Positions 1 through 64,000 of a stretch of DNA of 64,000 nt are shown in pieces. The stretch comes from Synechococcus sp. WH 8020 (GTDB lineage Bacteria > Cyanobacteriota > Cyanobacteriia > PCC-6307 > Cyanobiaceae). How positions within the stretch are numbered: position 1 is the stretch's first letter; the number at the start of each line of letters is the position of its first letter. A program made the position numbers and the translations under genes. The stretch covers positions 1,187,676-1,251,675 of the forward strand of contig NZ_CP011941.1 in assembly GCF_001040845.1 (NCBI RefSeq). The letters run 5' to 3'. The notes under the pieces were generated by a model. That model had not been told where the DNA came from. It was given only the letters and a program-made list of their open reading frames with translations, and did no database searches.

Positions 1-228
1 GTTGTTGCCATACATCAGTGAACCTGCAACAGCCTCGCGAATGCCGTCGATATCAACCGGAGGTGCGGCGATGAAAGCGACGATGAAGCAGGTGGTAGCG
101 GCAAGCAGGGTGGGGATCATCAACACACCGAACCAACCGACATACAGACGGTTGTTGGTGGAGGTGACCCACTCACAGAACTGCTGCCAGCCATTAGCGC
201 CGGAGCGCTGCTGGATGGTGGTAGTCAT
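1..228 (-). CDS. psbA: Photosystem II D1 protein, N-terminal part (cut by window edge)
   Basis: Only the first 76 residues are inside the window; the gene continues past base 1. The product is the D1 reaction-centre subunit of photosystem II in the thylakoid membrane. It begins [10 protein letters not shown] and holds the first transmembrane helix (about residues 33-53) and the conserved lumenal stretch [10 protein letters not shown]. The N-terminus is the standard form, unlike the divergent N-terminus of the second copy at 1563-2639. Residue 130, which separates D1:1 from D1:2 isoforms, is outside the window, so the isoform cannot be read; the ordinary N-terminus suggests a D1:2 (high-light) type. 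The start is the ATG at 226-228; no strong Shine-Dalgarno is seen. Confidence 0.95.
44..99. repeat. 56-bp exact match between the two psbA copies
   Basis: Bases 44-99 are identical to 2458-2513, covering codons around the first helix/lumenal loop of D1. Flanking codons differ at many positions. This is shared coding sequence, probably kept identical by selection or gene conversion, and not a mobile repeat. Confidence 0.8.
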
Positions 229-413
229 GAGAACGGAAAAGAGCCTTTGGGATGAATCCCGGTGGCGAATAAGGAAGGTCGGTTAACCCGACACAAGAAA
301 TGTAACGGAAGTTTGCGCAACTGACACGATCCCCGGCGTGAGACCTCCTGATCCCAATGATCAGCTCAGCTAATTAATGGCCTTACTGTTGGGGAACAGG
401 CAGCCTGAGGAGA

Positions 414-1469
414 ATGCAAACAAGTAGACGGTTATTTCTGAAGCTGTTAGCAACCACGGCAATCAGTCGGGGGTTGCTGAATGCTGTTCAAGCAGCTCCC
501 CATCAGAAAACGTTCGCATCAGGGGATGCCTTAGAGCGAGGAGATCATCGCTTTGCCTTGATCAGTGATCTCAACGGACCTTATGGGTCAACCCTCTACA
601 GCCCAACCGTTGCAAGAGGACTTGATCTGATCTCTGAACTGCAACCAGATCTGGTCCTTTGCGCAGGAGACATGGTGGCCGGCCAGAAGATCAGCCTGAC
701 GGATTCTCAGCTGGAGGCGATGTGGAGCAGCTTCCAATCCACCATTCTCAATCCTCTCCTTCAGCAGGGGATTGGAATGATCCCAACGATGGGCAATCAC
801 GACGCATCCAGTCAGAAAGGGGCCTCTCAGTACGTGTTTGCAAGAGAACGCCATCAGGCGGAACGCTTTTGGGAACGACAAAAGAGCCGGCTAGGGCTCG
901 AGTTCATCGATGCGAAGCAGTACCCATTTCAGTTCAGCGTTCAACAACCTGGCTTGTTTGTCGTCGTGATTGATGCCTCTTCCGCCAAGGTTGATCGAGC
1001 TCAACGGCAATGGCTTGAGCAAGCACTGGCCTCAGAGTCCAGATCTTCCGACGATTGCTGTGTGGTGATGGGACACCTCCCCCTGACCGCCATCAGCCAG
1101 GGTCGGGATCGTGCCGGTGAGTGCATCGAAGACGCCATGCACCTCACCGATTTGATGCAACGCCATCGTGTAGACCTCTATCTCTCAGGACATCACCACG
1201 CCTGGTATCCAGGCGAACTCAAAGGGCAGCGACTGCTGAGCCTTGGTGCCATGGGAAACGGACCTCGTCGATTGCTAGGGACGCAACGCACATCTGATCC
1301 GAGCCTCACACTGCTTGATCTTTTTCCAGCCACAAAAACAGTTCTTGAAACCACATTTAGCCTGAAAACATTGGAGCCCATCAGTCTTAACTCCCTACCA
1401 AAGCAGTTGAGCTCAAAATCGTTTCCAACTTTGGATCGGCGTGAAACCAGCTGGTCCTATGGCTCCTAA
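414..1469 (+). CDS. Tat-exported calcineurin-like metallophosphoesterase
   Basis: A 351-residue protein with a twin-arginine signal at the N-terminus (SRRLFLK, residues 4-10, then a hydrophobic stretch to about 24 and an AQA-like region near 26-29). The metallophosphoesterase motifs follow in order: SDLN at 51-54, GDMV at 85-88, GNHD at 127-130, GH at 220-221 and GHHH at 259-262. It probably hydrolyses phosphomonoesters or diesters in the periplasm. The first motif has Asn where the family usually has DxH, so one metal ligand is changed, although this variant could define a subfamily. It lies between two psbA genes on the other strand. AGGAG sits only a few bases before the ATG, closer than normal. 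The substrate cannot be told from sequence. Confidence 0.85.
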   Translation: MQTSRRLFLKLLATTAISRGLLNAVQAAPHQKTFASGDALERGDHRFALISDLNGPYGSTLYSPTVARGLDLISELQPDLVLCAGDMVAGQKISLTDSQLEAMWSSFQSTILNPLLQQGIGMIPTMGNHDASSQKGASQYVFARERHQAERFWERQKSRLGLEFIDAKQYPFQFSVQQPGLFVVVIDASSAKVDRAQRQWLEQALASESRSSDDCCVVMGHLPLTAISQGRDRAGECIEDAMHLTDLMQRHRVDLYLSGHHHAWYPGELKGQRLLSLGAMGNGPRRLLGTQRTSDPSLTLLDLFPATKTVLETTFSLKTLEPISLNSLPKQLSSKSFPTLDRRETSWSYGS

Positions 1470-1492
1470 AGACGCTTCCTCTCTCATTGACC

Positions 1493-1522
1493 AAAAAAAA
1501 GCCCCCACCGAAAGGCGGGGGC
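1493..1522 (-). terminator. Rho-independent terminator of psbA (D1:1 copy)
   Basis: On the reverse strand a GC-rich hairpin (arms 1501-1509 and 1514-1522, GAAA-type tetraloop, one A/C mismatch) is followed by eight T (1500-1493). It starts about 40 bases after the psbA stop. The forward strand has no T-run, so it does not serve the phosphoesterase gene. Confidence 0.85.
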
Positions 1523-1562
1523 TTCCTCGTTCAGTTGACCTGAACTTGGATTGGTTTCCGGA

Positions 1563-2639
1563 TCAACCGATGGCAGGTGCCTGAAGAGCCACAGGTGTGG
1601 ACTCAGCAGCAGCCAGGTCGAGGGGGAAGTTATGAGCGTTGCGCTCGTGCATCACTTCCATGCCAAGACCAGCTCTGTTAAGAACGTCGGCCCAGGTGTT
1701 CAGGACGCGGCCCTGACTATCAAGGATCGACTGGTTGAAGTTGAAGCCGTTCAGGTTGAAGGCCATGGTTGACACGCCCATGGACGTAAACCAGATGCCA
1801 ACAACAGGCCAGGCTCCCAGCAAGAAGTGAAGGCTACGGCTGTTGTTGAAGGAGGCGTATTGGAAGATCAGGCGACCGAAGTAGCCGTGAGCAGCCACGA
1901 TGTTGTACGTCTCTTCTTCTTGGCCGAACTTGTAGCCATAGTTGTGGGACTCGTTCTCAGTGGTTTCACGCACCAAGGAGGAGGTCACCAGTGAGCCGTG
2001 CATGGCGGAGAACAGTGAACCACCGAAAACACCAGCCACTCCCAGCATGTGGAAGGGGTGCATCAGGATGTTGTGCTCAGCCTGGAACACCAACATGAAG
2101 TTGAAGGTTCCAGAGATGCCCAAAGGCATGCCATCAGAGAACGAACCCTGACCGAAGGGGTAGACCAGGAACACTGCAAAAGCTGCAGACAGCGGAGCGC
2201 TGTAAGCAACACAGATCCAAGGGCGCATGCCCAAGCGGTAGGAGAGTTCCCACTGACGGCCCATATAAGCCGAGATGCCGATCAGGAAGTGGAACACCAC
2301 CAACTGATAGGTGCCGCCGTTGTAGAGCCACTCGTCGAGTGAGGCAGCGTCCCAGATTGGGTAGAAGTGCAAGCCAATGGCGTTGCTGGAAGGAACAACA
2401 GCACCAGAAATGATGTTGTTGCCATAAAGAAGTGAGCCAGCGACAGGCTCGCGGATACCGTCGATATCAACCGGAGGTGCGGCGATGAAAGCGACGATGA
2501 AGCAGGTGGTAGCTGCAAGCAGACAAGGAATCATCAGCACACCGAACCAACCGATATAAATACGGTTGTTGGTGTCTGTGACCCACTGACAAAAACTTTG
2601 CCAGCTGCTTAAGCGACCACTGCGAACGGCAGTTGCCAT
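1563..2639 (-). CDS. psbA: Photosystem II D1 protein, Q130 (D1:1-like) isoform
   Basis: Complete 358-residue D1. All five helices are present, with the [11 protein letters not shown] motif whose Gln corresponds to residue 130 of standard D1 numbering, HFHMLGV-type His ligands and the C-terminal DLAAAES processing region. In marine Synechococcus, Gln at 130 marks the D1:1 (low-light, constitutive) isoform and Glu marks D1:2. The N-terminus ([10 protein letters not shown]) is unusual and one residue shorter than the standard MTTT form. Upstream of the ATG the reverse strand reads as a U-rich leader with no Shine-Dalgarno, common for psbA. It has its own terminator at 1493-1522 and an inverted repeat upstream at 2772-2800. 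Confidence 0.98.
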
Positions 2640-2771
2640 GAGAAAAAAATAAGAGCAGGATCGATCACTCCATCCTCAAAAAGGACAGACGATCGAGCTC
2701 AAGATGATGAAAAGACCTCCACAATTCAAGAGGAACAAACAGATCTCATCATCTCGACAACATTGTTCATG

Positions 2772-2800
2772 ACAACTTCATGAACTCTTCATGAAGTTGT
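2772..2800. repeat. 13-bp perfect inverted repeat between ycjF-like gene and psbA
   Basis: ACAACTTCATGAA (2772-2784) and its exact reverse complement (2788-2800) are separated by only three bases. It begins one base after the stop codon of the reverse-strand gene ending at 2802 and lies about 130 bp before the psbA start. A third TTCATGA copy lies just outside at 2766-2772. No T-run follows on either strand, so it is not a classical terminator; it may stabilise the upstream mRNA or act as an operator. Confidence 0.7.
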
Positions 2801-2801
2801 A

Positions 2802-4142
2802 TCAAGCACCAGCATATCTCTGTGATTTGAGCCATTCCTTTGCCTGATCAGCAAAACCGGGGAGATCCAAGCGTTCACGCTCTGCGGCCTTCGCTACCAA
2901 CAATGGGGCCTGACGCTTCAGATCTTCAAGATCAGGTTCGGCAACTCCTGCATTCAGGGCCATCCAATCCGCCATTGACGCTCCCACAACTCTGGTGAGA
3001 TAAGCAGCGCTGAGGCCTTGAATCAGTCCCGCCGCCAACCAAGTACCACCGTCAAGTTTGGCCATCCCGAGCAAGGCTTGGCCACTCCACTCCACCACGC
3101 CCTGACCAAGAGCTGCAGTCCCCAATTGGCGCGCCACAACCTGCAACACCTCAGAGCTCCAGGAGCAGCCCCAGATCTGAGCCATATCCTTCACCATCAA
3201 GCCGTTCACCACAGCCACAGCCAGAAGATCAACGCTTGGAACAGGGGAGGCAATCACAACACCAGCCACAATCCACTGACTTCTTTGAAGCAGCGATCGG
3301 AAGCGTTCACGACGCAACTGCTCCAGCTCCGCTTGCCAGCGCCGATGAAGAGAGGTCAACAACCGTTGCTTGGTGATCTCTCGGCTCCGAGAAGGCTGAA
3401 CGAAATGACTTCGTACGGGAAGCAAGCCCTGCCGTAAGTCAGCTGACTCACCGCTCCAGAACAAGAGTCGATCGCACCATTGTTTAGGTAACTGACAGCT
3501 CAAGGCTTCCTGTCGCGCTTCGCGAGATTGGTGGACAGAATCCCTGATCAACAACCAAGCAGGACGATCCGTTGGCAACTGTTCAAGCCGCAAAAGATCA
3601 GCTGCCCTAAGAGGCATTGGAAGTCCATACAAGATCACATCAAGTTCTTCTAGCTCCTGAGGCCAGCTCCAGGCATCAGCAACCACTGGCAACGGCTTCG
3701 CAATACAGAGCTCAAGTGAATGGACACCCTCCAACGCGATTTGGAGCTCGGACGTGGTCGGATGAGTGCCACCCTCACTCACGACCACTCCGACACTGAG
3801 AGGTTCATGCAGAGCTTTCAACCGGTCCAGCTCCTGTTCGCGGGAAGATCGCAACCCATCCAGACCTAATGAAAGCTCAAGCTCCGAGAATTGCGCGAGC
3901 ACCGCTTCACAACGACGGATCCAACCAGGGAGGGAAGAAGGCTCAGAAAAAGAGGCAGGCTTGGAGGGGCGGGTCACCCACCAGACGCCTGCCCCTAAAG
4001 CCAGTAGCCCCGCACCTCCTCCAGGGAGGTGAACAATGTCGCTGAGCACCCAACTTCCAAATACCAGGCTCCCTCCAGCCAGAGCAAGTTTCCCTGCGAT
4101 GGATGGAATCAGCTTTTTGGTGCTGATTGATGGAACCGGCAT
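2802..4142 (-). CDS. DUF697 (YcjF-like) membrane protein with degenerate GTPase-like region
   Basis: A 446-residue protein. Two hydrophobic helices occur near residues 15-60, then a soluble region (about 75-270) in the place where relatives carry a Ras-like GTPase domain, then a DUF697 region with ASPVPSVDLLAVAVVNGLM and more hydrophobic helices. I see no P-loop (GxxxxGKS/T) in the middle region, so it probably does not hydrolyse GTP. The start was set at the ATG at 4142; a GTG two codons upstream is possible. It is divergent from the CDF gene at 4302, and a perfect inverted repeat begins right after its stop. Function unknown; a role in envelope or thylakoid membrane organisation is only a guess from the family. 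Confidence 0.7.
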   Translation of the reverse strand: MPVPSISTKKLIPSIAGKLALAGGSLVFGSWVLSDIVHLPGGGAGLLALGAGVWWVTRPSKPASFSEPSSLPGWIRRCEAVLAQFSELELSLGLDGLRSSREQELDRLKALHEPLSVGVVVSEGGTHPTTSELQIALEGVHSLELCIAKPLPVVADAWSWPQELEELDVILYGLPMPLRAADLLRLEQLPTDRPAWLLIRDSVHQSREARQEALSCQLPKQWCDRLLFWSGESADLRQGLLPVRSHFVQPSRSREITKQRLLTSLHRRWQAELEQLRRERFRSLLQRSQWIVAGVVIASPVPSVDLLAVAVVNGLMVKDMAQIWGCSWSSEVLQVVARQLGTAALGQGVVEWSGQALLGMAKLDGGTWLAAGLIQGLSAAYLTRVVGASMADWMALNAGVAEPDLEDLKRQAPLLVAKAAERERLDLPGFADQAKEWLKSQRYAGA

Positions 4143-4301
4143 CAGCACAACAAATCCACAACTTGGAGCTTACTTAGCTCAACCTTTTAGTCAGAACAAG
4201 CACTTGCGCACCTACAAAAACTGGCAGCGCCGACTCCGTCCCTCAAAACGGGACCTTTCAGCTAGACATTCATATGGTTGGTAGGCCTGTGCCTGACATC
4301 G

Positions 4302-5207
4302 ATGGCCCGCGATCGTCGACATGAGGTCAAACGGGTCCTACTGGTGGCCCTCATCATCAACGTGGCCATGACGTTGCTGAAGTTGCTGGTGGGTGTAGCT
4401 AGCGGATCGCTGGCTGTCATCGCTGACGCGATGCACAGCGCAACCGACGCCCTTTCAAGCTTGACAGGACTGATCACGAACGGGCTTTCGGATCCGAAAC
4501 CGGATCGGGATCATCCCTATGGCCATCACAAATACGAAGGCATTGGGGCTCTAGCGGTCGCCGGTTTCATCTTCTTCACCGCAATCGAAATCCTGATCAC
4601 TTCAAGCGAGCGATTGGCTCAGGGTTTGCCTGAACTTCGGATCAATGCCACGGAGCTTTTGCTTCTACTCCTGGTGCTCGTTTTCAATCTTCTGCTCGCA
4701 AGCTATGAGCGTCGTCAGGGTCGCCGATTGAACAGTCCGCTGCTCCTCGCCGATGCCCACCACACCACGAGTGACATTTGGACCACGGTGATTGTGCTGG
4801 TAGGCCTGACTGGGGCTTGGCTATTCAAAATCAGCTGGCTAGACGTGGCGCTGGCCATGCCACTCGCAGTGCTTCTGATCCGTGTCTGCTGGCAGGTGTT
4901 ACGCGACAACCTCCCATGGCTTGTGGATCACATTGCAATTGCACCCGAAGCCATCAACGAGCAAGCCTTGGGGGTCCCCGGAGTCCTCAATTGCCATGAC
5001 ATCGCCAGCCGAGGCATCCTGGGCCAGCAGGTGTTTATTGACATGCACATGGTGGTGGATGTCGATGATCTGATCGCAGCACATCAAATCACTGAGCGGG
5101 TTGAAGAGCGCCTGGAATCCCGGTTCGGACCTGTTCGTTGCACCATTCATCTCGAACCTCGGGACTATGCCGAACAAGTGATCACCTTCCGTGGGACCCA
5201 CGGATAA
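4302..5207 (+). CDS. Cation diffusion facilitator (CDF) metal exporter
   Basis: About 301 residues with the CDF fold. Six transmembrane helices are followed by a cytoplasmic C-terminal dimerisation domain (VEERLESRFG, IHLEP region). Metal-site residues are visible in TM2 (ADAMHSATD, D42/H45/D49) and TM5 (ADAHHTTSD), and the HPYGHHKYE loop follows TM2. Such proteins exchange divalent metals (Zn2+, Fe2+, Mn2+, Co2+) for protons; the DxxHxxxD/HxxxD type is often Fe/Mn/Zn and the exact metal cannot be read. The ATG at 4302 was preferred to a TTG at 4278. It is transcribed away from the DUF697 gene. Confidence 0.9.
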   Translation: MARDRRHEVKRVLLVALIINVAMTLLKLLVGVASGSLAVIADAMHSATDALSSLTGLITNGLSDPKPDRDHPYGHHKYEGIGALAVAGFIFFTAIEILITSSERLAQGLPELRINATELLLLLLVLVFNLLLASYERRQGRRLNSPLLLADAHHTTSDIWTTVIVLVGLTGAWLFKISWLDVALAMPLAVLLIRVCWQVLRDNLPWLVDHIAIAPEAINEQALGVPGVLNCHDIASRGILGQQVFIDMHMVVDVDDLIAAHQITERVEERLESRFGPVRCTIHLEPRDYAEQVITFRGTHG

Positions 5208-5283
5208 GCGAGGAGATCAAGAAAGGAAGCCTCTTGGCGTTCGATGATGCGTCACACTTGCGCCTGATTCCAGGCCTCGGGCC

Positions 5284-5784
5284 ATGACTGATTCCAACCG
5301 AGATTCCCGTCAACAGGGCAGACAAGGCGAGGGCGGCGGGGGCTCCCGTGGCGGCCGCCATTCCGGCAACCGTGAGGGGGGCGGATTCCGTATTCGACTC
5401 AGTGATAACGAAATGCGTGCGGTGAGAGCCCTGCAAGAGGCTTTCAATCTGCGCTCAACCGTTGCCGTGCTGGGGTTTGCCGTTCGCACTCTTGCTCAGA
5501 TGCTGGAGGACGGACAACTCACTGAGCTGGTGGCTCAGCAGAGGGCCCAAGGGGGCGGGCGACGATTCGAAGACGGACGCGGAGACGGCAATCGGGGTGA
5601 AAGAAATCGGACACCCCGTCCTGATCCCTTCGCAAGACCAGCTAAACCCCAACCTCCGGCCCCTGAGCCTCAGCCTGAGGCTGAGGCTGAGGCCGCACCT
5701 GAAACAGACGCCTCAGCAGACGCCAGCGCTAGCGATGGAACCGACACGCAAGCGACTGACGACAACACTGAGACAGGAGCCTGA
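5284..5784 (+). CDS. Low-complexity protein with a possible ribbon-helix-helix core
   Basis: A 166-residue protein in three parts. The N-terminus (1-36) is rich in Gly, Arg and Ser. A short ordered core (about 37-88) starts FRIRLSDNEM and contains NLRSTVAVLGFAVRTLAQML. The tail, from about 90, is first Gly/Arg-rich, then Pro/Glu/Ala-rich and acidic. The core reads like a ribbon-helix-helix DNA-binding domain (short strand, two helices), which is my inference from its pattern. RGG-like arms could bind nucleic acid. The Pro-Glu repeat is encoded by a GAGGCT tandem run (5676-5692). It ends 3 bp before trpS and probably shares its transcript. Confidence 0.7.
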   Translation: MTDSNRDSRQQGRQGEGGGGSRGGRHSGNREGGGFRIRLSDNEMRAVRALQEAFNLRSTVAVLGFAVRTLAQMLEDGQLTELVAQQRAQGGGRRFEDGRGDGNRGERNRTPRPDPFARPAKPQPPAPEPQPEAEAEAAPETDASADASASDGTDTQATDDNTETGA

Positions 5785-5787
5785 CCG

Positions 5788-6798
5788 ATGGGGCGTCCGA
5801 GGGTGCTCTCCGGCGTTCAACCAACAGGTGCTCTTCACTTGGGCAACTGGTTGGGCGCCATTCGCAATTGGGTGGACCTGCAACACGACAACGACACGTT
5901 TTTTTGTGTCGTAGATCTGCATGCCGTCACCGTTCCGCACCAACCAAATCGATTAGCGGAGGACACCCTCAGCACTGCAGCTCTCTACCTGGCCTGCGGT
6001 CTCGATCCAGATCAATCCACCGTTTTCATCCAAAGCCAGGTCAAAGCTCACAGCGAGCTCTGCTGGCTTCTGAACTGCGTCACTCCCTTGAACTGGCTGG
6101 AGCGCATGATTCAGTTCAAAGAAAAAGCGGTGAAGCAAGGCGACAACGTCTCGGTAGGTCTACTTGACTACCCAGTGTTGATGGCCGCCGACATCCTTCT
6201 CTATGACGCAGATCTTGTGCCGGTTGGAGAAGATCAGAAACAACATCTGGAATTGGCGCGCGACATCGCCCAACAACGCATCAACGCTCGCTTCGGCTCA
6301 GAGGATCACCCGCTTCTGCAGGTTCCCAAGCCATTGATCATGCGCGAAGGAGCAAGGGTGATGAGCCTGACGGATGGCCGCAACAAAATGAGCAAAAGCG
6401 ATCCAAACGACAACAGTCGGATCACCCTTCTTGATCCACCCGCACTGATCACCAAAAAAATCAAGCGGGCCAAAACAGACCCTCAAATGGGTCTTGAGTT
6501 CAGCAACCCAGATCGACCTGAAACCGACAACCTCCTCGGCCTCTATGCGCTGCTGAGTGGCAAAGGCCGAACAGCCGCGGCCGAGGAATGCGCAGAGATG
6601 GGCTGGGGCACGTTTAAGCCCCTACTGGCAGAGGCCGCCGTGAGCGCTCTTGAGCCGATTCAAGATCGATACAACGAGCTCATGAATGACCGGGCGGAAC
6701 TAGAGAACGTGTTGCAACAAGGCCGTGAACGGGCTGAAGGTGTGGCAACAGCGACCGTGGATCGCGTCCGCAAGGCCATGGGCTTCCTAACGACCTAA
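5788..6798 (+). CDS. trpS: Tryptophan--tRNA ligase
   Basis: A 336-residue class Ic synthetase that charges tRNA-Trp in the cytoplasm. The HIGH-equivalent HLGN is at 17-20 and KMSKS at 200-204. The length matches bacterial TrpRS, as do the GEDQKQHLELARD segment and the TDPQ motif after KMSKS. It starts 3 bp after the preceding small gene, so the two are likely cotranscribed. Downstream, 126 bp hold no recognised element. Confidence 0.97.
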   Translation: MGRPRVLSGVQPTGALHLGNWLGAIRNWVDLQHDNDTFFCVVDLHAVTVPHQPNRLAEDTLSTAALYLACGLDPDQSTVFIQSQVKAHSELCWLLNCVTPLNWLERMIQFKEKAVKQGDNVSVGLLDYPVLMAADILLYDADLVPVGEDQKQHLELARDIAQQRINARFGSEDHPLLQVPKPLIMREGARVMSLTDGRNKMSKSDPNDNSRITLLDPPALITKKIKRAKTDPQMGLEFSNPDRPETDNLLGLYALLSGKGRTAAAEECAEMGWGTFKPLLAEAAVSALEPIQDRYNELMNDRAELENVLQQGRERAEGVATATVDRVRKAMGFLTT

Positions 6799-6924
6799 TC
6801 AATAAAGCATTCTTTGAAAAGATTCTCTAATACTTAAAGCTGACTGAGAAGTCTTGACGCCAACCCCGAGAGATGCCAGAGAGAGCTAGCTAAAACAGCG
6901 CGTCTCGCGAGTCTCGAGCAGGGA

Positions 6925-7719
6925 TTGATTAAGTGTTTCTGCTCATGCACAACTGATAGTCACTCGTCAAGGCGGGTAGGTAACGACTCGCCAAAAGCAT
7001 CCTTTCCTGAAGAAGGTGGTTTCTCCATTACGGAACGTCACCTTTTGCTGAGCTCCTTCGCCAAGCTGCCCCTCGCCGTCTTACCTGCGTTCCGTCAAGC
7101 CAGCGGCGTCGGTGTTGTCAGCTTGGTGCTGCTTCTGGGCGTTGGAGAAGGCATTCACGCCGAACGCTCCAGCGAAAGACTTGATCAAGCAGAAGAAGTG
7201 GCATCAGCCCTTCTTCAAGACGTCAAAACGGACCATAAAGCCTCCCCCTACGTCATCACTCCTGAACGACGCGCCCTGCTCAACACCATTCGCTTTGCGG
7301 AAGGAACTTGGAAGGACGGGCACGATCTTGGCTATCGCACGCTTTATGGAGGCGGCCAGTTTGAGGATCTCTCCAAACACCCCGAACAGGTGGTCGTTAA
7401 GCGTTATGTCAGTGCCGCAGCTGGTGCCTATCAATTCTTGCCAACCACTTGGCAGGAGGTTTCAGGCCGTTTGAGTTTGCCCAGTTTCTCTCCAGAACAT
7501 CAAGACCAAGCGGCTCTTCATCTGGTCAAAAGACGCGGAGCTCTCAACGAGGTAGACCAAAAAGGCTTAACAGCTGAAGCGATGAATAGCCTCGCCCCTG
7601 AATGGGCATCTTTTCCCACTCATTCAGGACTTAGTGCCTACGGTCAGCCCGTCAAAAGCCATGCTGAGTTAGCCAATTTTTATTCAGAAAATCTTCAGAA
7701 GCTTCGCCAAGGCGCCTAG
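6925..7719 (+). CDS. Lambda-endolysin-like muramidase (GH104)
   Basis: The region from about residue 115 matches the phage lambda R/GH104 lytic transglycosylase. It has IRFAEGT with the catalytic Glu at about 126, a GYRTLYGGG segment, the SAAAGAYQFLPTTW signature near 155-170, and a C-terminal GLSAYGQP. A hydrophobic stretch (about 48-75) ending in EGIHAE could be a signal peptide or anchor, so the enzyme probably cuts peptidoglycan in the periplasm. There is no in-frame ATG upstream; the TTG at 6925 gives the longest form, but a start at a later TTG or GTG near 7040-7125 is equally possible. It overlaps the convergent DUF2605 gene by 4 bp. No phage genes are nearby. Confidence 0.85.
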   Translation: MIKCFCSCTTDSHSSRRVGNDSPKASFPEEGGFSITERHLLLSSFAKLPLAVLPAFRQASGVGVVSLVLLLGVGEGIHAERSSERLDQAEEVASALLQDVKTDHKASPYVITPERRALLNTIRFAEGTWKDGHDLGYRTLYGGGQFEDLSKHPEQVVVKRYVSAAAGAYQFLPTTWQEVSGRLSLPSFSPEHQDQAALHLVKRRGALNEVDQKGLTAEAMNSLAPEWASFPTHSGLSAYGQPVKSHAELANFYSENLQKLRQGA

Positions 7720-8033
7720 AGCGAATTCTTCGCATTCGCCTCGGATACACGGGCGGCAAGGACCCAGACCTCAGTCACAAGCTGGTGCCAAGGAGTCATC
7801 GCCTCCATCGAGATGGCCATTGCCGCAGGGGTGGCATTCACGAGGGCTCTTGTAGCCGTAATCGCCTTAAGGCCCTCATCAATTCGAACTCCCATCGCTT
7901 CGCGTTCAACGCGTGTCATCACTGAATCCGGACAAGCTGTTAGGAGTTCCTGACCACGTTTGAACCAGTGGTTGAAGTCATTGAGCAACGAGTCCAACAA
8001 CGACTTGAGCAGTTCATCCGCCTCTTGATTCAT
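7716..8033 (-). CDS. DUF2605 family protein
   Basis: A 105-residue soluble protein beginning MNQEADELLKSLLDSLL with the DFNHWFKRGQELL segment characteristic of cyanobacterial DUF2605. It is largely helical with no membrane segment. The ATG at 8031-8033 was chosen because a longer frame would run across the thrS start on the other strand, and the family begins at this point. Divergent from thrS with a 25-bp gap, and convergent with the muramidase. Function unknown. Confidence 0.8.
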   Translation of the reverse strand: MNQEADELLKSLLDSLLNDFNHWFKRGQELLTACPDSVMTRVEREAMGVRIDEGLKAITATRALVNATPAAMAISMEAMTPWHQLVTEVWVLAARVSEANAKNSL

Positions 8034-8058
8034 TGCATGTTCAACGCACACCCATAGG

Positions 8059-9912
8059 ATGGCGGGCCTTGAACAGGAAACGGTGAGCAGCGTCGCAGCA
8101 ACCACCCCCGCACCTATCGCGCCTGTGATTCTGCCCAAGACCAGCGAAAGTGAGAATCTGCTCAAGATTCGCCACTCCATGAGCCACGTGATGGCCATGG
8201 CAGTTCAGAAGCTATTTCCCAAGGCCCAAGTGACTATTGGTCCCTGGACTGAGGCAGGGTTTTATTACGACTTCGACAATCCGGAACCCTTTACGGAAGC
8301 AGATCTCAAGGCGATCAAGAAGGAGATGGGAAAAATCATTGGCCGCAAGCTCCCGTTAGAACGCATTGAAGTCAGTCGTGAGGAAGCAGAACGTCGAATC
8401 AAGGCCCAAAACGAGCCTTACAAATTAGAAATTCTCGAGAGACTAGTCGAGCCAATTACGCTCTACACCCTGGGTGAGCATTGGTGGGATCTCTGTGCTG
8501 GGCCTCATGTAGCCAACACAAGCGAACTCAATCCAAAAGCGTTTGAGCTCGAAAGTGTGGCAGGTGCCTACTGGCGTGGTGACGAAACCAAGGCTCAGCT
8601 TCAGCGCATTTATGGCACGGCGTGGGAGACCGCCGAGCAACTGTCAGAGCACAGACGCCGCAAAGAAGAAGCACTCCGTCGTGATCACCGCCGCCTTGGC
8701 AAAGACCTCGATCTGTTCTCCATCGAAGATGAAGCGGGCGCGGGCCTTGTCTTCTGGCATCCCCGAGGCGCACGCATGCGTCTCTTAATTGAAGACTTTT
8801 GGAGGCAAGCACACTTTGAGGGGGGGTATGAGCTGCTCTACACACCCCACGTCGCAGACATCAGCCTCTGGAAGACCTCTGGACATCTCGACTTCTATGC
8901 GGAGAGCATGTTCGGCCCCATGGAGGTGGATGAGAGGCAATACCAGCTCAAGCCGATGAACTGTCCATTCCACGTTCTGACCTACGCCAGCAAACTTCGC
9001 AGCTATCGAGAACTTCCGATCCGATGGGCGGAGCTTGGAACCGTTTACCGCTACGAGCGCCCTGGGGTGATGCACGGGCTGATGAGAGTCCGTGGCTTCA
9101 CGCAAGACGACGCCCACGTGTTTTGCCTACCCGAACAGATCAGTGATGAGATCTTGCAAATCCTGAATCTCACAGAACGGATTCTTTCAACATTTGATTT
9201 CAGTAACTACGAGATCAACCTTTCAACAAAACCAGACAAAGCCATCGGCGATGACGCTGTCTGGGAGCTCGCGACCAAAGGCCTGATCGAAGCCCTAGAA
9301 CGCAAGGGCTGGGCCTACAAAATCGATGAGGGTGGCGGAGCGTTCTATGGCCCCAAGATCGACCTAAAAATCGAGGATGCCATTGGTCGGATGTGGCAGT
9401 GCTCCACCATTCAGCTCGATTTCAACTTGCCTGAGCGTTTCGAACTCGACTACATCGCTGCTGATGGAAGCAAACAGCGCCCGATCATGATTCACCGGGC
9501 CATTTTCGGTTCACTCGAACGATTTTTCGGAATCATGACCGAAAACTATGCGGGAGACTTTCCGTTTTGGCTCGCCCCAGAACAGATCCGGCTTCTCCCG
9601 GTGACAGATGAAGTTCTGGGTTATTCGGAAGAGCTTCAAAACCAGCTCAAAGCAGCTGGTATTCGCGCCAGCATCGATCGCAGCGGAGACCGTCTTGGGA
9701 AGCTGATTCGCACAGGAGAACAAATGAAAATCCCAGTGCTGGCTGTTATTGGAGCCAAAGAAGCTGAACAGGGAGCCGCGAGCCTGCGCAGCCGCCGCGA
9801 TGGCGACCTTGGCGTGATCACCAAGGAACGCCTGATCGCAACGGCACAATCGGCCAACCAAGACAGGCAAGCATCACTTTCTTTTGACAACAGTGGGAGC
9901 GTTGGGGAATGA
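8059..9912 (+). CDS. thrS: Threonine--tRNA ligase lacking the N-terminal TGS domain
   Basis: A 617-residue class II synthetase. After about 35 poorly conserved residues the editing (N2) domain starts directly: HSMSH (39-43) and DLCAGPHV carry the His/Cys residues of the editing site. Catalytic motifs follow: MNCPFHV (zinc Cys), RYERPGVMHGLMRVRGFTQDDAH, CSTIQLDF and MIHRAIFGS, then the anticodon-binding domain. The roughly 60-residue TGS domain of the E. coli enzyme is absent. It overlaps the next gene by 4 bp (ATGA), indicating translational coupling. Charges tRNA-Thr and clears Ser-tRNA-Thr. Confidence 0.97.
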   Translation: MAGLEQETVSSVAATTPAPIAPVILPKTSESENLLKIRHSMSHVMAMAVQKLFPKAQVTIGPWTEAGFYYDFDNPEPFTEADLKAIKKEMGKIIGRKLPLERIEVSREEAERRIKAQNEPYKLEILERLVEPITLYTLGEHWWDLCAGPHVANTSELNPKAFELESVAGAYWRGDETKAQLQRIYGTAWETAEQLSEHRRRKEEALRRDHRRLGKDLDLFSIEDEAGAGLVFWHPRGARMRLLIEDFWRQAHFEGGYELLYTPHVADISLWKTSGHLDFYAESMFGPMEVDERQYQLKPMNCPFHVLTYASKLRSYRELPIRWAELGTVYRYERPGVMHGLMRVRGFTQDDAHVFCLPEQISDEILQILNLTERILSTFDFSNYEINLSTKPDKAIGDDAVWELATKGLIEALERKGWAYKIDEGGGAFYGPKIDLKIEDAIGRMWQCSTIQLDFNLPERFELDYIAADGSKQRPIMIHRAIFGSLERFFGIMTENYAGDFPFWLAPEQIRLLPVTDEVLGYSEELQNQLKAAGIRASIDRSGDRLGKLIRTGEQMKIPVLAVIGAKEAEQGAASLRSRRDGDLGVITKERLIATAQSANQDRQASLSFDNSGSVGE

Positions 9913-10307
9913 GCGATCCAGCGATCAATGGTTTGGCCGATCTCAATCGATTACGCAGTGCTCCTCCGCTGAGTGCGATTGAGCGGAAGAATCTCAAAAC
10001 TGAGCTGATCGCTGAGATGAGCCACTTCGCCTGGTTCACGGTTGGCGTCATGGCCTCCTCATCCATTGAAGCGATGACCTGTCTTCGCGACCTTGAACTG
10101 GCGATGGGTTGGCCATCCATGCAGCTCGCGGATGAGACACGGATTGACAGCGGCGTTTTCCTGAAAGCCAACCAATCCAACGGTTGCATTCGCATCCGTG
10201 CAGAGGAGGGCCTTGGTCAAGGCTTCTTGCTCAGCGGACATCAAGTTGAATCGCAACACTCAGGTCCGACCTGGGGCCCCCTACCACTCGACCTGTTTCG
10301 TGACTGA
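9909..10307 (+). CDS. DUF1824 family protein
   Basis: A 132-residue protein with NLKTELIAEMSHFAWFTVGV in the middle and a C-terminal GQGFLLSGHQ. This matches DUF1824, found mainly in cyanobacteria and plants. It has no signal or membrane segment. The start overlaps the thrS stop by 4 bp. Function unknown; its place behind thrS and before glk is the only clue. Confidence 0.8.
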   Translation: MSDPAINGLADLNRLRSAPPLSAIERKNLKTELIAEMSHFAWFTVGVMASSSIEAMTCLRDLELAMGWPSMQLADETRIDSGVFLKANQSNGCIRIRAEEGLGQGFLLSGHQVESQHSGPTWGPLPLDLFRD

Positions 10308-10385
10308 GCATTCCAGAGCCTTATCAAGACTTGTCGATTCCGATCAAAGCGATCAGCCTTGAGCTGAGATGATCCGATCGATCCA

Positions 10386-11459
10386 ATGCAGGCAACGACT
10401 TACCTGGCCGGGGATCTCGGTGGCACCAAAACGCTCCTAGCCATCTACAGCGATCAAAACGGCAAGCTGAAACAAGAGCATGTCCAGCGTTACGTGTCGG
10501 CGGAATGGACGTCTCTGGACTCCATGCTCATTCACTTCCTGCAAACGCGCCCAGACACCAACTCCAATCCTCAAACCAGCTGCTTCGCCGTCGCTGGCCC
10601 AGTTAAGAACCGAGCTGCTGAACTCACTAATTTGGGATGGTCGATCAGCCAAGAGTCGCTGAAACAATCCGCTGGTTTAGAGCAGGTGGAACTCGTTAAC
10701 GATTTCGCTGTTCTGATCTACGGCCTTCCCCATTTCAGCGACCGCCAGCAGATCACCCTTCAAGCAGGACTTACAAAGACTTCTGATAGCACTCAATCCG
10801 AGCAAGGCCCCGTCGCCATTCTTGGAGCGGGAACGGGCTTGGGCATGGCTCGGGGGCTTCCGAGCAACAAGGGATGGATTGCGTTGCCCAGCGAGGGGGG
10901 GCATCGAGAGTTCGCGCCCCGTTCCAACGACGAATGGGCCCTTGTTCAATGGCTCAAGCGTGATTTGTCTCTAGGCCGGATTTCTGTGGAGAGGGTGGTA
11001 AGTGGTACCGGATTGGGCCATGTCATGCACTGGATGCTGCAGCAGTCGGAAGATACAAAGCACCCGCTACAAGAGAAGGCCAAAGCATGGAGATGGAACA
11101 CACCAGGGCAGCCTGATTATCACGATCTCCCGGCTTCAACATGCCAATACGCCAAAGCTGGCGACCAGCTCGCGAACGCGGCGATGACGCTTTGGCTTAG
11201 TGCCTACGGAGCAGCCGCCGGAGACCTTGCCCTACAGGAACTGTGCACGGGTGGGCTCTGGATTGGTGGGGGCACGGCCGAAAAAAATCAGGATGGGTTG
11301 AAGTCCATGCATTTTTTAAACGCCATGCGTCAAAAGGGGCGCTTTCAGCCGTTTTTGGAAGGTTTAACGGTGCGCGCTGTGATCGATCCAGAAGCTGGTC
11401 TGTTTAGTGCTGCTTGCAGAGCACGAGAACTGGCTGAGTCGAGTGGGACACTGGCCTGA
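10386..11459 (+). CDS. glk: Glucokinase
   Basis: A 357-residue member of the bacterial (non-ROK) glucokinase family that phosphorylates glucose with ATP. The phosphate-binding motif DLGGTKT is at 10-16, LVNDFAVL (sugar-site Asp) near 100, GAGTGLG near 140, and GGLWIGGG towards the C-terminus. It has its own 78-bp upstream gap after the DUF1824 gene and sits 14 bp before thrB. A second sugar kinase of the ROK type lies at 22387-23277, so glucose phosphorylation may be redundant. Confidence 0.93.
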   Translation: MQATTYLAGDLGGTKTLLAIYSDQNGKLKQEHVQRYVSAEWTSLDSMLIHFLQTRPDTNSNPQTSCFAVAGPVKNRAAELTNLGWSISQESLKQSAGLEQVELVNDFAVLIYGLPHFSDRQQITLQAGLTKTSDSTQSEQGPVAILGAGTGLGMARGLPSNKGWIALPSEGGHREFAPRSNDEWALVQWLKRDLSLGRISVERVVSGTGLGHVMHWMLQQSEDTKHPLQEKAKAWRWNTPGQPDYHDLPASTCQYAKAGDQLANAAMTLWLSAYGAAAGDLALQELCTGGLWIGGGTAEKNQDGLKSMHFLNAMRQKGRFQPFLEGLTVRAVIDPEAGLFSAACRARELAESSGTLA

Positions 11460-11473
11460 GTGGAAACGCAGGG

Positions 11474-12421
11474 ATGGCGCAGCCGCGTATCGGCCAAACA
11501 GTGGTGGTGGATGTTCCCGCTACCACCGCCAACATTGGACCAGGATTCGACTGTCTAGGCGCTGCTCTGGATCTCAACAACCGTTTCACCATGCGTCGAA
11601 TCGATGGCGATGGAGAGCGATTTGAACTGATCATCGAGGGACAGGAGGGGTCTCATTTACGGGGAGGACCGGACAACCTCGTGTATCGAGCCGCGCAGAG
11701 GGTCTGGAAAGCAGCTGGCCAGGAGCCCATCGCCATCGAGGCTCGAGTGCGTCTAGCCGTTCCTCCAGCCAGGGGGCTTGGCAGCAGTGCCACAGCAATC
11801 GTTGCTGGACTCGTGGGTGCCAATGCCTTGGTGGGAGAACCGCTCAGTCGAGAAAAACTACTGGAGCTCGCCATCGATATCGAAGGACACCCAGACAATG
11901 TTGTGCCTTCGCTACTAGGGGGACTGTGCATGACAGCGAAGGCTGCGTCTCAACGCTGGCGAGTGGTGCGTTGCGAATGGATGCACAGCATTAAGGCCGT
12001 TGTTGCGATCCCAGCCATTCGCCTGAGCACCAGCGAAGCGAGGCGTGCCATGCCCAAATCGGTCCCCATTGGTGATGCAGTGGTCAACCTTGGTGCCCTC
12101 ACCCTGTTGCTGCAAGGCCTAAGGACCGGAAACGGCGATTTGATCTCAGACGGAATGCACGACCGCCTGCACGAGCCCTATCGCTGGAGGCTGATCAAAG
12201 GTGGGCAGGAAGTGAAAGAGGCTGCGCTCGCGGCTGGAGCCTGGGGATGCGCCATCAGCGGCGCAGGGCCAAGCATTTTGGCGCTTTGCGCAGAAGAGCG
12301 AGGGCAAGCCGTGAGTCATGCCATGGTGAAGGCTTGGGAAGCGGCTGGCGTCGCTAGTCGTGCTCCACTGCTTAGCCTCCAGACGGCGGGGAGCCACTGG
12401 CAACCCAAAGCCGCTGAGTAG
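11474..12421 (+). CDS. thrB: Homoserine kinase
   Basis: A 315-residue GHMP kinase that phosphorylates homoserine in threonine synthesis. N-terminal [16 protein letters not shown] (14-29), the ATP loop [12 protein letters not shown] (97-108), and the C-terminal [13 protein letters not shown] are all intact. The start is the ATG 14 bp after glk. It sits in a forward run with glk and ndhD. Together with thrS in the same run, it places threonine synthesis and threonyl-tRNA charging close together. Confidence 0.96.
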
Positions 12422-12477
12422 AATTACTCAGCAAAGCCCCTAGGGCTGATAAGTTCAATCACAATCTTGCGAACGTC

Positions 12478-14049
12478 ATGGACGCCAATTTGCCGTTGAC
12501 GGCTGCGTCTCAGGCAGCGTTCCCCTGGCTCTCTCTGATCGTTTTGCTTCCTGCAGCGATGGCTTTGTTAATGCCATTGCTCCCGGGGGACGACTCGAAG
12601 CCATCATCTTTGCCGCGCAATCTGGCTATCGGCGTCCTTCTCGTGGACCTCGTGCTGATGCTGGTGGTCTTTAGCCAGCATTTCGACCCCAGCGACAGCA
12701 GTCTTCAGCTCGTTGAACGGGTGAGCTGGGTTCCATCGATCGGCCTGGAATGGTCGCTTGGCGCCGACGGCCTTTCAGCTCCCCTTGTGGTTCTAAGCGG
12801 ACTAGTGACGCTTTTATCCGTTGCCGCCAGCTGGAACGTTCAACACAAAACCAAGCTGTATTTCGGTCTTCTGCTTGTTCAATCCTCTGCTCAGGGACTG
12901 GTCTTCCTCTCCCAGGATTTCCTGCTGTTCTTTCTTGCTTGGGAGCTGGAGCTCGTCCCTGTCTACCTCCTCATTGCGATCTGGGGCGGAAGCAATCGTC
13001 AATATGCAGCCACAAAATTCATCCTCTACACCGCTGTTGCATCCCTCCTGATTCTGATCAGCGGTCTGGCTCTAGCCCTTTCCGGCGATACCTTCACGCT
13101 CAACCTGACTGAGCTCGCTGGTCGATCTCCAGGCGGAACCTTTGGGTTGCTCTGTTATCTCGGCTTCCTGATCGGTTTTGGAGTGAAGTTGCCGATTTTT
13201 CCGCTTCACACCTGGCTCCCAGACGCTCACGGAGAGGCCAATGCGCCGGTGTCGATGCTGCTTGCGGGTGTGCTGTTGAAGATGGGCGGTTATGCCTTGC
13301 TGCGCTTCAACGTTCAGATGCTTCCCGATGCCCATTTTGTTCTTGCACCAGCACTGATCGTTCTTGGCATCGTCAACATCATTTATGGAGCGTTGAACGC
13401 TTTCGCTCAAGACAATGTGAAACGGCGGATCGCCTGCAGCTCAGTCAGCCATATGGGGTTTGTGTTGCTTGGCATCGGTGCTGTCGATGCCCTCAGCCTG
13501 AGTGGTGCCATGCTCCAAATGATCAGCCATGGACTGATCGCAGCAGCCATGTTCTTCGTGACAGGCTGTTTTTACGAACGCACCAAAACGCTGTCCATTC
13601 CCAACATGGGCGGACTCGCCAAAGTGCTGCCGATCACTTTTGCTTTCTTCCTAGCCAGCTCACTCGCCTCCCTTGCCCTTCCTGGCATGAGCGGATTCAT
13701 CAGTGAAATCACCATCTTCCTGGGCATCACGAGTCAGGAAAATTTCACCACCTTGTTCCGCGTTACCACTGTTGCAATCGCAGCGATTGGGCTCGTACTG
13801 ACCCCGATATATCTCCTTTCCATGTGCAGGCGCGTGTTCTTCGGCCCACGAATCCCTGCTTTGGCTTTCATCGATGACATGCGCCCTCGAGAATTAGTGA
13901 TCGGTCTCACCTTGATGGTGCCAACTTTGGTTATTGGGATTTGGCCCCGTATCGCCATGGATTTCTACGAAGCAGCCACCGATGCTCTCGCCAGTGATCT
14001 CGGCACTCATAGCCTGGTGGCTCTCACGACCCTGCTGCCGGCGGGCTGA
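12478..14049 (+). CDS. ndhD: NAD(P)H-quinone oxidoreductase chain 4 (NdhD)
   Basis: A 523-residue polytopic membrane protein with about 14 helices, the antiporter-like proton-pumping subunit of the thylakoid NDH-1 complex (respiratory and cyclic electron flow). Diagnostic stretches include [33 protein letters not shown] with the essential Glu, [17 protein letters not shown], and [14 protein letters not shown]. It lies 56 bp after thrB and 5 bp before prlC. Which NdhD paralogue (D1-D4) it is cannot be decided with certainty; its length and conserved core fit the respiratory/cyclic type. Confidence 0.96.
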
Positions 14050-14054
14050 CAGCG

Positions 14055-16172
14055 ATGACCAACTCAGAACTCTTGCGCGGGCATGGCCTTCCGCGCTTCG
14101 AGGCCATCGATGCATCCCAGGTCAAAGCTCATATCCCAGCACTGATCAACGACCTAGGAGAACAGCTCAGCACGCTGGAATCCACTCTTCAACAGCGCCT
14201 AGCTGACAACAGACCGCTGAGCTGGGATGAGGTGATGACTCCACTTCACCTGCTTGGCGAACGCTTGCGCTGGAGCTGGGGGGTGGTGAGCCATCTCAAC
14301 GGCGTCTGCAACAGCTCGGAGCTGCGCGAAGCCCATGCCGCACAGCAACCCGATGTCGTCCGTTTTGGCAACCGCGCTGGGCAAAGCCAAATCATTCACC
14401 AAGCACTGGAAAGCCTTCAACAGAACCCCAGTCATCCGCTGGATCCCACCCAAATCAGGATCCTTGACGCCGAACTGTTATCGATGCGCCATCGAGGGGT
14501 GGGCTTGAGCGGAGCTGATCAAGAAGCTTTTAACGAGGCCAGCGAACAACTCGCCTCGCTCTCCACCCGATTCAGCAATCACGTGCTTGACGCCACCCAG
14601 GGTTGGACCCTTCTGGTTGAGGACGCAGACCAACTCCAAGGCGTACCGGAACGGGCCATGCAGGCTTTGGCTGCTGCAGCAAAGGAAGCTGGTGATAAAC
14701 ATCGCGATGGACAGGAACCCACAGCCTTGGAAGGGCCTTGGCGACTAGGTCTCGACATGCCTCGATACCTACCCGTTCTGACCCATGCCGACAACCGCAA
14801 CCTGAGAGAAACCGTCTACAGAGCCCAGGTGAGTCGGGCGAGCTCAGGAGAACTCGACAACACTCCTCTCATCGAAGAAATCCTCGACCTTCGGACCCAT
14901 CAGGCTTCCCGCCTTGGCTACCAAAACTGGGCGGAACGAAGCCTGGCTTCAAAAATGGCTGACAACGTCGAAGCAGTTGAAAGGCTTCTCGAAGAACTTC
15001 GCGTTGCAGCCCTGCCTATCGCAGAACAAGAGATCGACGAGCTCAGGGACTGTGCCCGTCGTCATGGTGGGAAAGAAGCGGATGATTTCAGCCCCTGGGA
15101 TGTGAGCTACTGGGCCGAGAAACTTCGTCAAGAACGGTTCAACCTCAATCAAGAGGCTTTACGTCCATGGTTTCCACTTCCACAAGTGCTCGATGGCCTT
15201 TTCCATCTCTGCGAACGTTTGTTTTCCATCAAGATTGAAGCTGCTGATGGCGAAGCACCGATCTGGCATCCGGATGTGCGCTTTTTCAGAGTCAACGATC
15301 AGGGAGGCCATCCACTCGCAGCGTTTTATCTCGATCCCTTCAGCAGGCCCGCCAGCAAGCGAGGTGGAGCATGGATGGATGAATGTCTAAACCGGTCTCG
15401 CAATTCGGAGGGTGTGCTCACCAACCCTGTGGCATACCTGATTTGCAATCAGACCCCACCCTCCGGTGACATCCCAAGTTTGATGAGTTTTGAAGAGGTT
15501 GAGACCCTGTTCCATGAGTTCGGCCATGGGCTTCAACACATGCTCACCACGGTGGAACATCCCCAAGCAGCTGGGATTAACAACGTGGAATGGGACGCGG
15601 TGGAGCTTCCCAGTCAGTTCATGGAGAACTGGTGCCTTGATCGCCAGACCTTGATGGGAATGGCCCGTCATTGGAAAACAGGGGAGCCCTTGCCTGAAGA
15701 GGACTACAACAAACTGCGCAACAGCCGCACCTTCATGCAGGGATGCGGAACGCTACGCCAGGTTCATTTCGCTTTAACCGATTTACGTCTTCACAGCACA
15801 TGGACTCCTGAGCTGGGTCAATCCCCTGATGCGTTCAGACGCAAGATCGCAGACAGCACGACCGTATTGCCCCCGATCCCTGAAGACCGATTCCTTTGCG
15901 CCTTCGGCCATATTTTTGCTGGTGGTTACTCCGCTGGTTATTACTCGTACAAGTGGGCAGAGGTCTTAAGCGCCGATGCTTTTGCCGCTTTCGAGGAGGT
16001 TGGCCTCGATCAGGAAAAGGACGTACAAGCCACCGGTCAACGCTTCCGCAACACGGTTCTCAGCCTGGGAGGAAGTCAGCGACCAGCTGATGTCTACAAA
16101 TCCTTCCGGGGTCGAGCAGCCAGCACTGACGCATTAATTCGCCACTCCGGACTGACAGCAGCCAATCGTTGA
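14055..16172 (+). CDS. prlC: Oligopeptidase A (M3 family metallopeptidase)
   Basis: A 705-residue cytoplasmic zinc oligopeptidase that degrades short peptides, including cleaved signal peptides. The zinc site HEFGH is at 487-491 with the downstream Glu region (NNVEWDAVELPSQFMENW), and the C-terminal GGYSAGYYSYKWAEVLSADAF is typical. Full family length. It is 5 bp behind ndhD and 10 bp before the unknown gene at 16183, so the three are probably cotranscribed. Confidence 0.95.
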   Translation: MTNSELLRGHGLPRFEAIDASQVKAHIPALINDLGEQLSTLESTLQQRLADNRPLSWDEVMTPLHLLGERLRWSWGVVSHLNGVCNSSELREAHAAQQPDVVRFGNRAGQSQIIHQALESLQQNPSHPLDPTQIRILDAELLSMRHRGVGLSGADQEAFNEASEQLASLSTRFSNHVLDATQGWTLLVEDADQLQGVPERAMQALAAAAKEAGDKHRDGQEPTALEGPWRLGLDMPRYLPVLTHADNRNLRETVYRAQVSRASSGELDNTPLIEEILDLRTHQASRLGYQNWAERSLASKMADNVEAVERLLEELRVAALPIAEQEIDELRDCARRHGGKEADDFSPWDVSYWAEKLRQERFNLNQEALRPWFPLPQVLDGLFHLCERLFSIKIEAADGEAPIWHPDVRFFRVNDQGGHPLAAFYLDPFSRPASKRGGAWMDECLNRSRNSEGVLTNPVAYLICNQTPPSGDIPSLMSFEEVETLFHEFGHGLQHMLTTVEHPQAAGINNVEWDAVELPSQFMENWCLDRQTLMGMARHWKTGEPLPEEDYNKLRNSRTFMQGCGTLRQVHFALTDLRLHSTWTPELGQSPDAFRRKIADSTTVLPPIPEDRFLCAFGHIFAGGYSAGYYSYKWAEVLSADAFAAFEEVGLDQEKDVQATGQRFRNTVLSLGGSQRPADVYKSFRGRAASTDALIRHSGLTAANR

Positions 16173-16182
16173 ACTTGCAGAC

Positions 16183-17649
16183 ATGCACCATGACCTGCTT
16201 GCACTGAGTTCCAGCTGGAACCTGTCTCAAACCAATCGATCAACGCGTGTTCCGCTGGTCTCGCTGGAGGAAGCCCTTGAGCGCAGCAGTTTGAAGAAAG
16301 GGATTAGCCGTCGAGATTTTCTTGCAGCGCTCCTGAAAGACGTTCAACATCAACGCCTTCTTCCTCTGTTGGCGATGCTTCCTCGCCGCTGGCGGCAGGA
16401 GCCAGCATCACTGCCGGAACACTTGAGAGGTCTGGGGATCTTGCTTGGAGAGGGACTGATGAGTCCCCTCCTCCTGGCTGCATTCGCTGATGACTTGCAG
16501 CACTTACTCCCTCAGCGAACCAACCCAAGACGCTCAGCTTTAGATCTTTGGTGCCAGCGCAACTACAACGATCCCGGCGGCCAGCAATGGCCCCTGCCTG
16601 AGGGACTGGATACCTGGAAGTCACAAGCGACGGCATCCCTCTATCCACAGAACCAACACAGTGCGCCGAACTCTCGAACAGGGCTAGCGGGACTGTCATC
16701 ACTCGGTGGGGAGATTGCTTGGAGCAATCACGGACTCTCCTATCTCCAATCCGCAGAGGCCAGACATCGGAATCAACAGATGGCTCAAGTGTTCAACGTT
16801 CTTGGAAGCAATCTTCTGGGTGGACAGAGCCTCAACCTCGACACCTATCGCTTCGAAGGTCAGTCCTGCGGAAAGGATCTAATCCAGTGCCTTCAATCCA
16901 AAGGATGGACGTGTCAAGCGAGAGTGCGGACCAGTGTGGCCAGCTTCGGACTTGGAGCCAGTACACCCAGTTCTGATAGCAATCAATGGGCTCAAATCCC
17001 CCTTGCGGTCCCTTACCGAACCGGCTTGCAAGAGACGAATCAAAAAGAAATCAACGCGTTACTACCCCACGCCTGCTTAGAGCTGGAATTACAACCGCCA
17101 GAGGATGAAACCGTTCTGCTGCAGTACTACCAAGGCACCGAAGGCCTGAATGGCTGGGCCGCGATGAATGACTTGGATCGACCGTGGCAAAACGGACGTT
17201 CCAACGGCAGCGTCCAATACTCGCCAACGGTCTTTCGCGATCAACAACTGTCCGACGCGATTGAACTCTGCGAATTAATGGGCGCCATTCACAACAGCGA
17301 GGCGAGCATGGAAAACCTCCATCTCGGTGGCTATGGAGCGATCGGTTTCTGCATCGACTCCACCGCGCTCTTGGAATATGCACTGACAGGTCAGACCAAC
17401 CTGTTTCCACTCACACTCGGAGGCTTATGGCGAGAACGGCTCAGCGCCAAGCTGGATCATTTACTTGAAGAAAGCATGCGTCCCAATGAGGACGCCGTTG
17501 ATCGCTATAAGGGAGCACTTGAAAACATGCCTCAAGATCTTTATCACACTTCAGTGACCCGAAACGATGCGAAGAGACGCCTTTTAGCCAGTCAACCGAG
17601 TTATTCACCTTTTTTACTTATCCAAGATCTCAACCGGCAGAAGAGCTGA
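16183..17649 (+). CDS. Unrecognised 488-residue protein
   Basis: I do not recognise this family. It is soluble-looking, with no signal peptide or membrane helix. The N-terminal third is Leu- and Arg-rich and probably helical (SRRDFLAALL near 42-51 resembles a Tat motif but is internal and not followed by a long hydrophobic stretch). The middle and C-terminal parts have mixed composition with two glycine-rich turns (TGLAGLSSLGGE, LHLGGYGAIGF). It is 10 bp after prlC and overlaps the convergent hydrolase gene by 20 bp. Codon use matches its neighbours, so it is a real gene. Confidence 0.75.
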   Translation: MHHDLLALSSSWNLSQTNRSTRVPLVSLEEALERSSLKKGISRRDFLAALLKDVQHQRLLPLLAMLPRRWRQEPASLPEHLRGLGILLGEGLMSPLLLAAFADDLQHLLPQRTNPRRSALDLWCQRNYNDPGGQQWPLPEGLDTWKSQATASLYPQNQHSAPNSRTGLAGLSSLGGEIAWSNHGLSYLQSAEARHRNQQMAQVFNVLGSNLLGGQSLNLDTYRFEGQSCGKDLIQCLQSKGWTCQARVRTSVASFGLGASTPSSDSNQWAQIPLAVPYRTGLQETNQKEINALLPHACLELELQPPEDETVLLQYYQGTEGLNGWAAMNDLDRPWQNGRSNGSVQYSPTVFRDQQLSDAIELCELMGAIHNSEASMENLHLGGYGAIGFCIDSTALLEYALTGQTNLFPLTLGGLWRERLSAKLDHLLEESMRPNEDAVDRYKGALENMPQDLYHTSVTRNDAKRRLLASQPSYSPFLLIQDLNRQKS

Positions 17650-18733
17650 CCAAACTTCGTTCCAGTTCACTACAAATTGCAGCAACAACCTTTTCACGGA
17701 AGGCCACACTAAAAGGTCCGGAAGAACCGTTATGACTCATACGATCAATGAGATAACGATGCAAGCAATGCGATCGCTGCCAACGGTTCCAGTTTGTCAA
17801 AGGCAATAAGCTCAATCGACCTGGATAAGCGAGTCGGCCAAACGCAGCCACAGGATCTTTACTGCCGACCACCATCGCAACATCCTGAATACTTTCAAGA
17901 GCCGCATTCCCACTAAAAACCCCACAGATCGAAATCACTTGAACAGGACTACAGCAAAGCTTTTGCAACATTTCAGCAGTACCAATCGCCATTTCAGCAC
18001 CACCGCTATAGCCAACTAAAACCACACGAGATGCGTGCGAAGGATGAAAATTTAACTGCTCTAATCGTCGGGCTATTTTCAAAGCTAATTCATAATTCAT
18101 CACAGGTCCATAACGTCGATCAGACGAGATACCGACCTTAATGACATTATTTACCTGAATACAAAATGCACAAACAAATTGGACAAACCCATTAGGATGA
18201 TGTTCTTGAAGAGCAAACAACCACTGCCAAAACCATCGGGAGTAAGAAGCAGCACGGAGTCCAACATCCGTGATGGTATAAGCCTCAATTCCTTTTACCA
18301 ATAGGGAATCCTTGGCAATTTCAGACTCCAAACAATTCAGAAACTCTTGAACTCTTGGCGGATGACTCTCTTCACTTTGATGAATGCCATCGAGATACAC
18401 CAAAAAATGGCGATGCTCTGACCGCTTCTCCTCATTCCCAACAAACAAACCGCTGGCATCTGGGAAGCTTTGCATCCACCCTTCCCAAAACACAAAGTCA
18501 ACCATCACCGAATACACACCCACTAAGGCCAGCACAACAACAATCGCTCCTCCAGACACACCAAGAAGCTCTAAGAGAGATCCGGATTGCAGAAGAGAAT
18601 CCGCATCGCGCCGCACCACCCCGATGCCAATCAGCATCAGGATTCCCACCAAGACCAACACACCAATCAAGACACGCGCGCCTAGGCGAATGCTGTGCCG
18701 ATGACCATGAACGACGGCGTTGCTTCTAGTCAT
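17630..18733 (-). CDS. Membrane-anchored alpha/beta-hydrolase-like protein
   Basis: A 367-residue protein with two N-terminal hydrophobic segments (about 21-40 and 55-80), then a soluble domain. VLVGYSGGAEMAIG (237-250) is a nucleophile elbow with Ser243. Possible acid and base residues follow in VGSKDP and RMSHNG, in the right order for a hydrolase triad. Substrate unknown. It overlaps the gene upstream by 4 bp (ATGA) and its 3' end overlaps the convergent gene at 17649 by 20 bp. The block 17.6-20.0 kb looks more AT-rich than the surrounding housekeeping genes, which may indicate accessory DNA. Confidence 0.65.
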   Translation of the reverse strand: MTRSNAVVHGHRHSIRLGARVLIGVLVLVGILMLIGIGVVRRDADSLLQSGSLLELLGVSGGAIVVVLALVGVYSVMVDFVFWEGWMQSFPDASGLFVGNEEKRSEHRHFLVYLDGIHQSEESHPPRVQEFLNCLESEIAKDSLLVKGIEAYTITDVGLRAASYSRWFWQWLFALQEHHPNGFVQFVCAFCIQVNNVIKVGISSDRRYGPVMNYELALKIARRLEQLNFHPSHASRVVLVGYSGGAEMAIGTAEMLQKLCCSPVQVISICGVFSGNAALESIQDVAMVVGSKDPVAAFGRLAYPGRLSLLPLTNWNRWQRSHCLHRYLIDRMSHNGSSGPFSVAFREKVVAAICSELERSLVSSSAG

Positions 18734-19281
18734 CGCTGGATTTGAAGTGCAACTTCTTTAGCCAAAGTGTCATAACTCGATCGCCATCGCTGAGAAAACA
18801 AAGCCCCTACAAGCAGCAGAGCAATCACAAAGCCAGGCAGGCAAACAAATAGGGCATGAAGGAAAGGAATCCCATACATCGCATTCACTAATATGATCAT
18901 ATTGAGATGCATCCATGCCAGAAGCGTGACGGCAATAAGATCACTCACATAAGGAGCGGCAACCAGGACATAAAAGAGTCCTGGCCAGAGTGCTACTGCC
19001 ATCCGATTACCAAAAACAATGGGCTGCAAGGGAACCCCTTCCATCAAGGCCAGCATCAGACAATGACTAATCAGGCAAAGCAGAAGAGCCAGACTAAGAA
19101 CCAGAGCATCGACGACCATATGGAGAAAGATTTGCCTAGGAGTGAGTCGATTAGCAAGCAGAGAAAACAGATGAGACGCAGACATTGAAAAACCGACAGC
19201 CACAAGAAGGCCCACACCAGTATCAAGGGCCAGAAGAATCTGACCCATCGCAACAAGCTGCTCTGTAAGTTGCTGAACCAT
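18730..19281 (-). CDS. Five-helix hydrophobic membrane protein, unknown
   Basis: A 183-residue protein with about five transmembrane helices (near 10-35, 50-72, 85-112, 115-135, 142-162) and a short cytoplasmic C-terminus. No diagnostic motif is visible; the helix pattern vaguely recalls YIP1-type proteins but I cannot claim membership. It is translationally coupled (ATGA overlap) to the hydrolase downstream and starts 4 bp after the stop of the DUF6629 gene, so the three genes form one reverse-strand unit. Confidence 0.6.
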   Translation of the reverse strand: MVQQLTEQLVAMGQILLALDTGVGLLVAVGFSMSASHLFSLLANRLTPRQIFLHMVVDALVLSLALLLCLISHCLMLALMEGVPLQPIVFGNRMAVALWPGLFYVLVAAPYVSDLIAVTLLAWMHLNMIILVNAMYGIPFLHALFVCLPGFVIALLLVGALFSQRWRSSYDTLAKEVALQIQR

Positions 19282-19285
19282 CAGC

Positions 19286-19981
19286 TCACGAACGCTGAAC
19301 TTGAGGACGATTTACAATCCATAGCACCATGATAGAAAGAACGGCGCAGTAGAAGCACCAAACAGAATTAAATGTTGCGCTGTAAGTAATCCACGTAAGG
19401 AAGATCGAGACAAAGATCAACACACCAAACAACTTCACAGCCCGATCACTTACAGCGACCAGCGGCAGAACAATAAAGCCCCAGTAAACAAGTTCTCCAA
19501 CCGGCTCAGTATTGACGAAATTATGAAAGATGCTTTGGAGATTCGAGACGTCATACATCAATCGACCGTTACTGAATACGGAAGGCTGAAGAGCTGGAGG
19601 ATTAAGCAATAAAGGAACATAGAAAAAGATTCCTAAAACCGTTGCAACAATTGCCACCCATTTCAAACGTCTTTGCAAACCAATTGAATCTGTTGTTCGA
19701 CTAATAGACCAGGCACTCCAGGGAATCCAAATCATCCAAAAACAATAAGCAAAAAACAGGAATCCAAGCCCGGCGATTGATGTCAAAGGCTCAATCTTTC
19801 CACCCACGATTCCAGTCCACTCCAACCCCTCTACAAATTGCTGAACACCAAAAAAGAAAGGCACGAGTGCTAAAGGTTTGTATCCAGGCTGTTCAGCCTT
19901 AGAAGCGAGGTGATGGGAATACAGCCCTAATGGCATGAGAACCGCAGACGCAGTGAAACTCGCAGAAGCCGAGAAGCACAT
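19286..19981 (-). CDS. DUF6629-like multi-pass membrane protein
   Basis: A 231-residue protein with about seven helices. It starts MCFSASASFTASAVL and has FFGVQQFVEGLEW, both features of DUF6629 membrane proteins. The family function is unknown. It is first in a three-gene reverse-strand unit with the five-helix protein and the hydrolase. AT-rich codons such as ATA and TTA appear more often than in nearby folB or proA, hinting at a different history. Confidence 0.65.
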   Translation of the reverse strand: MCFSASASFTASAVLMPLGLYSHHLASKAEQPGYKPLALVPFFFGVQQFVEGLEWTGIVGGKIEPLTSIAGLGFLFFAYCFWMIWIPWSAWSISRTTDSIGLQRRLKWVAIVATVLGIFFYVPLLLNPPALQPSVFSNGRLMYDVSNLQSIFHNFVNTEPVGELVYWGFIVLPLVAVSDRAVKLFGVLIFVSIFLTWITYSATFNSVWCFYCAVLSIMVLWIVNRPQVQRS

Positions 19982-20039
19982 GAGCTCTAATCAAAATCAT
20001 CGAACGACCAAGCTTGGCCACGCACGCCAGCGTTGTCAG

Positions 20040-20645
20040 TTAATCAATAAGAAGTGATTCGATCAACAGATCAAGCGATTTGGGATGTGACATCAATTGC
20101 TGATGCGTCCAAACAGGTACTGCAGTGCTCGTCCCGATTGGGAGCACGGCTTGCCACCCAGGGCAGACCATTAGATCCCAACGGCAGAAAAAGCTGATGC
20201 ACTCCACAGACTGCAAGTCGGAGTAATCGCCGTTCAAAGAGCGCAGCAGGGGACTACCCCGCTTCATGTCTGCCAAACCAGCGAACAACCAGGCAGGAAT
20301 GCACTGTGCTGTGAGCGTTCCCTGTTGGGGGCTGCCAACACTAATAAACCGATGCGTTCGCTTGGCGCCCCCGAACTCTTGGAGCCAAGTCCGACCAATC
20401 ACCCCGCCCATTGAAAACCCAAGCAAGTCAATCGTTGTCTCCACTCCCCAACGTTCTTGAATCAGGCCATCCAGCTGCTGAGCGAGCTTACGTAGAGGAA
20501 TCGCACCGAATCGATGAGGCAAATGTGGGGAAAAGACCGAAGAATGTTGTCCTTCAAGACGACGTTCCAAGCGAGAGAACAACCGAGGCGTATCGAGAAG
20601 ACCGTGCACCAAAACGATGGGACGGGTGGCAGCTTCAGATTGCAT
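20040..20645 (-). CDS. Lipase/esterase of the alpha/beta-hydrolase fold
   Basis: About 201 residues. The oxyanion motif PIVLVHGLLDTP (9-20) and the nucleophile elbow GFSMGG (Ser78) are clear, and GSPQQGT follows in the usual place for class-2 triacylglycerol lipases. It could hydrolyse membrane lipids or acylglycerols. The ATG at 20645 was chosen because the conserved domain starts directly behind it; a longer frame would run deep into folB. It overlaps the folB 3' end by 11 bp, so it is probably the last gene of the proA-folB-lipase unit. Confidence 0.8.
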   Translation of the reverse strand: MQSEAATRPIVLVHGLLDTPRLFSRLERRLEGQHSSVFSPHLPHRFGAIPLRKLAQQLDGLIQERWGVETTIDLLGFSMGGVIGRTWLQEFGGAKRTHRFISVGSPQQGTLTAQCIPAWLFAGLADMKRGSPLLRSLNGDYSDLQSVECISFFCRWDLMVCPGWQAVLPIGTSTAVPVWTHQQLMSHPKSLDLLIESLLID

Positions 20646-21027
20646 AAAAGCCCTGCTGAACAGACCAGTTACGCCGCCGCTCAATGGCAACCGACCCCGT
20701 AAAACCTGCAATAGGAGGGTGGCACTTCTGCAAGACCAGATGCATTGGCAAAGGACCGTAGAGACGTTCCAGCACCTCAAAAATCGCCTCACTGAAACAT
20801 TCAATGGTGAGGCAACACAGCTCGCTCACCAACGCCTGAAGAGCCCCCACCGCCAGGCTGTAATCAGCGGTTGCGCTGAGATCGTCGGACTTGGCCGATG
20901 CACTCAGATCTAACCCCAGAGTGATATCGAGTTGGAACCATTGACCATCCCGTCTTTCATGGTCCAGAACGCCGACATGAGCCCAGAGACGCAGGTCATG
21001 GATATGAATCAAATCCAAAGGAGTCAC
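20635..21027 (-). CDS. folB: Dihydroneopterin aldolase
   Basis: A 130-residue enzyme of folate synthesis that splits dihydroneopterin to 6-hydroxymethyl-dihydropterin and glycolaldehyde. [20 protein letters not shown] near the N-terminus and the TADYSLAV segment match FolB. The start is GTG, overlapping the proA stop by 4 bp (GTGA), so it is translationally coupled to proA. Confidence 0.93.
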
Positions 21028-22346
21028 TCCGTCCCGATGGGTAGGTCGTGATGACTGAACGGTTTACGCCCTTCCGCAAAATCAGCAGCAACATGCCCAT
21101 CACCGCGCAATCGGTAGCGATAGGTCACCAAACCTTCAAGCCCTACAGGCCCACGGGGGGGCAAGGTCTGGGTGCTGATGCCAACTTCTGCACCAAATCC
21201 ATAGCGGAAGCCATCAGCGAAACGGGTTGAGCAGTTGTGATAAACACCGGCGCTATCCACTGCCCGCAAGAACCGTTCTGCAGTGTCGTGATTCACAGTC
21301 GCAATGGCCTCCGTATGGCGTGAGCCGTACGTCCGTATGTGTTCAAGAGCTTCGTCGAAATCCTTCACCACTCGCACAGCCAGCACAAGATCTAGATATT
21401 CCTGACTCCAATCGTCCCTGGTGGCGACCTGATCGACCCCTAACTCTCGACTGGCCTCATCACCGCGCAAACACACACCAGCATCTTGGAAGGCGGGAAC
21501 AGCCTCTTTCAAAAACAATGGCGCAATCTGCTCATGAACCAGGAGCGTCTCGATCGCATTGCAAGCCGCCGGGTACTGGGTCTTGCTGTCGATCGCAATA
21601 CGCAACGCCTGCGCGCAGTCAACCTCTTGATCTACATACAGATGGCACACACCATCGGCATGGCCAAGAACCGGAATGCGGGTGTTGTCCTGAATGAAGC
21701 GGACCAGCTCATTGCTACCCCGGGGAATAATCAAATCGACAAGACCATCGAGGCGCAAAAGAGCCAAACTCTCCGCTCGGGTTGTTAGCAAATCCAACGC
21801 ATCTGCAGACACCGATGTGCCGTCTAAGCCCTCTTTCAACGACTGCATCACCGCTTGATTCGTGCACTTGGCCTCGCTACCACCCTTCAGGATGGCGCCA
21901 TTGCCTGAACGAATCGCTAGCGCAGCGATTTGAATCACAGCGTCTGGCCTGGCCTCAAAAATCACCCCTAAAACCCCAAGCGGGACAGTGACGCGCTCCA
22001 ACACCAGCCCATCGGCCAGCTCGCGATGCAACTGCCTGGCACCCAAAGGGTCCTGCAGGGAAGACAATTGACGAACGCCGTCGATGGCTCCTGCCAATTT
22101 GCCCGCATCTAATTTGAGGCGTGCCACCAACGCAGGCGCCAAACCATCAGCGGAGGCCTGAGCGAGATCCTCCGCATTGGCAGCAACGATGCGATCGGCA
22201 TGGGCCTCCAGCGAGGCTGCCATTGCCATCAAGGCCTGTTGACGCTGTTGATTAGGACTCTGCCCCAGGTCCACTGCAGCGCGCCGAACCTTTGTCGCCA
22301 GGCGCAAAAGATCAGCTGATGGTTCTGGCACACCCTGACTGTTCAT
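21024..22346 (-). CDS. proA: Gamma-glutamyl phosphate reductase
   Basis: A 440-residue NADPH-dependent aldehyde-dehydrogenase-fold enzyme of proline synthesis that converts gamma-glutamyl phosphate to the semialdehyde. [36 protein letters not shown] and the active-site Cys in [13 protein letters not shown] are present. It is the first gene of a probable proA-folB-lipase unit and lies 40 bp downstream of the ROK kinase gene on the same strand. Confidence 0.97.
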
Positions 22347-22386
22347 CGTCGCGCGCTTGTTCTTTGGTTCATCATCTCGTTTCGCG

Positions 22387-23277
22387 TTACGTCAAGCGTT
22401 CGATGGCCAGTCGTGCAGCCCCGAGACGGCCTGCACCGTTTCCAAGAGCACACGCTTCAATCTTCAGACCTTGACGACTCACGGCCTGCACCCGTTGTTC
22501 AACTTCCTGACGAACAGCAGGCAGGAAATGGGACGCCGCTCCAGAAATTCCACCACCCACGAGCACCAGTTCTGGCGTAAACATGTACACCAACGAACTA
22601 ATACCTACGCCAAGGGTGATCCCATAACGGGACCACACCGCTTGAGCTTCCCCATTGCCATTCGCAGCCAAAGTTGCCAATTCCGCTGGGTCTCCATCCC
22701 ACAGCCGCCTCAAAGCAGAAAGGCTGGCGAACTGTTCGAGACTGCCTCGATTTCCGCTGTTGCAAGGTGGGCCATTGGGGTCGAGACCAATCAGCCCAGG
22801 CTCGGCCGCGGCCCCATTGTGACCCGTGAATAAGCGGCCCGACAGCATCACGCCTCCCCCCACACCCGTGCCGAGAGTGAGCATCACCACATCGGAATAC
22901 CCCTTTGCCGCCCCGTGCCATGCCTCTCCGACCAGGGCACAGTTGCCATCGTTGGCGAGGGTGACCCGACGTTGAAGACGAGACTCCAGCCAATCGGCCA
23001 GGGGAATATCCTCCCAGCCAGGCAGGTTGATGCAAACCCTGGCGACGCGGGCCCGCACATCCATTGGACCAGGCAAACCAATTCCAACGATTAAGGCTCG
23101 GCGATCGGGATCCAAGGTTTCAATCGCCTCTACCAAAGCAATGCAAACCGCACCAGGCGTAGCAGGCTGAGGGGTCTGCACCTGCAGCATGTCAAGAAGG
23201 CAACCATCGGCCGAAAAGCGACCTAACTTGATCGCCGTTCCACCCAAATCGATGCCAATGACCTCAGGGGAATTCAT
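22387..23277 (-). CDS. ROK-family sugar kinase with an altered zinc motif
   Basis: A 296-residue ROK kinase, probably a glucokinase or related sugar kinase. The phosphate-binding [11 protein letters not shown] is at the N-terminus, and [12 protein letters not shown] and [13 protein letters not shown] follow. The family zinc motif CxCGxxGCxE reads [10 protein letters not shown] here: two of the three cysteines and neither flanking pattern are intact, so zinc binding is probably lost. ATG at 23277 was preferred to a GTG one codon upstream. Its start sits 3 bp from the tamB stop, so it is likely cotranscribed with tamB. Confidence 0.88.
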
Positions 23278-23280
23278 CAC

Positions 23281-26200
23281 TTAGAACCGGAAGAAAAGCT
23301 GGAGTTGACTTTGCCAAGTACCTTGCGAATCAACAGCACCAGAGACACTTAGCTTTTGGTTTATTTGATAACTAAGACTGCCCTGAGGAGGAATATCATT
23401 ACGATTTGGCGCGGACTGGACAGACAAGTCGACGCGATCAGTAATGCTGATTCCCAGGTCAGTCACAATCGCCAATTGAGGAGGGACTTGGCCCGAAAGT
23501 CGCTCACTATTATTGTCTACGTTAGGAGTTACGTAAGTTGGGTACAAAGCAAATTGGAGCCTCTGATTAAAGGCATCAGTTAACGTGCCTAACACAGGTG
23601 AAAGCAAAGATTGACCGAGAACTGCTGCAAGAGCTGTTCCAGCACCTGCCCCTGTCAACCCAGACAAGGAATTACCTCCAACCAAACCAAGCAGTTGGGT
23701 CTGAGACATCGGAGGTGAGCTTCGCAATCGAATACTGTCAGCGAGGCGATTCGCAGGACCTTCAGCCTGGAGCATCACTTTCACCAAACGCAATTGACCT
23801 CCGGCGCCGAGAGCTCCTGTGCCATTGGTGTCAAAGATGGACGTATCGGAAGAATTACCACCAAACCCAGCATTAACACTATCCGAAACTCTTGTCGCCA
23901 TCGCGACATCGACGTAAGGAATCAGGCCAAGAGAGGGAGTAAAAACTGCCACATTTGGAGCTTTACGATCCAAATTAAAGGTGCTCGTGAATAACGAAAT
24001 ACGACCAGTAAGCAACTCCAGCACACCTCGTAGCTCAATATTTGGATCCAGAGGACCATTTAAAGTGATCAATCCCGCTGTTGTAAAGTTAGCCACAGGC
24101 TGTACTCTCACCTTTAAACGAGGCCCAAACTGGACCCGAAAGTTATCAAAAGCAATGAACGGCAAATTGGGCAGAGATTCCTTAAGTTTTTTATTTGGAT
24201 CCTCCTCAACATCAGGCCCGAGCAAAACAAGTGGGGCTTTAAAATTCCAATCTTCTTCAAGCAGGGCATTCGCTGAGACGAAAGGTCTTGCAAGATCAAC
24301 CTTGGCGGCCGTCTTAGCACTATCCGCATTACTCGTTTTTGATCTTCTAAATAGAGATCTACTTGGAGTAATCGCCCCTTCACTCAGCTGAAGATTGCCT
24401 CGAAAATCTGGACTCACAAGTGCTCCACTCACGCGAAGATCAGCAGCAATCGCCAAATCAGCAATGGGCACCTTGATTCGAGCCTTCTCAACGGTGATCG
24501 CCAAAGGAACCTCTTCAGGCGCAGGTTTAAACATCTTCAGAGCACCACTGGCCCGAATGGTTCCTGAACGACCAATTCGCCCCTTGAGTTCCTGCACCTC
24601 AAGGCGATCGAAATCGAATACAACGGAACTTTTAACCTTGCTAATCACTTGGTCCCGAACAACAAATTCTCCATCGTTCATGACGATGAATCCATTGGCC
24701 TCAGGGGCTAAAAGACTGCCGCCAATCAACAGTCTGAGATCGGTGTCGCCCTGATTCCAAGCAACGACATCTCTCGAGAAACCAGCCAGGAAGTGAAGAC
24801 CATCACCATGACTTTCAACCCTGACGTCCAAGGGGCGGTCGGGCGTGAGGGGGACTTGTCCAATCACCGTCAGAGGCTCATCAGCACCCTCTGACCGCAG
24901 AGCCAAATCAAGCTGCAACGTCTCATTTGAAAGCAAAATCTGACCGCGATCGAGTGCAATCGGTACCTGCCCCACGCGTGCCTTCTCCAGGACAAGCTCC
25001 GTTGTCAGTACTGGTGCCCCCTCACCCAAGCGATAGCTGCCCGTCAGACCTAAAGCCCCTTGCAAAGCTGGTGGAACCGGTGCCACCAGTGCCAGAAGAC
25101 TGAACGGCAAATGAACCAGAGAGAAGCTGCCTTGACCAGCGTGAAGGGGCCCCTTGATCTCAGCGATGAAGGGTTTCACCTGCAGGGCAATATCTTCGTC
25201 ATCACCATCGATCCAAAGGTGACCCCGCGCTGTGAGATCCACTTCGAGGCGCTTGAGGCTTGGCCCCTGAACAGCAACGACAGCATCAACTTGCCCCCTT
25301 AGATCTTCCGGATGAAACGCTTCTTTCTCTCTGCGATCACGACGGGCCTCTGCCAATGCCAATTGGGATCGTCGAAGCGCCTTCAACTGACCATCGAGTG
25401 ATCCACCAAAGGTGTTCACCAGCAAGGTGCCTAGGTCGGTGGCATCGCCTTGATTAGGAGGAAGAGCCTGGGAGAGTTGCGGAAGGCTGAGCGCACTGGC
25501 TGTCAGCCAGCGTGCACTCAGGCCACGGGCCTGAAGCTTGGCGTTCAGTCCAGCATTCCGATATCCATCAGCCTCAAAGGTGATCTGCCCGCTATCGCGA
25601 GGCAGGAGTTCGCCGCTGATGTCATACCGATCGTTTTTGTAGTTGACCGTCATCAGCGCTTGGCCGAACTGAATTCCCAGCAATCCCGGCTGCGCAAGCT
25701 TGAGATCGGCCGACATGCTCCAAGGCTGCAAGCTCAAATCACCGGAACCACTCAAACGGCCATACACCCCTTCCCATCGCTGTTTCGGAGGCAGAGCCAA
25801 CTCCAAACCATCCACACTCAGGTCATTTGCTGTCCAGCGGTAAAGAGCAGGACTGCCACTGATTTGCAGCTCACCGTTCCTGCGCTGCAAGCGCACGGTT
25901 TCTGGCAACCAATTGCCCCCGAGTTGAGCGTCAAAGGAGCCAGGAATCACCGCTCCAACGGATGCCATCTGGAGCTGTCCACCACCGCCAGGGCGACCTT
26001 GAAAGCGACCTTGCCAACGTTCAACCAGGCGGATACCACCTGCACGAGGACTATTCACTTCGAGCTGAAGGTCAGGCTGCAAGGACTGCAGAGGACCACG
26101 GACCTCCCCTTCGGCCGCAATCGTGCCATCCATCACCGTCCCAAGCAGAGAACCAAGCCGGCTAAGTGGATAGTCCCGTAAGCGCACATTGGATTGCAAC

Positions 26201-27708
26201 GCGCCAACCTGCAGGCCACCCTTTCCGAGTTGAAGGGGCAACACAGCATCAGCATTGAGCTGAGGGCTGCTGAAGCGATTGAGGCTCAACAACCCCTGAT
26301 CTGAAGACCATTCGGCCTGAAGTGACCAACGTTCAAGCAAAGGATTGCTGTCCTGATCGAGCGCCAACTGAAGTCGAGGCGACAGGCTGGGCCCAGACAC
26401 ACGCAACTCACCATTGAGAGGGGCTTTTGTTCCCAACAGCTCAGGAATCAAAGGCAGTCCCTTCCAGGCCTTTCCGACCAGTTGAAGCTGCTTGGTCTTG
26501 ATATCCAGCTGAGGGTACAAGTCTCCCTGCGCCTCTACCGATACACCGGGAGCGTCTAAAGCAAGTGTTTCAAGCCTGGCTTTCCATGCCTTCGGGCGAC
26601 GCCGATCTCCCCGCAGCTGCAAATCAATCGCAACGGGTTGATCAAGGACCTTGGCTTCGGGAAACCTCCATTGACCCGACAGCTTGAAACGGGGCTGAGA
26701 CCAGTCACCATCCAGGCGCATAGCCAGCTGATTGTCCTGATTCAGCTCCTTCAGGGTGGCGCTTAAATCAAGGCTCTGATTCAGTTGAAAGCGACCGCCC
26801 AAACTGGCCCGATAGGGGCCATAACGCCACTCACTGCGTGGAATCGTGAGTCGATCATCATCACAGTGGAGACGTAGCTGTCGCGACGCAAGTGCGTGCT
26901 GAAGCGGCTTGCCGCTGATCTTCACGCCGAGGACAGAGACTCCACCATCACAGCTGGTTTGACCTCGATTCCAACCAAAACTGAGATCACCACCCACTTG
27001 GCCCCTCAGTTGGATGGGCTCGGCCATCGGAAGCAACCCTTGCAACCGGTTTAGACGGATCTGCTTCAGACGCGTCGTGAGCAGGAATTCAGGACGGTCC
27101 CAGTGAGCACGTCCTTTTAACGTCACCGAGCCTCGATCGGGAAGACCAATTTGAAAGCCGCCATCGGCCCATTTCTCATTGAGACGGAGGCGCGTTGCTC
27201 CCGCCAAAGAGAGCTGAAGGTCGGCTGGTTCAACACGAATTTGAGCTGGATCAACAAGCCGCACACGAAGGTCGACGCGATGAGGGAACTCCCCTTTTGG
27301 CCGAGGACCTGGCACCCAAAACTGCCCTTGCTGGTTGCGGCTTAGGTTGACGTTTGCCCCTTTCAGTCGGGCCACGACCACCAGCCGCAAATGGCGAATG
27401 CTGGAGAGGGGATCGATCCCCAGGCTTAGTTGTTGGACACGAACGGTGGACGCATCCTTCGTTCCAGGAAGAATCTTGATCGGTCCAATCCCGATTCCAT
27501 CAAGACCAAGTCCGCGATAAGGACCAATCTCAATCGGATGCCCCAGCGGCAAGGACAGTTGCTGTTCCAGTGAGGGACGCAGGCCATTGACAGCACCTTC
27601 AATCAATCGGTCAGCCGTGAGCCAAATCGCAGCACCAGCCACAACTGTGAGACCAAGTCCCGAGATCACCACTCTTGGAGCCATCGCGCCTTTGCCAGTG
27701 CTCCCCAT
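23281..27708 (-). CDS. tamB: TamB/TIC236-like translocation and assembly module protein
   Basis: A 1475-residue protein with one N-terminal transmembrane helix (about 12-30), a long region of repeated beta-rich segments that fits a periplasmic beta-taco, and a C-terminal TamB domain (GLVGGNSLSGL, then PVLGTLTDAFNQRL and a final beta segment ending FFRF). In bacteria it links inner and outer membranes for outer-membrane protein insertion or phospholipid transfer; the chloroplast orthologue TIC236 acts in protein import. This length is typical for cyanobacteria. It is divergent from ycf51 and directly upstream of the ROK kinase gene. Confidence 0.92.
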   Translation of the reverse strand: MGSTGKGAMAPRVVISGLGLTVVAGAAIWLTADRLIEGAVNGLRPSLEQQLSLPLGHPIEIGPYRGLGLDGIGIGPIKILPGTKDASTVRVQQLSLGIDPLSSIRHLRLVVVARLKGANVNLSRNQQGQFWVPGPRPKGEFPHRVDLRVRLVDPAQIRVEPADLQLSLAGATRLRLNEKWADGGFQIGLPDRGSVTLKGRAHWDRPEFLLTTRLKQIRLNRLQGLLPMAEPIQLRGQVGGDLSFGWNRGQTSCDGGVSVLGVKISGKPLQHALASRQLRLHCDDDRLTIPRSEWRYGPYRASLGGRFQLNQSLDLSATLKELNQDNQLAMRLDGDWSQPRFKLSGQWRFPEAKVLDQPVAIDLQLRGDRRRPKAWKARLETLALDAPGVSVEAQGDLYPQLDIKTKQLQLVGKAWKGLPLIPELLGTKAPLNGELRVSGPSLSPRLQLALDQDSNPLLERWSLQAEWSSDQGLLSLNRFSSPQLNADAVLPLQLGKGGLQVGALQSNVRLRDYPLSRLGSLLGTVMDGTIAAEGEVRGPLQSLQPDLQLEVNSPRAGGIRLVERWQGRFQGRPGGGGQLQMASVGAVIPGSFDAQLGGNWLPETVRLQRRNGELQISGSPALYRWTANDLSVDGLELALPPKQRWEGVYGRLSGSGDLSLQPWSMSADLKLAQPGLLGIQFGQALMTVNYKNDRYDISGELLPRDSGQITFEADGYRNAGLNAKLQARGLSARWLTASALSLPQLSQALPPNQGDATDLGTLLVNTFGGSLDGQLKALRRSQLALAEARRDRREKEAFHPEDLRGQVDAVVAVQGPSLKRLEVDLTARGHLWIDGDDEDIALQVKPFIAEIKGPLHAGQGSFSLVHLPFSLLALVAPVPPALQGALGLTGSYRLGEGAPVLTTELVLEKARVGQVPIALDRGQILLSNETLQLDLALRSEGADEPLTVIGQVPLTPDRPLDVRVESHGDGLHFLAGFSRDVVAWNQGDTDLRLLIGGSLLAPEANGFIVMNDGEFVVRDQVISKVKSSVVFDFDRLEVQELKGRIGRSGTIRASGALKMFKPAPEEVPLAITVEKARIKVPIADLAIAADLRVSGALVSPDFRGNLQLSEGAITPSRSLFRRSKTSNADSAKTAAKVDLARPFVSANALLEEDWNFKAPLVLLGPDVEEDPNKKLKESLPNLPFIAFDNFRVQFGPRLKVRVQPVANFTTAGLITLNGPLDPNIELRGVLELLTGRISLFTSTFNLDRKAPNVAVFTPSLGLIPYVDVAMATRVSDSVNAGFGGNSSDTSIFDTNGTGALGAGGQLRLVKVMLQAEGPANRLADSIRLRSSPPMSQTQLLGLVGGNSLSGLTGAGAGTALAAVLGQSLLSPVLGTLTDAFNQRLQFALYPTYVTPNVDNNSERLSGQVPPQLAIVTDLGISITDRVDLSVQSAPNRNDIPPQGSLSYQINQKLSVSGAVDSQGTWQSQLQLFFRF

Positions 27709-27772
27709 TGATGACCGTCATCCCAGCCAAGGTCGACGCAATATAGAGAGGAGATTTGCCCCTAACCAGCCC

Positions 27773-28213
27773 ATGCCGCTTTCGGAATTATTGGAGGTCT
27801 CCAGCAGATGGCTGGCCTGGAGTGGCCTAGGCCTCTCAGTTCTGACCGTGGTTGCCTTCGTAGCCCGTTGGGGACTGCGTTTTCGACTTGTTGGCGTCAG
27901 TAGTTTTACGTTCTTGTTAGCGGTGAGTTGCTGGGCTTTTTCGATCAGTTATTCCCCCCCGGTGCATGTGGATGGAGCTCTGCAAGTGCCGATTGTGTTT
28001 GATAACGGCAGCGACCTTGTCGTGGCACAGGCTTCCAGTGATTTTGAACAAGACGCCATCACACCCACGCTGAACCAGATCGCTGCCAACCTCCGTCCCG
28101 GAGGTCGCAACGTAGAAGTACGCGTTCGCCTCCGGCAGCTTCAGGGCGTGAGCGAGGGCACCTCCAGACCGGTAGTGCTGGGAGAAACCAAACGAGACTT
28201 CAGTCAGGGATGA
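27773..28213 (+). CDS. ycf51: Ycf51 family protein
   Basis: A 146-residue protein with two N-terminal transmembrane helices (about 14-30 and 38-58) and a soluble C-terminal domain containing VPIVFDNGS and VVLGETKR. This matches Ycf51, conserved in cyanobacteria and some red-lineage plastids, function unknown. ATG at 27773 was chosen since a longer frame reads across the tamB start region. It overlaps the next gene by 4 bp. Confidence 0.85.
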   Translation: MPLSELLEVSSRWLAWSGLGLSVLTVVAFVARWGLRFRLVGVSSFTFLLAVSCWAFSISYSPPVHVDGALQVPIVFDNGSDLVVAQASSDFEQDAITPTLNQIAANLRPGGRNVEVRVRLRQLQGVSEGTSRPVVLGETKRDFSQG

Positions 28214-28614
28214 GACCAAATGCCCCTCTCCGTGCCCTACCACAAGGTTTTCGCGATGAAGAGCGTGATTTAAAAGAGGCTGGTATCAGCAACTGGGGGC
28301 AGCTCCGTGATCTCACAGATCAAAACCTGAGCCGTCTTGTCGCAACGGGTCGATCTACAGCACGCAATCTCAAACGCCTCCGCGGCATCGCTGAATTGGT
28401 GTGCTGCTTGGAACTTGCCCCCGCCGATGCAGCTCTATTGATGCACGCAGGCTTTGCAACGATCGCAGCCATCGCAAGCTCCTCCCCACAGGAGATTACG
28501 AACCGCACCGGACGCCTGGAACGCCAGTTAGGGAGTGGCAGAGCTCCAGTTGTGGATCTTGCGATTGCCAAACAATGGATCAGGGAAGCGAAAGCCAGGC
28601 AAACCACGAACTGA
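28210..28614 (+). CDS. DUF4332 (helix-hairpin-helix-like) protein
   Basis: A 134-residue soluble protein. Two repeats of a helix-hairpin-helix-like pattern are visible: LKEAGISNWGQLRDLTDQNL (about 22-41) and LMHAGFATIAAIASSSPQEI (about 77-96). This is the DUF4332 arrangement. Such folds usually bind DNA or mediate protein contacts, but no function is known. The start overlaps the ycf51 stop (ATGA). Confidence 0.75.
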   Translation: MRPNAPLRALPQGFRDEERDLKEAGISNWGQLRDLTDQNLSRLVATGRSTARNLKRLRGIAELVCCLELAPADAALLMHAGFATIAAIASSSPQEITNRTGRLERQLGSGRAPVVDLAIAKQWIREAKARQTTN

Positions 28615-28679
28615 CCGCTCCAAGCTGCAACCCCTCTCTTACCCCTTTCAAATAGTTGTAGTTATTCAAGGAGGAACCC

Positions 28680-28991
28680 TTGCGTCCCCTCCAACAAGGT
28701 TTCGTCAACACGTCGGCTTTGCGCAAGCTGACGATTCGATGCCTGTCACTTTCAATGTTGATATCCGCTTCTGCAGGGTTTGCTCAATCCAGCCTTTTAG
28801 AGAGCGTCAAGACAAACCCAGCGGAAGCCAAAGCGCTGTGCCAGTCATTCAGAGCCATGAACAGCAATGGCCAGTCCGCATTGTCATCTGAAGCCATCAA
28901 TCAACTGGCAAATCAACGCAACCTGAGCGTGAACAATGCAGAAATCTTGGCCACTTATGTGATCGGACTGCATTGCTCGGATGTTCGCTGA
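28680..28991 (+). CDS. Small secreted protein, unknown
   Basis: A 103-residue protein starting at a TTG with a strong AGGAGG 6 bp upstream, which decides the start. A signal peptide is visible (LTIRCLSLSMLISASAGFA, residues 17-35), with cleavage likely before QSS. The mature part is about 68 residues, contains two Cys (one near the end), and has no recognised motif. It overlaps the CocE-type hydrolase by 11 bp. Probably periplasmic. Confidence 0.65.
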   Translation: MRPLQQGFVNTSALRKLTIRCLSLSMLISASAGFAQSSLLESVKTNPAEAKALCQSFRAMNSNGQSALSSEAINQLANQRNLSVNNAEILATYVIGLHCSDVR

Positions 28992-30591
28992 TCAGATATT
29001 CCCTGATCAAAGATTCGCTGACGCGAGATTGACCACCCCTGATGGCGCGTCTTTGGTGTCGCGAATCTGGACTCCACAAGGGACTGGTCCATGGCCGACC
29101 CTGCTGATGAGACAGCCCTACGGCAGGGCCATTGCTTCCACCGTGACCCTCCCCCACCCGCTCTGGTGGACCGACCAAGGATTCGCAGTCGTCGTCCAAG
29201 ACGTGCGCGGTCAGGGCAGTTCTGAGGGAACGTTTCAAGGGTTTGGCCAAGAAGCTACCGACACCGCCGCGACCCTCAATTGGCTCCGCGAACGGCCTGA
29301 ATGCAATGGCCGCATTGGCCTGTATGGGTTGTCGTATCAAGGCCTCACCCAACTGCTCGCACCAGCGGATTGCCCAGCTCCTGATTGCCTCGCGCCAGCC
29401 ATGTGTGGTTTGGATGAACGGGAGCATTGGAGTTGCGAAGGCGGAGCTCACTGGTGGCACCTCGGTCTTGGCTGGGGCTTGCAACTCGCAGCCCTGCAAG
29501 CCAAGCGCCGCAACGATCCAGTCGCCTGGAACGAAATCCACAGCTCTTTGGTGGATGGTCGCTATCTCCGCGAAGGAGTCGCGCTCTTGGAGCGCCATGA
29601 TCCCAAGGGAATGGCCTTGCGCTGGTTGCAACAGCCGGCAGATCGGGCCGAGGGCTGGATTGTCCATCGCCCAACCGACGCCTGGCTCCGCAAACCGATG
29701 CTGCTGATCGGCGGCTGGTGGGATCCCCATCTGCGAGGACTCCTCGACCTTCTCAAAACGGCTCGATCCAGTGGCGGCAATCCTGAGCTTCATATCGGCC
29801 CCGCCACCCATCTGCAGTGGTGGCCAGAAACCAATCAGCTTCTGCTGGATTTTTTCAATCAACATCTCAAAAGCCCCCCAACCCACAGCCAAAACAAGCC
29901 TGCAGAGATCAGGCTTTGGGACCTAGGCAATGCCACCTGGTCGAGTCAGGGTGGAAACGATTGCTCCAGTGCCCGTTGGCATCTAGGCAGCCAAGGTTTG
30001 GCCTGCCTTGATCTCACTGACGGGCAATTGCTCGATGCAGCGATGCCTGGATCAGGAACCTGCGTCATCGTTCATGACCCGTGGCGACCCGCACCAGCCG
30101 TCGGCGGTCATTTGAGTCCTACGGCTGGGCCGTGCGATCGAAGGGTGGTTGATCAACGATCGGACGTGGCCGTCTTTAGCTCCGCCCCCCTTCAAACAGC
30201 GCTCCAGCTATGCGGTCGCCCTCTCTTGAGATTAAAGGTGTCCGCCGATCAGCCAGCCTTTGATCTCTGCGCTGCACTGTCAAGACTTCCCGCCAATGGA
30301 GATGAGGTGCAGCAGCTTTCAACAGGTGTGTTGCGCGTGCGACGGTCCATGGACTCGGAAGATGGCCACATCACACTGGAGTTGCAGCCACTATTTGTGA
30401 GCTTCCAACCTGGAGACCGACTACGGCTCTCGCTTGCGGGGGCCTCATGGCCAGCGATTGCGATCAATCCAGGAGATGGGAAGCAACGGTTTGGCCCACC
30501 CAACAGCGATTGCCGCGTGATCACCCTCTCCATCGAGCTTGATGAGGCGACACTGCAAATGGCGCCACTGCTCGTTCCCCAAGCCGGATGA
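28981..30591 (+). CDS. CocE/NonD family hydrolase (S15-like)
   Basis: A 536-residue alpha/beta hydrolase. The oxyanion-side MRQPYGR segment (43-49), VQDVRGQGSSEG (72-83) and nucleophile elbow GLSYQG (116-121, Ser118) define the CocE/X-Pro dipeptidyl-peptidase group. A C-terminal jelly-roll domain with VRRSMDS and PGDRLRLSLAGASWP follows. Such enzymes cleave esters or acyl-peptide bonds. No signal peptide. Its first 11 bases overlap the small secreted protein gene. Confidence 0.87.
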   Translation: MFADQIFPDQRFADARLTTPDGASLVSRIWTPQGTGPWPTLLMRQPYGRAIASTVTLPHPLWWTDQGFAVVVQDVRGQGSSEGTFQGFGQEATDTAATLNWLRERPECNGRIGLYGLSYQGLTQLLAPADCPAPDCLAPAMCGLDEREHWSCEGGAHWWHLGLGWGLQLAALQAKRRNDPVAWNEIHSSLVDGRYLREGVALLERHDPKGMALRWLQQPADRAEGWIVHRPTDAWLRKPMLLIGGWWDPHLRGLLDLLKTARSSGGNPELHIGPATHLQWWPETNQLLLDFFNQHLKSPPTHSQNKPAEIRLWDLGNATWSSQGGNDCSSARWHLGSQGLACLDLTDGQLLDAAMPGSGTCVIVHDPWRPAPAVGGHLSPTAGPCDRRVVDQRSDVAVFSSAPLQTALQLCGRPLLRLKVSADQPAFDLCAALSRLPANGDEVQQLSTGVLRVRRSMDSEDGHITLELQPLFVSFQPGDRLRLSLAGASWPAIAINPGDGKQRFGPPNSDCRVITLSIELDEATLQMAPLLVPQAG

Positions 30592-30627
30592 ACTCCGGCA
30601 AACTAACGCCATTGTTGCCCCACATTC

Positions 30628-31368
30628 ATGAAGCTCTCCTCCTGCCTTCTGGTCTGCGCTCTCGCGGCACCGATGCTGCAGGCTTTCCCTGTGCCAGCGG
30701 CACGAGGAGAACAGCTTTTAGCCCAGGGAGCGTTGGCACCACGCACCCCTCTCAGTACCAGTGAAGCCAGTCAAGCAGCGGATTCACTCCTTAAGGCTCT
30801 ACAAACACGAAACGCTCAGGCTTTATTCGATCGCCTGTCCACCCCACTGCAAAACGCCACCACTGTTGAAGCAGTGAAAGGACGTTTGAACAAAGCGCAT
30901 CGCATCCAATCCACGCGTGTTGTAGCGATTTATCCAGGAATCGATGACACCACCGTTGATGTGATTGCCCAAACGGAACAAGGAAGCAAAGAGCTGCTTC
31001 TCGTTCTTGACGATGAGGGCAAGCTTGTGGCTTGGAAATGGCTGGGGGAAACTCTGCCGATCGAAACAACCGCTCTGAAATTTGTTCGCGATCTCGAAGC
31101 AAAACGCTGGATTGCTGCTCGGTACTACCTATCGCTTGATTTTCAAAAGGAGATCTCCCCAGAAGATCTGGAGCGCAAGTGGAGCAAGTTGAGCCGGGTC
31201 CTGGGTGGAGTGAAGCGGATCAAAAACGCTGTCGTTTCAAGCAGAGGAGCCGAACAACAACTCGTTTTGGTCACCATTGAATTTGGAACCGTGACCGACA
31301 ACTTGTTCGTCATTTTCGATGCGCAAGGCCGGATCATCAACGTGGACTTCTCTGAGGATCTGGTCTGA
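30628..31368 (+). CDS. DUF3887 domain secreted protein
   Basis: A 246-residue protein with an N-terminal signal peptide (hydrophobic 3-20, cleavage probably near AARG). Two tandem DUF3887-like modules follow: ALQTRNAQALFDRLSTPLQN (57-76), then a second with DLEAKRWIAARYYLSLDFQK. Each is the NTF2-like fold of DUF3887. Probably periplasmic, function unknown. It lies between the hydrolase and glgB. Confidence 0.75.
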   Translation: MKLSSCLLVCALAAPMLQAFPVPAARGEQLLAQGALAPRTPLSTSEASQAADSLLKALQTRNAQALFDRLSTPLQNATTVEAVKGRLNKAHRIQSTRVVAIYPGIDDTTVDVIAQTEQGSKELLLVLDDEGKLVAWKWLGETLPIETTALKFVRDLEAKRWIAARYYLSLDFQKEISPEDLERKWSKLSRVLGGVKRIKNAVVSSRGAEQQLVLVTIEFGTVTDNLFVIFDAQGRIINVDFSEDLV

Positions 31369-31449
31369 TCCCAAAAACTCCGAGCAATCCATGCAGCCAG
31401 GGCGGGTTTTCCGCTTAAGCTCCCGGGCTAACGAAGACCATCCCCCTGC

Positions 31450-33747
31450 ATGACCAGCGCTGTTCTCGACTGGATGGTTCAGGACAGCCAGAGGCTGGCT
31501 GAATGCCGACACGATCATCCCTTTGCTCTCCTTGGGCCCCAACAGCTGGAGTCCGGCCAATGGATTGTGAGGGCTTGGGTTCCCGAAGCTGAAACCGTTG
31601 AGTTGATCCTCGATGGCGAACGCCGATCCATGCAGACTCCCCATCACCCATGGGTGTTCGAAGCCGAATGTTCACGGGATCCAGGGCATACCTACAAATT
31701 GCACATCCGCCGAGGCGGGATCGAGCACGAGCAATTCGATCCTTGGGCCTTTCGGCATGAGTGGATGGGCGAGATGGATCGCCACCTCTTTGCGGAAGGC
31801 AATCACCATCACATTTGGCGTCGGATGGGAGCCCACCGCTGCCAGCAAGGAGGCGTCGAGGGTGTGATGTTCTGCCTCTGGGCACCGAACGCACTCACCG
31901 TCAGCGTGATCGGAAATCTCAATTCATGGGATGGCCGCTATCACCCGATGCAGCAGAGGCTTGGCGGAATCTGGGAGTTGTTCATTCCCGAACTGGAGGA
32001 AGGACACTTTTATAAATACGAGATCCGCACGCAAGACGGCCACTGCTATCAGAAAGCCGACCCCTACGGCTTTCAGCATGAAGTCAGGCCTGACACCAGT
32101 TCCATCGTGAGTCATCTCGATGGATTTCAGTGGAGTGATGACTCCTGGATCAGCAGCAGAGATCAGCGCAATCCTCTCGATCAGCCAATCTCGGTGTACG
32201 AGATGCACCTTGGCAGTTGGATTCACGCCTCAGCTGACGATCCATTCATCGAAGCCGATGGAACACCGCGCCCTCCGGTGCCTGCGGCCGATCTAAAGCC
32301 AGGTGCACGCCTTCTCACCTATCCAGAGCTTGCCGATCGTCTGATTCCTTACGTCAAAGAGCAAGGGTTCAGCCACATCGAATTGATGCCCATCACAGAG
32401 CATCCTTTCGATGGGTCATGGGGATACCAAGTCACTGGTTGGTATGCACCCACAAGCCGGTACGGCACTCCCGACGAATTTCGAGCCTTCGTGGATCGCT
32501 GCCATGCCGAGGGCATCGGGGTAATCATCGATTGGGTGCCTGGTCACTTCCCCAAAGACAGTCATGGCCTTGCCTTCTTCGATGGCTGCCACCTCTACGA
32601 ACACGCCGACCCACGGATTGGCGAGCACAAGGAATGGGGGACGCTGATTTTCAACTACAGCAGGAATGAAGTCAGAAACTTCCTGGTTGCCAATCTCGTC
32701 TTCTGGTTTGACCAGTTCCATATCGATGGCATCCGGGTTGATGCGGTGGCATCGATGCTCTACCGGGATTATTTACGACCCGATGGTGAGTGGTTAGCCA
32801 ACGAACACGGCGGCAGAGAAAACACCGAAGCGGTTCGCTTCCTCCAACAAGCCAACCACGTTCTTTTTCAACATTTCCCCGGCGCGCTTTCAATCGCGGA
32901 AGAATCAACTACTTGGCCCATGGTGACTCAGCCCACGGAGAACGGTGGGCTGGGCTTCAATCTCAAATGGAACATGGGTTGGATGCACGACATGCTCGAT
33001 TACTTCGAGCTAGATCCGTGGTTCCGCCAGTTTCATCAAAACAACATCACGTTTTCGATCTGGTACACCTACACCGAAAACTTCATGCTTGCCCTGAGTC
33101 ACGACGAGGTCGTGCATGGCAAGAGTCATCTGCTTCACAAGATGCCTGGAGATGACTGGCAGAAGTACGCCAACACCCGTGCCCTACTCGCCTACATGTG
33201 GACGCACCCAGGCAAAAAAACGATCTTCATGGGCATGGAGTTCGGCCAACGGGCGGAATGGAACGTATGGGGCGATCTGCAGTGGGATTTGCTGAACTAC
33301 GCGCCGCACGCAGGCGTTCATCGGATGGTGAAAGAGCTGAATGCGCTCTACAAGCAAGAGCCTGCTCTCTGGCAAGACGATTTTGATCAGTACGGCTTCC
33401 AGTGGATCGATTGCAATGACAATCGCCACTCCGTGATCAGCTTCATGCGCCGAGAAAGAACAAACGGCTCCTGGCTCGTGGTCGTGGCCAACTTCACGCC
33501 CCAAAGCCATTCCCATTACAAAGTGGGCGTTCCAATAGCTGGCTTCTACGAAGAAATCTTCAACACGGATGCTGCCAAATACGGCGGCAGCAATCTGGGA
33601 AATCTTGGTGGGAAGCCCTCCGACGAGTGGGGCATCCATGGGTACGAGAACTCCCTGGAGCTCTGCCTGCCACCGCTCAGCCTGATGGTGTTCAAGCATG
33701 ACCCCAAAAAAAGTTTGGCCGAAGTCACTAACAAAGAGAGTGCTTAG
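31450..33747 (+). CDS. glgB: 1,4-alpha-glucan branching enzyme
   Basis: A 765-residue GH13 enzyme that forms alpha-1,6 branches in glycogen. The N-terminal carbohydrate-binding modules (about 30-260) precede the TIM barrel. [11 protein letters not shown] gives the nucleophile Asp431, SIAEEST gives the acid/base Glu484, and [10 protein letters not shown] the conserved transition-state His/Asp. Full length with the typical C-terminal beta domain. Transcribed with an upstream 81-bp gap; hemE follows after 96 bp. Confidence 0.97.
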
Positions 33748-33843
33748 GTTCAGGTGATGTGACAAAACTGCCCGGATCGCCGTAAAACACAGCGTTTTGG
33801 TCAGTTTGGTCAGGTAGGTTGCCGCCTTGATCTGCACGCATTC

Positions 33844-34899
33844 ATGAGCGATACCCTGCCCCTACTGCTCCGTGCCGCCCGCGGAGAATCGGTAGAGCGT
33901 CCTCCTGTCTGGATGATGCGCCAGGCAGGTCGCTACATGAAGGTCTATCGCGACCTTCGCGATCGCCACCCGAGCTTCCGAGAACGTTCTGAAAACCCAG
34001 ATCTCTCCTATGAGATTTCCATGCAGCCGTTCAAGGCGTTCCAGCCTGATGGGGTGATTCTCTTTTCAGACATCTTGACTCCACTCCCTGGCATGGGGAT
34101 CGATTTCGACATTGTTGAGAGCAAAGGCCCTCAAATTGGTGATCCGATCCGGAGCCTCAGTCAGGTAGACGCTCTGAGACCTCTCCAGCCCGAGGAGAGC
34201 ATGCCCTTTGTCGGCGAAGTGCTTGGGCGCCTGCGCAGCAGCGTTGGCAATCAGGCCGCCGTCCTTGGCTTTGTAGGCGCACCCTGGACCCTGGCGGCGT
34301 ACGTCGTGGAAGGGAAAAGCAGCAAGAACTATGCAGTCATTAAAAAGATGGCCTTCCAGGAGCCAGAACTCCTGCACAAACTTCTTGATCACTTCGCAAC
34401 GTCGATTGCCACCTACCTGCGGTATCAAATCGATTCCGGAGCCCAGGTGGTTCAGATGTTTGACTCCTGGGCAGGGCAACTCAGCCCCGCCGATTACGAC
34501 ACGTTTGCAGCTCCGTATCAGAAAAAAGTTGTCGATCTCGTCAAGCAAACCCATCCCGACACCCCGTTCATCCTTTACATCTCAGGAAGCGCAGGGGTCT
34601 TAGAACGTATGGGTCGCACTGGTGTCGACATCATTTCTCTGGACTGGACGGTCGACATGGCTGAGGGACTCGCCCGGCTACCTGACCACGTCGGCGTGCA
34701 AGGCAATGTCGATCCAGGACTGTTGTTTGGCACACCAGAAGCGATTCGCGATCGCATCGATGATTGTGTGCGCAAGGCCCGTGGTCGTCGCCACATTCTT
34801 AATCTGGGCCACGGGATTTTGCCTGGCACTCCTGAGGAGAACGGTCGCGCTTTCTTTGAAGCCGGCAAGACTGTGATGGATCGAATCGGGGGGGCCTGA
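33844..34899 (+). CDS. hemE: Uroporphyrinogen decarboxylase
   Basis: A 351-residue enzyme converting uroporphyrinogen III to coproporphyrinogen III for heme and chlorophyll. [12 protein letters not shown] near 22-33 holds the substrate-binding Arg pair, [12 protein letters not shown] the catalytic Asp, and [10 protein letters not shown] and [12 protein letters not shown] complete the signature. The stop is directly followed by the TTG start of the epimerase gene. Confidence 0.97.
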
Positions 34900-35901
34900 T
34901 TGATCCAAACACCCGCAAGAATCCTGATTACCGGCGCAAGTGGTTGCGTCGGCCAGTACACAGTGGCTTGGCTGCTGGAAAATTCTGATGCTGAGTTGCT
35001 GCTGTTGCTGCGTGATCCAGCCAAACTGACTGCGATCTCAGCCGATCAGCCACGTGTTCGCCTGTTGGTTGGAGATCTACGTGAAATAGATCGATTTACC
35101 AGCGAACTCTCCACTGTGACCCGAGTGATTCACACGGCTACCGCCTGGGGAGATCCTGAGCGTGCCCATCAGGTCAATGTTGTTGCTGTTAAAAAGATGC
35201 TGGCCCTGCTGAATCCGGCAGTCGTTGAGCAGATCGTTTATTTCTCCACCGCCAGCATTCTGGATCGTTCCTTGCAGCCGCTTCCTGAAGCCCTGGCCTA
35301 TGGCACCGAATACATCCAAACCAAAGCTCAATGCCTGAGGGAGCTTGAACAGCACCCTTTGGCTGAGCGCATCGTGGCGGTGTTTCCAACACTGGTCTTC
35401 GGAGGGAGGGTGGATGGAACCAGTCCGTTCCCAACCAGTTATTTAACGGAAGGCCTCGCGGAAGCAAGCAAATGGTTGTGGCTTGCCCGCTGGCTGAGAG
35501 CTGATGCCAGCTTTCATTTCATCCATGCCGCTGACATTGCAGCAATCTGCGGACTTCTTGCGACCAAGCCTCACCAACACAATCCAGAGCCTGGCCAGGG
35601 ACCGGTCCGCAAAATTGTGATGGGCCAGCCGTGGATCAGCGTGAACGAGGCAGTTGCCACGCTCTGTCGCTGGAGAGGGGTGTCGCGAACCCCTGGAATA
35701 CCCCTTTGGAGCTGGCTGATTGAAGGCTTGATCAAAATCCTCCCGATCGAAATCAACGCATGGGATCGATTTTCAATTCACCAGCGTCACTTCATTCATG
35801 ATCCCGTGACCCAGCCCGAACGGTTCGGTGGTCAAAGCCATGGGCCAGACCTTGAAACAGTTCTGATGGATTCAGGTCTTCCACACCGTGGAAGCATCTG
35901 A
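34900..35901 (+). CDS. NAD-dependent epimerase/dehydratase family protein
   Basis: A 333-residue Rossmann protein of the extended SDR type. GASGCVGQY (residues 13-21) is the NAD(P) loop, and a Tyr-Lys-type active site lies in the YGTEYIQTKAQ segment (YxxTK). Which sugar or sterol-like substrate it uses is unknown. The start is TTG immediately after the hemE stop, so translation is coupled to hemE. petE starts 34 bp after its stop, leaving room for only part of a petE promoter between the genes. Confidence 0.8.
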   Translation: MIQTPARILITGASGCVGQYTVAWLLENSDAELLLLLRDPAKLTAISADQPRVRLLVGDLREIDRFTSELSTVTRVIHTATAWGDPERAHQVNVVAVKKMLALLNPAVVEQIVYFSTASILDRSLQPLPEALAYGTEYIQTKAQCLRELEQHPLAERIVAVFPTLVFGGRVDGTSPFPTSYLTEGLAEASKWLWLARWLRADASFHFIHAADIAAICGLLATKPHQHNPEPGQGPVRKIVMGQPWISVNEAVATLCRWRGVSRTPGIPLWSWLIEGLIKILPIEINAWDRFSIHQRHFIHDPVTQPERFGGQSHGPDLETVLMDSGLPHRGSI

Positions 35902-35935
35902 ACAGCGTTAAGATTGTAGAAATGTTTATGTGCTC

Positions 35936-36295
35936 ATGATCAGCCGTTTGCGTTCTCTCCTTTCAGCCGCGATTGCTTTCGCTCTTGTTCTAGGACTTGG
36001 CGTTTCCACCGCCAACGCCGCCACTGTTGAAGTGAAGCTCGGTACAGATGCCGGAATGCTTGCTTTTGAGCCAAACACTCTCAACATCAAGGCTGGAGAC
36101 ACTGTCAAATTCGTCAACAACAAGCTGGCCCCTCACAACGCCGTTTTTGATGGCCATGACGAACTCAGCCACAGCGATCTAGCCTTTGCTCCAGGCGAAT
36201 CCTGGGAAGAAACCTTTACTGAAGCTGGAACTTATGATTTCTATTGCGAGCCCCACCGTGGCGCTGGCATGGTCGGCAAAGTGATCGTTGAATGA
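35936..36295 (+). CDS. petE: Plastocyanin precursor
   Basis: 119 residues with a signal peptide (cleaved near TANA/ATVE, residue 28-29) and a mature blue-copper domain. Copper ligands His67, Cys104, His107 and Met112 are all present ([10 protein letters not shown]). It carries electrons in the thylakoid lumen from cytochrome b6f to photosystem I. ATG at 35936 was preferred to a GTG two codons upstream. It ends 107 bp before petJ, with a strong terminator between them (36321-36364). Confidence 0.97.
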
Positions 36296-36320
36296 TCGTT
36301 TAAATCAGCAGTTGAACACA

Positions 36321-36364
36321 AGTCCGGCGAGCGTTTTAACAGATGCTCACCGGACTCTTTTTTT
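36321..36364 (+). terminator. Rho-independent terminator between petE and petJ
   Basis: The arms AGTCCGG (36321-36327) and CCGGACT (36350-36356) pair exactly and extend inward with GAGC/GCTC around one mismatch, followed by a C and seven T. It should end petE transcription, giving petJ its own promoter. Confidence 0.9.
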
Positions 36365-36402
36365 GTTGACCGAAATGGATAGGGTTTAAGGAAGAGAAGC
36401 TG

Positions 36403-36777
36403 ATGGTGATGCTCAATCTCATTTCCCTGTTCGCCTTGATCCTCTGCATCAGCCTCAACCTGTTGGGAGCGACACCTGCATCTGCAGCCAGTGCTCCTGG
36501 CGTTGACCTCGAGCACGGTGGACAACTCTTTTCTTCAAACTGTGCGGCATGCCATATGGGTGGTGGCAACGTGATCAGTGCGTCCAGAACTTTGAGTCAG
36601 AGCGATCTGCAAGCTCATCTCAATGAGTACGGCGACGATCACATCGAGGCCATCGAACACCAAATTGAAAACGGAAAAAATGCAATGCCCTCGTTCGTGG
36701 GGAAATTAACTGAGCAAGACATCATTGATGTGGCCGCCTACGTTGAGCTGAAGGCTGAAAAAGGCTGGCAGCGATGA
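36403..36777 (+). CDS. petJ: Cytochrome c6 precursor
   Basis: 124 residues with a signal peptide (cleaved near PASA, about 29). The heme site CAACH has Cys47, Cys50 and His51; Met95 (KNAMPSF) is the axial ligand. It is the heme alternative to plastocyanin in the lumen; having both genes adjacent is consistent with copper-dependent exchange of the two carriers. RBS AAGGA lies 8 bp upstream. It overlaps the nif11-like gene by 4 bp. Confidence 0.95.
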   Translation: MVMLNLISLFALILCISLNLLGATPASAASAPGVDLEHGGQLFSSNCAACHMGGGNVISASRTLSQSDLQAHLNEYGDDHIEAIEHQIENGKNAMPSFVGKLTEQDIIDVAAYVELKAEKGWQR

Positions 36778-36977
36778 GCCGAGAGGGGTGGAAAGACTTT
36801 TTGCATGCCGCAGAACGAAGCCCAGCTCTTCAGCGTGAGCTGAACGCCTGTAGCGAAACAACAGACATCATTGAGCTTGGCAAACGCCTCGGCTTCGCTT
36901 TGTGTTTGGACGACCTCAACCAAGACGCACAAGCCGAAGCCATTACTCAGTGGTTCGAGCAGAGCACAATCCAATGA
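36774..36977 (+). CDS. Stand-alone Nif11-like domain protein
   Basis: A 67-residue protein with the Nif11 pattern: WKDFLHAAERSPALQREL (6-23), then TTDIIELGKRLGFAL (29-43). In other genomes Nif11 domains appear as small unknown proteins in nitrogen-fixing cyanobacteria and as leader peptides of modified peptides. No glycine-glycine cut site or Cys-rich core follows, so a peptide precursor is unlikely. It overlaps petJ upstream and the TIGR03643 gene downstream by 4 bp each, a fully coupled three-gene unit. Confidence 0.8.
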   Translation: MSREGWKDFLHAAERSPALQRELNACSETTDIIELGKRLGFALCLDDLNQDAQAEAITQWFEQSTIQ

Positions 36978-37222
36978 TCAAAGCGAATGCAATGGCCAGC
37001 GAACAGTTGGATCGGGTCATTGAGATGGCCTGGGAAGACCGCACACCCTTTGAAGCCATTGAATATCAGTTCGGTCTCATGGAAAAAAATGTGATCAGCT
37101 TGATGCGCCAGACCTTAAAACCAGGATCCTTCCGTACTTGGCGTCAACGTGTCTCAGGCCGGAAAACCAAACATGCGGCCACGAGCCATGCCGAGCGCTT
37201 CAGAGCAGCTTGCCACCACTAG
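36974..37222 (+). CDS. TIGR03643 family protein
   Basis: An 82-residue basic protein containing IEMAWEDRTPFEAIEYQFGL, MRQTLKPGSFRTWRQRVSGR and a KTKHA tail, matching TIGR03643. The arrangement of an N-terminal helix-turn-helix-like part and a basic C-terminus suggests nucleic-acid binding; that is inference. The ATG overlaps the preceding stop (ATGA). Last gene of the petJ unit. Confidence 0.8.
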   Translation: MIKANAMASEQLDRVIEMAWEDRTPFEAIEYQFGLMEKNVISLMRQTLKPGSFRTWRQRVSGRKTKHAATSHAERFRAACHH

Positions 37223-37236
37223 GCAACATCAAGAAT

Positions 37237-37443
37237 TCAATTGTCCGATTGGTTGTTTGAACGACTCGCAATTTTGGCGTCAGCCCAACGTGAGAAAAAA
37301 TAAACAGCAATAAACATCGGCAAGTAAGCGATCCACATATTGTCAATCTCGAGGCCACTATTGTTAATGAGCACCAAGCCTCCATAGCCAACAACAAAAT
37401 AAATACCAGCCCTACGAAGAGCACCAGCCAGCTTCGGATTCAT
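37237..37443 (-). CDS. Small two-helix membrane protein
   Basis: A 68-residue protein with two hydrophobic segments (about 14-27 and 36-50) and a polar, basic C-terminus. No recognised family. ATG at 37443 was chosen over an upstream one because the sequence from there is compact. It is convergent to the TIGR03643 gene with 14 bp between stops. AT-rich. Confidence 0.55.
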   Translation of the reverse strand: MNPKLAGALRRAGIYFVVGYGGLVLINNSGLEIDNMWIAYLPMFIAVYFFSRWADAKIASRSNNQSDN

Positions 37444-37503
37444 CACAATCAAGCACCTTCCCTTACGCTAAGAGATCACTCAAGGAAAGGCATCACCCTC
37501 GTT

Positions 37504-37611
37504 CTAACCGATACGTTTTCGAATGATCTGTTCGCCGTCGTCAAAGAAGCATCGCGAACTCACTAAAGACGGCTTTTCAGCAAATCGGATCGCAACCTCA
37601 GAGCTATTCAT
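37504..37611 (-). CDS. Candidate 35-residue protein
   Basis: Read by hand on the reverse strand, an ATG at 37611 opens a 36-codon frame ending TAG at 37504. The peptide (MNSSEVAIRFAEKPSLVSSR, then CFFDDGEQIIRKRIG) has balanced composition, mixed charge and no repeats, unlike random translation. AGGA lies about 14 bp upstream of the start, too far to be a strong RBS. The remaining interval 37612-37835 holds only weak open frames and nothing I can name. Confidence 0.4.
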   Translation of the reverse strand: MNSSEVAIRFAEKPSLVSSRCFFDDGEQIIRKRIG

Positions 37612-37835
37612 CGAGTGAGGCAGATTCCTAGATAGCAATCAATCATTGCCACAACCATTCTCTTCCTTATATCAATTCCAGAGCATTACCCAATACCCCT
37701 CTACTACATTTCCAGAGATTGACTGGAAATCAGTTAATGGCACCTGAAACAAATCACCGAAAACGCTCATGGATCCCTCATTTACGCACAGCCCCAATGA
37801 ATGATGATTAACATGACCCGAAAGAACTGATTCAG

Positions 37836-38030
37836 ATGGACTCTCATGGTCTTTACGGACAACCTTTCAGCAAAGATGAAGCCAAAAACCAATGGAAGGA
37901 AATTTGTCTATTGAGACAAGAGTTTGTGGCTAAAAACCCCTACTCTCGAAAAGGTGAAGCGATGAATTGGGCTATTGAATCCTACTTTATGGGCATCAGA
38001 TCTGGACTTGAAAGACCATTGGCCGCTTAA
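37836..38030 (+). CDS. Small soluble protein, unknown
   Basis: A 64-residue protein starting MDSHGLYGQPFSKDEAKNQW. It is predicted helical (W, Y and K rich) with no signal or membrane segment, and has features of a coding sequence: mixed charge and a compact, stop-bounded frame. No family recognised and no good RBS. It sits in an AT-rich interval with other small genes. Confidence 0.5.
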   Translation: MDSHGLYGQPFSKDEAKNQWKEICLLRQEFVAKNPYSRKGEAMNWAIESYFMGIRSGLERPLAA

Positions 38031-38064
38031 TTTATTTCAGTTGACGTGACCCACCATCATCTCC

Positions 38065-38090
38065 AAAAAAAACAGTTTGCTCCTTAACTG
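38065..38090 (-). terminator. Hairpin plus T8 terminator after the 50-residue gene
   Basis: On the reverse strand CAGTT (38090-38086) pairs with AACTG (38077-38073), followed by eight T (38072-38065). It lies 3 bp after the stop of the 50-codon gene, which argues that this strand is transcribed. Confidence 0.7.
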
Positions 38091-38093
38091 CAT

Positions 38094-38246
38094 TCAGTAT
38101 TTTTGCCGATAATATTTGCAGCACAGACTTACCTCTGCATAGCTTTCGAGATCAGCGTCATCGAGCAGATCAGAGACGCCTCCTCCACCGAACCAAAAGT
38201 TCCAATCTTGAACCACCTGCTCGAAATTATTTTCTTGCGTAATCAT
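38094..38246 (-). CDS. Candidate 50-residue protein with W/F-G4 motif
   Basis: Reverse-strand frame from ATG (38246) to TGA (38094), 50 residues, starting MITQENNFEQVVQDW. It carries NFWFGGGGVSDLLDD (16-30) and LESYAEVSLCCKYYRQKY-like tail with two adjacent Cys (42-43). An in-frame stop lies 9 bp before the ATG, so this is the only ATG-initiated form, and a T8 terminator follows the stop. No family recognised. The tetraglycine might mark a processing site, but this is speculation. A perfect 6-bp inverted repeat abuts the start codon and includes the only possible RBS (AAGG). Confidence 0.55.
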   Translation of the reverse strand: MITQENNFEQVVQDWNFWFGGGGVSDLLDDADLESYAEVSLCCKYYRQKY

Positions 38247-38263
38247 GCCTTAGCGCGTAAGGC
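38247..38263. repeat. 6-bp inverted repeat at the start of the 50-residue gene
   Basis: GCCTTA and TAAGGC, separated by five bases, lie directly upstream of the reverse-strand ATG at 38246. In RNA it would hide the AAGG that could serve as ribosome site. A second perfect 7-bp inverted repeat (GTGAGTG/CACTCAC) is at 38287-38306, with no T-run on its 3' side on either strand. Confidence 0.5.
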
Positions 38264-38409
38264 AGATCAGGGATGCAGAGTTTTTTGTGAGTGTGAACCC
38301 ACTCACCCCTCAATGCAACAACTGTGGGATATGACCTCGTCGAGACATCGCAGCAGGCACTGCACTTTCCCTGCGATTATGTGCACTTACAGGCGTTAGA
38401 AGGTTGCAC

Positions 38410-38622
38410 TCAGACTTCAGCCTGTGACTGCTTAGTTGCCTCGAGAACTGCGAGGTAAAGGTCTTCCGACACTTCTCGGATGTCGTATTCCGTAGGCATG
38501 GCGCCATGGTGATATTCGTGTACCACTGTCCAGCACTGACGTTCCACATCACTGAGCTGGGCTCCGTAGACGGCATGGACACGTTCCACTAATGCTGTCA
38601 CCAAAGCTGGATCAGTTGCCAT
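38410..38622 (-). CDS. Small soluble protein, unknown
   Basis: A 70-residue acidic protein: ERVHAVYGAQLSDVERQCW, then VVHEYHHGAMPTEYDIREV. A His cluster (HEYHH) is visible. It looks like a compact helical protein; no family recognised with certainty, though it has the style of conserved cyanobacterial small proteins. It is divergent from clpB across a 158-bp gap. Confidence 0.6.
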   Translation of the reverse strand: MATDPALVTALVERVHAVYGAQLSDVERQCWTVVHEYHHGAMPTEYDIREVSEDLYLAVLEATKQSQAEV

Positions 38623-38649
38623 CCCTATGTCCCATTCAACGTTGAGGAT

Positions 38650-38717
38650 CGGCTGACCCTACAAGTGCAGGTCGGTAAGCCGCAGACTGACGCAAAGACC
38701 GACCCAACAAGATCGGT
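38650..38717. promoter_or_regulatory. Overlapping inverted repeats upstream of clpB
   Basis: The 158-bp gap before clpB contains arms that can pair in mutually exclusive ways: CGGCTGACC (38650-38658) with GGTC/AGCCG (38670-38673, 38678-38682), GGTCGGT (38670-38676) with ACCGACC (38698-38704), and ACCGA (38698-38702) with TCGGT (38713-38717). No CIRCE element (TTAGCACTC-N9-GAGTGCTAA) is seen. This could be a structured clpB leader; it is a reading of the sequence only. Confidence 0.35.
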
Positions 38718-38780
38718 TCTCCTCTCTACAAATGGGAAACATCCACATACGGTTCCAATCAATAAAACTTAGACACAACC

Positions 38781-41372
38781 ATGCAACCCACAGCTGAGCA
38801 ATTCACTGAAAAAGCCTGGTCCGCGATCACATCAGCCCAGCAGCTGGCCCAGAACCGCCGGCATCAACAACTTGAAAGTGAACACCTTTTGAGAGCGTTG
38901 TTGGATCAAGAGGGCTTGGCGGGACGAATCTTGGATAAGGCTGGGGTGTCTCCACCAGCTCTCCTAACGGCCGTAGACAGCTATCTCAGCCAACAACCAT
39001 CACTCACCAACGCTCCGGACTCGGTGTTCCTTGGCAAAGGTCTCAATGCCCTGCTCGATCGAGCTGAAACGCTGAAGCAAAGTTATGGCGATAGCTTTAT
39101 TTCGATTGAGCATCTGCTGCTGGCCCTCGCCGACGACGGCCGCTGTGGACGTCAGCTTCTTAACCAAGCTGGCACAGATACCTCACGTTTAAAAACCGCC
39201 ATTAATGCCGTGCGTGGCAGTCAGAAAGTGACCGACCAAAACCCTGAAGGAACCTACGAATCTCTGGAAAAATATGGTCGCGATCTCACCAGCGCTGCTC
39301 GCGACGGCAAGCTCGATCCCGTTATCGGTCGGGATGAAGAAATCCGGCGAACCATTCAAATCCTCAGCCGACGCACCAAAAACAATCCTGTCCTGATCGG
39401 TGAACCTGGGGTTGGCAAGACAGCGATTGTGGAAGGGCTAGCCCAACGCATCGTCAATGGGGATGTGCCTCAGGCCCTACAAAATCGTCAGCTGATCGCT
39501 CTCGATATGGGAGCACTGATCGCAGGAGCCAAATATCGCGGTGAATTCGAGGAACGACTGAAAGCCGTGCTCAAGGAGGTCACCAACTCCGAAGGACAGA
39601 TTGTCTTGTTTATCGATGAAATTCACACCGTGGTTGGCGCAGGTGCCACCGGTGGGGCCATGGATGCGAGCAACCTGTTGAAGCCCATGCTTGCGCGAGG
39701 GGAACTGCGCTGCATCGGTGCCACGACCCTGGACGAGCACAGACAACACATTGAGAAAGACCCCGCTCTGGAACGTCGCTTTCAGCAAGTGCTGGTCGAT
39801 CAACCCACCGTGGAAGACACCATTTCAATTTTGCGGGGCCTGAAAGAACGCTACGAAGTGCACCACGGAGTCCGCATTGCTGACAGTGCGCTTGTTGCAG
39901 CAGCTGTTTTAAGTAGTCGGTACATCGCCGATCGCTTTCTTCCAGACAAAGCCATCGACCTTGTGGACGAATCAGCCGCCAGGCTGAAGATGGAGATCAC
40001 CTCCAAACCAGAAGAGATTGACGAGATCGATCGCAAAATCTTGCAGCTAGAAATGGAGAGACTCTCGCTAGGACGCGAGTCTGATGCGGCCAGTCAAGAG
40101 CGATTGGAGCGCCTGGAACGCGAACTTGCTGAATTATCCGAACAGCAAAGCACCCTCAATGCTCAATGGCAGCAAGAAAAAGGTGCCATTGACGAGCTCT
40201 CTGCTCTGAAAGAAGACATCGAACGGGTACAGCTGCAAGTTGAACAAGCCAAGCGGAGTTATGACCTCAACAAGGCCGCAGAGTTGGAATACGGAACACT
40301 CGCTGGACTTCAGAAGCAATTGCTTGCGCAGGAACAAGCATTGGTAGACACCGATGACACTGCGGACAAATCACTGCTAAGAGAGGAGGTCAGCGAAGAC
40401 GACATCGCTGAGGTGATTGCGAAGTGGACGGGAATCCCCGTTGCCAAGCTTGTGCAATCAGAAATGGACAAATTGCTCAAACTTGAAGAGCAACTCCATG
40501 AACAGGTCGTAGGACAAAACCAAGCGGTCACAGCTGTAGCAGATGCCATCCAGCGTTCTAGAGCCGGTCTAAGTGACCCCAATCAACCTATCGCCAGTTT
40601 TTTATTTTTAGGACCCACCGGAGTAGGCAAAACAGAGCTTTCGAAGGCCTTGGCCGCTCAACTCTTTGATAGTGAAGATGCGTTAGTGCGAATCGACATG
40701 TCGGAGTACATGGAGAAACACACGGTGAGTCGCTTAATCGGAGCACCTCCCGGGTATGTGGGATATGAAGCTGGTGGACAACTCACTGAAGCGGTGAGGC
40801 GCAGACCCTATGCAGTGATTTTGTTTGATGAAGTGGAGAAAGCTCATCCCGACGTTTTCAATGTGATGCTACAAATCCTTGATGATGGACGTGTCACTGA
40901 CGGACAAGGACGCACTGTTGATTTCACCAATGCTGTGTTGATTCTTACGAGCAATATCGGCAGTCAATCCATTCTCGATTTAGGAGGTGATGACAACCAA
41001 CACGAAGAGATGGAGAGCCGAGTCAACGAAGCTCTACGCAGCCACTTCCGACCGGAATTCCTCAATCGAATCGATGACACCATCATTTTCCACAGCTTGC
41101 GTCGCGATGAACTGCGCCTGATTGTTGCCCTACAAGTGGAACGGTTACGACAACGCCTTAGCGAGCGCAAACTGGATCTCCAGATCAGCGAAGAAGCGAC
41201 CGATTGGTTAGCCAACGCCGGCTATGACCCTGTTTATGGCGCTAGGCCACTCAAGCGAGCCATTCAGCGCGAACTAGAAACACCCATCGCAAAGGCGATT
41301 CTCTCTGGTCACTATGGAGAGGGAGACACTGCTGATATTCAACTTGAAGGTGAGCGCATTAGCCTGAAATAG
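38781..41372 (+). CDS. clpB: ClpB disaggregase (Hsp100)
   Basis: 863-residue ClpB with the N-terminal Clp N-domain (about 1-145), first AAA domain with GEPGVGKT (207-214), the coiled-coil M-domain (about 405-525), and second AAA domain with GPTGVGKT (611-618). Together with DnaK it dissolves protein aggregates after heat stress. Length matches the heat-inducible ClpB1 type. The 158-bp upstream gap carries possible secondary structure, and a 13-bp hairpin lies 40 bp downstream. Confidence 0.97.
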
Positions 41373-41411
41373 TTCTCATTACCTTGACCAAAGGGTGCAG
41401 AATCAGCGAGC

Positions 41412-41443
41412 CTTTCAGAGTGTCTAGATCGACGCTCTGAAAG
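41412..41443. repeat. 13-bp inverted repeat downstream of clpB
   Basis: CTTTCAGAGTGTC (41412-41424) and GACGCTCTGAAAG (41431-41443) form a 13-bp stem with one G/T pair and a six-base loop. It is 40 bp after the clpB stop. No T-run follows on either strand, so this may protect an mRNA 3' end rather than terminate by itself. Confidence 0.55.
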
Positions 41444-41560
41444 AGAACGCATTATTCGTCGCATCCAACCTGGACCGAAAGCCACAATTAAACTCGACAT
41501 GTATCCAAGAAAACCATTTAAGGGGTAGACAATTCATATCATTTCTGGAAGTAGTGCCTA

Positions 41561-41707
41561 CTAATTCCCCCCTCCAAATGCGACGAAGAATGGGGTTGAA
41601 GTCCTGAATCGTTCCCTGTCAGAATCAAGCTGGAGCAATCCCAAAAACATCCATTGAGAGGCAGCTAAACGGCATTCAGAACCGTGAGCACCATTGACAA
41701 AGTTCAC
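41561..41707 (-). other. Candidate 48-residue open frame or gene remnant
   Basis: A reverse-strand frame is open from 41743 to TAG at 41561. From the GTG at 41707 it encodes 48 residues with protein-like composition (VNGAHGSECRLAASQW, then RERFRTSTPFFVAFGGGN). There is no ATG until 41661 and no clear RBS. It could be the end of a broken gene or a small protein; I recognise no family. Confidence 0.25.
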
Positions 41708-41852
41708 AATAGCAATCAAAAAAAATTCGCAAGGGAGATATCCTTAACCAAATCCTGCAAAGGTCACGCCAGCTCGGAATCAACTAAAATCTACGTGGAG
41801 AGTTAAATAGTTACGAAAACCCAATTCTTATTTCAACAAGTTTAGTGGAATA

Positions 41853-41876
41853 AAAATGCAAAGACAGAAGCATTTT
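41853..41876 (-). terminator. Probable weak terminator of queD
   Basis: Reverse strand: AAAATGC and GCATTTT pair around a 10-base loop, and T continues after the stem. It lies about 60 bp downstream of the queD stop. Confidence 0.5.
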
Positions 41877-41935
41877 ATCTTGAACTTGACCCTTCAGGCA
41901 ACCATTCAATCAGCAAGTGCTATGCAGAACAAATT

Positions 41936-42415
41936 TCAATGGACAGCCCCGGTAAACCACTCTGGCAACGCCTGAAAACACCCCGCATTGGCCTGGTTTT
42001 CCCGAGCCTCTACTTTCCAACAGCAGGTTCGACCAAGATCACGTTCGTTTAAAAGATCATTGGCCCAGTTCCATAACAAATGGGCTGTACTTTCCATTCC
42101 CACATTGTTCATAACCCGAAGATCAAGGGCTCCCTGCTCATGTAGGGAACGCCACTGCTCCAGCAAAGGATCATCTTGGTTGACCAAAAAGGTGTGATCA
42201 AACTGGTCTCTCAACTGTTTCTCTAAGGGACGCAAGCTTGAAAAATCCACGACAAATCCACAAGCATCCAGCTCATTGGCCACAAACCAAAAGGTGAAGC
42301 TTCGGCTATAGCCATGCACAAAATGACAATGTCCAGAGTGTTGCCATTGCCTATGGCAACAGGGATAGCCCTCGAAATGCTTGCTGCAGGTGAAGCCGGC
42401 GGGAGGCAGAAACAT
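41936..42415 (-). CDS. queD: 6-pyruvoyl-tetrahydropterin synthase/QueD-like protein
   Basis: A 159-residue T-fold enzyme. The zinc His set is in KHFEGYPC (His of first ligand) and HCHFVHGY. FVVDFSSLRPLEKQLRDQFDHTFL is the family core, and MESTAHLLWNWANDLL with VEAREN the catalytic Glu region. In cyanobacteria this family either makes 6-carboxytetrahydropterin for queuosine or acts in tetrahydropterin synthesis; sequence alone does not decide. Divergent from hisIE, with at most 52 bp between starts. Confidence 0.85.
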   Translation of the reverse strand: MFLPPAGFTCSKHFEGYPCCHRQWQHSGHCHFVHGYSRSFTFWFVANELDACGFVVDFSSLRPLEKQLRDQFDHTFLVNQDDPLLEQWRSLHEQGALDLRVMNNVGMESTAHLLWNWANDLLNERDLGRTCCWKVEARENQANAGCFQALPEWFTGAVH

Positions 42416-42467
42416 CAGCTCGGAAGAGGGAGCACACTGCGGGAGAATTGACCTTGTCTACATCTAC

Positions 42468-43151
42468 ATGCACCGAGCCCCAATGCCAGCCGCTGATGCC
42501 GCCTTCATTGACGAACTCCGCTTCAATGACAAGGGGCTAATTCCTGCAATCGCTCAAGACTGGCTAGACGGAGCGATCCTCATGCAGGCCTGGATGAATC
42601 GTGCAGCACTGGAGCTCACACTGAGCACTGGTGAAGTGCACTACTGGAGTCGGTCTCGACAAGAGATGTGGCACAAAGGAGAAACCAGTGGTCACATCCA
42701 ACATCTCAAGGGCTTTCGCTACGACTGCGACGCGGATGTGCTCCTACTCACCATCGAGCAAGACGGCGATGTGGCTTGTCACACAGGCGCACGCAGCTGT
42801 TTTTATGACAATGGTCCAGTGCCCAGCAAAGGAGGACACGACGCAGCCGCCCCTCCAGCCGATGCCTGCACCGAATTGATGCGCATGATTGAGGATCGCC
42901 GCAAAAGCCCGGTTGAAGGCAGCTATACCAACCGATTACTCGAAGGGGGAGACAATCAAATTCTCAAAAAAATCGGTGAAGAAAGCGCAGAATTTGTGAT
43001 GGCATGCAAAGACAACAACGCCAACGAGATCGCAGGGGAAGCGGCTGATTTAATTTTCCATCTCCAGGTGGCACTGGCTCATCACAATGTCAGTTGGCGG
43101 GATGTTCAGGCCGTACTAGCCAACCGCCGTGGCGCGCCAAGACGCTCCTAA
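42468..43151 (+). CDS. hisIE: Bifunctional phosphoribosyl-AMP cyclohydrolase/phosphoribosyl-ATP pyrophosphatase
   Basis: About 227 residues. The N-terminal HisI domain has LMQAWMNRAAL, YWSRSRQEMWHKGETSGH and the zinc Cys region CHTGARSCFY; the C-terminal HisE domain has SYTNRLLEGGDNQILKKIGEE. The protein carries out steps 2 and 3 of histidine synthesis. ATG at 42468 was chosen, with ATG at 42483 also possible; a longer frame would overlap queD. The last 4 bp overlap the convergent metalloprotease gene. Confidence 0.95.
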   Translation: MHRAPMPAADAAFIDELRFNDKGLIPAIAQDWLDGAILMQAWMNRAALELTLSTGEVHYWSRSRQEMWHKGETSGHIQHLKGFRYDCDADVLLLTIEQDGDVACHTGARSCFYDNGPVPSKGGHDAAAPPADACTELMRMIEDRRKSPVEGSYTNRLLEGGDNQILKKIGEESAEFVMACKDNNANEIAGEAADLIFHLQVALAHHNVSWRDVQAVLANRRGAPRRS

Positions 43152-43786
43152 GGCTTCGGAGTCAAAGGCAAGCCAAATTGACTTGGCTGCCCTCGCATCC
43201 ACTCCAGGGTGAGCCGATCACGGGGCGACAGCTTCAACACCGGCGAGGCGCCTTGGACAGGTGCCATCGCATCACTGGGCTCCAAGCTATGGGCCCACAG
43301 CCCGAACGCATGCCCTAACTCATGAAGTGCTGTGGCCTGTTGAGACTCAGCTCTCAACTCAGGTGACACCATCACGGTGACCTGGGGCTCAAGACGCCAC
43401 ACCCCCTGGCGTTGCACCTCCAACACCTGAAGCACGCTTCTGCCATTGCTCGCGCGCCATCCATCAGCAAGACGTCGCCGGGGCGGCCTGCGTCGCTCTA
43501 CTCGAATATGGGCCCGCTCAGGATCGTCAACCCGAATGATCGGCAACACAGAAGACCACTCATCAAGAGCACGATCCACAGCACCGAACCATCGACGTTC
43601 CCAACGATTGGGCTCAACGCTTTGAACTGGTTGAACCCAGACGCACCAGCGCGGCAAAACCGGAAAACCGGATGAGCTAGTCGCCAATCTGGCCCCATAG
43701 CCTGGGGCATGGGTCAGAGCACTTCGGCGCAACTGATCGGTTCTGATCTGCTGAGCCTGAACTGGAGGACAGGGGTCAACTTGCAT
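43148..43786 (-). CDS. Metzincin-like zinc protease
   Basis: A 212-residue protein with HELGHAFGLWAH (155-166) and a Met-turn candidate SDAMAP (171-176), the layout of matrixin-type metalloproteases. The third His is one residue later than in the canonical HExxHxxGxxH, giving HExxHxxGxxxH. The N-terminal part is basic and shows no clear signal peptide, although it starts with a Gln/Pro-rich stretch. Possibly secreted or periplasmic. Overlaps hisIE by 4 bp at the 3' end. Confidence 0.75.
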   Translation of the reverse strand: MQVDPCPPVQAQQIRTDQLRRSALTHAPGYGARLATSSSGFPVLPRWCVWVQPVQSVEPNRWERRWFGAVDRALDEWSSVLPIIRVDDPERAHIRVERRRPPRRRLADGWRASNGRSVLQVLEVQRQGVWRLEPQVTVMVSPELRAESQQATALHELGHAFGLWAHSLEPSDAMAPVQGASPVLKLSPRDRLTLEWMRGQPSQFGLPLTPKP

Positions 43787-43794
43787 GCTTCAGA

Positions 43795-44286
43795 TCACGT
43801 CGCCGGCAATCCCACACCACGAGCCATCAGCGTTGCCAACAAAGGCACAAGGGCAAAACCCGCAAGCTCAATGTTGACAATCCAGCCCAGACGTGTGGCG
43901 AGCGCCTCAGAGACTTTGGGGAGTTCACCCTTTCGCAGGGGAATCGCCCAGAGGATATACGTCACTGTGGGATACAACGACAAGGCACCCACGGATAAAT
44001 ACAGACCGACCTTCCACCAGAACAAGGGATTGGTTGTGTAGAAATCGCTGCCTTGCCCGAAATACAGGACACGAAAAATGCCACTGACCAGCAGTGCCAA
44101 AGCGGCCATTCCGTAAATGATGTCGGTGATCACCATGGCCGTAGCGGCCCGACGATCCGGATCCGGACGCAATAAGCGACGCTCAACGACGAGAGCGGCA
44201 AAACAGAGCATGAAACTGAGGTAGTGCACATAGGCCACACCAGCGCTTTTAGCGATCTCTGGGGTCAGCAAAGTGGCCAGCGGCAT
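43795..44286 (-). CDS. DUF2214 membrane protein
   Basis: A 163-residue protein with four hydrophobic helices, containing AGVAYVHYLSFMLCFAALVV and LFWWKVGLYLSV. Matches DUF2214, unknown function. ATG at 44286 was chosen at the conserved domain start. Its stop is 8 bp before the start of the metalloprotease gene, so both may share a transcript. Confidence 0.8.
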   Translation of the reverse strand: MPLATLLTPEIAKSAGVAYVHYLSFMLCFAALVVERRLLRPDPDRRAATAMVITDIIYGMAALALLVSGIFRVLYFGQGSDFYTTNPLFWWKVGLYLSVGALSLYPTVTYILWAIPLRKGELPKVSEALATRLGWIVNIELAGFALVPLLATLMARGVGLPAT

Positions 44287-44518
44287 AACAAATGATTCAG
44301 TGGGGCTGACCGTAGCTGCTGGCTTGCCACACTCGCGAAGACTAGAAGCAGAAGGGGGCACAGAGCCCTAGTAAACGCGCAACAAAAAGAAATAATGGAG
44401 TAATAGTGAATAACGAAAAAAACATGAATTAAGCTGTAAACATAAATTCCGCACTCTTTATTACGCCCTCTGGATAGAAAGACTTTCGCCCTAAGTTCAA
44501 GAAAACCAGGAGTCACAG

Positions 44519-45445
44519 ATGGTGAGTTCTCTGAGTGCTTTTCTCGGCGAAATCGGTCGGCATCAGCTGTTGACGCCTGAACAGGAATTAACCTTGGGCA
44601 GGAAGGTGCAGGCCATGGCAGCTCTCACTGAGCGCTGCACAATGGCCGGTGGCGAAGGGGATGCATGCGTTTACAGCGACGAAGAGAAGCGCATTATCAA
44701 GCGAGGAGAAAAGGCAAAAAATCAAATGATCACGGCCAATTTAAGGTTGGTAGTGAATCTTGCGAAGCGATATCAAGGCAAGGGACTTGATCTTCTTGAC
44801 CTGATCCAAGAAGGCACACTTGGACTAACCAGAGCCGTTGAAAAATACGATCCCACCCGAGGCCATCGGTTTTCCACCTACGCCTATTGGTGGATTCGAC
44901 AAGGATTGAACCGAGCCCTTTCGACACAAAGTAGAACGATTCGGATCCCTGTGAATGTCAATGAAAAACTGACGAGATTACGCGCTGCTAAAGCGCGACT
45001 CATGCAAAGCAATGGACTTACCCCATCCGCCGAGCAATTGGCCGAATGCATGAAGTTGCCAGTCAGCGAAGTTGAGGACTTGTTGGGCTGTGAACTTCGC
45101 AGCGTCACCGTGAGCTTGCAGGGAGTGGTGAAGTCAAAATCCGATCCGTCCGAACTGGTGGATGTCCTTCCCAGCGATGAAATTCCACCGATGGAGCGGG
45201 CTGAAATCGCCGAGCGCACAGATTCCGCCTGGAATCTGCTCGACAATTCGAACCTGACTCCGAAAGAGAGAACCATCGTCATGCTGCGGTTTGGACTGGA
45301 TGGAAGCCACGAGTGGCGCACCCTTGCCGAGGTCGCCCGACAGATGAATTGCAGCAGAGAATATTGCCGTCAGGTGGTGCAACGGGCTTTACGCAAACTG
45401 CGCAAAACCAGCATCCAGCACGGCTTGGTGGAACCCGCCCACTGA
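44519..45445 (+). CDS. RNA polymerase sigma factor, sigma-70 group 2
   Basis: A 308-residue sigma factor. Region 2 is present (NLRLVVNLAKRYQGKGLDLLDLIQEG and STYAYWWIRQGLNRA with DNA-melting aromatic residues), then region 3 and region 4 with a helix-turn-helix (TLAEVARQMNCSREYCRQVV). Missing the long region 1.1 of primary sigma, so it is an alternative (type 2) factor used for stress or light/nutrient responses. An AGGAG RBS lies 8 bp before the ATG, which fixes the start. Confidence 0.93.
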   Translation: MVSSLSAFLGEIGRHQLLTPEQELTLGRKVQAMAALTERCTMAGGEGDACVYSDEEKRIIKRGEKAKNQMITANLRLVVNLAKRYQGKGLDLLDLIQEGTLGLTRAVEKYDPTRGHRFSTYAYWWIRQGLNRALSTQSRTIRIPVNVNEKLTRLRAAKARLMQSNGLTPSAEQLAECMKLPVSEVEDLLGCELRSVTVSLQGVVKSKSDPSELVDVLPSDEIPPMERAEIAERTDSAWNLLDNSNLTPKERTIVMLRFGLDGSHEWRTLAEVARQMNCSREYCRQVVQRALRKLRKTSIQHGLVEPAH

Positions 45446-45503
45446 AAAATCAGTGAATTCAGTGATAGTGGAGAAATCTTGACTACCCAACTCTGCATCG
45501 TTC

Positions 45504-45878
45504 ATGACTGATGCCTCTTCCTGCACTGATTCCGTTTTTGAAGCTGACGTGATCGACAGCTCCGTCATCGATGAGGGAGTGTTTCAACGACTATTAAGGC
45601 GCGCGGGAAGGACGATTGCAGCTCCAGCCCTAGAAGCCCTCGAGATGGTGCTGGATCAGAGCACTCCTCCTCAGGCAAGGCTCACGATGCTGGCAGCGCT
45701 GGCCTACCTCCTCATACCGACCGATCTCATCCCCGACTTTTTGCCCGTCGCGGGTTTTAGCGATGACCTTGTTGCCTTAACAGCTGTGATCGGTTTATGC
45801 AGTAAGCACATCACACCGGACATTCGTCTACGGGCACAACGCAGACTGGATCGATGGTTTCCCCTCGGACGCTCATGA
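45504..45878 (+). CDS. DUF1232 (YkvA) membrane protein
   Basis: A 124-residue protein with the DUF1232 signature LAYLLIPTDLIPDFLPVAGFSDDLVAL (mid-protein), a short membrane-associated domain. N-terminal 30 residues are acidic. Function unknown. Its stop overlaps the next gene start by 4 bp (ATGA). Confidence 0.85.
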   Translation: MTDASSCTDSVFEADVIDSSVIDEGVFQRLLRRAGRTIAAPALEALEMVLDQSTPPQARLTMLAALAYLLIPTDLIPDFLPVAGFSDDLVALTAVIGLCSKHITPDIRLRAQRRLDRWFPLGRS

Positions 45879-46204
45879 ACCCCTGGTCTCCCGACGTTGA
45901 GGAAGAGCTGACCTCAATGTTGAAGGATTGGCTGAAACAGCAGGGTCGAACCCAAGCCGATCTTCGCCGAAGCCTCCGAGCAACCTCAACACGCATGCCC
46001 GCTCTGATGGAAGTGCTTGAACGAGAGCATCGACTCGGAGGACTGCCCCGACTCGCAGCAAAGCTCTGCAGCATCGAAGCTGATTGGATCAATCAGGCTC
46101 CCGCCCATGCCAACGCTTCCGCAGGCGACTTAACGACCGACACGGATCCATTTGGCCAACTCGATCTCCTTCTGCGCGAAATCCGCGACGATCGCGGCAA
46201 CTGA
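45875..46204 (+). CDS. Small helical protein, unknown
   Basis: A 109-residue soluble protein: DVEEELTSMLKDWLKQQGRT followed by ADLRRSLRATSTRMPALMEV, with a pattern resembling a helix-turn-helix (QADLRRSLRATSTRMPALME) like the short N-terminal segment of phage-type regulators. This is weak. No family recognised. Start by overlap with the DUF1232 stop. Confidence 0.55.
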   Translation: MNPWSPDVEEELTSMLKDWLKQQGRTQADLRRSLRATSTRMPALMEVLEREHRLGGLPRLAAKLCSIEADWINQAPAHANASAGDLTTDTDPFGQLDLLLREIRDDRGN

Positions 46205-46244
46205 GCAAAATCACAGGCAAAGTGGTCTTAGATGCCTTCCTGCC

Positions 46245-46502
46245 TTGCGTTTATCCGCTTCCCTCGTCTTCAGCATCGGACTCATGGCTGGTGCTGGTTT
46301 CTGTGTTGTTGCTCCCCAGATGGCGAAGGCTCAAACGGAAACATGGCTCCTTGGACCTAACAGCCGCTCGGGGCCAGGTAGCACTGTGGTACCAACGGAT
46401 TGCGTCACGGGAGACGACGGATCGATCACCTGCGATACCAAGATCGAAAACCCCGCAGGTACAACCCCTGCCAAGCCTTACTACTCCCCATTCACCAACT
46501 GA
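46245..46502 (+). CDS. Small secreted protein, unknown
   Basis: About 85 residues from TTG at 46245. A clear signal peptide (RLSASLVFSIGLMAGAGFCV, cleavage probably near AKA/QTE, residue 29-30) precedes a short polar region with two Cys (VTGDDGSITCDTK). The start is uncertain; an upstream TTG at 46152 would overlap the previous gene. No family recognised. It is 6 bp before psiE. Confidence 0.5.
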   Translation: MRLSASLVFSIGLMAGAGFCVVAPQMAKAQTETWLLGPNSRSGPGSTVVPTDCVTGDDGSITCDTKIENPAGTTPAKPYYSPFTN

Positions 46503-46508
46503 TCAGCC

Positions 46509-47081
46509 GTGCCTCAGGCCCGTCGCAAACGTCGATCCTTCCTGTTGCTCGTCGACTCCGCAGAGCAACAAGTAGCCAAGCTGCTCACGGTCATCACAGC
46601 CGTGGTGATTGTGGCCGCCCTGATTCAACTCACGATTCGGGTCAGCCTTGCGCTGATTTATACCGAGCGCAATTCCTATTGGCTCGGTGATGGGCTGATC
46701 AAAATTCTTGGAGATCTCCTCACCGTCCTGATTGCCCTTGAAGTTCTTCAGAACGTCACCAGCTACCTCAGGAAACATGTCATCCAGATTGAGCTCGTTC
46801 TGGTAACAGCTTTAACGGCTGTTGCCCGAAAAGTGATTGTTTTACCTGCAGGATCTGAAAACAAACCGCAACTTCTGATTGGGCTTGGTATCGCTTCGAT
46901 TGCCCTTGCCGGCTCCTACTGGCTCGTCAAACGCTCAAGCCCTCTTGATTCAACGGCAAGACAGGAGGACTGGAATTCACAGACCAATACAGAGCGAGCC
47001 ATACAGTCCCAGGATGAGGATCTGTCCTCGCCAGGCGGTGACGACGATGGGCTGCAATCAAGAGCTGATCTCCCGCGCTGA
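46509..47081 (+). CDS. psiE: PsiE-family phosphate-starvation-inducible membrane protein
   Basis: A 190-residue protein, GTG start. Four hydrophobic helices (about 22-46, 62-82, 96-118, 126-142) with VLIALEVLQNVTSYLRKH and VELVLVTALTAVARKVI-type core match PsiE. The C-terminal 50 residues (polar, acidic) are encoded opposite the Nif11-cupin gene, 155 bp of convergent overlap. Role unknown; the family name comes from E. coli phosphate starvation. Confidence 0.8.
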   Translation: MPQARRKRRSFLLLVDSAEQQVAKLLTVITAVVIVAALIQLTIRVSLALIYTERNSYWLGDGLIKILGDLLTVLIALEVLQNVTSYLRKHVIQIELVLVTALTAVARKVIVLPAGSENKPQLLIGLGIASIALAGSYWLVKRSSPLDSTARQEDWNSQTNTERAIQSQDEDLSSPGGDDDGLQSRADLPR

Positions 47082-47544
47082 GATCGACCCATTCATCGGG
47101 ATCCTTGAATTGCAATCTGGCACTACCGCGCAACAGGGTTAGCCACTCGTTTTCAGCCTGGTCGTACCAGAACTCCTTCGGGCTAGAAGCCGCGCATGAC
47201 TCAATCCGCATCAACCGCCAACCACGGCCTTGGCAAAGCATGCTCTCTTGCTCCTCTCCGGGTTCCAAACCCTGTCCGAGGAACAAGTTGTTAGGCGGCC
47301 GATCAATCACTGCTCTCTCTTCATCTCCCCAGCGCCGAGCGATTTCAAACCCCCAGGACCGGGCCAGTTGCACGACTGAGTTGTGATCGTCACAAGCAGC
47401 GAGCTGCTGACGTCGCTCAGGATGATCGCGAAGTGACTGAACCAAGCCATTCAAATGATCCACCTTCTGCAGGAATCGCTGAAGATCCTTTTCGGCCAAC
47501 TGGAAGTTCCCTGAATTCTCTAATCCTGCCAACAATCGAGACAA
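46927..47544 (-). CDS. Nif11-like domain fused to a cupin
   Basis: A 205-residue protein. Residues about 18-75 (LQRFLQKVDHLNGLVQSLRD, then NSVVQLARSWGFEI) match the Nif11 pattern; from about 95 to 195 is a cupin barrel (EFWYDQAENEWLTLLRG with the metal-box Glu, and DLSAGDQLLIAAHRRHRL). The start is uncertain: TTG at 47544 gives the longest form; TTG at 47499 would start exactly at the Nif11 domain. The 3' end overlaps psiE by 155 bp. It is divergent from the cytochrome c gene (about 57 bp). Function of the fusion is unknown. Confidence 0.75.
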   Translation of the reverse strand: MSRLLAGLENSGNFQLAEKDLQRFLQKVDHLNGLVQSLRDHPERRQQLAACDDHNSVVQLARSWGFEIARRWGDEERAVIDRPPNNLFLGQGLEPGEEQESMLCQGRGWRLMRIESCAASSPKEFWYDQAENEWLTLLRGSARLQFKDPDEWVDLSAGDQLLIAAHRRHRLARTDPHPGTVWLALYWSVNSSPPVLPLNQEGLSV

Positions 47545-47601
47545 GCATCAGCACTTCGCAGAACAAGGAAGCAAACTATTGCTTGACCAGCATCTGTGAG
47601 C

Positions 47602-47928
47602 ATGCTTTCACTCCTCTCATCAGTTCTGCTTGCCGTGATGCTGGTATGGCCATCGACTGCACTTGCAGTTGAGTCGGGAGCCTCCTTATTTCAAAACAAT
47701 TGCGCTAGCTGCCACCCCAATGGCACAAACATTATTCGTCGAGGGCGCACACTCAAGATCAAAGCATTGCGACAACGTGGACTCGATAGCAGCGAGGCCA
47801 TCGCACAAGTTGCCCGAGAAGGAATCGGACAAATGAGTGGTTACGCCGATGCCCTTGGAGACGGTGGGGATGTGGTTGTAGCCGAATGGGTTTGGCAACA
47901 GGCTCAAAAGGCTTGGACCCAGGGATAA
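47602..47928 (+). CDS. Cytochrome c (c6-like) precursor
   Basis: A 108-residue protein with signal peptide (cleaved near TALA/VESG, about residue 22). Heme-binding CASCH is at about 36-40; axial Met lies in GIGQMSGYADAL. It resembles the divergent c6 forms (c6B/c6C) of cyanobacteria and less so petJ, because the C-terminal Tyr-Trp region differs. Possibly a lumenal electron carrier. ATG at 47602 was preferred to GTG two codons upstream. Overlaps the convergent YciI gene by 25 bp. Confidence 0.85.
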   Translation: MLSLLSSVLLAVMLVWPSTALAVESGASLFQNNCASCHPNGTNIIRRGRTLKIKALRQRGLDSSEAIAQVAREGIGQMSGYADALGDGGDVVVAEWVWQQAQKAWTQG

Positions 47929-48173
47929 ACATCCAGCTGCGTCCAAATTCCTTCACGCCAATACACATCTTGTTCAAGGAGGGCACAGACGCTGGCTTTG
48001 CTGTCTGATTCAAAGATGGCAAAGACATGAGTGCTTCCTTCCGTAGGGCCCAACGTGATTAATGTTCCCTGTTCTTTAAGAGCACGCAGTCCAGCAAGAT
48101 GCTCATCTCGAAAAGGCTCACGCTTTTGAAGTGCGCCATCACAATATGTACCCCAAAGAACGAAGCGCGCCAT
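47904..48173 (-). CDS. YciI-like (YCII) domain protein
   Basis: An 89-residue ferredoxin-like-fold protein: RFVLWGTYCDGALQKREPF, EHLAGLRALKEQGTLITLGP, DPY-type tail (DVYPWVQAF). Matches YCII. GGGAGG 8 bp upstream fixes the ATG. Function of the family is mostly unknown. Upstream is a pair of TTGTTGACAAT repeats (48197-48265). Confidence 0.85.
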   Translation of the reverse strand: MARFVLWGTYCDGALQKREPFRDEHLAGLRALKEQGTLITLGPTEGSTHVFAIFESDSKASVCALLEQDVYWREGIWTQLDVYPWVQAF

Positions 48174-48196
48174 TGATCAACCCTCCCTTAAGTGTT

Positions 48197-48265
48197 TTGT
48201 TGACAATAGAATGGCATCTTTACACTGCATAAATCATTTAAATCGATTGAATCGTTGTTGACAAT
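48197..48265. repeat. Two 11-bp direct repeats upstream of the YciI gene
   Basis: TTGTTGACAAT occurs at 48197-48207 and 48255-48265, 58 bp apart start to start. Each unit contains a TTGT..ACAA palindrome. They lie 24-92 bp before the YciI start, in an AT-rich interval, and could be a regulator site. Confidence 0.4.
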
Positions 48266-48334
48266 CACATTAAGAAGCCTCTGGTTCGATTTCGATCTCT
48301 TTGGGACAACAGCTTCGATAAGCAAGCCAGATCA

Positions 48335-49141
48335 TCATCCAGCAGCATCCCTCAATTGCCTGCAAAACTCTCCGGCCTCTAATGCGGCTTTCCCGGGCGC
48401 TGCAGCGGCAATGCGTTTCACCAGAGCACTACCCACAATCGCACCATCAGCTCCCCACTGTTTCACTTGCAAAACTTGTTCAGGACCAGAAATCCCAAAC
48501 CCAACAGCCACCGGACCGCTGTTACAAGCCTTTAAATCGCTCACTAAAGACGCCACGCGATCTTGGAGCTTCACGCGCTCTCCAGTTACACCGGTCACAC
48601 TCACCAAATAAGTGAAACCACGGCTGGATTCAGCAATTCGCTGCATCCGATTCTGTGGTGTTGTCGGTGCAACGAGCAGCACCAAATCCAGTCCAAACGT
48701 CGCAGCCAAAGGCGACAATCTCTCCGCTTCCTCCAAAGGAAGATCAGGCACCACTAAGCCTGCAGCACCAGCAGCAGCAGCATCCGCAAAAAAGCGCTCC
48801 GGCCCTCGATTGAGTAGCGGGTTCGTGTAGGTAAACAGAATCACAGGCATGCTGAGCTGATCTTTCAACCCAGCCAACATCTCGATCACTTTCGCTGGCG
48901 TGGTCTTTTGCTCCAAAGCCCGAAAGGCAGCAGCCTGAATCACAGGACCATCTGCCAGTGGATCCGAGTAGGGGATCCCTAGCTCAACAATGTCAGCACC
49001 ATTGGCTTGAAGGCTCAGAAGCAGATCAGCAGTTGCGCTCAAATCTGGATCCCCTGCCATCAAAAATGGCATCAATGCCATGCGTTGCTCCTGAGCCGTT
49101 CGGGAGAAAACCGCTTCAATCCTCGAAAATTGATCCGTCAC
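48335..49141 (-). CDS. trpA: Tryptophan synthase alpha chain
   Basis: A 268-residue TIM-barrel subunit that releases indole from indole-3-glycerol phosphate. Catalytic Glu53 and Asp64 are in [13 protein letters not shown], and the phosphate loop [11 protein letters not shown] is intact. Start is GTG. The 161-bp gap to the YciI gene downstream suggests a separate transcript. DUF3007 and ndhL lie upstream on the same strand. Confidence 0.97.
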
Positions 49142-49169
49142 AGAAAGCAGAGGGTCTGATTAACGGAGC

Positions 49170-49517
49170 CTACGGTTTAGTGGTCTGTTCCGATTCGGAC
49201 TCATCCAAATTGAGAGATGCGAGCAAGGCTTGCTGCTCATCCGGGCTTAAGGCATCAAAACGAGCCTGAAGCTGCTCTGTTGTGAGTTGGTCGTATTCCT
49301 TTCGGTAGCGGCGTCGCTGCTGCATGTAGGTCATCTGTCCAGTCACCACCCTGAAGAGGTAGGAGCCTGTCCAACCCACAACAATCACCACCAACACAGC
49401 TTCAGCAGCGATTCCTGCTGAAAACCCCTCAAACCCTGCAGCCTTAAACAGCCAGAAACCAACACCCCCAGCGAGTAAGAGACCCAGACCAAGCTTGAGA
49501 ACACCTGCACGCGTCAA
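49170..49517 (-). CDS. DUF3007 membrane protein
   Basis: A 115-residue protein with two hydrophobic helices (about 5-23 and 34-57), then the MTYMQQRRRYRKEYDQ segment typical of DUF3007 and an acidic tail. Conserved in cyanobacteria, unknown function. TTG start with GGAGG about 10 bp upstream, 5 bp after the ndhL stop, so it is likely coupled to ndhL. Confidence 0.85.
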   Translation of the reverse strand: MTRAGVLKLGLGLLLAGGVGFWLFKAAGFEGFSAGIAAEAVLVVIVVGWTGSYLFRVVTGQMTYMQQRRRYRKEYDQLTTEQLQARFDALSPDEQQALLASLNLDESESEQTTKP

Positions 49518-49522
49518 GGGAC

Positions 49523-49774
49523 TTAAACCTCCCCTTGGCCGCTGAGGCGGAGATTAAGGAATGGTGCGAACACAATCATCCCTGGGAAGAAGAAGAACAC
49601 CAGGCCGTACACAGAGAAGCGCTCGATCTTCCCCATCACATGCCAGCGCACATTCATCCAAAAGAAGAGTAGGAGTGGCATCACAACGAGGTAGAGGCCA
49701 CCCAAAGCCGCATAGCCACCGATCACAAGCAGCGTGTCTAAGGAAACCGAAGACAGAAGATTCTCGATGGACAC
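49523..49774 (-). CDS. ndhL: NAD(P)H-quinone oxidoreductase subunit L
   Basis: An 83-residue membrane protein with two hydrophobic helices, starting [11 protein letters not shown] (GTG start) and containing [20 protein letters not shown], which fits NdhL of the NDH-1 complex, a small subunit needed for inorganic carbon uptake and cyclic electron flow. It heads the ndhL-DUF3007-trpA run. Adjacent to the tRNA-Leu on the other strand. Confidence 0.9.
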
Positions 49775-49831
49775 AGAAGACGACCTGGTTAGGGTGAATC
49801 TAAGATGTCGAAGCGAGCTTGCATGGCACGC

Positions 49832-49917
49832 GGGGGCGTGGCGGAATCGGTAGACGCACGCGACTTAAAATCGTTTGGGCTGAAAAGCCTGTGGGGGTTC
49901 AAGTCCCCCCGCCCCCA
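49832..49917 (+). tRNA. trnL: tRNA-Leu (UAA), no intron
   Basis: An 86-base tRNA with acceptor stem GGGGGCG/CGCCCCC, long variable arm typical of Leu, T-arm GGGGGTTCAAGTCCCCC, and anticodon TAA at 49866-49868 in the loop CTTAAAA. CCA is not encoded. It lacks the group I intron seen in this tRNA in many other cyanobacteria. Confidence 0.97.
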
Positions 49918-49984
49918 TTAGGTCTGACGTGGTCAAGGCCGAGCACACTTCCTAATTTGAGAGCTCGCACCGATCGGTCGAGTG

Positions 49985-52702
49985 ATGTCCAGTTCCGTCA
50001 ACGCGCTCTCGACCCAAAAGCGGGAAGAACCTCCTCATGAGATCCATCGCTGCAAAGAGCGTGAGGCTGGGGATGTCGCATGGAATTTATGGGGGACCTA
50101 CCTCAGCGACCGTCAATGGGGCACCGTTCGGGAGGATTATTCCGCTGACGGCAATGCATGGGAGTCATTTCCCTTCGAGCAGAGCCACCTACGCACCTAC
50201 CGCTGGGGAGAGGATGGCTTACTTGGCTTGAGCGACGTTGAGGGATTGCTCTGCTTCGCGCCTGCACTTTGGAACGGTCGGGATCCAATTCTCAAGGAAC
50301 GATTGTTCGGCCTCGGGAATCCCGAAGGCAATCACGGTGAAGACATCAAGGACACGATGTATCACCTGGCAGGAACACCAACCTGCAGTTATGCCAAAGC
50401 CCTTTATCGCTACCCACAAGCAACATTTCCCTATCAACATCTTCGTGATGAAAACAGGCGTCGCTCCCGCGACGAAAAAGAATATGAGCTAGTCGATACA
50501 GGAATCTTTTCAGACAATCGCTTTTTCGACATGGAAGTCGAATATGCAAAAGCTGATGCCAAAGACATCTTCATTCGCCTCACCATCACAAATCACAGTG
50601 ATGAATCATCCGAGCTACATCTCTTACCTAGCCTTTGGTACCGCAACACCTGGTCCTGGGGAGATCCTCAGTCGAGACGGCCAAACTTGCATCTCCAAGG
50701 AAACAGTTTGGTGTCGGAGGCCATCGATGGCCTTGATGCTTACGAACTGAACTGCAGTGCAAAGGGCACGTGGCTTTTCACAGAAAATGAAACCAATACT
50801 CAGGCTCTCTGGGGCGAACCCCTTACTCAGCCTTACGTGAAAGACGCCTTCAACCGCTATCTAATTAACGGGGAACAGAACGCCGTCAATCCAGCTCAGC
50901 AGGGCAGCAAAGCCGCTCTTCACCTCCATCACACTCTCGCCGCAGGAGAGTCTTGGGTTGTGCATTTACGACTGCGTCGACAAAGCGACCAAGCAACGAA
51001 CCAAACATTGCCAATCGCTGCAGCGGACAGCGCACGTTTGGTTGAGATGCGATACCTGGAATGGAAGCATCATCAGGAATGGATTGCTCCAGGTCTCAAC
51101 GACGAAGACCGCGCCATCCACTCTGCTGCAGGAGCAGGGCTGTTCTGGTGCAGAAAATTTTACAACTGGAATGTCACTCGCTGGCTAAGAGGAGACAACA
51201 ACTCAACTCGCCCTCCCAAACAACGCTGGGAAACTGAAAACGCTTACTGGAAAACATTACGCGCTAAAAATATTATTTCCATGCCAGATTGCTGGGAATA
51301 CCCCTACTTCTGCCAATGGGATTTAATGTTTCACGCCGTCGCTTTTGCAGAATTCGATGCTACTGAAGCGAAGCAACAATGTCGAATGCTAAGACAGGCC
51401 TATTACACAGCAACAAATGGTCAATCCCCTGCCTACGAATGGGCACTTTCTGATGCCAATCCACCCATTGGTGCGTGGGCAGCCCTGCGGATCTTTCAGA
51501 TCAGCCGCCGCCACACAGGAGAAGGAGACTATGCCTTCTTAAGGGCAAGTCTCCGAGAGCTATTGCTCGAATATGGTTGGTGGACAAACAGAACTGATCG
51601 CAATGGAGACAACCTGTTTGAGGGAGGCTTCCTAGGCCTCGACAATATTGCCATCTTCGATCGACGCTATCCTCTTAAAGACGGAAGTCGCATCGAACAA
51701 TCAGATGGCACAGCCTGGATGGGGCTCCTGAGCCTTAACTTGCTACAAACAACGGTGATTCTTGCAGAAGAAGATCGAGAAGAATACATCGAACTGTGCT
51801 CACGTTTTGTTCGCGATTTTACTCGTCTAACATATTCTCTAAATAGTTCTGTTGGCCGAGGATTTGTTAACTGGGACGATAAAGATGGCTTTTATTATGA
51901 CGTTCTCAAGCGCCCTGATGGCTCTACTGATTATCTGCGCACTAGATCGATTAGTGGTCTCATCCCACTTTTAGCTGTCAATAGCTTTGCCGCCAGCAGC
52001 GTAAAAGCTATTCCTTCTCTAGACGTTGGCCTCCATCTCGCGCAGCTCGAAGAAGAACGGGGAGCACCTTTCGATGCAATCAGCCACCTTGGATCCTGGA
52101 ATCACGATCGCATTTTGTTCTCCATCGTTCCACCTGAAAGACTTAGGCGCATTCTTAAACGCGTTTTCGATGAAGAAGAATTCCTTTCCCCTTATGGAAT
52201 CAGAAGCCTATCCAAAGCCTATGAAAACAACCCATATTCATATCAACAGGGTGATGACTATGCTTCGATTAGCTACAGCCCTGCAGACAGCCCCATAGCA
52301 ATGTTCGGAGGAAATTCAAATTGGCGTGGGCCAGTGTGGATGCCAATTAATTTCCTATTAATCGAGGCTCTTCAGAAATTTGGTCATTTCTTCGGCGATG
52401 ATTTCAAAATAGAGTTCCCAACAGGTTCTGGACAAGAAATGAATCTCTGGGAAATTTCTCTTGAACTAGAGAAGCGCCTTATTGGAATATTCAGACGGGA
52501 TGAAAACCAACGCAGAGCCTTCAATGGTGATGTTGAAGTCTTCCAAAATGACCCCCTATGGCGTGACTTATTCCTATTCAATGAATATTTTCATGGCTGT
52601 AATGGATCAGGGATTGGAGCGAGTCACCAAACAGGCTGGACCGCAATCGTTGCAAAAATGATGACGCAACTTCAGCGTTGGCAACCCAACAAGGAAAGCT
52701 GA
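49985..52702 (+). CDS. GH63-type glycosidase (MGH1-like)
   Basis: A 905-residue protein. The region from about 340 on contains an (alpha/alpha)6-barrel pattern of GH63/MGH1-like enzymes: CWEYPYFCQWDLMFH, NPPIGAWAALRIF, FEGGFLGLDNIAIFDR and DGTAWMGLLSLNLLQ. Members cut alpha-glucosyl or mannosyl linkages; targets include glucosylglycerate, glucosylglycerol-like solutes and oligosaccharides. No signal peptide, so cytoplasmic. ATG at 49985 was preferred to GTG one codon upstream. It opens the carbohydrate cluster directly behind the tRNA-Leu. The substrate cannot be read. Confidence 0.8.
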   Translation: MSSSVNALSTQKREEPPHEIHRCKEREAGDVAWNLWGTYLSDRQWGTVREDYSADGNAWESFPFEQSHLRTYRWGEDGLLGLSDVEGLLCFAPALWNGRDPILKERLFGLGNPEGNHGEDIKDTMYHLAGTPTCSYAKALYRYPQATFPYQHLRDENRRRSRDEKEYELVDTGIFSDNRFFDMEVEYAKADAKDIFIRLTITNHSDESSELHLLPSLWYRNTWSWGDPQSRRPNLHLQGNSLVSEAIDGLDAYELNCSAKGTWLFTENETNTQALWGEPLTQPYVKDAFNRYLINGEQNAVNPAQQGSKAALHLHHTLAAGESWVVHLRLRRQSDQATNQTLPIAAADSARLVEMRYLEWKHHQEWIAPGLNDEDRAIHSAAGAGLFWCRKFYNWNVTRWLRGDNNSTRPPKQRWETENAYWKTLRAKNIISMPDCWEYPYFCQWDLMFHAVAFAEFDATEAKQQCRMLRQAYYTATNGQSPAYEWALSDANPPIGAWAALRIFQISRRHTGEGDYAFLRASLRELLLEYGWWTNRTDRNGDNLFEGGFLGLDNIAIFDRRYPLKDGSRIEQSDGTAWMGLLSLNLLQTTVILAEEDREEYIELCSRFVRDFTRLTYSLNSSVGRGFVNWDDKDGFYYDVLKRPDGSTDYLRTRSISGLIPLLAVNSFAASSVKAIPSLDVGLHLAQLEEERGAPFDAISHLGSWNHDRILFSIVPPERLRRILKRVFDEEEFLSPYGIRSLSKAYENNPYSYQQGDDYASISYSPADSPIAMFGGNSNWRGPVWMPINFLLIEALQKFGHFFGDDFKIEFPTGSGQEMNLWEISLELEKRLIGIFRRDENQRRAFNGDVEVFQNDPLWRDLFLFNEYFHGCNGSGIGASHQTGWTAIVAKMMTQLQRWQPNKES

Positions 52703-52753
52703 CGCAACGCGCCAATCTGACTACCTTGAAAATGATTTACCCAGATCAAGATC

Positions 52754-54355
52754 ATGGTTTGCTCCACCCGATCGACTGCGCGCTGTACGTCGATCGAACC
52801 TCAAGGAGAAGACTTTGATGTTGTGATCATCGGAAGTGGCGCTGGGGGTGGAACTCTGGCCAGGGCACTTGCCGATTCCGGCCATTCGATTCTGATCCTC
52901 GAGCGAGGTGGATGGCTGCCAAGAGAACCTCAAAATTGGGATCCGGTTGAAGTGTTCCAAAATGATCGTTATGTCTCCAAGGATCTTTGGGAAGACAAAG
53001 ATGGGACATCCTTCCAACCAGGAAGCCATTACTTCGTAGGTGGTGCTTCAAAAATGTATGGGGCTGCTCACTTCAGGCTGCGTGAGCGTGACTTTGAATC
53101 GGTGATGCATGTTGATGGAGAGTCACCGGAATGGCCGATCAAATATGACGTTTTTGAACCCTATTACCGCAAAGCAGAAGAGTGGTATCACGTGCATGGT
53201 TTAAGAGGCGAAGACCCGTTTGAACCCCCTGCATCGTCTCCTTATCCCTACGAACCGATTAGCCATGAACCCCGAATGCAAAAGCTGGTCGATGACCTTC
53301 GATCTGCAGGACTAAGACCTTTTCATCAGCCCACAGGTGTTGCTCTCAACGAAACATCGCCAGCATTTAGTGACTGCGTGCGCTGTAACCGCTGCGATGG
53401 TTTTCCCTGTTTGGTGCATGCAAAAGGCGATGCTGAAGTGATGGGAGTGAGGCCAGCGCTCAATCATGACAACGTTTTCCTCCTAACCAATGCCGAGGTT
53501 GTTCGGCTCAACACCAACTCCTCAGGCCGTGAGGTCAGTGAAGTAGTTGTGAATCACGAAGGCAAAGAACGGCATTTCAAGGGAAGTATTGTTGTGATCT
53601 CTGCAGGGGCCGCGAATTCGGCTCGTCTGCTTTTAATGTCAGCTAATGAGGCGCACCCCCACGGATTAGCCAACAGCTCGGATCAGGTAGGAAGAAACTA
53701 TATGTACCACAACTGCAAAGCAGTTGTGGCCTTAGCGCATGAGCCAAATCACACGGTGTTTCAGAAAACGGTAGCCATCAATGACTGGTACTTCGGAGAC
53801 AACGATTTTGATTTTCCAATGGGTCATGTGCAAATGACGGGCAAAACCAATGGGGCCATGATGAAAGGATATAAACCACGACTGACCGCCTTAGCTCCGA
53901 CTTGGAGCATGGACAAACTCGCAGAGCATTCCCTGGATTTTTGGATGCAAACAGAGGATCTACCTCGGTCATCCAATCGTGTCACAGTTAATCATGAAGG
54001 TAAAATTCATCTGAACTACACCCCAACCAATAATCAAGCATCGCAGGAGTTAATCTCAAGGTTAGAAGGATTACTAGACAAGCTGTACCTAAAAAATCAC
54101 TTAGCAGAAAGGCAGGTGTACTTTGCATCAGCCATGGAGCTTGCGGCAGTAGGCCATCAATGCGGCACTTGTCGATTTGGTCAAGACCCAAAAACCTCTG
54201 TCCTAAATCTGAATTGCCGCACTCATGATGTCGACAACCTTTACGTTGTTGATACCAGCTTCTTCCCAAGCAGCGCAGCGGTGAATCCATCTCTCACCGC
54301 TATCGCTAATGCCATTCGCATCAGCGATCACCTGCGTGAGCGACTCAACGGTTAA
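52754..54355 (+). CDS. GMC-type flavin oxidoreductase
   Basis: A 533-residue protein. The FAD loop VVIIGSGAGGGTLARAL is at 23-39. The C-terminal active-site GHQCGT and NPSLTAIANAIRISDHL carry the His/Asn positions of GMC enzymes. A Cys cluster CVRCNRCDGFPC (208-219) is present in the middle. Such enzymes oxidise sugars, alcohols or cholines. No signal peptide. It is 51 bp behind the glycosidase gene, and its stop overlaps the convergent DoxX gene by 4 bp. Confidence 0.85.
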   Translation: MVCSTRSTARCTSIEPQGEDFDVVIIGSGAGGGTLARALADSGHSILILERGGWLPREPQNWDPVEVFQNDRYVSKDLWEDKDGTSFQPGSHYFVGGASKMYGAAHFRLRERDFESVMHVDGESPEWPIKYDVFEPYYRKAEEWYHVHGLRGEDPFEPPASSPYPYEPISHEPRMQKLVDDLRSAGLRPFHQPTGVALNETSPAFSDCVRCNRCDGFPCLVHAKGDAEVMGVRPALNHDNVFLLTNAEVVRLNTNSSGREVSEVVVNHEGKERHFKGSIVVISAGAANSARLLLMSANEAHPHGLANSSDQVGRNYMYHNCKAVVALAHEPNHTVFQKTVAINDWYFGDNDFDFPMGHVQMTGKTNGAMMKGYKPRLTALAPTWSMDKLAEHSLDFWMQTEDLPRSSNRVTVNHEGKIHLNYTPTNNQASQELISRLEGLLDKLYLKNHLAERQVYFASAMELAAVGHQCGTCRFGQDPKTSVLNLNCRTHDVDNLYVVDTSFFPSSAAVNPSLTAIANAIRISDHLRERLNG

Positions 54356-54843
54356 GCCAGAAACTGTTGCAAACGTGGAGCAACCCAAAGCAGATCAACA
54401 CTGATTGGCCCTCCACCTGATGTCATCAAAACTGAACACATCACCACATACATCGCTGCTTTTTCCCAACTAGGAGGCTCTCCAACTCCCATAGGGCCTG
54501 CATAATCTCCCTGAGGGATTTGAAAGGGATCAGGGGCGATAAAGGGAAAGCCATTGCGAAGCTCCAAGACAACGGCATAAATCATCGACACAGCAATGGC
54601 CATTGCCGCTAATGGCGTGAGGAACCCAACCACTAAAGCGATACCTCCAGCCCACATTGAAAAGGCCGAAAGAAAGCAGAGCCAAGCGGGAGTTTTCATC
54701 GCATCAGCCCAAAGGCCAAGGTTGCTTAATTTCGTCCAGCCATGACGAATGAAAACTAAACCGGTGAAAAGGCGAAGCAAGATCAAACCACTGGATGCAA
54801 ACCCCAAAGAGGAATCAGGAACCAGAAGAGAAACAACGTCCAT
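54352..54843 (-). CDS. DoxX family membrane protein
   Basis: A 163-residue protein with four hydrophobic helices, FIRHGWTKLSNL near the first, and MIYAVVLELRNGFPF in the middle, matching DoxX. DoxX relatives are small quinol-linked membrane proteins and often sit next to oxidoreductase genes. ATG at 54843 was preferred to a TTG at 54864. The gene overlaps GMC by 4 bp at the 3' ends. Confidence 0.8.
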   Translation of the reverse strand: MDVVSLLVPDSSLGFASSGLILLRLFTGLVFIRHGWTKLSNLGLWADAMKTPAWLCFLSAFSMWAGGIALVVGFLTPLAAMAIAVSMIYAVVLELRNGFPFIAPDPFQIPQGDYAGPMGVGEPPSWEKAAMYVVMCSVLMTSGGGPISVDLLWVAPRLQQFLA

Positions 54844-54892
54844 GAGTTTCACCACGATGCACAAACATTACAAACAGTTGTCGTTGTAGTCA

Positions 54893-55723
54893 TCAAGGAT
54901 GAAGCCAAAGGCGATGACCATCAGGATCCACCAACAATTGACCTGTCGCCAAGGTGGTGTCCCTTACCAGGATCTGAGCATAAAGAGCATCTTGAGGCTG
55001 CAAATCAACGGAGGACGGTCCTATCGGTTCAGGCTGCACGTAACGAAGAAACTCAACTCCACAACCAGATCTTCCTCCAACTCCATGAATCACAACCTCA
55101 GCAGCGTCCAAATCATCAAGCCGTTGCTGCTCCACACCCTGGTTGTAAGAGGCGTATCGCAACTCCAATCCCAACTCGCGAACATAAAAGCGCAGGCTCC
55201 GATCTGAATCAGAAACAGCGATTGCACTGTGATCAAGCCCCTGAAATAAAGACTCGCCGGATTGATGCCAACGGGGATCGCCCATCCCCTCTGGGAAAAA
55301 CAAGAGTTCCATCGCATGGCCGCAAGCATTTCTGAATTTCCACGCTCCAACCCCATTGGGCAGATATTGAGGTGCAGCAGAAATGGGGGTCACAACAGGC
55401 GCCAATCTCTCAGCAGCCCTCAGCAAATCACGCACCACAATCGCGACATGTTGAAACCACAGTGTGTTCGACGGCCCTGGATCCACCTTGTGGCGTAGTG
55501 GTGCCTCCGGGAAGTGAATGATTTCAATGCGTTCATGGCCCAACAAAAAAGGAGTGATCTCTGCCCGACCGGCGCTCAGTCCAAAACGCTGCACAGCGGC
55601 CTCTTTCTCGAGACATTGCCGAGGTTGCGCAACAGCTCCGAGAGCATCGAAAAGGGGTGCTAGTGCTTCAGGTTGAGGGGCTGAAAACGCCACACCCTCA
55701 ATCCGTCCAGATTGTGAAACCAT
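54893..55723 (-). CDS. VOC (glyoxalase/dioxygenase) family protein
   Basis: A 276-residue protein made of two VOC modules: the first with WFQHVAIVVRDLL (His) and CGHAMELLFFP (Glu), the second with GLDHSAIAVSDSDRSLRFYV and DPDGHRLWL. This fits a two-domain glyoxalase/extradiol type metalloenzyme, one active site perhaps with Fe2+ or Mn2+. Substrate unknown. It is on the reverse strand and divergent from the SDR gene with a 103-bp gap. Confidence 0.82.
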   Translation of the reverse strand: MVSQSGRIEGVAFSAPQPEALAPLFDALGAVAQPRQCLEKEAAVQRFGLSAGRAEITPFLLGHERIEIIHFPEAPLRHKVDPGPSNTLWFQHVAIVVRDLLRAAERLAPVVTPISAAPQYLPNGVGAWKFRNACGHAMELLFFPEGMGDPRWHQSGESLFQGLDHSAIAVSDSDRSLRFYVRELGLELRYASYNQGVEQQRLDDLDAAEVVIHGVGGRSGCGVEFLRYVQPEPIGPSSVDLQPQDALYAQILVRDTTLATGQLLVDPDGHRLWLHP

Positions 55724-55826
55724 CTATTGTCCTGGAAACCTTTGTCTGTTGATAGCAACAAGGCTTACCGATTAACTGCCAGGACTGACAAAAGCGGCTA
55801 ATTGAAGAGTAGATCTAAAAAGAGCC

Positions 55827-56624
55827 ATGACTCAGGTTCCCCACGCTTTAGCTTCCCTCTGCCTGCAGGACAAAGTCATTGTTGTCACAGGCGGAAATTC
55901 CGGTATTGGCAAAGCAATTGTTGAAGTGGTGGGAAGCCTGGGCGCCAAAGTCGTGATCGACTACCGCTCTCATCCTGAGCGGACTGAGGAATTAATCGAT
56001 GAAGTGGGCGAACTCGGTGGTCGATCGATTGGTGTTCAGGCTGATGTCAGCAAGCTCGAGGATCTACAACAATTAATCGATACCGCTGTACAAACATTCG
56101 GAAAAATTGATGTGATGGTAAACAATGCTGGTATCGAAACGCGTACATCGATTCTGGATACCTCTCCAGAAGACTTTGACAACGTTATGAATGTGAATTT
56201 ACGCGGTGTATTCTTCGCTACTCAATACGCTGCAAAACAGATGATTAGCCAAGGAAGTGGTGGCCGAATCATCAATATCTCTTCAGTCCATGAAGATTGG
56301 CCTATGCCAAATAACACCCCATACTGCGTCGCCAAAGGGGGCGTTCGCATGCTCACACGCACGGCTGGAGTGGAACTCGCAGGCAAAGGCGTCTCCATCG
56401 TGAATGTAGGCCCCGGAGCAGTTGCAACCCCCATTAACGACTCCACCATGAACGATCCAGAATTACTAGCCAAATTGAATGCAGCCATCCCGATTGGGCG
56501 TATGGCACAGCCAGCGGAAATCGCTTCAGTGGTTGCCTTTTTGGCCGGGAATGGAGCCAGCTACATGACAGCCACTAGCGTGTTCGCAGATGGCGGGATC
56601 ATGATGAGCAGCCCTGGGCTCTGA
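55827..56624 (+). CDS. Short-chain dehydrogenase (glucose 1-dehydrogenase type)
   Basis: A 265-residue classical SDR. Cofactor loop TGGNSGIG (21-28), NNAG (99-102), catalytic Ser152/153, Tyr166 and Lys170 (PYCVAK). It resembles glucose 1-dehydrogenases, which make gluconolactone. The next genes include a lactonase, which supports a sugar-lactone route. ATG at 55827; no strong RBS. Confidence 0.85.
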   Translation: MTQVPHALASLCLQDKVIVVTGGNSGIGKAIVEVVGSLGAKVVIDYRSHPERTEELIDEVGELGGRSIGVQADVSKLEDLQQLIDTAVQTFGKIDVMVNNAGIETRTSILDTSPEDFDNVMNVNLRGVFFATQYAAKQMISQGSGGRIINISSVHEDWPMPNNTPYCVAKGGVRMLTRTAGVELAGKGVSIVNVGPGAVATPINDSTMNDPELLAKLNAAIPIGRMAQPAEIASVVAFLAGNGASYMTATSVFADGGIMMSSPGL

Positions 56625-56659
56625 TCGCGAAGGCTTCGCAGTTCATCATTCGCATCGGA

Positions 56660-56791
56660 TCAGGTCCACTGAATCACCATCTTCCAAAGATGTCCCTCAA
56701 GTTCCTTGCCGGCAGCAAGGGCCTCGAGGGCATCCGGCGAAAACGTCAAGCTCGCTGATGGCTGATGCACCAGGATGTCCAAAGAGCTGAA
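56660..56791 (-). pseudogene. C-terminal remnant of a medium-chain dehydrogenase
   Basis: The reverse strand is open from 56791 to a TGA at 56660 and encodes LDILVHQPSASLTF then PDALEALAAGKELEGHLW and KMVIQWT, like the end of a zinc-containing alcohol dehydrogenase/quinone reductase. An in-frame TAG (56794-56792) lies immediately upstream and no start is seen. So only the last 43 codons remain. The match is to a common C-terminal pattern, so family assignment is tentative. Confidence 0.4.
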
Positions 56792-56870
56792 CTAAAATCT
56801 ATCGTCGTCGCCATGGCTGCAATGTCGTCGAGACAAGCTGCTCATGGGGTCGAAAGTTGACCTTGATTCA

Positions 56871-57818
56871 TTAGGACAGAGCAGGGTGCTGCAGCCCCCT
56901 TGTGTTGACATAAATGGAATACATAGTGTCCCAGCTGCACAAAAACAGCCGATTGCCATTAACACCACCGAAGCAGAGGTTGCCGACCAGACGTGGTGTA
57001 GCAATCCGGCCCAGCAAAGTTCCATCGGGAGCAATGCAATGGACCCCGTTACCAGCACTGCTCCAGACATTGCCGATCGCATCCACACGAATTCCATCGG
57101 CGTTGCCATTGTTGACTCGGTGGAAATCTCGGCGGCCCGAGAGCTTCGAACCGCCTTCCTCAACGTCGAATAGGTGGATCAGGGGATCAGGGGTCGAATC
57201 ATCCGGGGCACAGGTATCGACGACATACAGCATCGACTCATCAGGTGAAAAGGCAAGCCCATTTGGCCCTTTCACCTCGTCTGGAGACGTCATGGCCTGG
57301 AGTGAGCGATCCGCCGGATCAAAGCGATAAATCACCGCTGGCTGAAAGGAGTGCCGACGCCCTCCTTCGAAATCATTGACCAGCCCATAGAGAGGATCAC
57401 TGAACCAAACAGTGCCATCACTCTTGACCACAACATCATTGGGGGTGTTTAAAGGCTGGCCCTGATGAGAGTCCACTAACGAAACAACCTGACCGTTGTG
57501 TTCTGTTCGAAGCAAAGCACGATGACCATGGCTGCAAGTCAGTAACCGTCCCTGACGATCCCTTGTTTGCCCATTAGGAAAGCCAGCGGAATGTCGAAAA
57601 ATACGGAGACCATTGCTTTCATCCCAAGACAAAATCCGATCGTTTGGGATGTCAGACACCAGTAGCCGCTGCTGGTCACCGAACCACACCGGCCCCTCCA
57701 GCCATCGGCAACCGTCGAACAGTTTTTCCAACTGTGCGTTGAACAACACCAATGAGTGAAATCGAGGATCGACCACTTCGACACTGGTCTCGACAAACTC
57801 ACTGCGATACACGCTCAT
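56871..57818 (-). CDS. SMP-30/gluconolactonase-type beta-propeller hydrolase
   Basis: A 315-residue six-bladed beta-propeller. CRWLEGPVWF (metal Glu41), PNDVVVKSDGTVWF (Asn/Asp), KGPNGLAFSPDESMLYVVDT, and HRVNNGNADGIRVDAIGNV follow in order, typical of lactonases. It opens sugar lactones to acids. ATG at 57818 was chosen because of the RBS-like AAAGGA just upstream. It follows the cupin gene by 11 bp, so they are cotranscribed. Confidence 0.85.
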   Translation of the reverse strand: MSVYRSEFVETSVEVVDPRFHSLVLFNAQLEKLFDGCRWLEGPVWFGDQQRLLVSDIPNDRILSWDESNGLRIFRHSAGFPNGQTRDRQGRLLTCSHGHRALLRTEHNGQVVSLVDSHQGQPLNTPNDVVVKSDGTVWFSDPLYGLVNDFEGGRRHSFQPAVIYRFDPADRSLQAMTSPDEVKGPNGLAFSPDESMLYVVDTCAPDDSTPDPLIHLFDVEEGGSKLSGRRDFHRVNNGNADGIRVDAIGNVWSSAGNGVHCIAPDGTLLGRIATPRLVGNLCFGGVNGNRLFLCSWDTMYSIYVNTRGLQHPALS

Positions 57819-57829
57819 TGTTTGTCCTT

Positions 57830-58285
57830 TCAGCTGAAAGATCCTGGAGGAAGATTTCTCCAAGCTTGATCATTGCGCTGGATAATCAGTTGCACACAGG
57901 GTTCATCGCCAACCTGCGCGGAAAGATGCCCAGTGCGTCCATCTGGCGTCATGATGCAACCCTGATCTCCGCCGTACGAATATTCGCCAGCTTTCATCAA
58001 TGCAATCTGCCCGTCCATACTCGTCACAGTCCAGGCCCCACGCAGCACATAAATCCATTTTGGCTCAGGATTCTCATGCCAAGGCCCCACCCAGCCAACC
58101 GGCAGATAAGTGACAAACGCATTGCCATCCTTCATCAAACCTCTTGAAAACTGAGGTGAATTGCGCTCTCCCAGACGACCAAGAGTGAACTGACTAATCG
58201 TGCAACTCTCTTGCCGACTGATCCCATCGGCATCCGTCCAGAGATGCCAATAGGTTTCAGCAACAGGTGCCAGAGGGTCGCTCAT
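57830..58285 (-). CDS. Cupin-domain protein
   Basis: A 151-residue protein with a cupin barrel: GWVGPWHENPEPKWIYVLRG (His-x-Glu and the metal box), then AGEYSYGGDQGCIMTPDGRTGH. Likely a small sugar-binding or dioxygenase-like metal protein. It begins a two-gene reverse-strand unit with the SMP-30 lactonase gene. Confidence 0.82.
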   Translation of the reverse strand: MSDPLAPVAETYWHLWTDADGISRQESCTISQFTLGRLGERNSPQFSRGLMKDGNAFVTYLPVGWVGPWHENPEPKWIYVLRGAWTVTSMDGQIALMKAGEYSYGGDQGCIMTPDGRTGHLSAQVGDEPCVQLIIQRNDQAWRNLPPGSFS

Positions 58286-58316
58286 GATCTCGCACGATCT
58301 CCTGGCAGAACCCTAT

Positions 58317-59429
58317 TCAGTTTGGGCCGGAGTGCCCATTTATTTCCACACACCAGGCGAGTGTTTCCCCGGCATGAAAAAGGAGAGGCCACTCTGACTC
58401 AGGCAAGGTGTCATCCCCAACGCGTGCTGACTGGGGAGGCAACAATCGAGAGGGAATGGGCTGATCCCGCCGAACCAACGTCACGGTGTCGGCATTCAGG
58501 GGCAGACCGTAAAAATGCGGACCGTACTCACTGGCAAAGCCCTCAAGGCGATCAAGTGCTCCTTCCTGTTCAAACACGGTGGCATAACTCTCCAGCGCAT
58601 GGAACGCATTGAAAATTCCTGCACATCCGCACGCTGAGTCTTTACCTGAGCGGGGGTGTGGTGCCGAGTCCGTACCTAAGAAGAAACAAGGAAGACCACT
58701 GGTGGCAGCCTGGACCAAAGCCCTTCGGTGGCATTCTCGTTTCACAATCGGAAGACAGTAGAAGTCACTGCGCAGGCCACCGACAAACATCGCATTTCGA
58801 TTGAGGTGAAGATGATGCGGCGTGATCGTGGCGGCGATGCGTTGATCACCGCCCTGATAAGACTCCCGGATATAGATCACAGCTTCCTCAGTGGTGATGT
58901 GCTCGAGAATGATGCGCAGCCTGGGATGACGTTCACGCAAAGGCTTCAAGTGCCGCTCAATGAATTGGGCTTCCCGATCAAACACGTCCACATCGGGATC
59001 GGTGACCTCGCCATGAATCAGGAGGGGCATATCAATGGCCTCCATACACTCCAGCACTGCTGAAATGTTATGGAGATCACTCACACCAGCTGCTGAATTG
59101 GTGGTGGCATTAGCGGGATAAAGCTTGGCTGCACTGAACACGCCCTCACGAAAGCCGCGGTCCAATTCCCCAGGATCGATGGCATCGGTGAGATAGGCCG
59201 TCATCAGAGGTTCAAAGCTGACTCCCTCGGGCAGAGCCGCGAGAATCCTGGCGCGATAAGCGACTGCCTCATCGACCGACGTCACAGGTGGACGCAAATT
59301 GGGCATCACGATCGCCCGGGCAAAGGTTCTGGCAGTGGCAGGAAGTACAGCCTTCAACATGGCGCCATCCCTGAGATGCACATGCCAGTCATCCGGACGA
59401 CGCAAGACCAGACGATCTGAGGACGTCAT
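58317..59429 (-). CDS. pyrC: Dihydroorotase (class II)
   Basis: A 370-residue zinc amidohydrolase that cyclises carbamoyl-aspartate in pyrimidine synthesis. HVHLR (16-20) gives the first two His ligands, followed by PNLRPPVTS, the HGEVTDP loop, ILEHITT, and FLGTDSAPH with the catalytic Asp. The ATG overlaps nothing: it begins right after the bicA stop (0 bp gap), so bicA-pyrC form one transcription unit. Confidence 0.96.
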   Translation of the reverse strand: MTSSDRLVLRRPDDWHVHLRDGAMLKAVLPATARTFARAIVMPNLRPPVTSVDEAVAYRARILAALPEGVSFEPLMTAYLTDAIDPGELDRGFREGVFSAAKLYPANATTNSAAGVSDLHNISAVLECMEAIDMPLLIHGEVTDPDVDVFDREAQFIERHLKPLRERHPRLRIILEHITTEEAVIYIRESYQGGDQRIAATITPHHLHLNRNAMFVGGLRSDFYCLPIVKRECHRRALVQAATSGLPCFFLGTDSAPHPRSGKDSACGCAGIFNAFHALESYATVFEQEGALDRLEGFASEYGPHFYGLPLNADTVTLVRRDQPIPSRLLPPQSARVGDDTLPESEWPLLFHAGETLAWCVEINGHSGPN

Positions 59430-61106
59430 CTAAGAAGAGAGCTTCTGGAGTGAAGGCAATTGATTCACCGCATTCAGCAAGACCTCGTGGCGATTTGCGC
59501 TGACGTGATTTTCTGGGAGAAGATCGAGCAACTTCAGTTTCTCTAAACGCCTTCGAGTTGCGCCAGGCAAGACCACCAAATACACCGAACGACCCACCTC
59601 GATAGCCTCCTTGATCGCATTCTCAAGCGCTAGTGAGGCGGTCACGCCAAGATGCGAAACTTCGCTGAGATCAAATAACACAGCTTCACAGGCCTCAATC
59701 GCATTGTGCTCACGATTGATGGTTTTGGCGACACCAAAAATCATTGGACCTGTGAGCTGAAAGAGCAACAATCGTCCCGAAGCTCGATCGAGCAATGCTT
59801 GTTCTTCGAGCGGAAGAGTCACATCATCATCGGTCGTACTAATCGTCTTCACCCCCTTGGACTGAAGGGCCGTCATGCGTTCAATCGTTAAAACATTGGC
59901 CACAAACACTCCGATAAAGACGGCCCAAATCAAATCCACAAGAACAGTGAGACCAATCACCCCATAAGTGATGCATGCCGCCTTCATCGATAAATGATGC
60001 GCACGCATTAAAAAACTCCAGTCGATAATGTCAAATCCAACCTTGAGAGCAATGCCCGCAAGCACTGCGAGGGGAATGAGCGACGCCAGAGGTGCTGCCA
60101 GCAAAATGACAAGCATCAAAATCAGTGCTCGTACAATTCCGGACAAGGCCGAACGCCCTCCAGCCTGAATATTGACAACCGTTCCCATCGTGGCTCCGGC
60201 CCCAGGCAAACCACCAAACAAACCAGACACCAAATTCCCGAGACCCTGTCCAATTAATTCTTTATTAGAGTTATGTTCTGTACGCGTCAGGCTATCTGCC
60301 ACTACAGATGTCAGCAGAGCGTCAATACAGCCGAGCATCCCCAATACTGCTCCATTCACCACCATCAACCGCAGCAAATCTGGAGTGATACCAGATAACG
60401 TAGGTGGTTGGAAACTGGGAAAATCAGCTGAAAACTCTGGAATTCGACTTAACCCCACATCCGCAAATACTGTGAGTGATAGAGCTGTTCCAACAATTAA
60501 GGCGAGAAGCTGAGGAGGACAAAAACGCTTCCAATTTTCAGGGGTAAACCAGAGGATCAGGAGAGTGATCAGTGCGAGTAAAAACTCAAGGGGTTGTGCA
60601 CCTGAAATCAATTGAGGAAGACTGGACAAGGTGCCGATCACACCACCGCTTGGACTGGTCTGCCCTAGAAACGGGGCCAACTGAAGGATCACCAGAATCA
60701 CACCGATTCCAGACATAAAGCCTGAAATCACGGTGTAAGGCATCATCGTGATGTATCGACCTAGTCGACAAAGTCCGAACAGGATCTGGAAAAGACCTGC
60801 CAGCATCACCACCATGAAAGCCAGAGCGAGGGCTGTTCCTCGGTCGGGGATTTGACTGGTGAAATTAAGAATCACCGCGGTGAACACCACCGTCATGGGA
60901 CCAGTGGGTTCGGAAATCAAGGTGGACGTACCGCCGAAAAGAGCAGCCACCAAACCGATAATCACAGCACCCCAGAGACCTGCTGCTGCACCAGCACCAG
61001 AGGCCACTCCAAAAGCCAATGCCATCGGAAGTGCAACCACAGCTGCCGTTAGTCCGCCAAAAGCATCCCCCCGGATATTGCGGGTGCTGATGTAATTCAG
61101 GAGCAC
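59430..61106 (-). CDS. bicA: SulP-type bicarbonate transporter
   Basis: A 558-residue SulP transporter with about 14 helices and a C-terminal STAS domain (about 430-545; VLFDLSEVSHLGVTASLALE). It matches BicA strongly: ISTRNIRGDAFGGLTAAVVA at the start, TLISEPTGPMTVVFTAVIL, SVVADSLTRTEHNSNKELIG, and the LTIERMTALQSKGVKTI linker. BicA imports HCO3- with Na+ for the carbon-concentrating mechanism. GTG is the only available start because an in-frame stop lies further upstream. The stop abuts pyrC; upstream is the divergent Ca2+/Na+ antiporter gene. Confidence 0.93.
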   Translation of the reverse strand: MLLNYISTRNIRGDAFGGLTAAVVALPMALAFGVASGAGAAAGLWGAVIIGLVAALFGGTSTLISEPTGPMTVVFTAVILNFTSQIPDRGTALALAFMVVMLAGLFQILFGLCRLGRYITMMPYTVISGFMSGIGVILVILQLAPFLGQTSPSGGVIGTLSSLPQLISGAQPLEFLLALITLLILWFTPENWKRFCPPQLLALIVGTALSLTVFADVGLSRIPEFSADFPSFQPPTLSGITPDLLRLMVVNGAVLGMLGCIDALLTSVVADSLTRTEHNSNKELIGQGLGNLVSGLFGGLPGAGATMGTVVNIQAGGRSALSGIVRALILMLVILLAAPLASLIPLAVLAGIALKVGFDIIDWSFLMRAHHLSMKAACITYGVIGLTVLVDLIWAVFIGVFVANVLTIERMTALQSKGVKTISTTDDDVTLPLEEQALLDRASGRLLLFQLTGPMIFGVAKTINREHNAIEACEAVLFDLSEVSHLGVTASLALENAIKEAIEVGRSVYLVVLPGATRRRLEKLKLLDLLPENHVSANRHEVLLNAVNQLPSLQKLSS

Positions 61107-61204
61107 CAGAGTCTCGTCATTGAAGTTGAATGATGTTAATCCTCGTCACCGCTAAAGCCGTTGAGGCTGGTAAGGACAATGGTCGCTAAACAAGCACGGA
61201 GTCG

Positions 61205-62308
61205 ATGCCTGACTTTCTGATCTCTACCCTCGAGCTCTTGGTGGGAATCGGACTCCTGTTCGGAGGAGGAGAGTTATTCGTTCAGGGTGCGGTGATTCTT
61301 GCCGTCATCCTCGGCGTCCCTCAGCTGGTCATTGGCCTGACAGTTGTTTCGCTTGGAACGAGCGCTCCAGAGTTTTTTGTCAGTATCAGTTCTGTGGTTC
61401 AAGGGGCTGATGCACTCGCCGTCAGCAACGTGGTGGGAAGCAACATTTTTAACGTGTTGGTCGTGCTCGGCTGCAGCGCCCTCGTTCTTCCTCTGAAAGT
61501 GGAAAGCCGCCTGGTGAGAAGGGATGTCCCCCTCCTCTTAGCCGTCTCGGCGGCGGCTTGGGGGATGGCTTCGGCCGGACGTGTGACCTGGCAATCGGGC
61601 GTCGCTCTCTTGCTGGCTCTTGTCATCAACACTGTTTGGGAAATCCGAACCGCACGGGAGGAACCAGAGGAAATGGAGCCTGCCGAACCAGAGATTGACG
61701 TGAAAACCGCCCAACAGGGCTGGATCAAAGCCTTGGTTCAACTCGTGGTGGGCATTGTTGTCCTTGGCTGCGGCGCTCACCTGCTGGTGAAAGGAGCCAG
61801 CTCCGTTGCCTTAAGCCTGGGCGTGAGTGAAGCCGTGATCGGACTCACCATTGTTTCTGCTGGCACCTCCATGCCGGAATTGATCACCTCTCTGGTCGCT
61901 GCATTGCGAGGGAGAACCGATCTCGCCATCGGCAACGTCGTTGGCAGCTGTCTCCTGAATCTTCTCCTTGTTCTTGCTGGAGGTGCCATCGCGGCAGGAG
62001 CAAGAGGTCTGAATGTCACTCCGGATTTAATCCATGACGACATGCCTGTGATGATTCTGACCAGCTTGGCTTGCCTACCAATCTTCTGGACAAAAGGACG
62101 AATTACCAGACTTGAAGGTGGATTACTAGTCGGCTTATACGTTCTTTACATCACAGACAATGTTCTCCCCCGCACCGGGCTTTCCTCTTGGTCAGATGAA
62201 TTTCGGCTCGTCATGCTTTGCGTTGTGCTGCCAGCCGTTGTCGTTCTGATCGTCGTTCAGGCAGCTCGCTATTGGAGACAGCTCAAACGCAAAGAGCTCT
62301 CAAGCTAA
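61205..62308 (+). CDS. Calcium/sodium antiporter (CaCA family)
   Basis: A 367-residue membrane protein with the two alpha-repeats of this family: GTSAPEFFVSISS with NVVGSNIFN, and GTSMPELITSLVAA with AIGNVVGSCLLN. It exchanges Ca2+ for Na+ or H+. It is divergent from bicA across 98 bp, which is notable because BicA needs an inward Na+ gradient, though an exchange link is only a guess. Possible RBS not obvious. Confidence 0.9.
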   Translation: MPDFLISTLELLVGIGLLFGGGELFVQGAVILAVILGVPQLVIGLTVVSLGTSAPEFFVSISSVVQGADALAVSNVVGSNIFNVLVVLGCSALVLPLKVESRLVRRDVPLLLAVSAAAWGMASAGRVTWQSGVALLLALVINTVWEIRTAREEPEEMEPAEPEIDVKTAQQGWIKALVQLVVGIVVLGCGAHLLVKGASSVALSLGVSEAVIGLTIVSAGTSMPELITSLVAALRGRTDLAIGNVVGSCLLNLLLVLAGGAIAAGARGLNVTPDLIHDDMPVMILTSLACLPIFWTKGRITRLEGGLLVGLYVLYITDNVLPRTGLSSWSDEFRLVMLCVVLPAVVVLIVVQAARYWRQLKRKELSS

Positions 62309-62387
62309 AAAGACTTCTGCTTGCATTCCGTTATGGAGGGATGACTGCAGAGCGAAAGATGTACATGCTTGAAATGCTTCGATCGGC

Positions 62388-62894
62388 ATGCCGATGATTG
62401 GGCTGCTCCCCCCGCTCAACGACAAGAATCTCCCCTGGCTAGATGTCATTCATCCCATCGTGGTGCATTTCGTGATTGCGATGGCTCTGATCACGGTGGT
62501 GTTTGACCTGATTGGAGTGCTCACACGGCGCCAGAACCTCTTTGAGGTGAGCTTCTGGAACTTGCTGGTGGCGACAGTGGCCATTTTCGTGGCCATCATC
62601 TTTGGACAGATTGAAGCCGGTTTAGCCACTCCTTATGGAGCTTCAAGAGACATTTTGAATTACCACAGCACGATTGGTTGGTCCCTCGCTGCGATTCTCA
62701 GCCTGCTAACAGGCTGGCGATACGTCGCAAGGCAAAAAGATCCCACAGTGCTGCCCAGAGGATTTCTGATAATTGATTCAGTTTTAGCCATTTTGGTGTT
62801 CTGCCAGGTTTACCTAGGCGACAAACTCGTTTGGGTTTATGGACTCCACACGGTCCCGGTTGTCGAAGCAGTCCGTAGTGGAGCCCTGTTATGA
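62388..62894 (+). CDS. DUF2231 membrane protein (oxidase cluster)
   Basis: A 168-residue protein with four hydrophobic helices and the HPIVVHFVIAMALITVVFD motif of DUF2231. In cyanobacteria a pair of these precedes cytochrome oxidase genes of the alternative terminal oxidase. ATG at 62388; an in-frame ATG two codons on is equally possible. It overlaps the next gene by 4 bp. Confidence 0.85.
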   Translation: MPMIGLLPPLNDKNLPWLDVIHPIVVHFVIAMALITVVFDLIGVLTRRQNLFEVSFWNLLVATVAIFVAIIFGQIEAGLATPYGASRDILNYHSTIGWSLAAILSLLTGWRYVARQKDPTVLPRGFLIIDSVLAILVFCQVYLGDKLVWVYGLHTVPVVEAVRSGALL

Positions 62895-63511
62895 ATTGCA
62901 TCAGCACCATTCTCTCGCCGGTGAATGAAATCGCCGACAAACTTGGGGCTAATGATCTCCCCTACTCGATCCCGATCCATCCCAATTTGGTGCATTTCAC
63001 CATTGGGCTGTTTGCTATCGGAATCGCGTTTGATTTTGCAGGAGCCTTTTACCCTTTGGAGAAACGAGTCTTTCGTTTCCTGGCACTACCGGCAACACGA
63101 AGCGGGTTTCACGATGTTGGTTGGTACAACATTCTCGCTTGCAGCGTGATCACCTTTTTCACCGTTGCAGCTGGCTTTTACGAAATGCTCCTTGCCGTTC
63201 CACTACAAGGAATTCGCAGCATCATTGGCCAGAATGCAATCGACACCATGCTGTGGCATGCGATCGGAGGGGTCGCCCTGCTACTCATCATTGTGGTGAT
63301 GGCTATCTGGAGAGGATTTCAGAGATTTTCGTGGCGCAAAGATTACGGTCGTCAGGTGAGCTGGCTCTATCTCGGCTGCGGAGCCGTAGTGCTTCTGGTC
63401 ATGGGCGTGCATGGAAGCCTTGGGGCATGGCTTGCCAGTGAATTTGGCGTTCATATCACAGCGGATCAACTCCTCGCCGCCGGTGCCGATCTCAATGAGG
63501 TGCTGCCATGA
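62891..63511 (+). CDS. DUF2231 membrane protein, second copy
   Basis: A 206-residue protein, again DUF2231 (SIPIHPNLVHFTIGLFAIGI), with four helices and a longer C-terminus. Overlaps both neighbours by 4 bp (ATGA), so the two DUF2231 genes and the oxidase subunit are translated as one unit. They may be heme-related membrane partners of the oxidase, inferred only from gene order. Confidence 0.85.
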   Translation: MNCISTILSPVNEIADKLGANDLPYSIPIHPNLVHFTIGLFAIGIAFDFAGAFYPLEKRVFRFLALPATRSGFHDVGWYNILACSVITFFTVAAGFYEMLLAVPLQGIRSIIGQNAIDTMLWHAIGGVALLLIIVVMAIWRGFQRFSWRKDYGRQVSWLYLGCGAVVLLVMGVHGSLGAWLASEFGVHITADQLLAAGADLNEVLP

Positions 63512-64000
63512 CGACCACAACGCCCAAGAAGGGACCCAACATCAGCGCGATTGTCATCATCACAGTCGCTATCGCGATCAATCTGATCCTTTCCAAACTG
63601 ATGGCGAACTGGTCTCTCAGTTGGTTCCCACCACAAGCCTCCAGTGCCGCTCCTTACGTCGACAATTTGTTCGCATTAGAGACGGGGGTCGGCACGTTCA
63701 TTTTTTTAGGTTGTACAGGTGTGATGGGTTGGGTGCTGTTATTCAACCGGGCTGGAAAATATGACGAAAGTGATGGGGCGCCGATTGAGGGCAACACCAA
63801 ATTGGAAATCACTTGGACGATCATTCCCCTGGTGACGGTATTCCTAATCGCCACCTATTCGATGAACGTCAATATGAAGCTTCAAACCCTCGGACCCAAG
63901 CATAAATACGCCGTCGGCACGGACCCAACCGTGCTGATACAGACCGATCCCATGGCCGAGGTGGGACCCATCGATATCATTGCCCGCCAGTGGAGTTGGG
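63508..64000 (+). CDS. ctaC: Cytochrome c oxidase subunit II, N-terminal part (cut by window edge)
   Basis: Starts ATG at 63508 and runs past the window end. The first 164 residues show two transmembrane helices (about 12-30 and 52-75), NTKLEITWTIIPLVTVFLI of subunit II, and then the start of the periplasmic copper domain (IDIIARQWSW). The Cu_A ligands are beyond the window. With the two DUF2231 genes this looks like the alternative respiratory terminal oxidase (ARTO) operon. Confidence 0.9.
   Translation, partial: MTTTTPKKGPNISAIVIITVAIAINLILSKLMANWSLSWFPPQASSAAPYVDNLFALETGVGTFIFLGCTGVMGWVLLFNRAGKYDESDGAPIEGNTKLEITWTIIPLVTVFLIATYSMNVNMKLQTLGPKHKYAVGTDPTVLIQTDPMAEVGPIDIIARQWSW

Follow-up and report, generated by a model that had tools for sequence, protein, structure and literature searches.

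Genes Located behind tRNA-Leu(UAA)

The window, i.e., the whole stretch of 64,000 nucleotides from Synechococcus sp. WH 8020 that was analysed, contains a block of genes bounded on its left by tRNA-Leu(UAA) (49832..49917, + strand; ARAGORN). This tRNA is adjoined by trpA-DUF3007 in 11 of 15 scanned loci, the remaining four not containing the place, and is followed by genes encoding a GH63/MGH1-like hydrolase, the flavoenzyme GMC1, and DoxX, VOC, SDR, SMP-30, and cupin proteins, in this order. A sequence-only reading had described eight genes in three transcription units. Seven of them are intact and carry a named Pfam domain above the curated cut-off, the cupin by a narrow margin (29.0 vs. 27.2 bits), while the eighth is a decayed gene; by strand and spacing, four units can be counted, namely GH63–GMC1 (+), VOC–DoxX (−), SDR (+), and cupin–SMP30 (−).

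The DoxX-family membrane protein (54352..54864, − strand; Pfam DoxX, 45.3 bits) exhibits three hydrophobic segments, and the VOC/glyoxalase-superfamily protein (54893..55723, − strand; Pfam Glyoxalase, 33.3 bits) is a recurrent neighbour in relatives. The SDR dehydrogenase (55827..56624, + strand), with YxxxK and GxxxGIG motifs, seems to be glucose-1-dehydrogenase-like according to Pfam, NCBIfam, and its nearest solved relatives, which are glucose 1-dehydrogenases; its score against the NCBIfam glucose 1-dehydrogenase model PRK08936 is 254 bits, under the cut-off of 420. The SMP-30/gluconolactonase-like protein (56871..57818, − strand; Pfam SGL, 152.7 bits, cut-off 26.3) has gluconolactonases as nearest solved relatives, PDB 3e5z (E 2.9e-55) and 3dr2. 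The cupin-domain protein (57830..58285, − strand; Pfam Cupin_2, 29.0 bits) adjoins SMP-30 in several relatives; both cupin and VOC have only weak solved relatives. Between SDR and SMP-30, at approximately 56660..56841 on the − strand, six-frame translation and tblastn reveal the C-terminal part of a small Nif11-domain protein, truncated and frame-shifted here, which aligns with 78% and 76% identity over 37 residues to L107 and L037. Intact relatives in L037 and L048 carry the Pfam Nif11 domain, so that what had been taken for a remnant dehydrogenase is instead a broken nif11 gene.

The cluster had been considered to end at 58285. Past this position, pyrC, SulP, and a CaCA-type antiporter are followed by DUF2231–DUF2231–coxB at 62388–64000, the start of an ARTO operon that continues, together with the flavoprotein gene GMC2, beyond the window end and had been missed.

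The GH63 Hydrolase and the Flavoenzyme GMC1

The first gene of the block (49985..52702, + strand) encodes 905 amino acids from its ATG and contains GH63/MGH1-like domains (PF22422, 69.5 bits; PF03200, 42.4 bits, cut-off 22.4). A sequence search against solved structures (E 0.001) gave two matches, a mannosyl-oligosaccharide glucosidase and a Chaetomium alpha-glucosidase, and a Foldseek search with the predicted model gave processing glucosidase I and E. coli YgjK as nearest folds among the best 50 of 362 matches. Neither the two sequence matches nor these best 50 of 362 fold matches include a glucosylglycerate or mannosylglycerate hydrolase. Residues D554 and E868, candidates for the catalytic Asp and Glu of GH63, are invariant across 24 aligned rows (the L053 row, with a stop within its range, was left out), and E868 is aligned with a Glu of 4j5t. 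Although processing alpha-glucosidase I and YgjK are the nearest folds, and the former also the nearest in sequence, the identity is only 11–14%, and the protein studied here is predicted by hydropathy to be cytosolic and lies within a redox gene block. GH63 relatives also occur elsewhere, mostly without GMC1 nearby, among them the GH63-2 paralogues (42–45% in eight separate loci read), which lie outside the block and share no neighbour family in more than three of the eight loci.

GMC1 (52754..54355, + strand; Pfam) is an FAD GMC dehydrogenase whose best solved matches are an FAD glucose dehydrogenase and an FAD fructose dehydrogenase. Together with the relatives of SDR and SMP-30, these matches support the sugar-oxidation theme previously proposed for the cluster. 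GMC1 combines the GMC fold with the His/Asn catalytic pair (His468/Asn511) expected of DET-type FAD dehydrogenases and named for FAD dehydrogenases in PMC6719666, and contains a C-x2-C-x2-C-x4-C loop; pair and loop are invariant in all 18 aligned Cyanobiaceae GMC1 rows. In sequence, the four-cysteine loop aligns with the place where relatives bind an iron–sulfur cluster. According to the same source, a comparable loop of the Burkholderia glucose dehydrogenase holds a 3Fe–4S cluster that receives electrons from FAD. Compared with the membrane-bound FAD glucose and fructose dehydrogenases (Burkholderia GDH 6a2u and FDH 7w2j), GMC1 shares the catalytic pair and a cysteine-rich loop in aligned places, but the cysteine spacing is different and hydropathy indicates no export-like hydrophobic start. 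Moreover, the Pfam scan of the window block and the ARTO operon revealed no hitchhiker or (multi)haem c subunit gene, and GMC1 is therefore classed not as a member of a DET complex but only as likely to work like one. MftG, a GMC protein reported to shuttle electrons toward the respiratory chain of mycobacteria (PMC11778925), provides a precedent for such proteins feeding respiration; however, GMC1 matches the MftG NCBIfam model weakly (71 bits, cut-off 387) and the block shows no recognisable mycofactocin gene.

The ARTO Operon and GMC2

The operon begins with two DUF2231 membrane protein genes, a (62388..62894, + strand; L057:1564–2070) and b (62891..63511, + strand; L057:2067–2687), followed by coxB (63508..64000, + strand; L057:2684–3619), which is cut by the window end and extends to 64443. 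In window numbering, coxA occupies 64452–66140, coxC extends to about 66750, and GMC2 is located at 66791–68308. COX1, COX2, COX3, and two DUF2231 domains, recognised by Pfam and with their order read in L057, identify a type-1 ARTO. No CoxB, that of the window genome (L237/P0001) included, shows the CuA motif C-x-E-x-C-x3-H in the 30 ARTO loci read, 29 of which were informative (the L245 locus contained no coxB); a subunit II without CuA has been reported for ARTO/Qox (PMC6616624). The Anabaena type-1 ARTO/Qox operon (alr2729–alr2730–coxB3–coxA3–coxC3) likewise places two genes before coxB–coxA–coxC and lacks CuA in subunit II, but, as described, it stops at coxC3, whereas here GMC2 comes after coxC. 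GMC2 was found in 21 of the 30 ARTO loci, which were covered for only ~1.5 kb beyond coxA, and the nine without it all belong to family f7.

With GMC2 read from matches of 35–42%, GMC2 and ARTO coxA occur together in 65 of the 67 Cyanobiaceae genomes (151 sampled) that have either, separated by 588–1,223 bp in 64 of the 65 and split over contigs in the other one. Elsewhere in the phylum, where the six best candidates per genome were scored, strong GMC2 matches, defined by E below 1e-170, number 16, and an ARTO-type coxA adjoins each of them. In the motif alignment, which excluded matches no longer than 430 residues and in which three rows proved duplicate or mislabelled (L040_11442, L226_1489, and L068_8210), so that 99 distinct rows were used in the follow-up, all GMC2-class rows lack both the cysteine loop and the catalytic Asn, which is replaced throughout by Gly, Ser, or Pro. 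The His is kept in six GMC2-class loci (L043, L221, and L226–L229) and replaced in the rest, by Tyr in the window genome. GMC2 thus lacks the complete His/Asn or His/His pair of a catalytic GMC dehydrogenase, and it may have lost this activity, although the His kept in six loci speaks against this. GMC2 does have CGTC cysteines. Its predicted structure (mean pLDDT 49) is too poor for use.

Conservation and Inheritance of the Block

The occurrence of these genes was compared in 151 Cyanobiaceae genomes drawn from a larger group, fragmented ones included (G103, G105, G087, G074, G080, and G138). Orthologs were called with identity cut-offs chosen after gaps were seen (GH63-1 55%, GMC1 64%, SDR 65%, SMP-30 53%, and coxA 74%), which left out the second matches of G127 and G144 (31–32%), and the co-occurrence and distance sets were compiled by hand from search outputs; 73 of 80 loci entered the neighbour clustering. 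GH63 and GMC1 are found in the identical 41 of 151 genomes, with matches at most 356 bp apart in 38 and on separate contigs in the other three. This co-occurrence exceeds chance, although its Fisher p-values ignore shared ancestry. SDR accompanies GH63 in 39 of the 41 genomes (an SDR match of 54% in G083 falls below the cut-off), and DoxX (E 1e-15) in 37 of 41 and in none of the remaining sample. GH63 is variable within ten genera and GMC1 tracks it in all ten; seven of these genera include a negative genome at least 98% complete, and the negatives of g44, g47, and g59 are 73–89% complete. The genes had been proposed to form a linked set, and they are indeed inherited as a block. GH63 and GMC1 do not occur independently within the sample; outside it, L108 and L190 keep GH63 at this locus without GMC1, and of the 41 GH63 genomes, 23 have no SMP-30 at a cut-off that leaves out matches of 30–47% in G072, G076, G102, G121, G126, and G024.

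Some of the genomes compared have the block at the 3′ end of tRNA-Leu and others do not. The whole cluster occupies this place in L048, L055, L062, L111, and L112, whereas in the module-less G075 the similarity to the window genome stops at the tRNA-Leu 3′ end. Since no integrase is seen among the listed window ORFs and other genomes carry the whole cluster at the same place, a mobile island at the tRNA was rejected, and we read the pattern as that of an old cluster which was lost or rearranged, a gain being possible.

A Possible Route for Electrons from Sugar to Oxygen

The adjacency of the sugar module, in most relatives that carry it, to ARTO, to our knowledge a little-understood oxidase of cyanobacteria, suggests what may feed electrons to this enzyme. 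With a confidence slightly below even, we favour the view that the block serves sugar oxidation and is coupled to a respiratory chain of the membrane that has type-1 ARTO at its end, with GMC2 as an ARTO-dedicated relay or helper. From gene content, families, motifs, adjacency, and co-inheritance, we infer a substrate, an electron direction and route, and roles for DoxX and GMC2 as follows. The cytosolic GH63 would trim terminal glucosyl units off an alpha-glucoside or alpha-glucan, and GMC1 would oxidise either the sugar thus set free or the intact glycoside, yielding a lactone or keto sugar, its electrons passing from FAD to an iron–sulfur cluster. SDR could perform a parallel NAD(P)-linked oxidation, and SMP-30, where present, would open the lactone. 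The electrons of GMC1 may enter the membrane, perhaps via DoxX and plastoquinone, and ARTO, as a quinol-type oxidase without CuA, would hand them to O2. GMC2, a flavoprotein without a complete catalytic pair, would belong to ARTO and not to the sugar, acting as an electron-input or assembly partner. The link to electron transport anticipated by the sequence-only reading is supported as likely, with DoxX as a possible candidate.

Several findings count against such coupling, and some of them favour two independent units that share a locus by history, an ARTO–GMC2 oxidase serving as electron sink or in iron reduction and a GH63–GMC1–SDR–SMP30 carbohydrate unit, with no shared electrons; we regard this as rather unlikely. 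Of the 67 genomes with ARTO and/or GMC2, 26 have no GH63, and G075, G101, and G141 keep ARTO–GMC2 with pyrC directly after tRNA-Leu. Outside the family, GH63 mostly lacks GMC1 as a neighbour: a GMC1 of at least 50% identity accompanies it in 8 of 73 loci, many of the 73 being short, and no ARTO gene was found in the 73 loci, so that GH63–GMC1 groups in Nostoc and other phyla stand without ARTO. In favour of the coupled module, such a GMC1 recurs close to GH63 together with SDR or VOC in Nostoc, Terriglobia, a proteobacterium, Nitrospira, and Rokubacteria. GH63 lies 9–67 bp from GMC2 in 34 of the 40 genomes with both, the two sharing a strand wherever the locus was read, and GH63-1 without ARTO coxA was encountered only in the fragmented G105 among 151 genomes, both of which count against independence. 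Also to be set against coupling are the separation of the sugar and ARTO halves by pyrC, SulP, and CaCA in the window genome, the location of GH63–GMC1 and ARTO on different contigs in G108, G037, G077, and G051, the GH63 loci without GMC1, the frequent absence of SMP-30, the absence of DoxX from the 99% complete G126, and the lack of recognised hitchhiker or haem c genes.

Breakdown of a compatible-solute glucoside (glucosylglycerate or glucosylglycerol) via a sugar lactone to gluconate, the substrate proposed earlier, seems very improbable. The Pfam MGH1-like domain of GH63 and the lactone chemistry to which SDR and SMP-30 point would fit, but the closest relatives of GH63 are processing glucosidase I, in sequence and fold, and YgjK, in fold, and not the capped glucosylglycerate/mannosylglycerate hydrolases (PMC6608630). 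Moreover, gluconate kinase of the TIGR01313 family, the only one searched, is present in none of the 151 genomes, the control search being positive in E. coli and C. glutamicum, which led to its rejection as pathway exit and also counts against the coupled module. A somewhat less remote but still improbable explanation is that ARTO, or GMC2 with ARTO, acts as an Fe(III) reductase of the plasma membrane, with electrons that the sugar module gives under iron shortage. Marine work ties ARTO to iron limitation: Dore et al. 2023 (PMC10119275) report that it occurs in 85% of the reference genomes of Synechococcus and in Prochlorococcus from waters low in iron, and refer to an ARTO mutant of Synechocystis in which Fe reduction and uptake are impaired. 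An HbpS-like gene, haem-related by its Pfam name, is part of the block in relatives; however, the window does not have it at this place, and the block genes scanned include no recognisable iron transporter.

A bolder and unlikely possibility is that GMC2 gave up alcohol oxidation and became the dedicated fourth partner of a haem–copper oxidase, with GMC1 or some other donor supplying the electrons that it would pass to ARTO directly or via a bound quinone. If so, the plasma membrane of some cyanobacteria would have its own private chain from sugar to oxygen. The literature searched, mostly outside subscription journals, yielded no paper that connects ARTO to a GMC protein, and Dore et al. 2023 (PMC10119275) do not use the term GMC in their main text. 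The GMC2 partner following the oxidase, with a sugar dehydrogenase module behind it, provides concrete genes with which the role of ARTO can be tested.

Gene Block and Its Neighborhood

Behind a tRNA-Leu(UAA) that adjoins DUF3007-trpA and forms the left border of the block, ORF listing, ARAGORN and Pfam place seven intact genes, encoding a GH63/MGH1-like glycoside hydrolase (GH63, 49985-52702), a GMC flavoenzyme (GMC1, 52754-54355), DoxX (54352-54864), VOC (54893-55723), SDR (55827-56624), SMP-30 (56871-57818) and cupin (57830-58285). The sequence-only reading had taken them, together with a "remnant dehydrogenase", for a possible eight-gene sugar-oxidation cluster. ORF listing and Pfam confirm the seven genes, and the block is real, inherited together and fairly named in its chemistry, but the eighth item is no dehydrogenase remnant and the place of the block beside an alternative respiratory terminal oxidase (ARTO) and a second GMC gene (GMC2) had gone unseen.

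The window (G000:C1:1187676-1251675 in a 2.66-Mb genome) continues 3' of the block with pyrC, SulP and a CaCA-type antiporter, followed by DUF2231-DUF2231-coxB, the latter cut by the window end, and the flank beyond contains coxA, coxC and GMC2. Among 27 genomes with GH63 orthologues (GH63-1) whose neighborhood was read, 21 have a contiguous run DUF2231-DUF2231-coxB-coxA-coxC-GMC2-GH63-GMC1, counting one locus (L049) whose left end is cut off. After GMC1, these runs contain DoxX, VOC, HbpS-like, SMP-30, cupin and SDR genes in varying number and order. The six non-contiguous cases are the window, its relative G123, and four loci with ARTO elsewhere (L051, L056, L067 and L074). The proper place of the block is next to a respiratory oxidase that has its own unusual flavoprotein, GMC2.

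At the tRNA, G075, G101 and G141 have pyrC directly after it and still keep ARTO-GMC2; similarity between the window and G075 ends at the tRNA 3' end, and that with G101 16 bases further on. The cluster from ARTO to SDR lies behind the same tRNA in five loci (L048, L055, L062, L111 and L112). With the search thresholds applied, a 99% complete genome of the same genus (G034) shows no ARTO-type coxA, GMC2, GH63, DoxX, SDR or SMP-30.

The reading of the remnant as a dehydrogenase was rejected, since its relatives in the same slot carry a Nif11 domain. The part that can still be read, a tail on the minus strand, corresponds to the end of a small protein that occupies this slot in L037 and L107 (76-78% over 37 residues), and Pfam recognizes Nif11 in the L037 protein (104 residues) and in its L048 counterpart. 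In G123, the nearest relative read, this slot holds a RidA-like stretch, a Nif11-domain gene and an HbpS-like gene, of which the window here lacks two through loss and retains the third in broken form.

Co-Occurrence in Cyanobiaceae

Six proteins were searched in one set of 151 genomes drawn from Cyanobiaceae, with distances taken between matches. ARTO coxA and GMC2 occur in 66 genomes each and together in 65, 588-1,223 bp apart in 64 and on different contigs in the remaining one. GH63-1 and GMC1 occur in an identical set of 41 genomes; in 38 of these the two lie no more than 356 bp apart, and in the other 3 they are split over contigs. GH63 and GMC2 lie within 67 bp in 34 of 40 genomes, on other contigs in 4 and far apart in 2; only the window and G123 have both on one contig yet 14-15 kb apart. 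DoxX accompanies GH63-GMC1 in 37 of the 41 genomes and occurs in none of the others, whereas SDR (39 of 41) and SMP-30 (18 of 41) are also found in the incomplete G022 outside the 41. Thus, these counts and distances reveal a nested structure, with ARTO and/or GMC2 in 67 genomes, GH63-GMC1 in 41 of them, mostly with DoxX and SDR, and SMP-30 in 18. GH63-1 presence varies within ten genera, in three of which the negative genomes are incomplete, and GMC1 tracks it in all ten. Outside this sample, L108 (Synechococcus sp. AG-679-A04), which also has SDR, and L190 (G440) carry GH63 without GMC1 at the locus. Against a tight link between block and ARTO, GH63 is absent from 26 of the 67 ARTO/GMC2 genomes, and none of 73 GH63 loci outside Cyanobiaceae showed an ARTO gene.

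The Oxidase and the Two GMC Proteins

Pfam recognizes all ARTO subunits, and none of 30 ARTO loci, 29 of which contain coxB, shows a CuA motif. DUF2231 genes stand 5' of coxB, and the products of Anabaena alr2729-alr2730 are presumably DUF2231 proteins. According to PMC6616624, the Anabaena Qox/ARTO operon (alr2729-alr2730-coxB3-coxA3-coxC3) encodes a type-1 ARTO whose subunit II lacks CuA. The ARTO described here resembles it in both the two genes before coxB-coxA-coxC and the missing CuA. Of 244 genomes sampled across the phylum, 16 that lie outside Cyanobiaceae match GMC2 strongly (E below 1e-170), in every case 0.6-1.4 kb from an ARTO-type coxA. GMC2 is present in 21 of the 30 ARTO loci read, the nine without it all belonging to one other cyanobacterial family (f7), in which one genome, G315, does have GMC2. 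Thus, GMC2 goes with ARTO, but ARTO not always with GMC2.

The closest relatives of both GMC proteins are membrane-bound FAD glucose and fructose dehydrogenases. In GMC1, His468 and Asn511 occupy the catalytic places, and a C-x2-C-x2-C-x4-C loop is invariant in Cyanobiaceae; pair and loop recur in related proteins from Nostoc, Nitrospira, Terriglobia and other groups, with the third loop cysteine absent in three cyanobacterial GMC1-type rows (L232-L234). For Burkholderia GDH, PMC6719666 gives His476/Asn519 as the catalytic pair and describes a 3Fe-4S cluster, bound by Cys212, Cys218 and Cys222, that sits between FAD and the electron-transfer subunit. GMC2-class proteins keep the FAD-binding start, have no cysteine loop and carry Gly, Ser or Pro at the Asn place in all rows; the His is kept in six loci (L043, L221 and L226-L229) and replaced in most, and a CGTC motif is invariant within Cyanobiaceae (19 rows). 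The 49 distinct loop-less rows form one clade in a tree against 50 with the loop (support 1.0). Since loop and Asn are gone and the His is mostly replaced, GMC2 probably does not work as an ordinary alcohol dehydrogenase. In L202 (G331), the gene order is SDR-GMC1-VOC-GMC1-GH63, with VOC between two cysteine-loop GMC genes, ahead of GH63.

A Possible Route from Sugar to Oxygen

From the gene content, motifs and linkage observed, we infer a chain in which GH63 would release glucose, which could be oxidized by GMC1, through flavin and an iron-sulfur cluster, and by SDR with NAD(P), and SMP-30 would open the resulting lactone. Electrons of GMC1 might reach the membrane, perhaps via DoxX and plastoquinone, and ARTO would hand electrons on to oxygen. 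A GMC protein feeding a respiratory chain has a precedent in MftG (PMC11778925). A simple hydropathy scan found no export-like hydrophobic start in GH63, GMC1, GMC2 or SDR, so this chemistry is probably cytosolic. The TIGR01313 gluconate kinase is absent from the 151 Cyanobiaceae genomes; therefore, simple gluconate use via that enzyme is disfavored.

Substrate and Relatives of the Hydrolase

GH63 and MGH1-like domains are recognized by Pfam in the hydrolase, and its sequence profile matches only two solved structures, mannosyl-oligosaccharide glucosidase and a Chaetomium alpha-glucosidase. The predicted model averages a pLDDT of 75, falling below 50 in loops that include 435-443, 538-560 and 868-883, and its nearest folds among the matches listed are glucosidase I and YgjK. 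Since these nearest sequences and folds are glucosidases and PMC6608630 sets GH63 enzymes whose open cleft admits larger substrates apart from capped glucosylglycerate/mannosylglycerate hydrolases, an alpha-glucan or oligosaccharide seems likelier than a small solute, and the compatible-solute glucoside initially proposed is not favored.

In the phylum sample, 64 of 329 genomes carry a GH63 relative, and such relatives are spread over many phyla, with at least 583 confirmed stretches. Outside Cyanobiaceae, a GMC1 with 50% identity or more is present in 8 of 73 GH63 loci, in several of them together with SDR or VOC, and in seven loci from Acidobacteria, Nitrospira and one proteobacterium (L115, L119, L121, L133, L140, L156 and L176) GH63 lies near a protein of about 700 residues that reads as glycogen-debranching-like. 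A second GH63 (48-50% to that of the window) stands in tandem 3' of GMC1 in L049 and L076, and in other genomes paralogues (GH63-2) lie away from the block. In three Nostoc loci (L132, L148 and L158), a gene that reads as aquaporin-like adjoins SDR and GH63. Moreover, in two cyanobacterial genomes of 6.5-6.9 Mb (G277:C7:2413309-2420124 and G340:C188:39233-49522), another coxA (62-64% to the ARTO coxA of the window) stands within a few kb of GH63, and the G340 site also has an adjoining GMC1-class gene.
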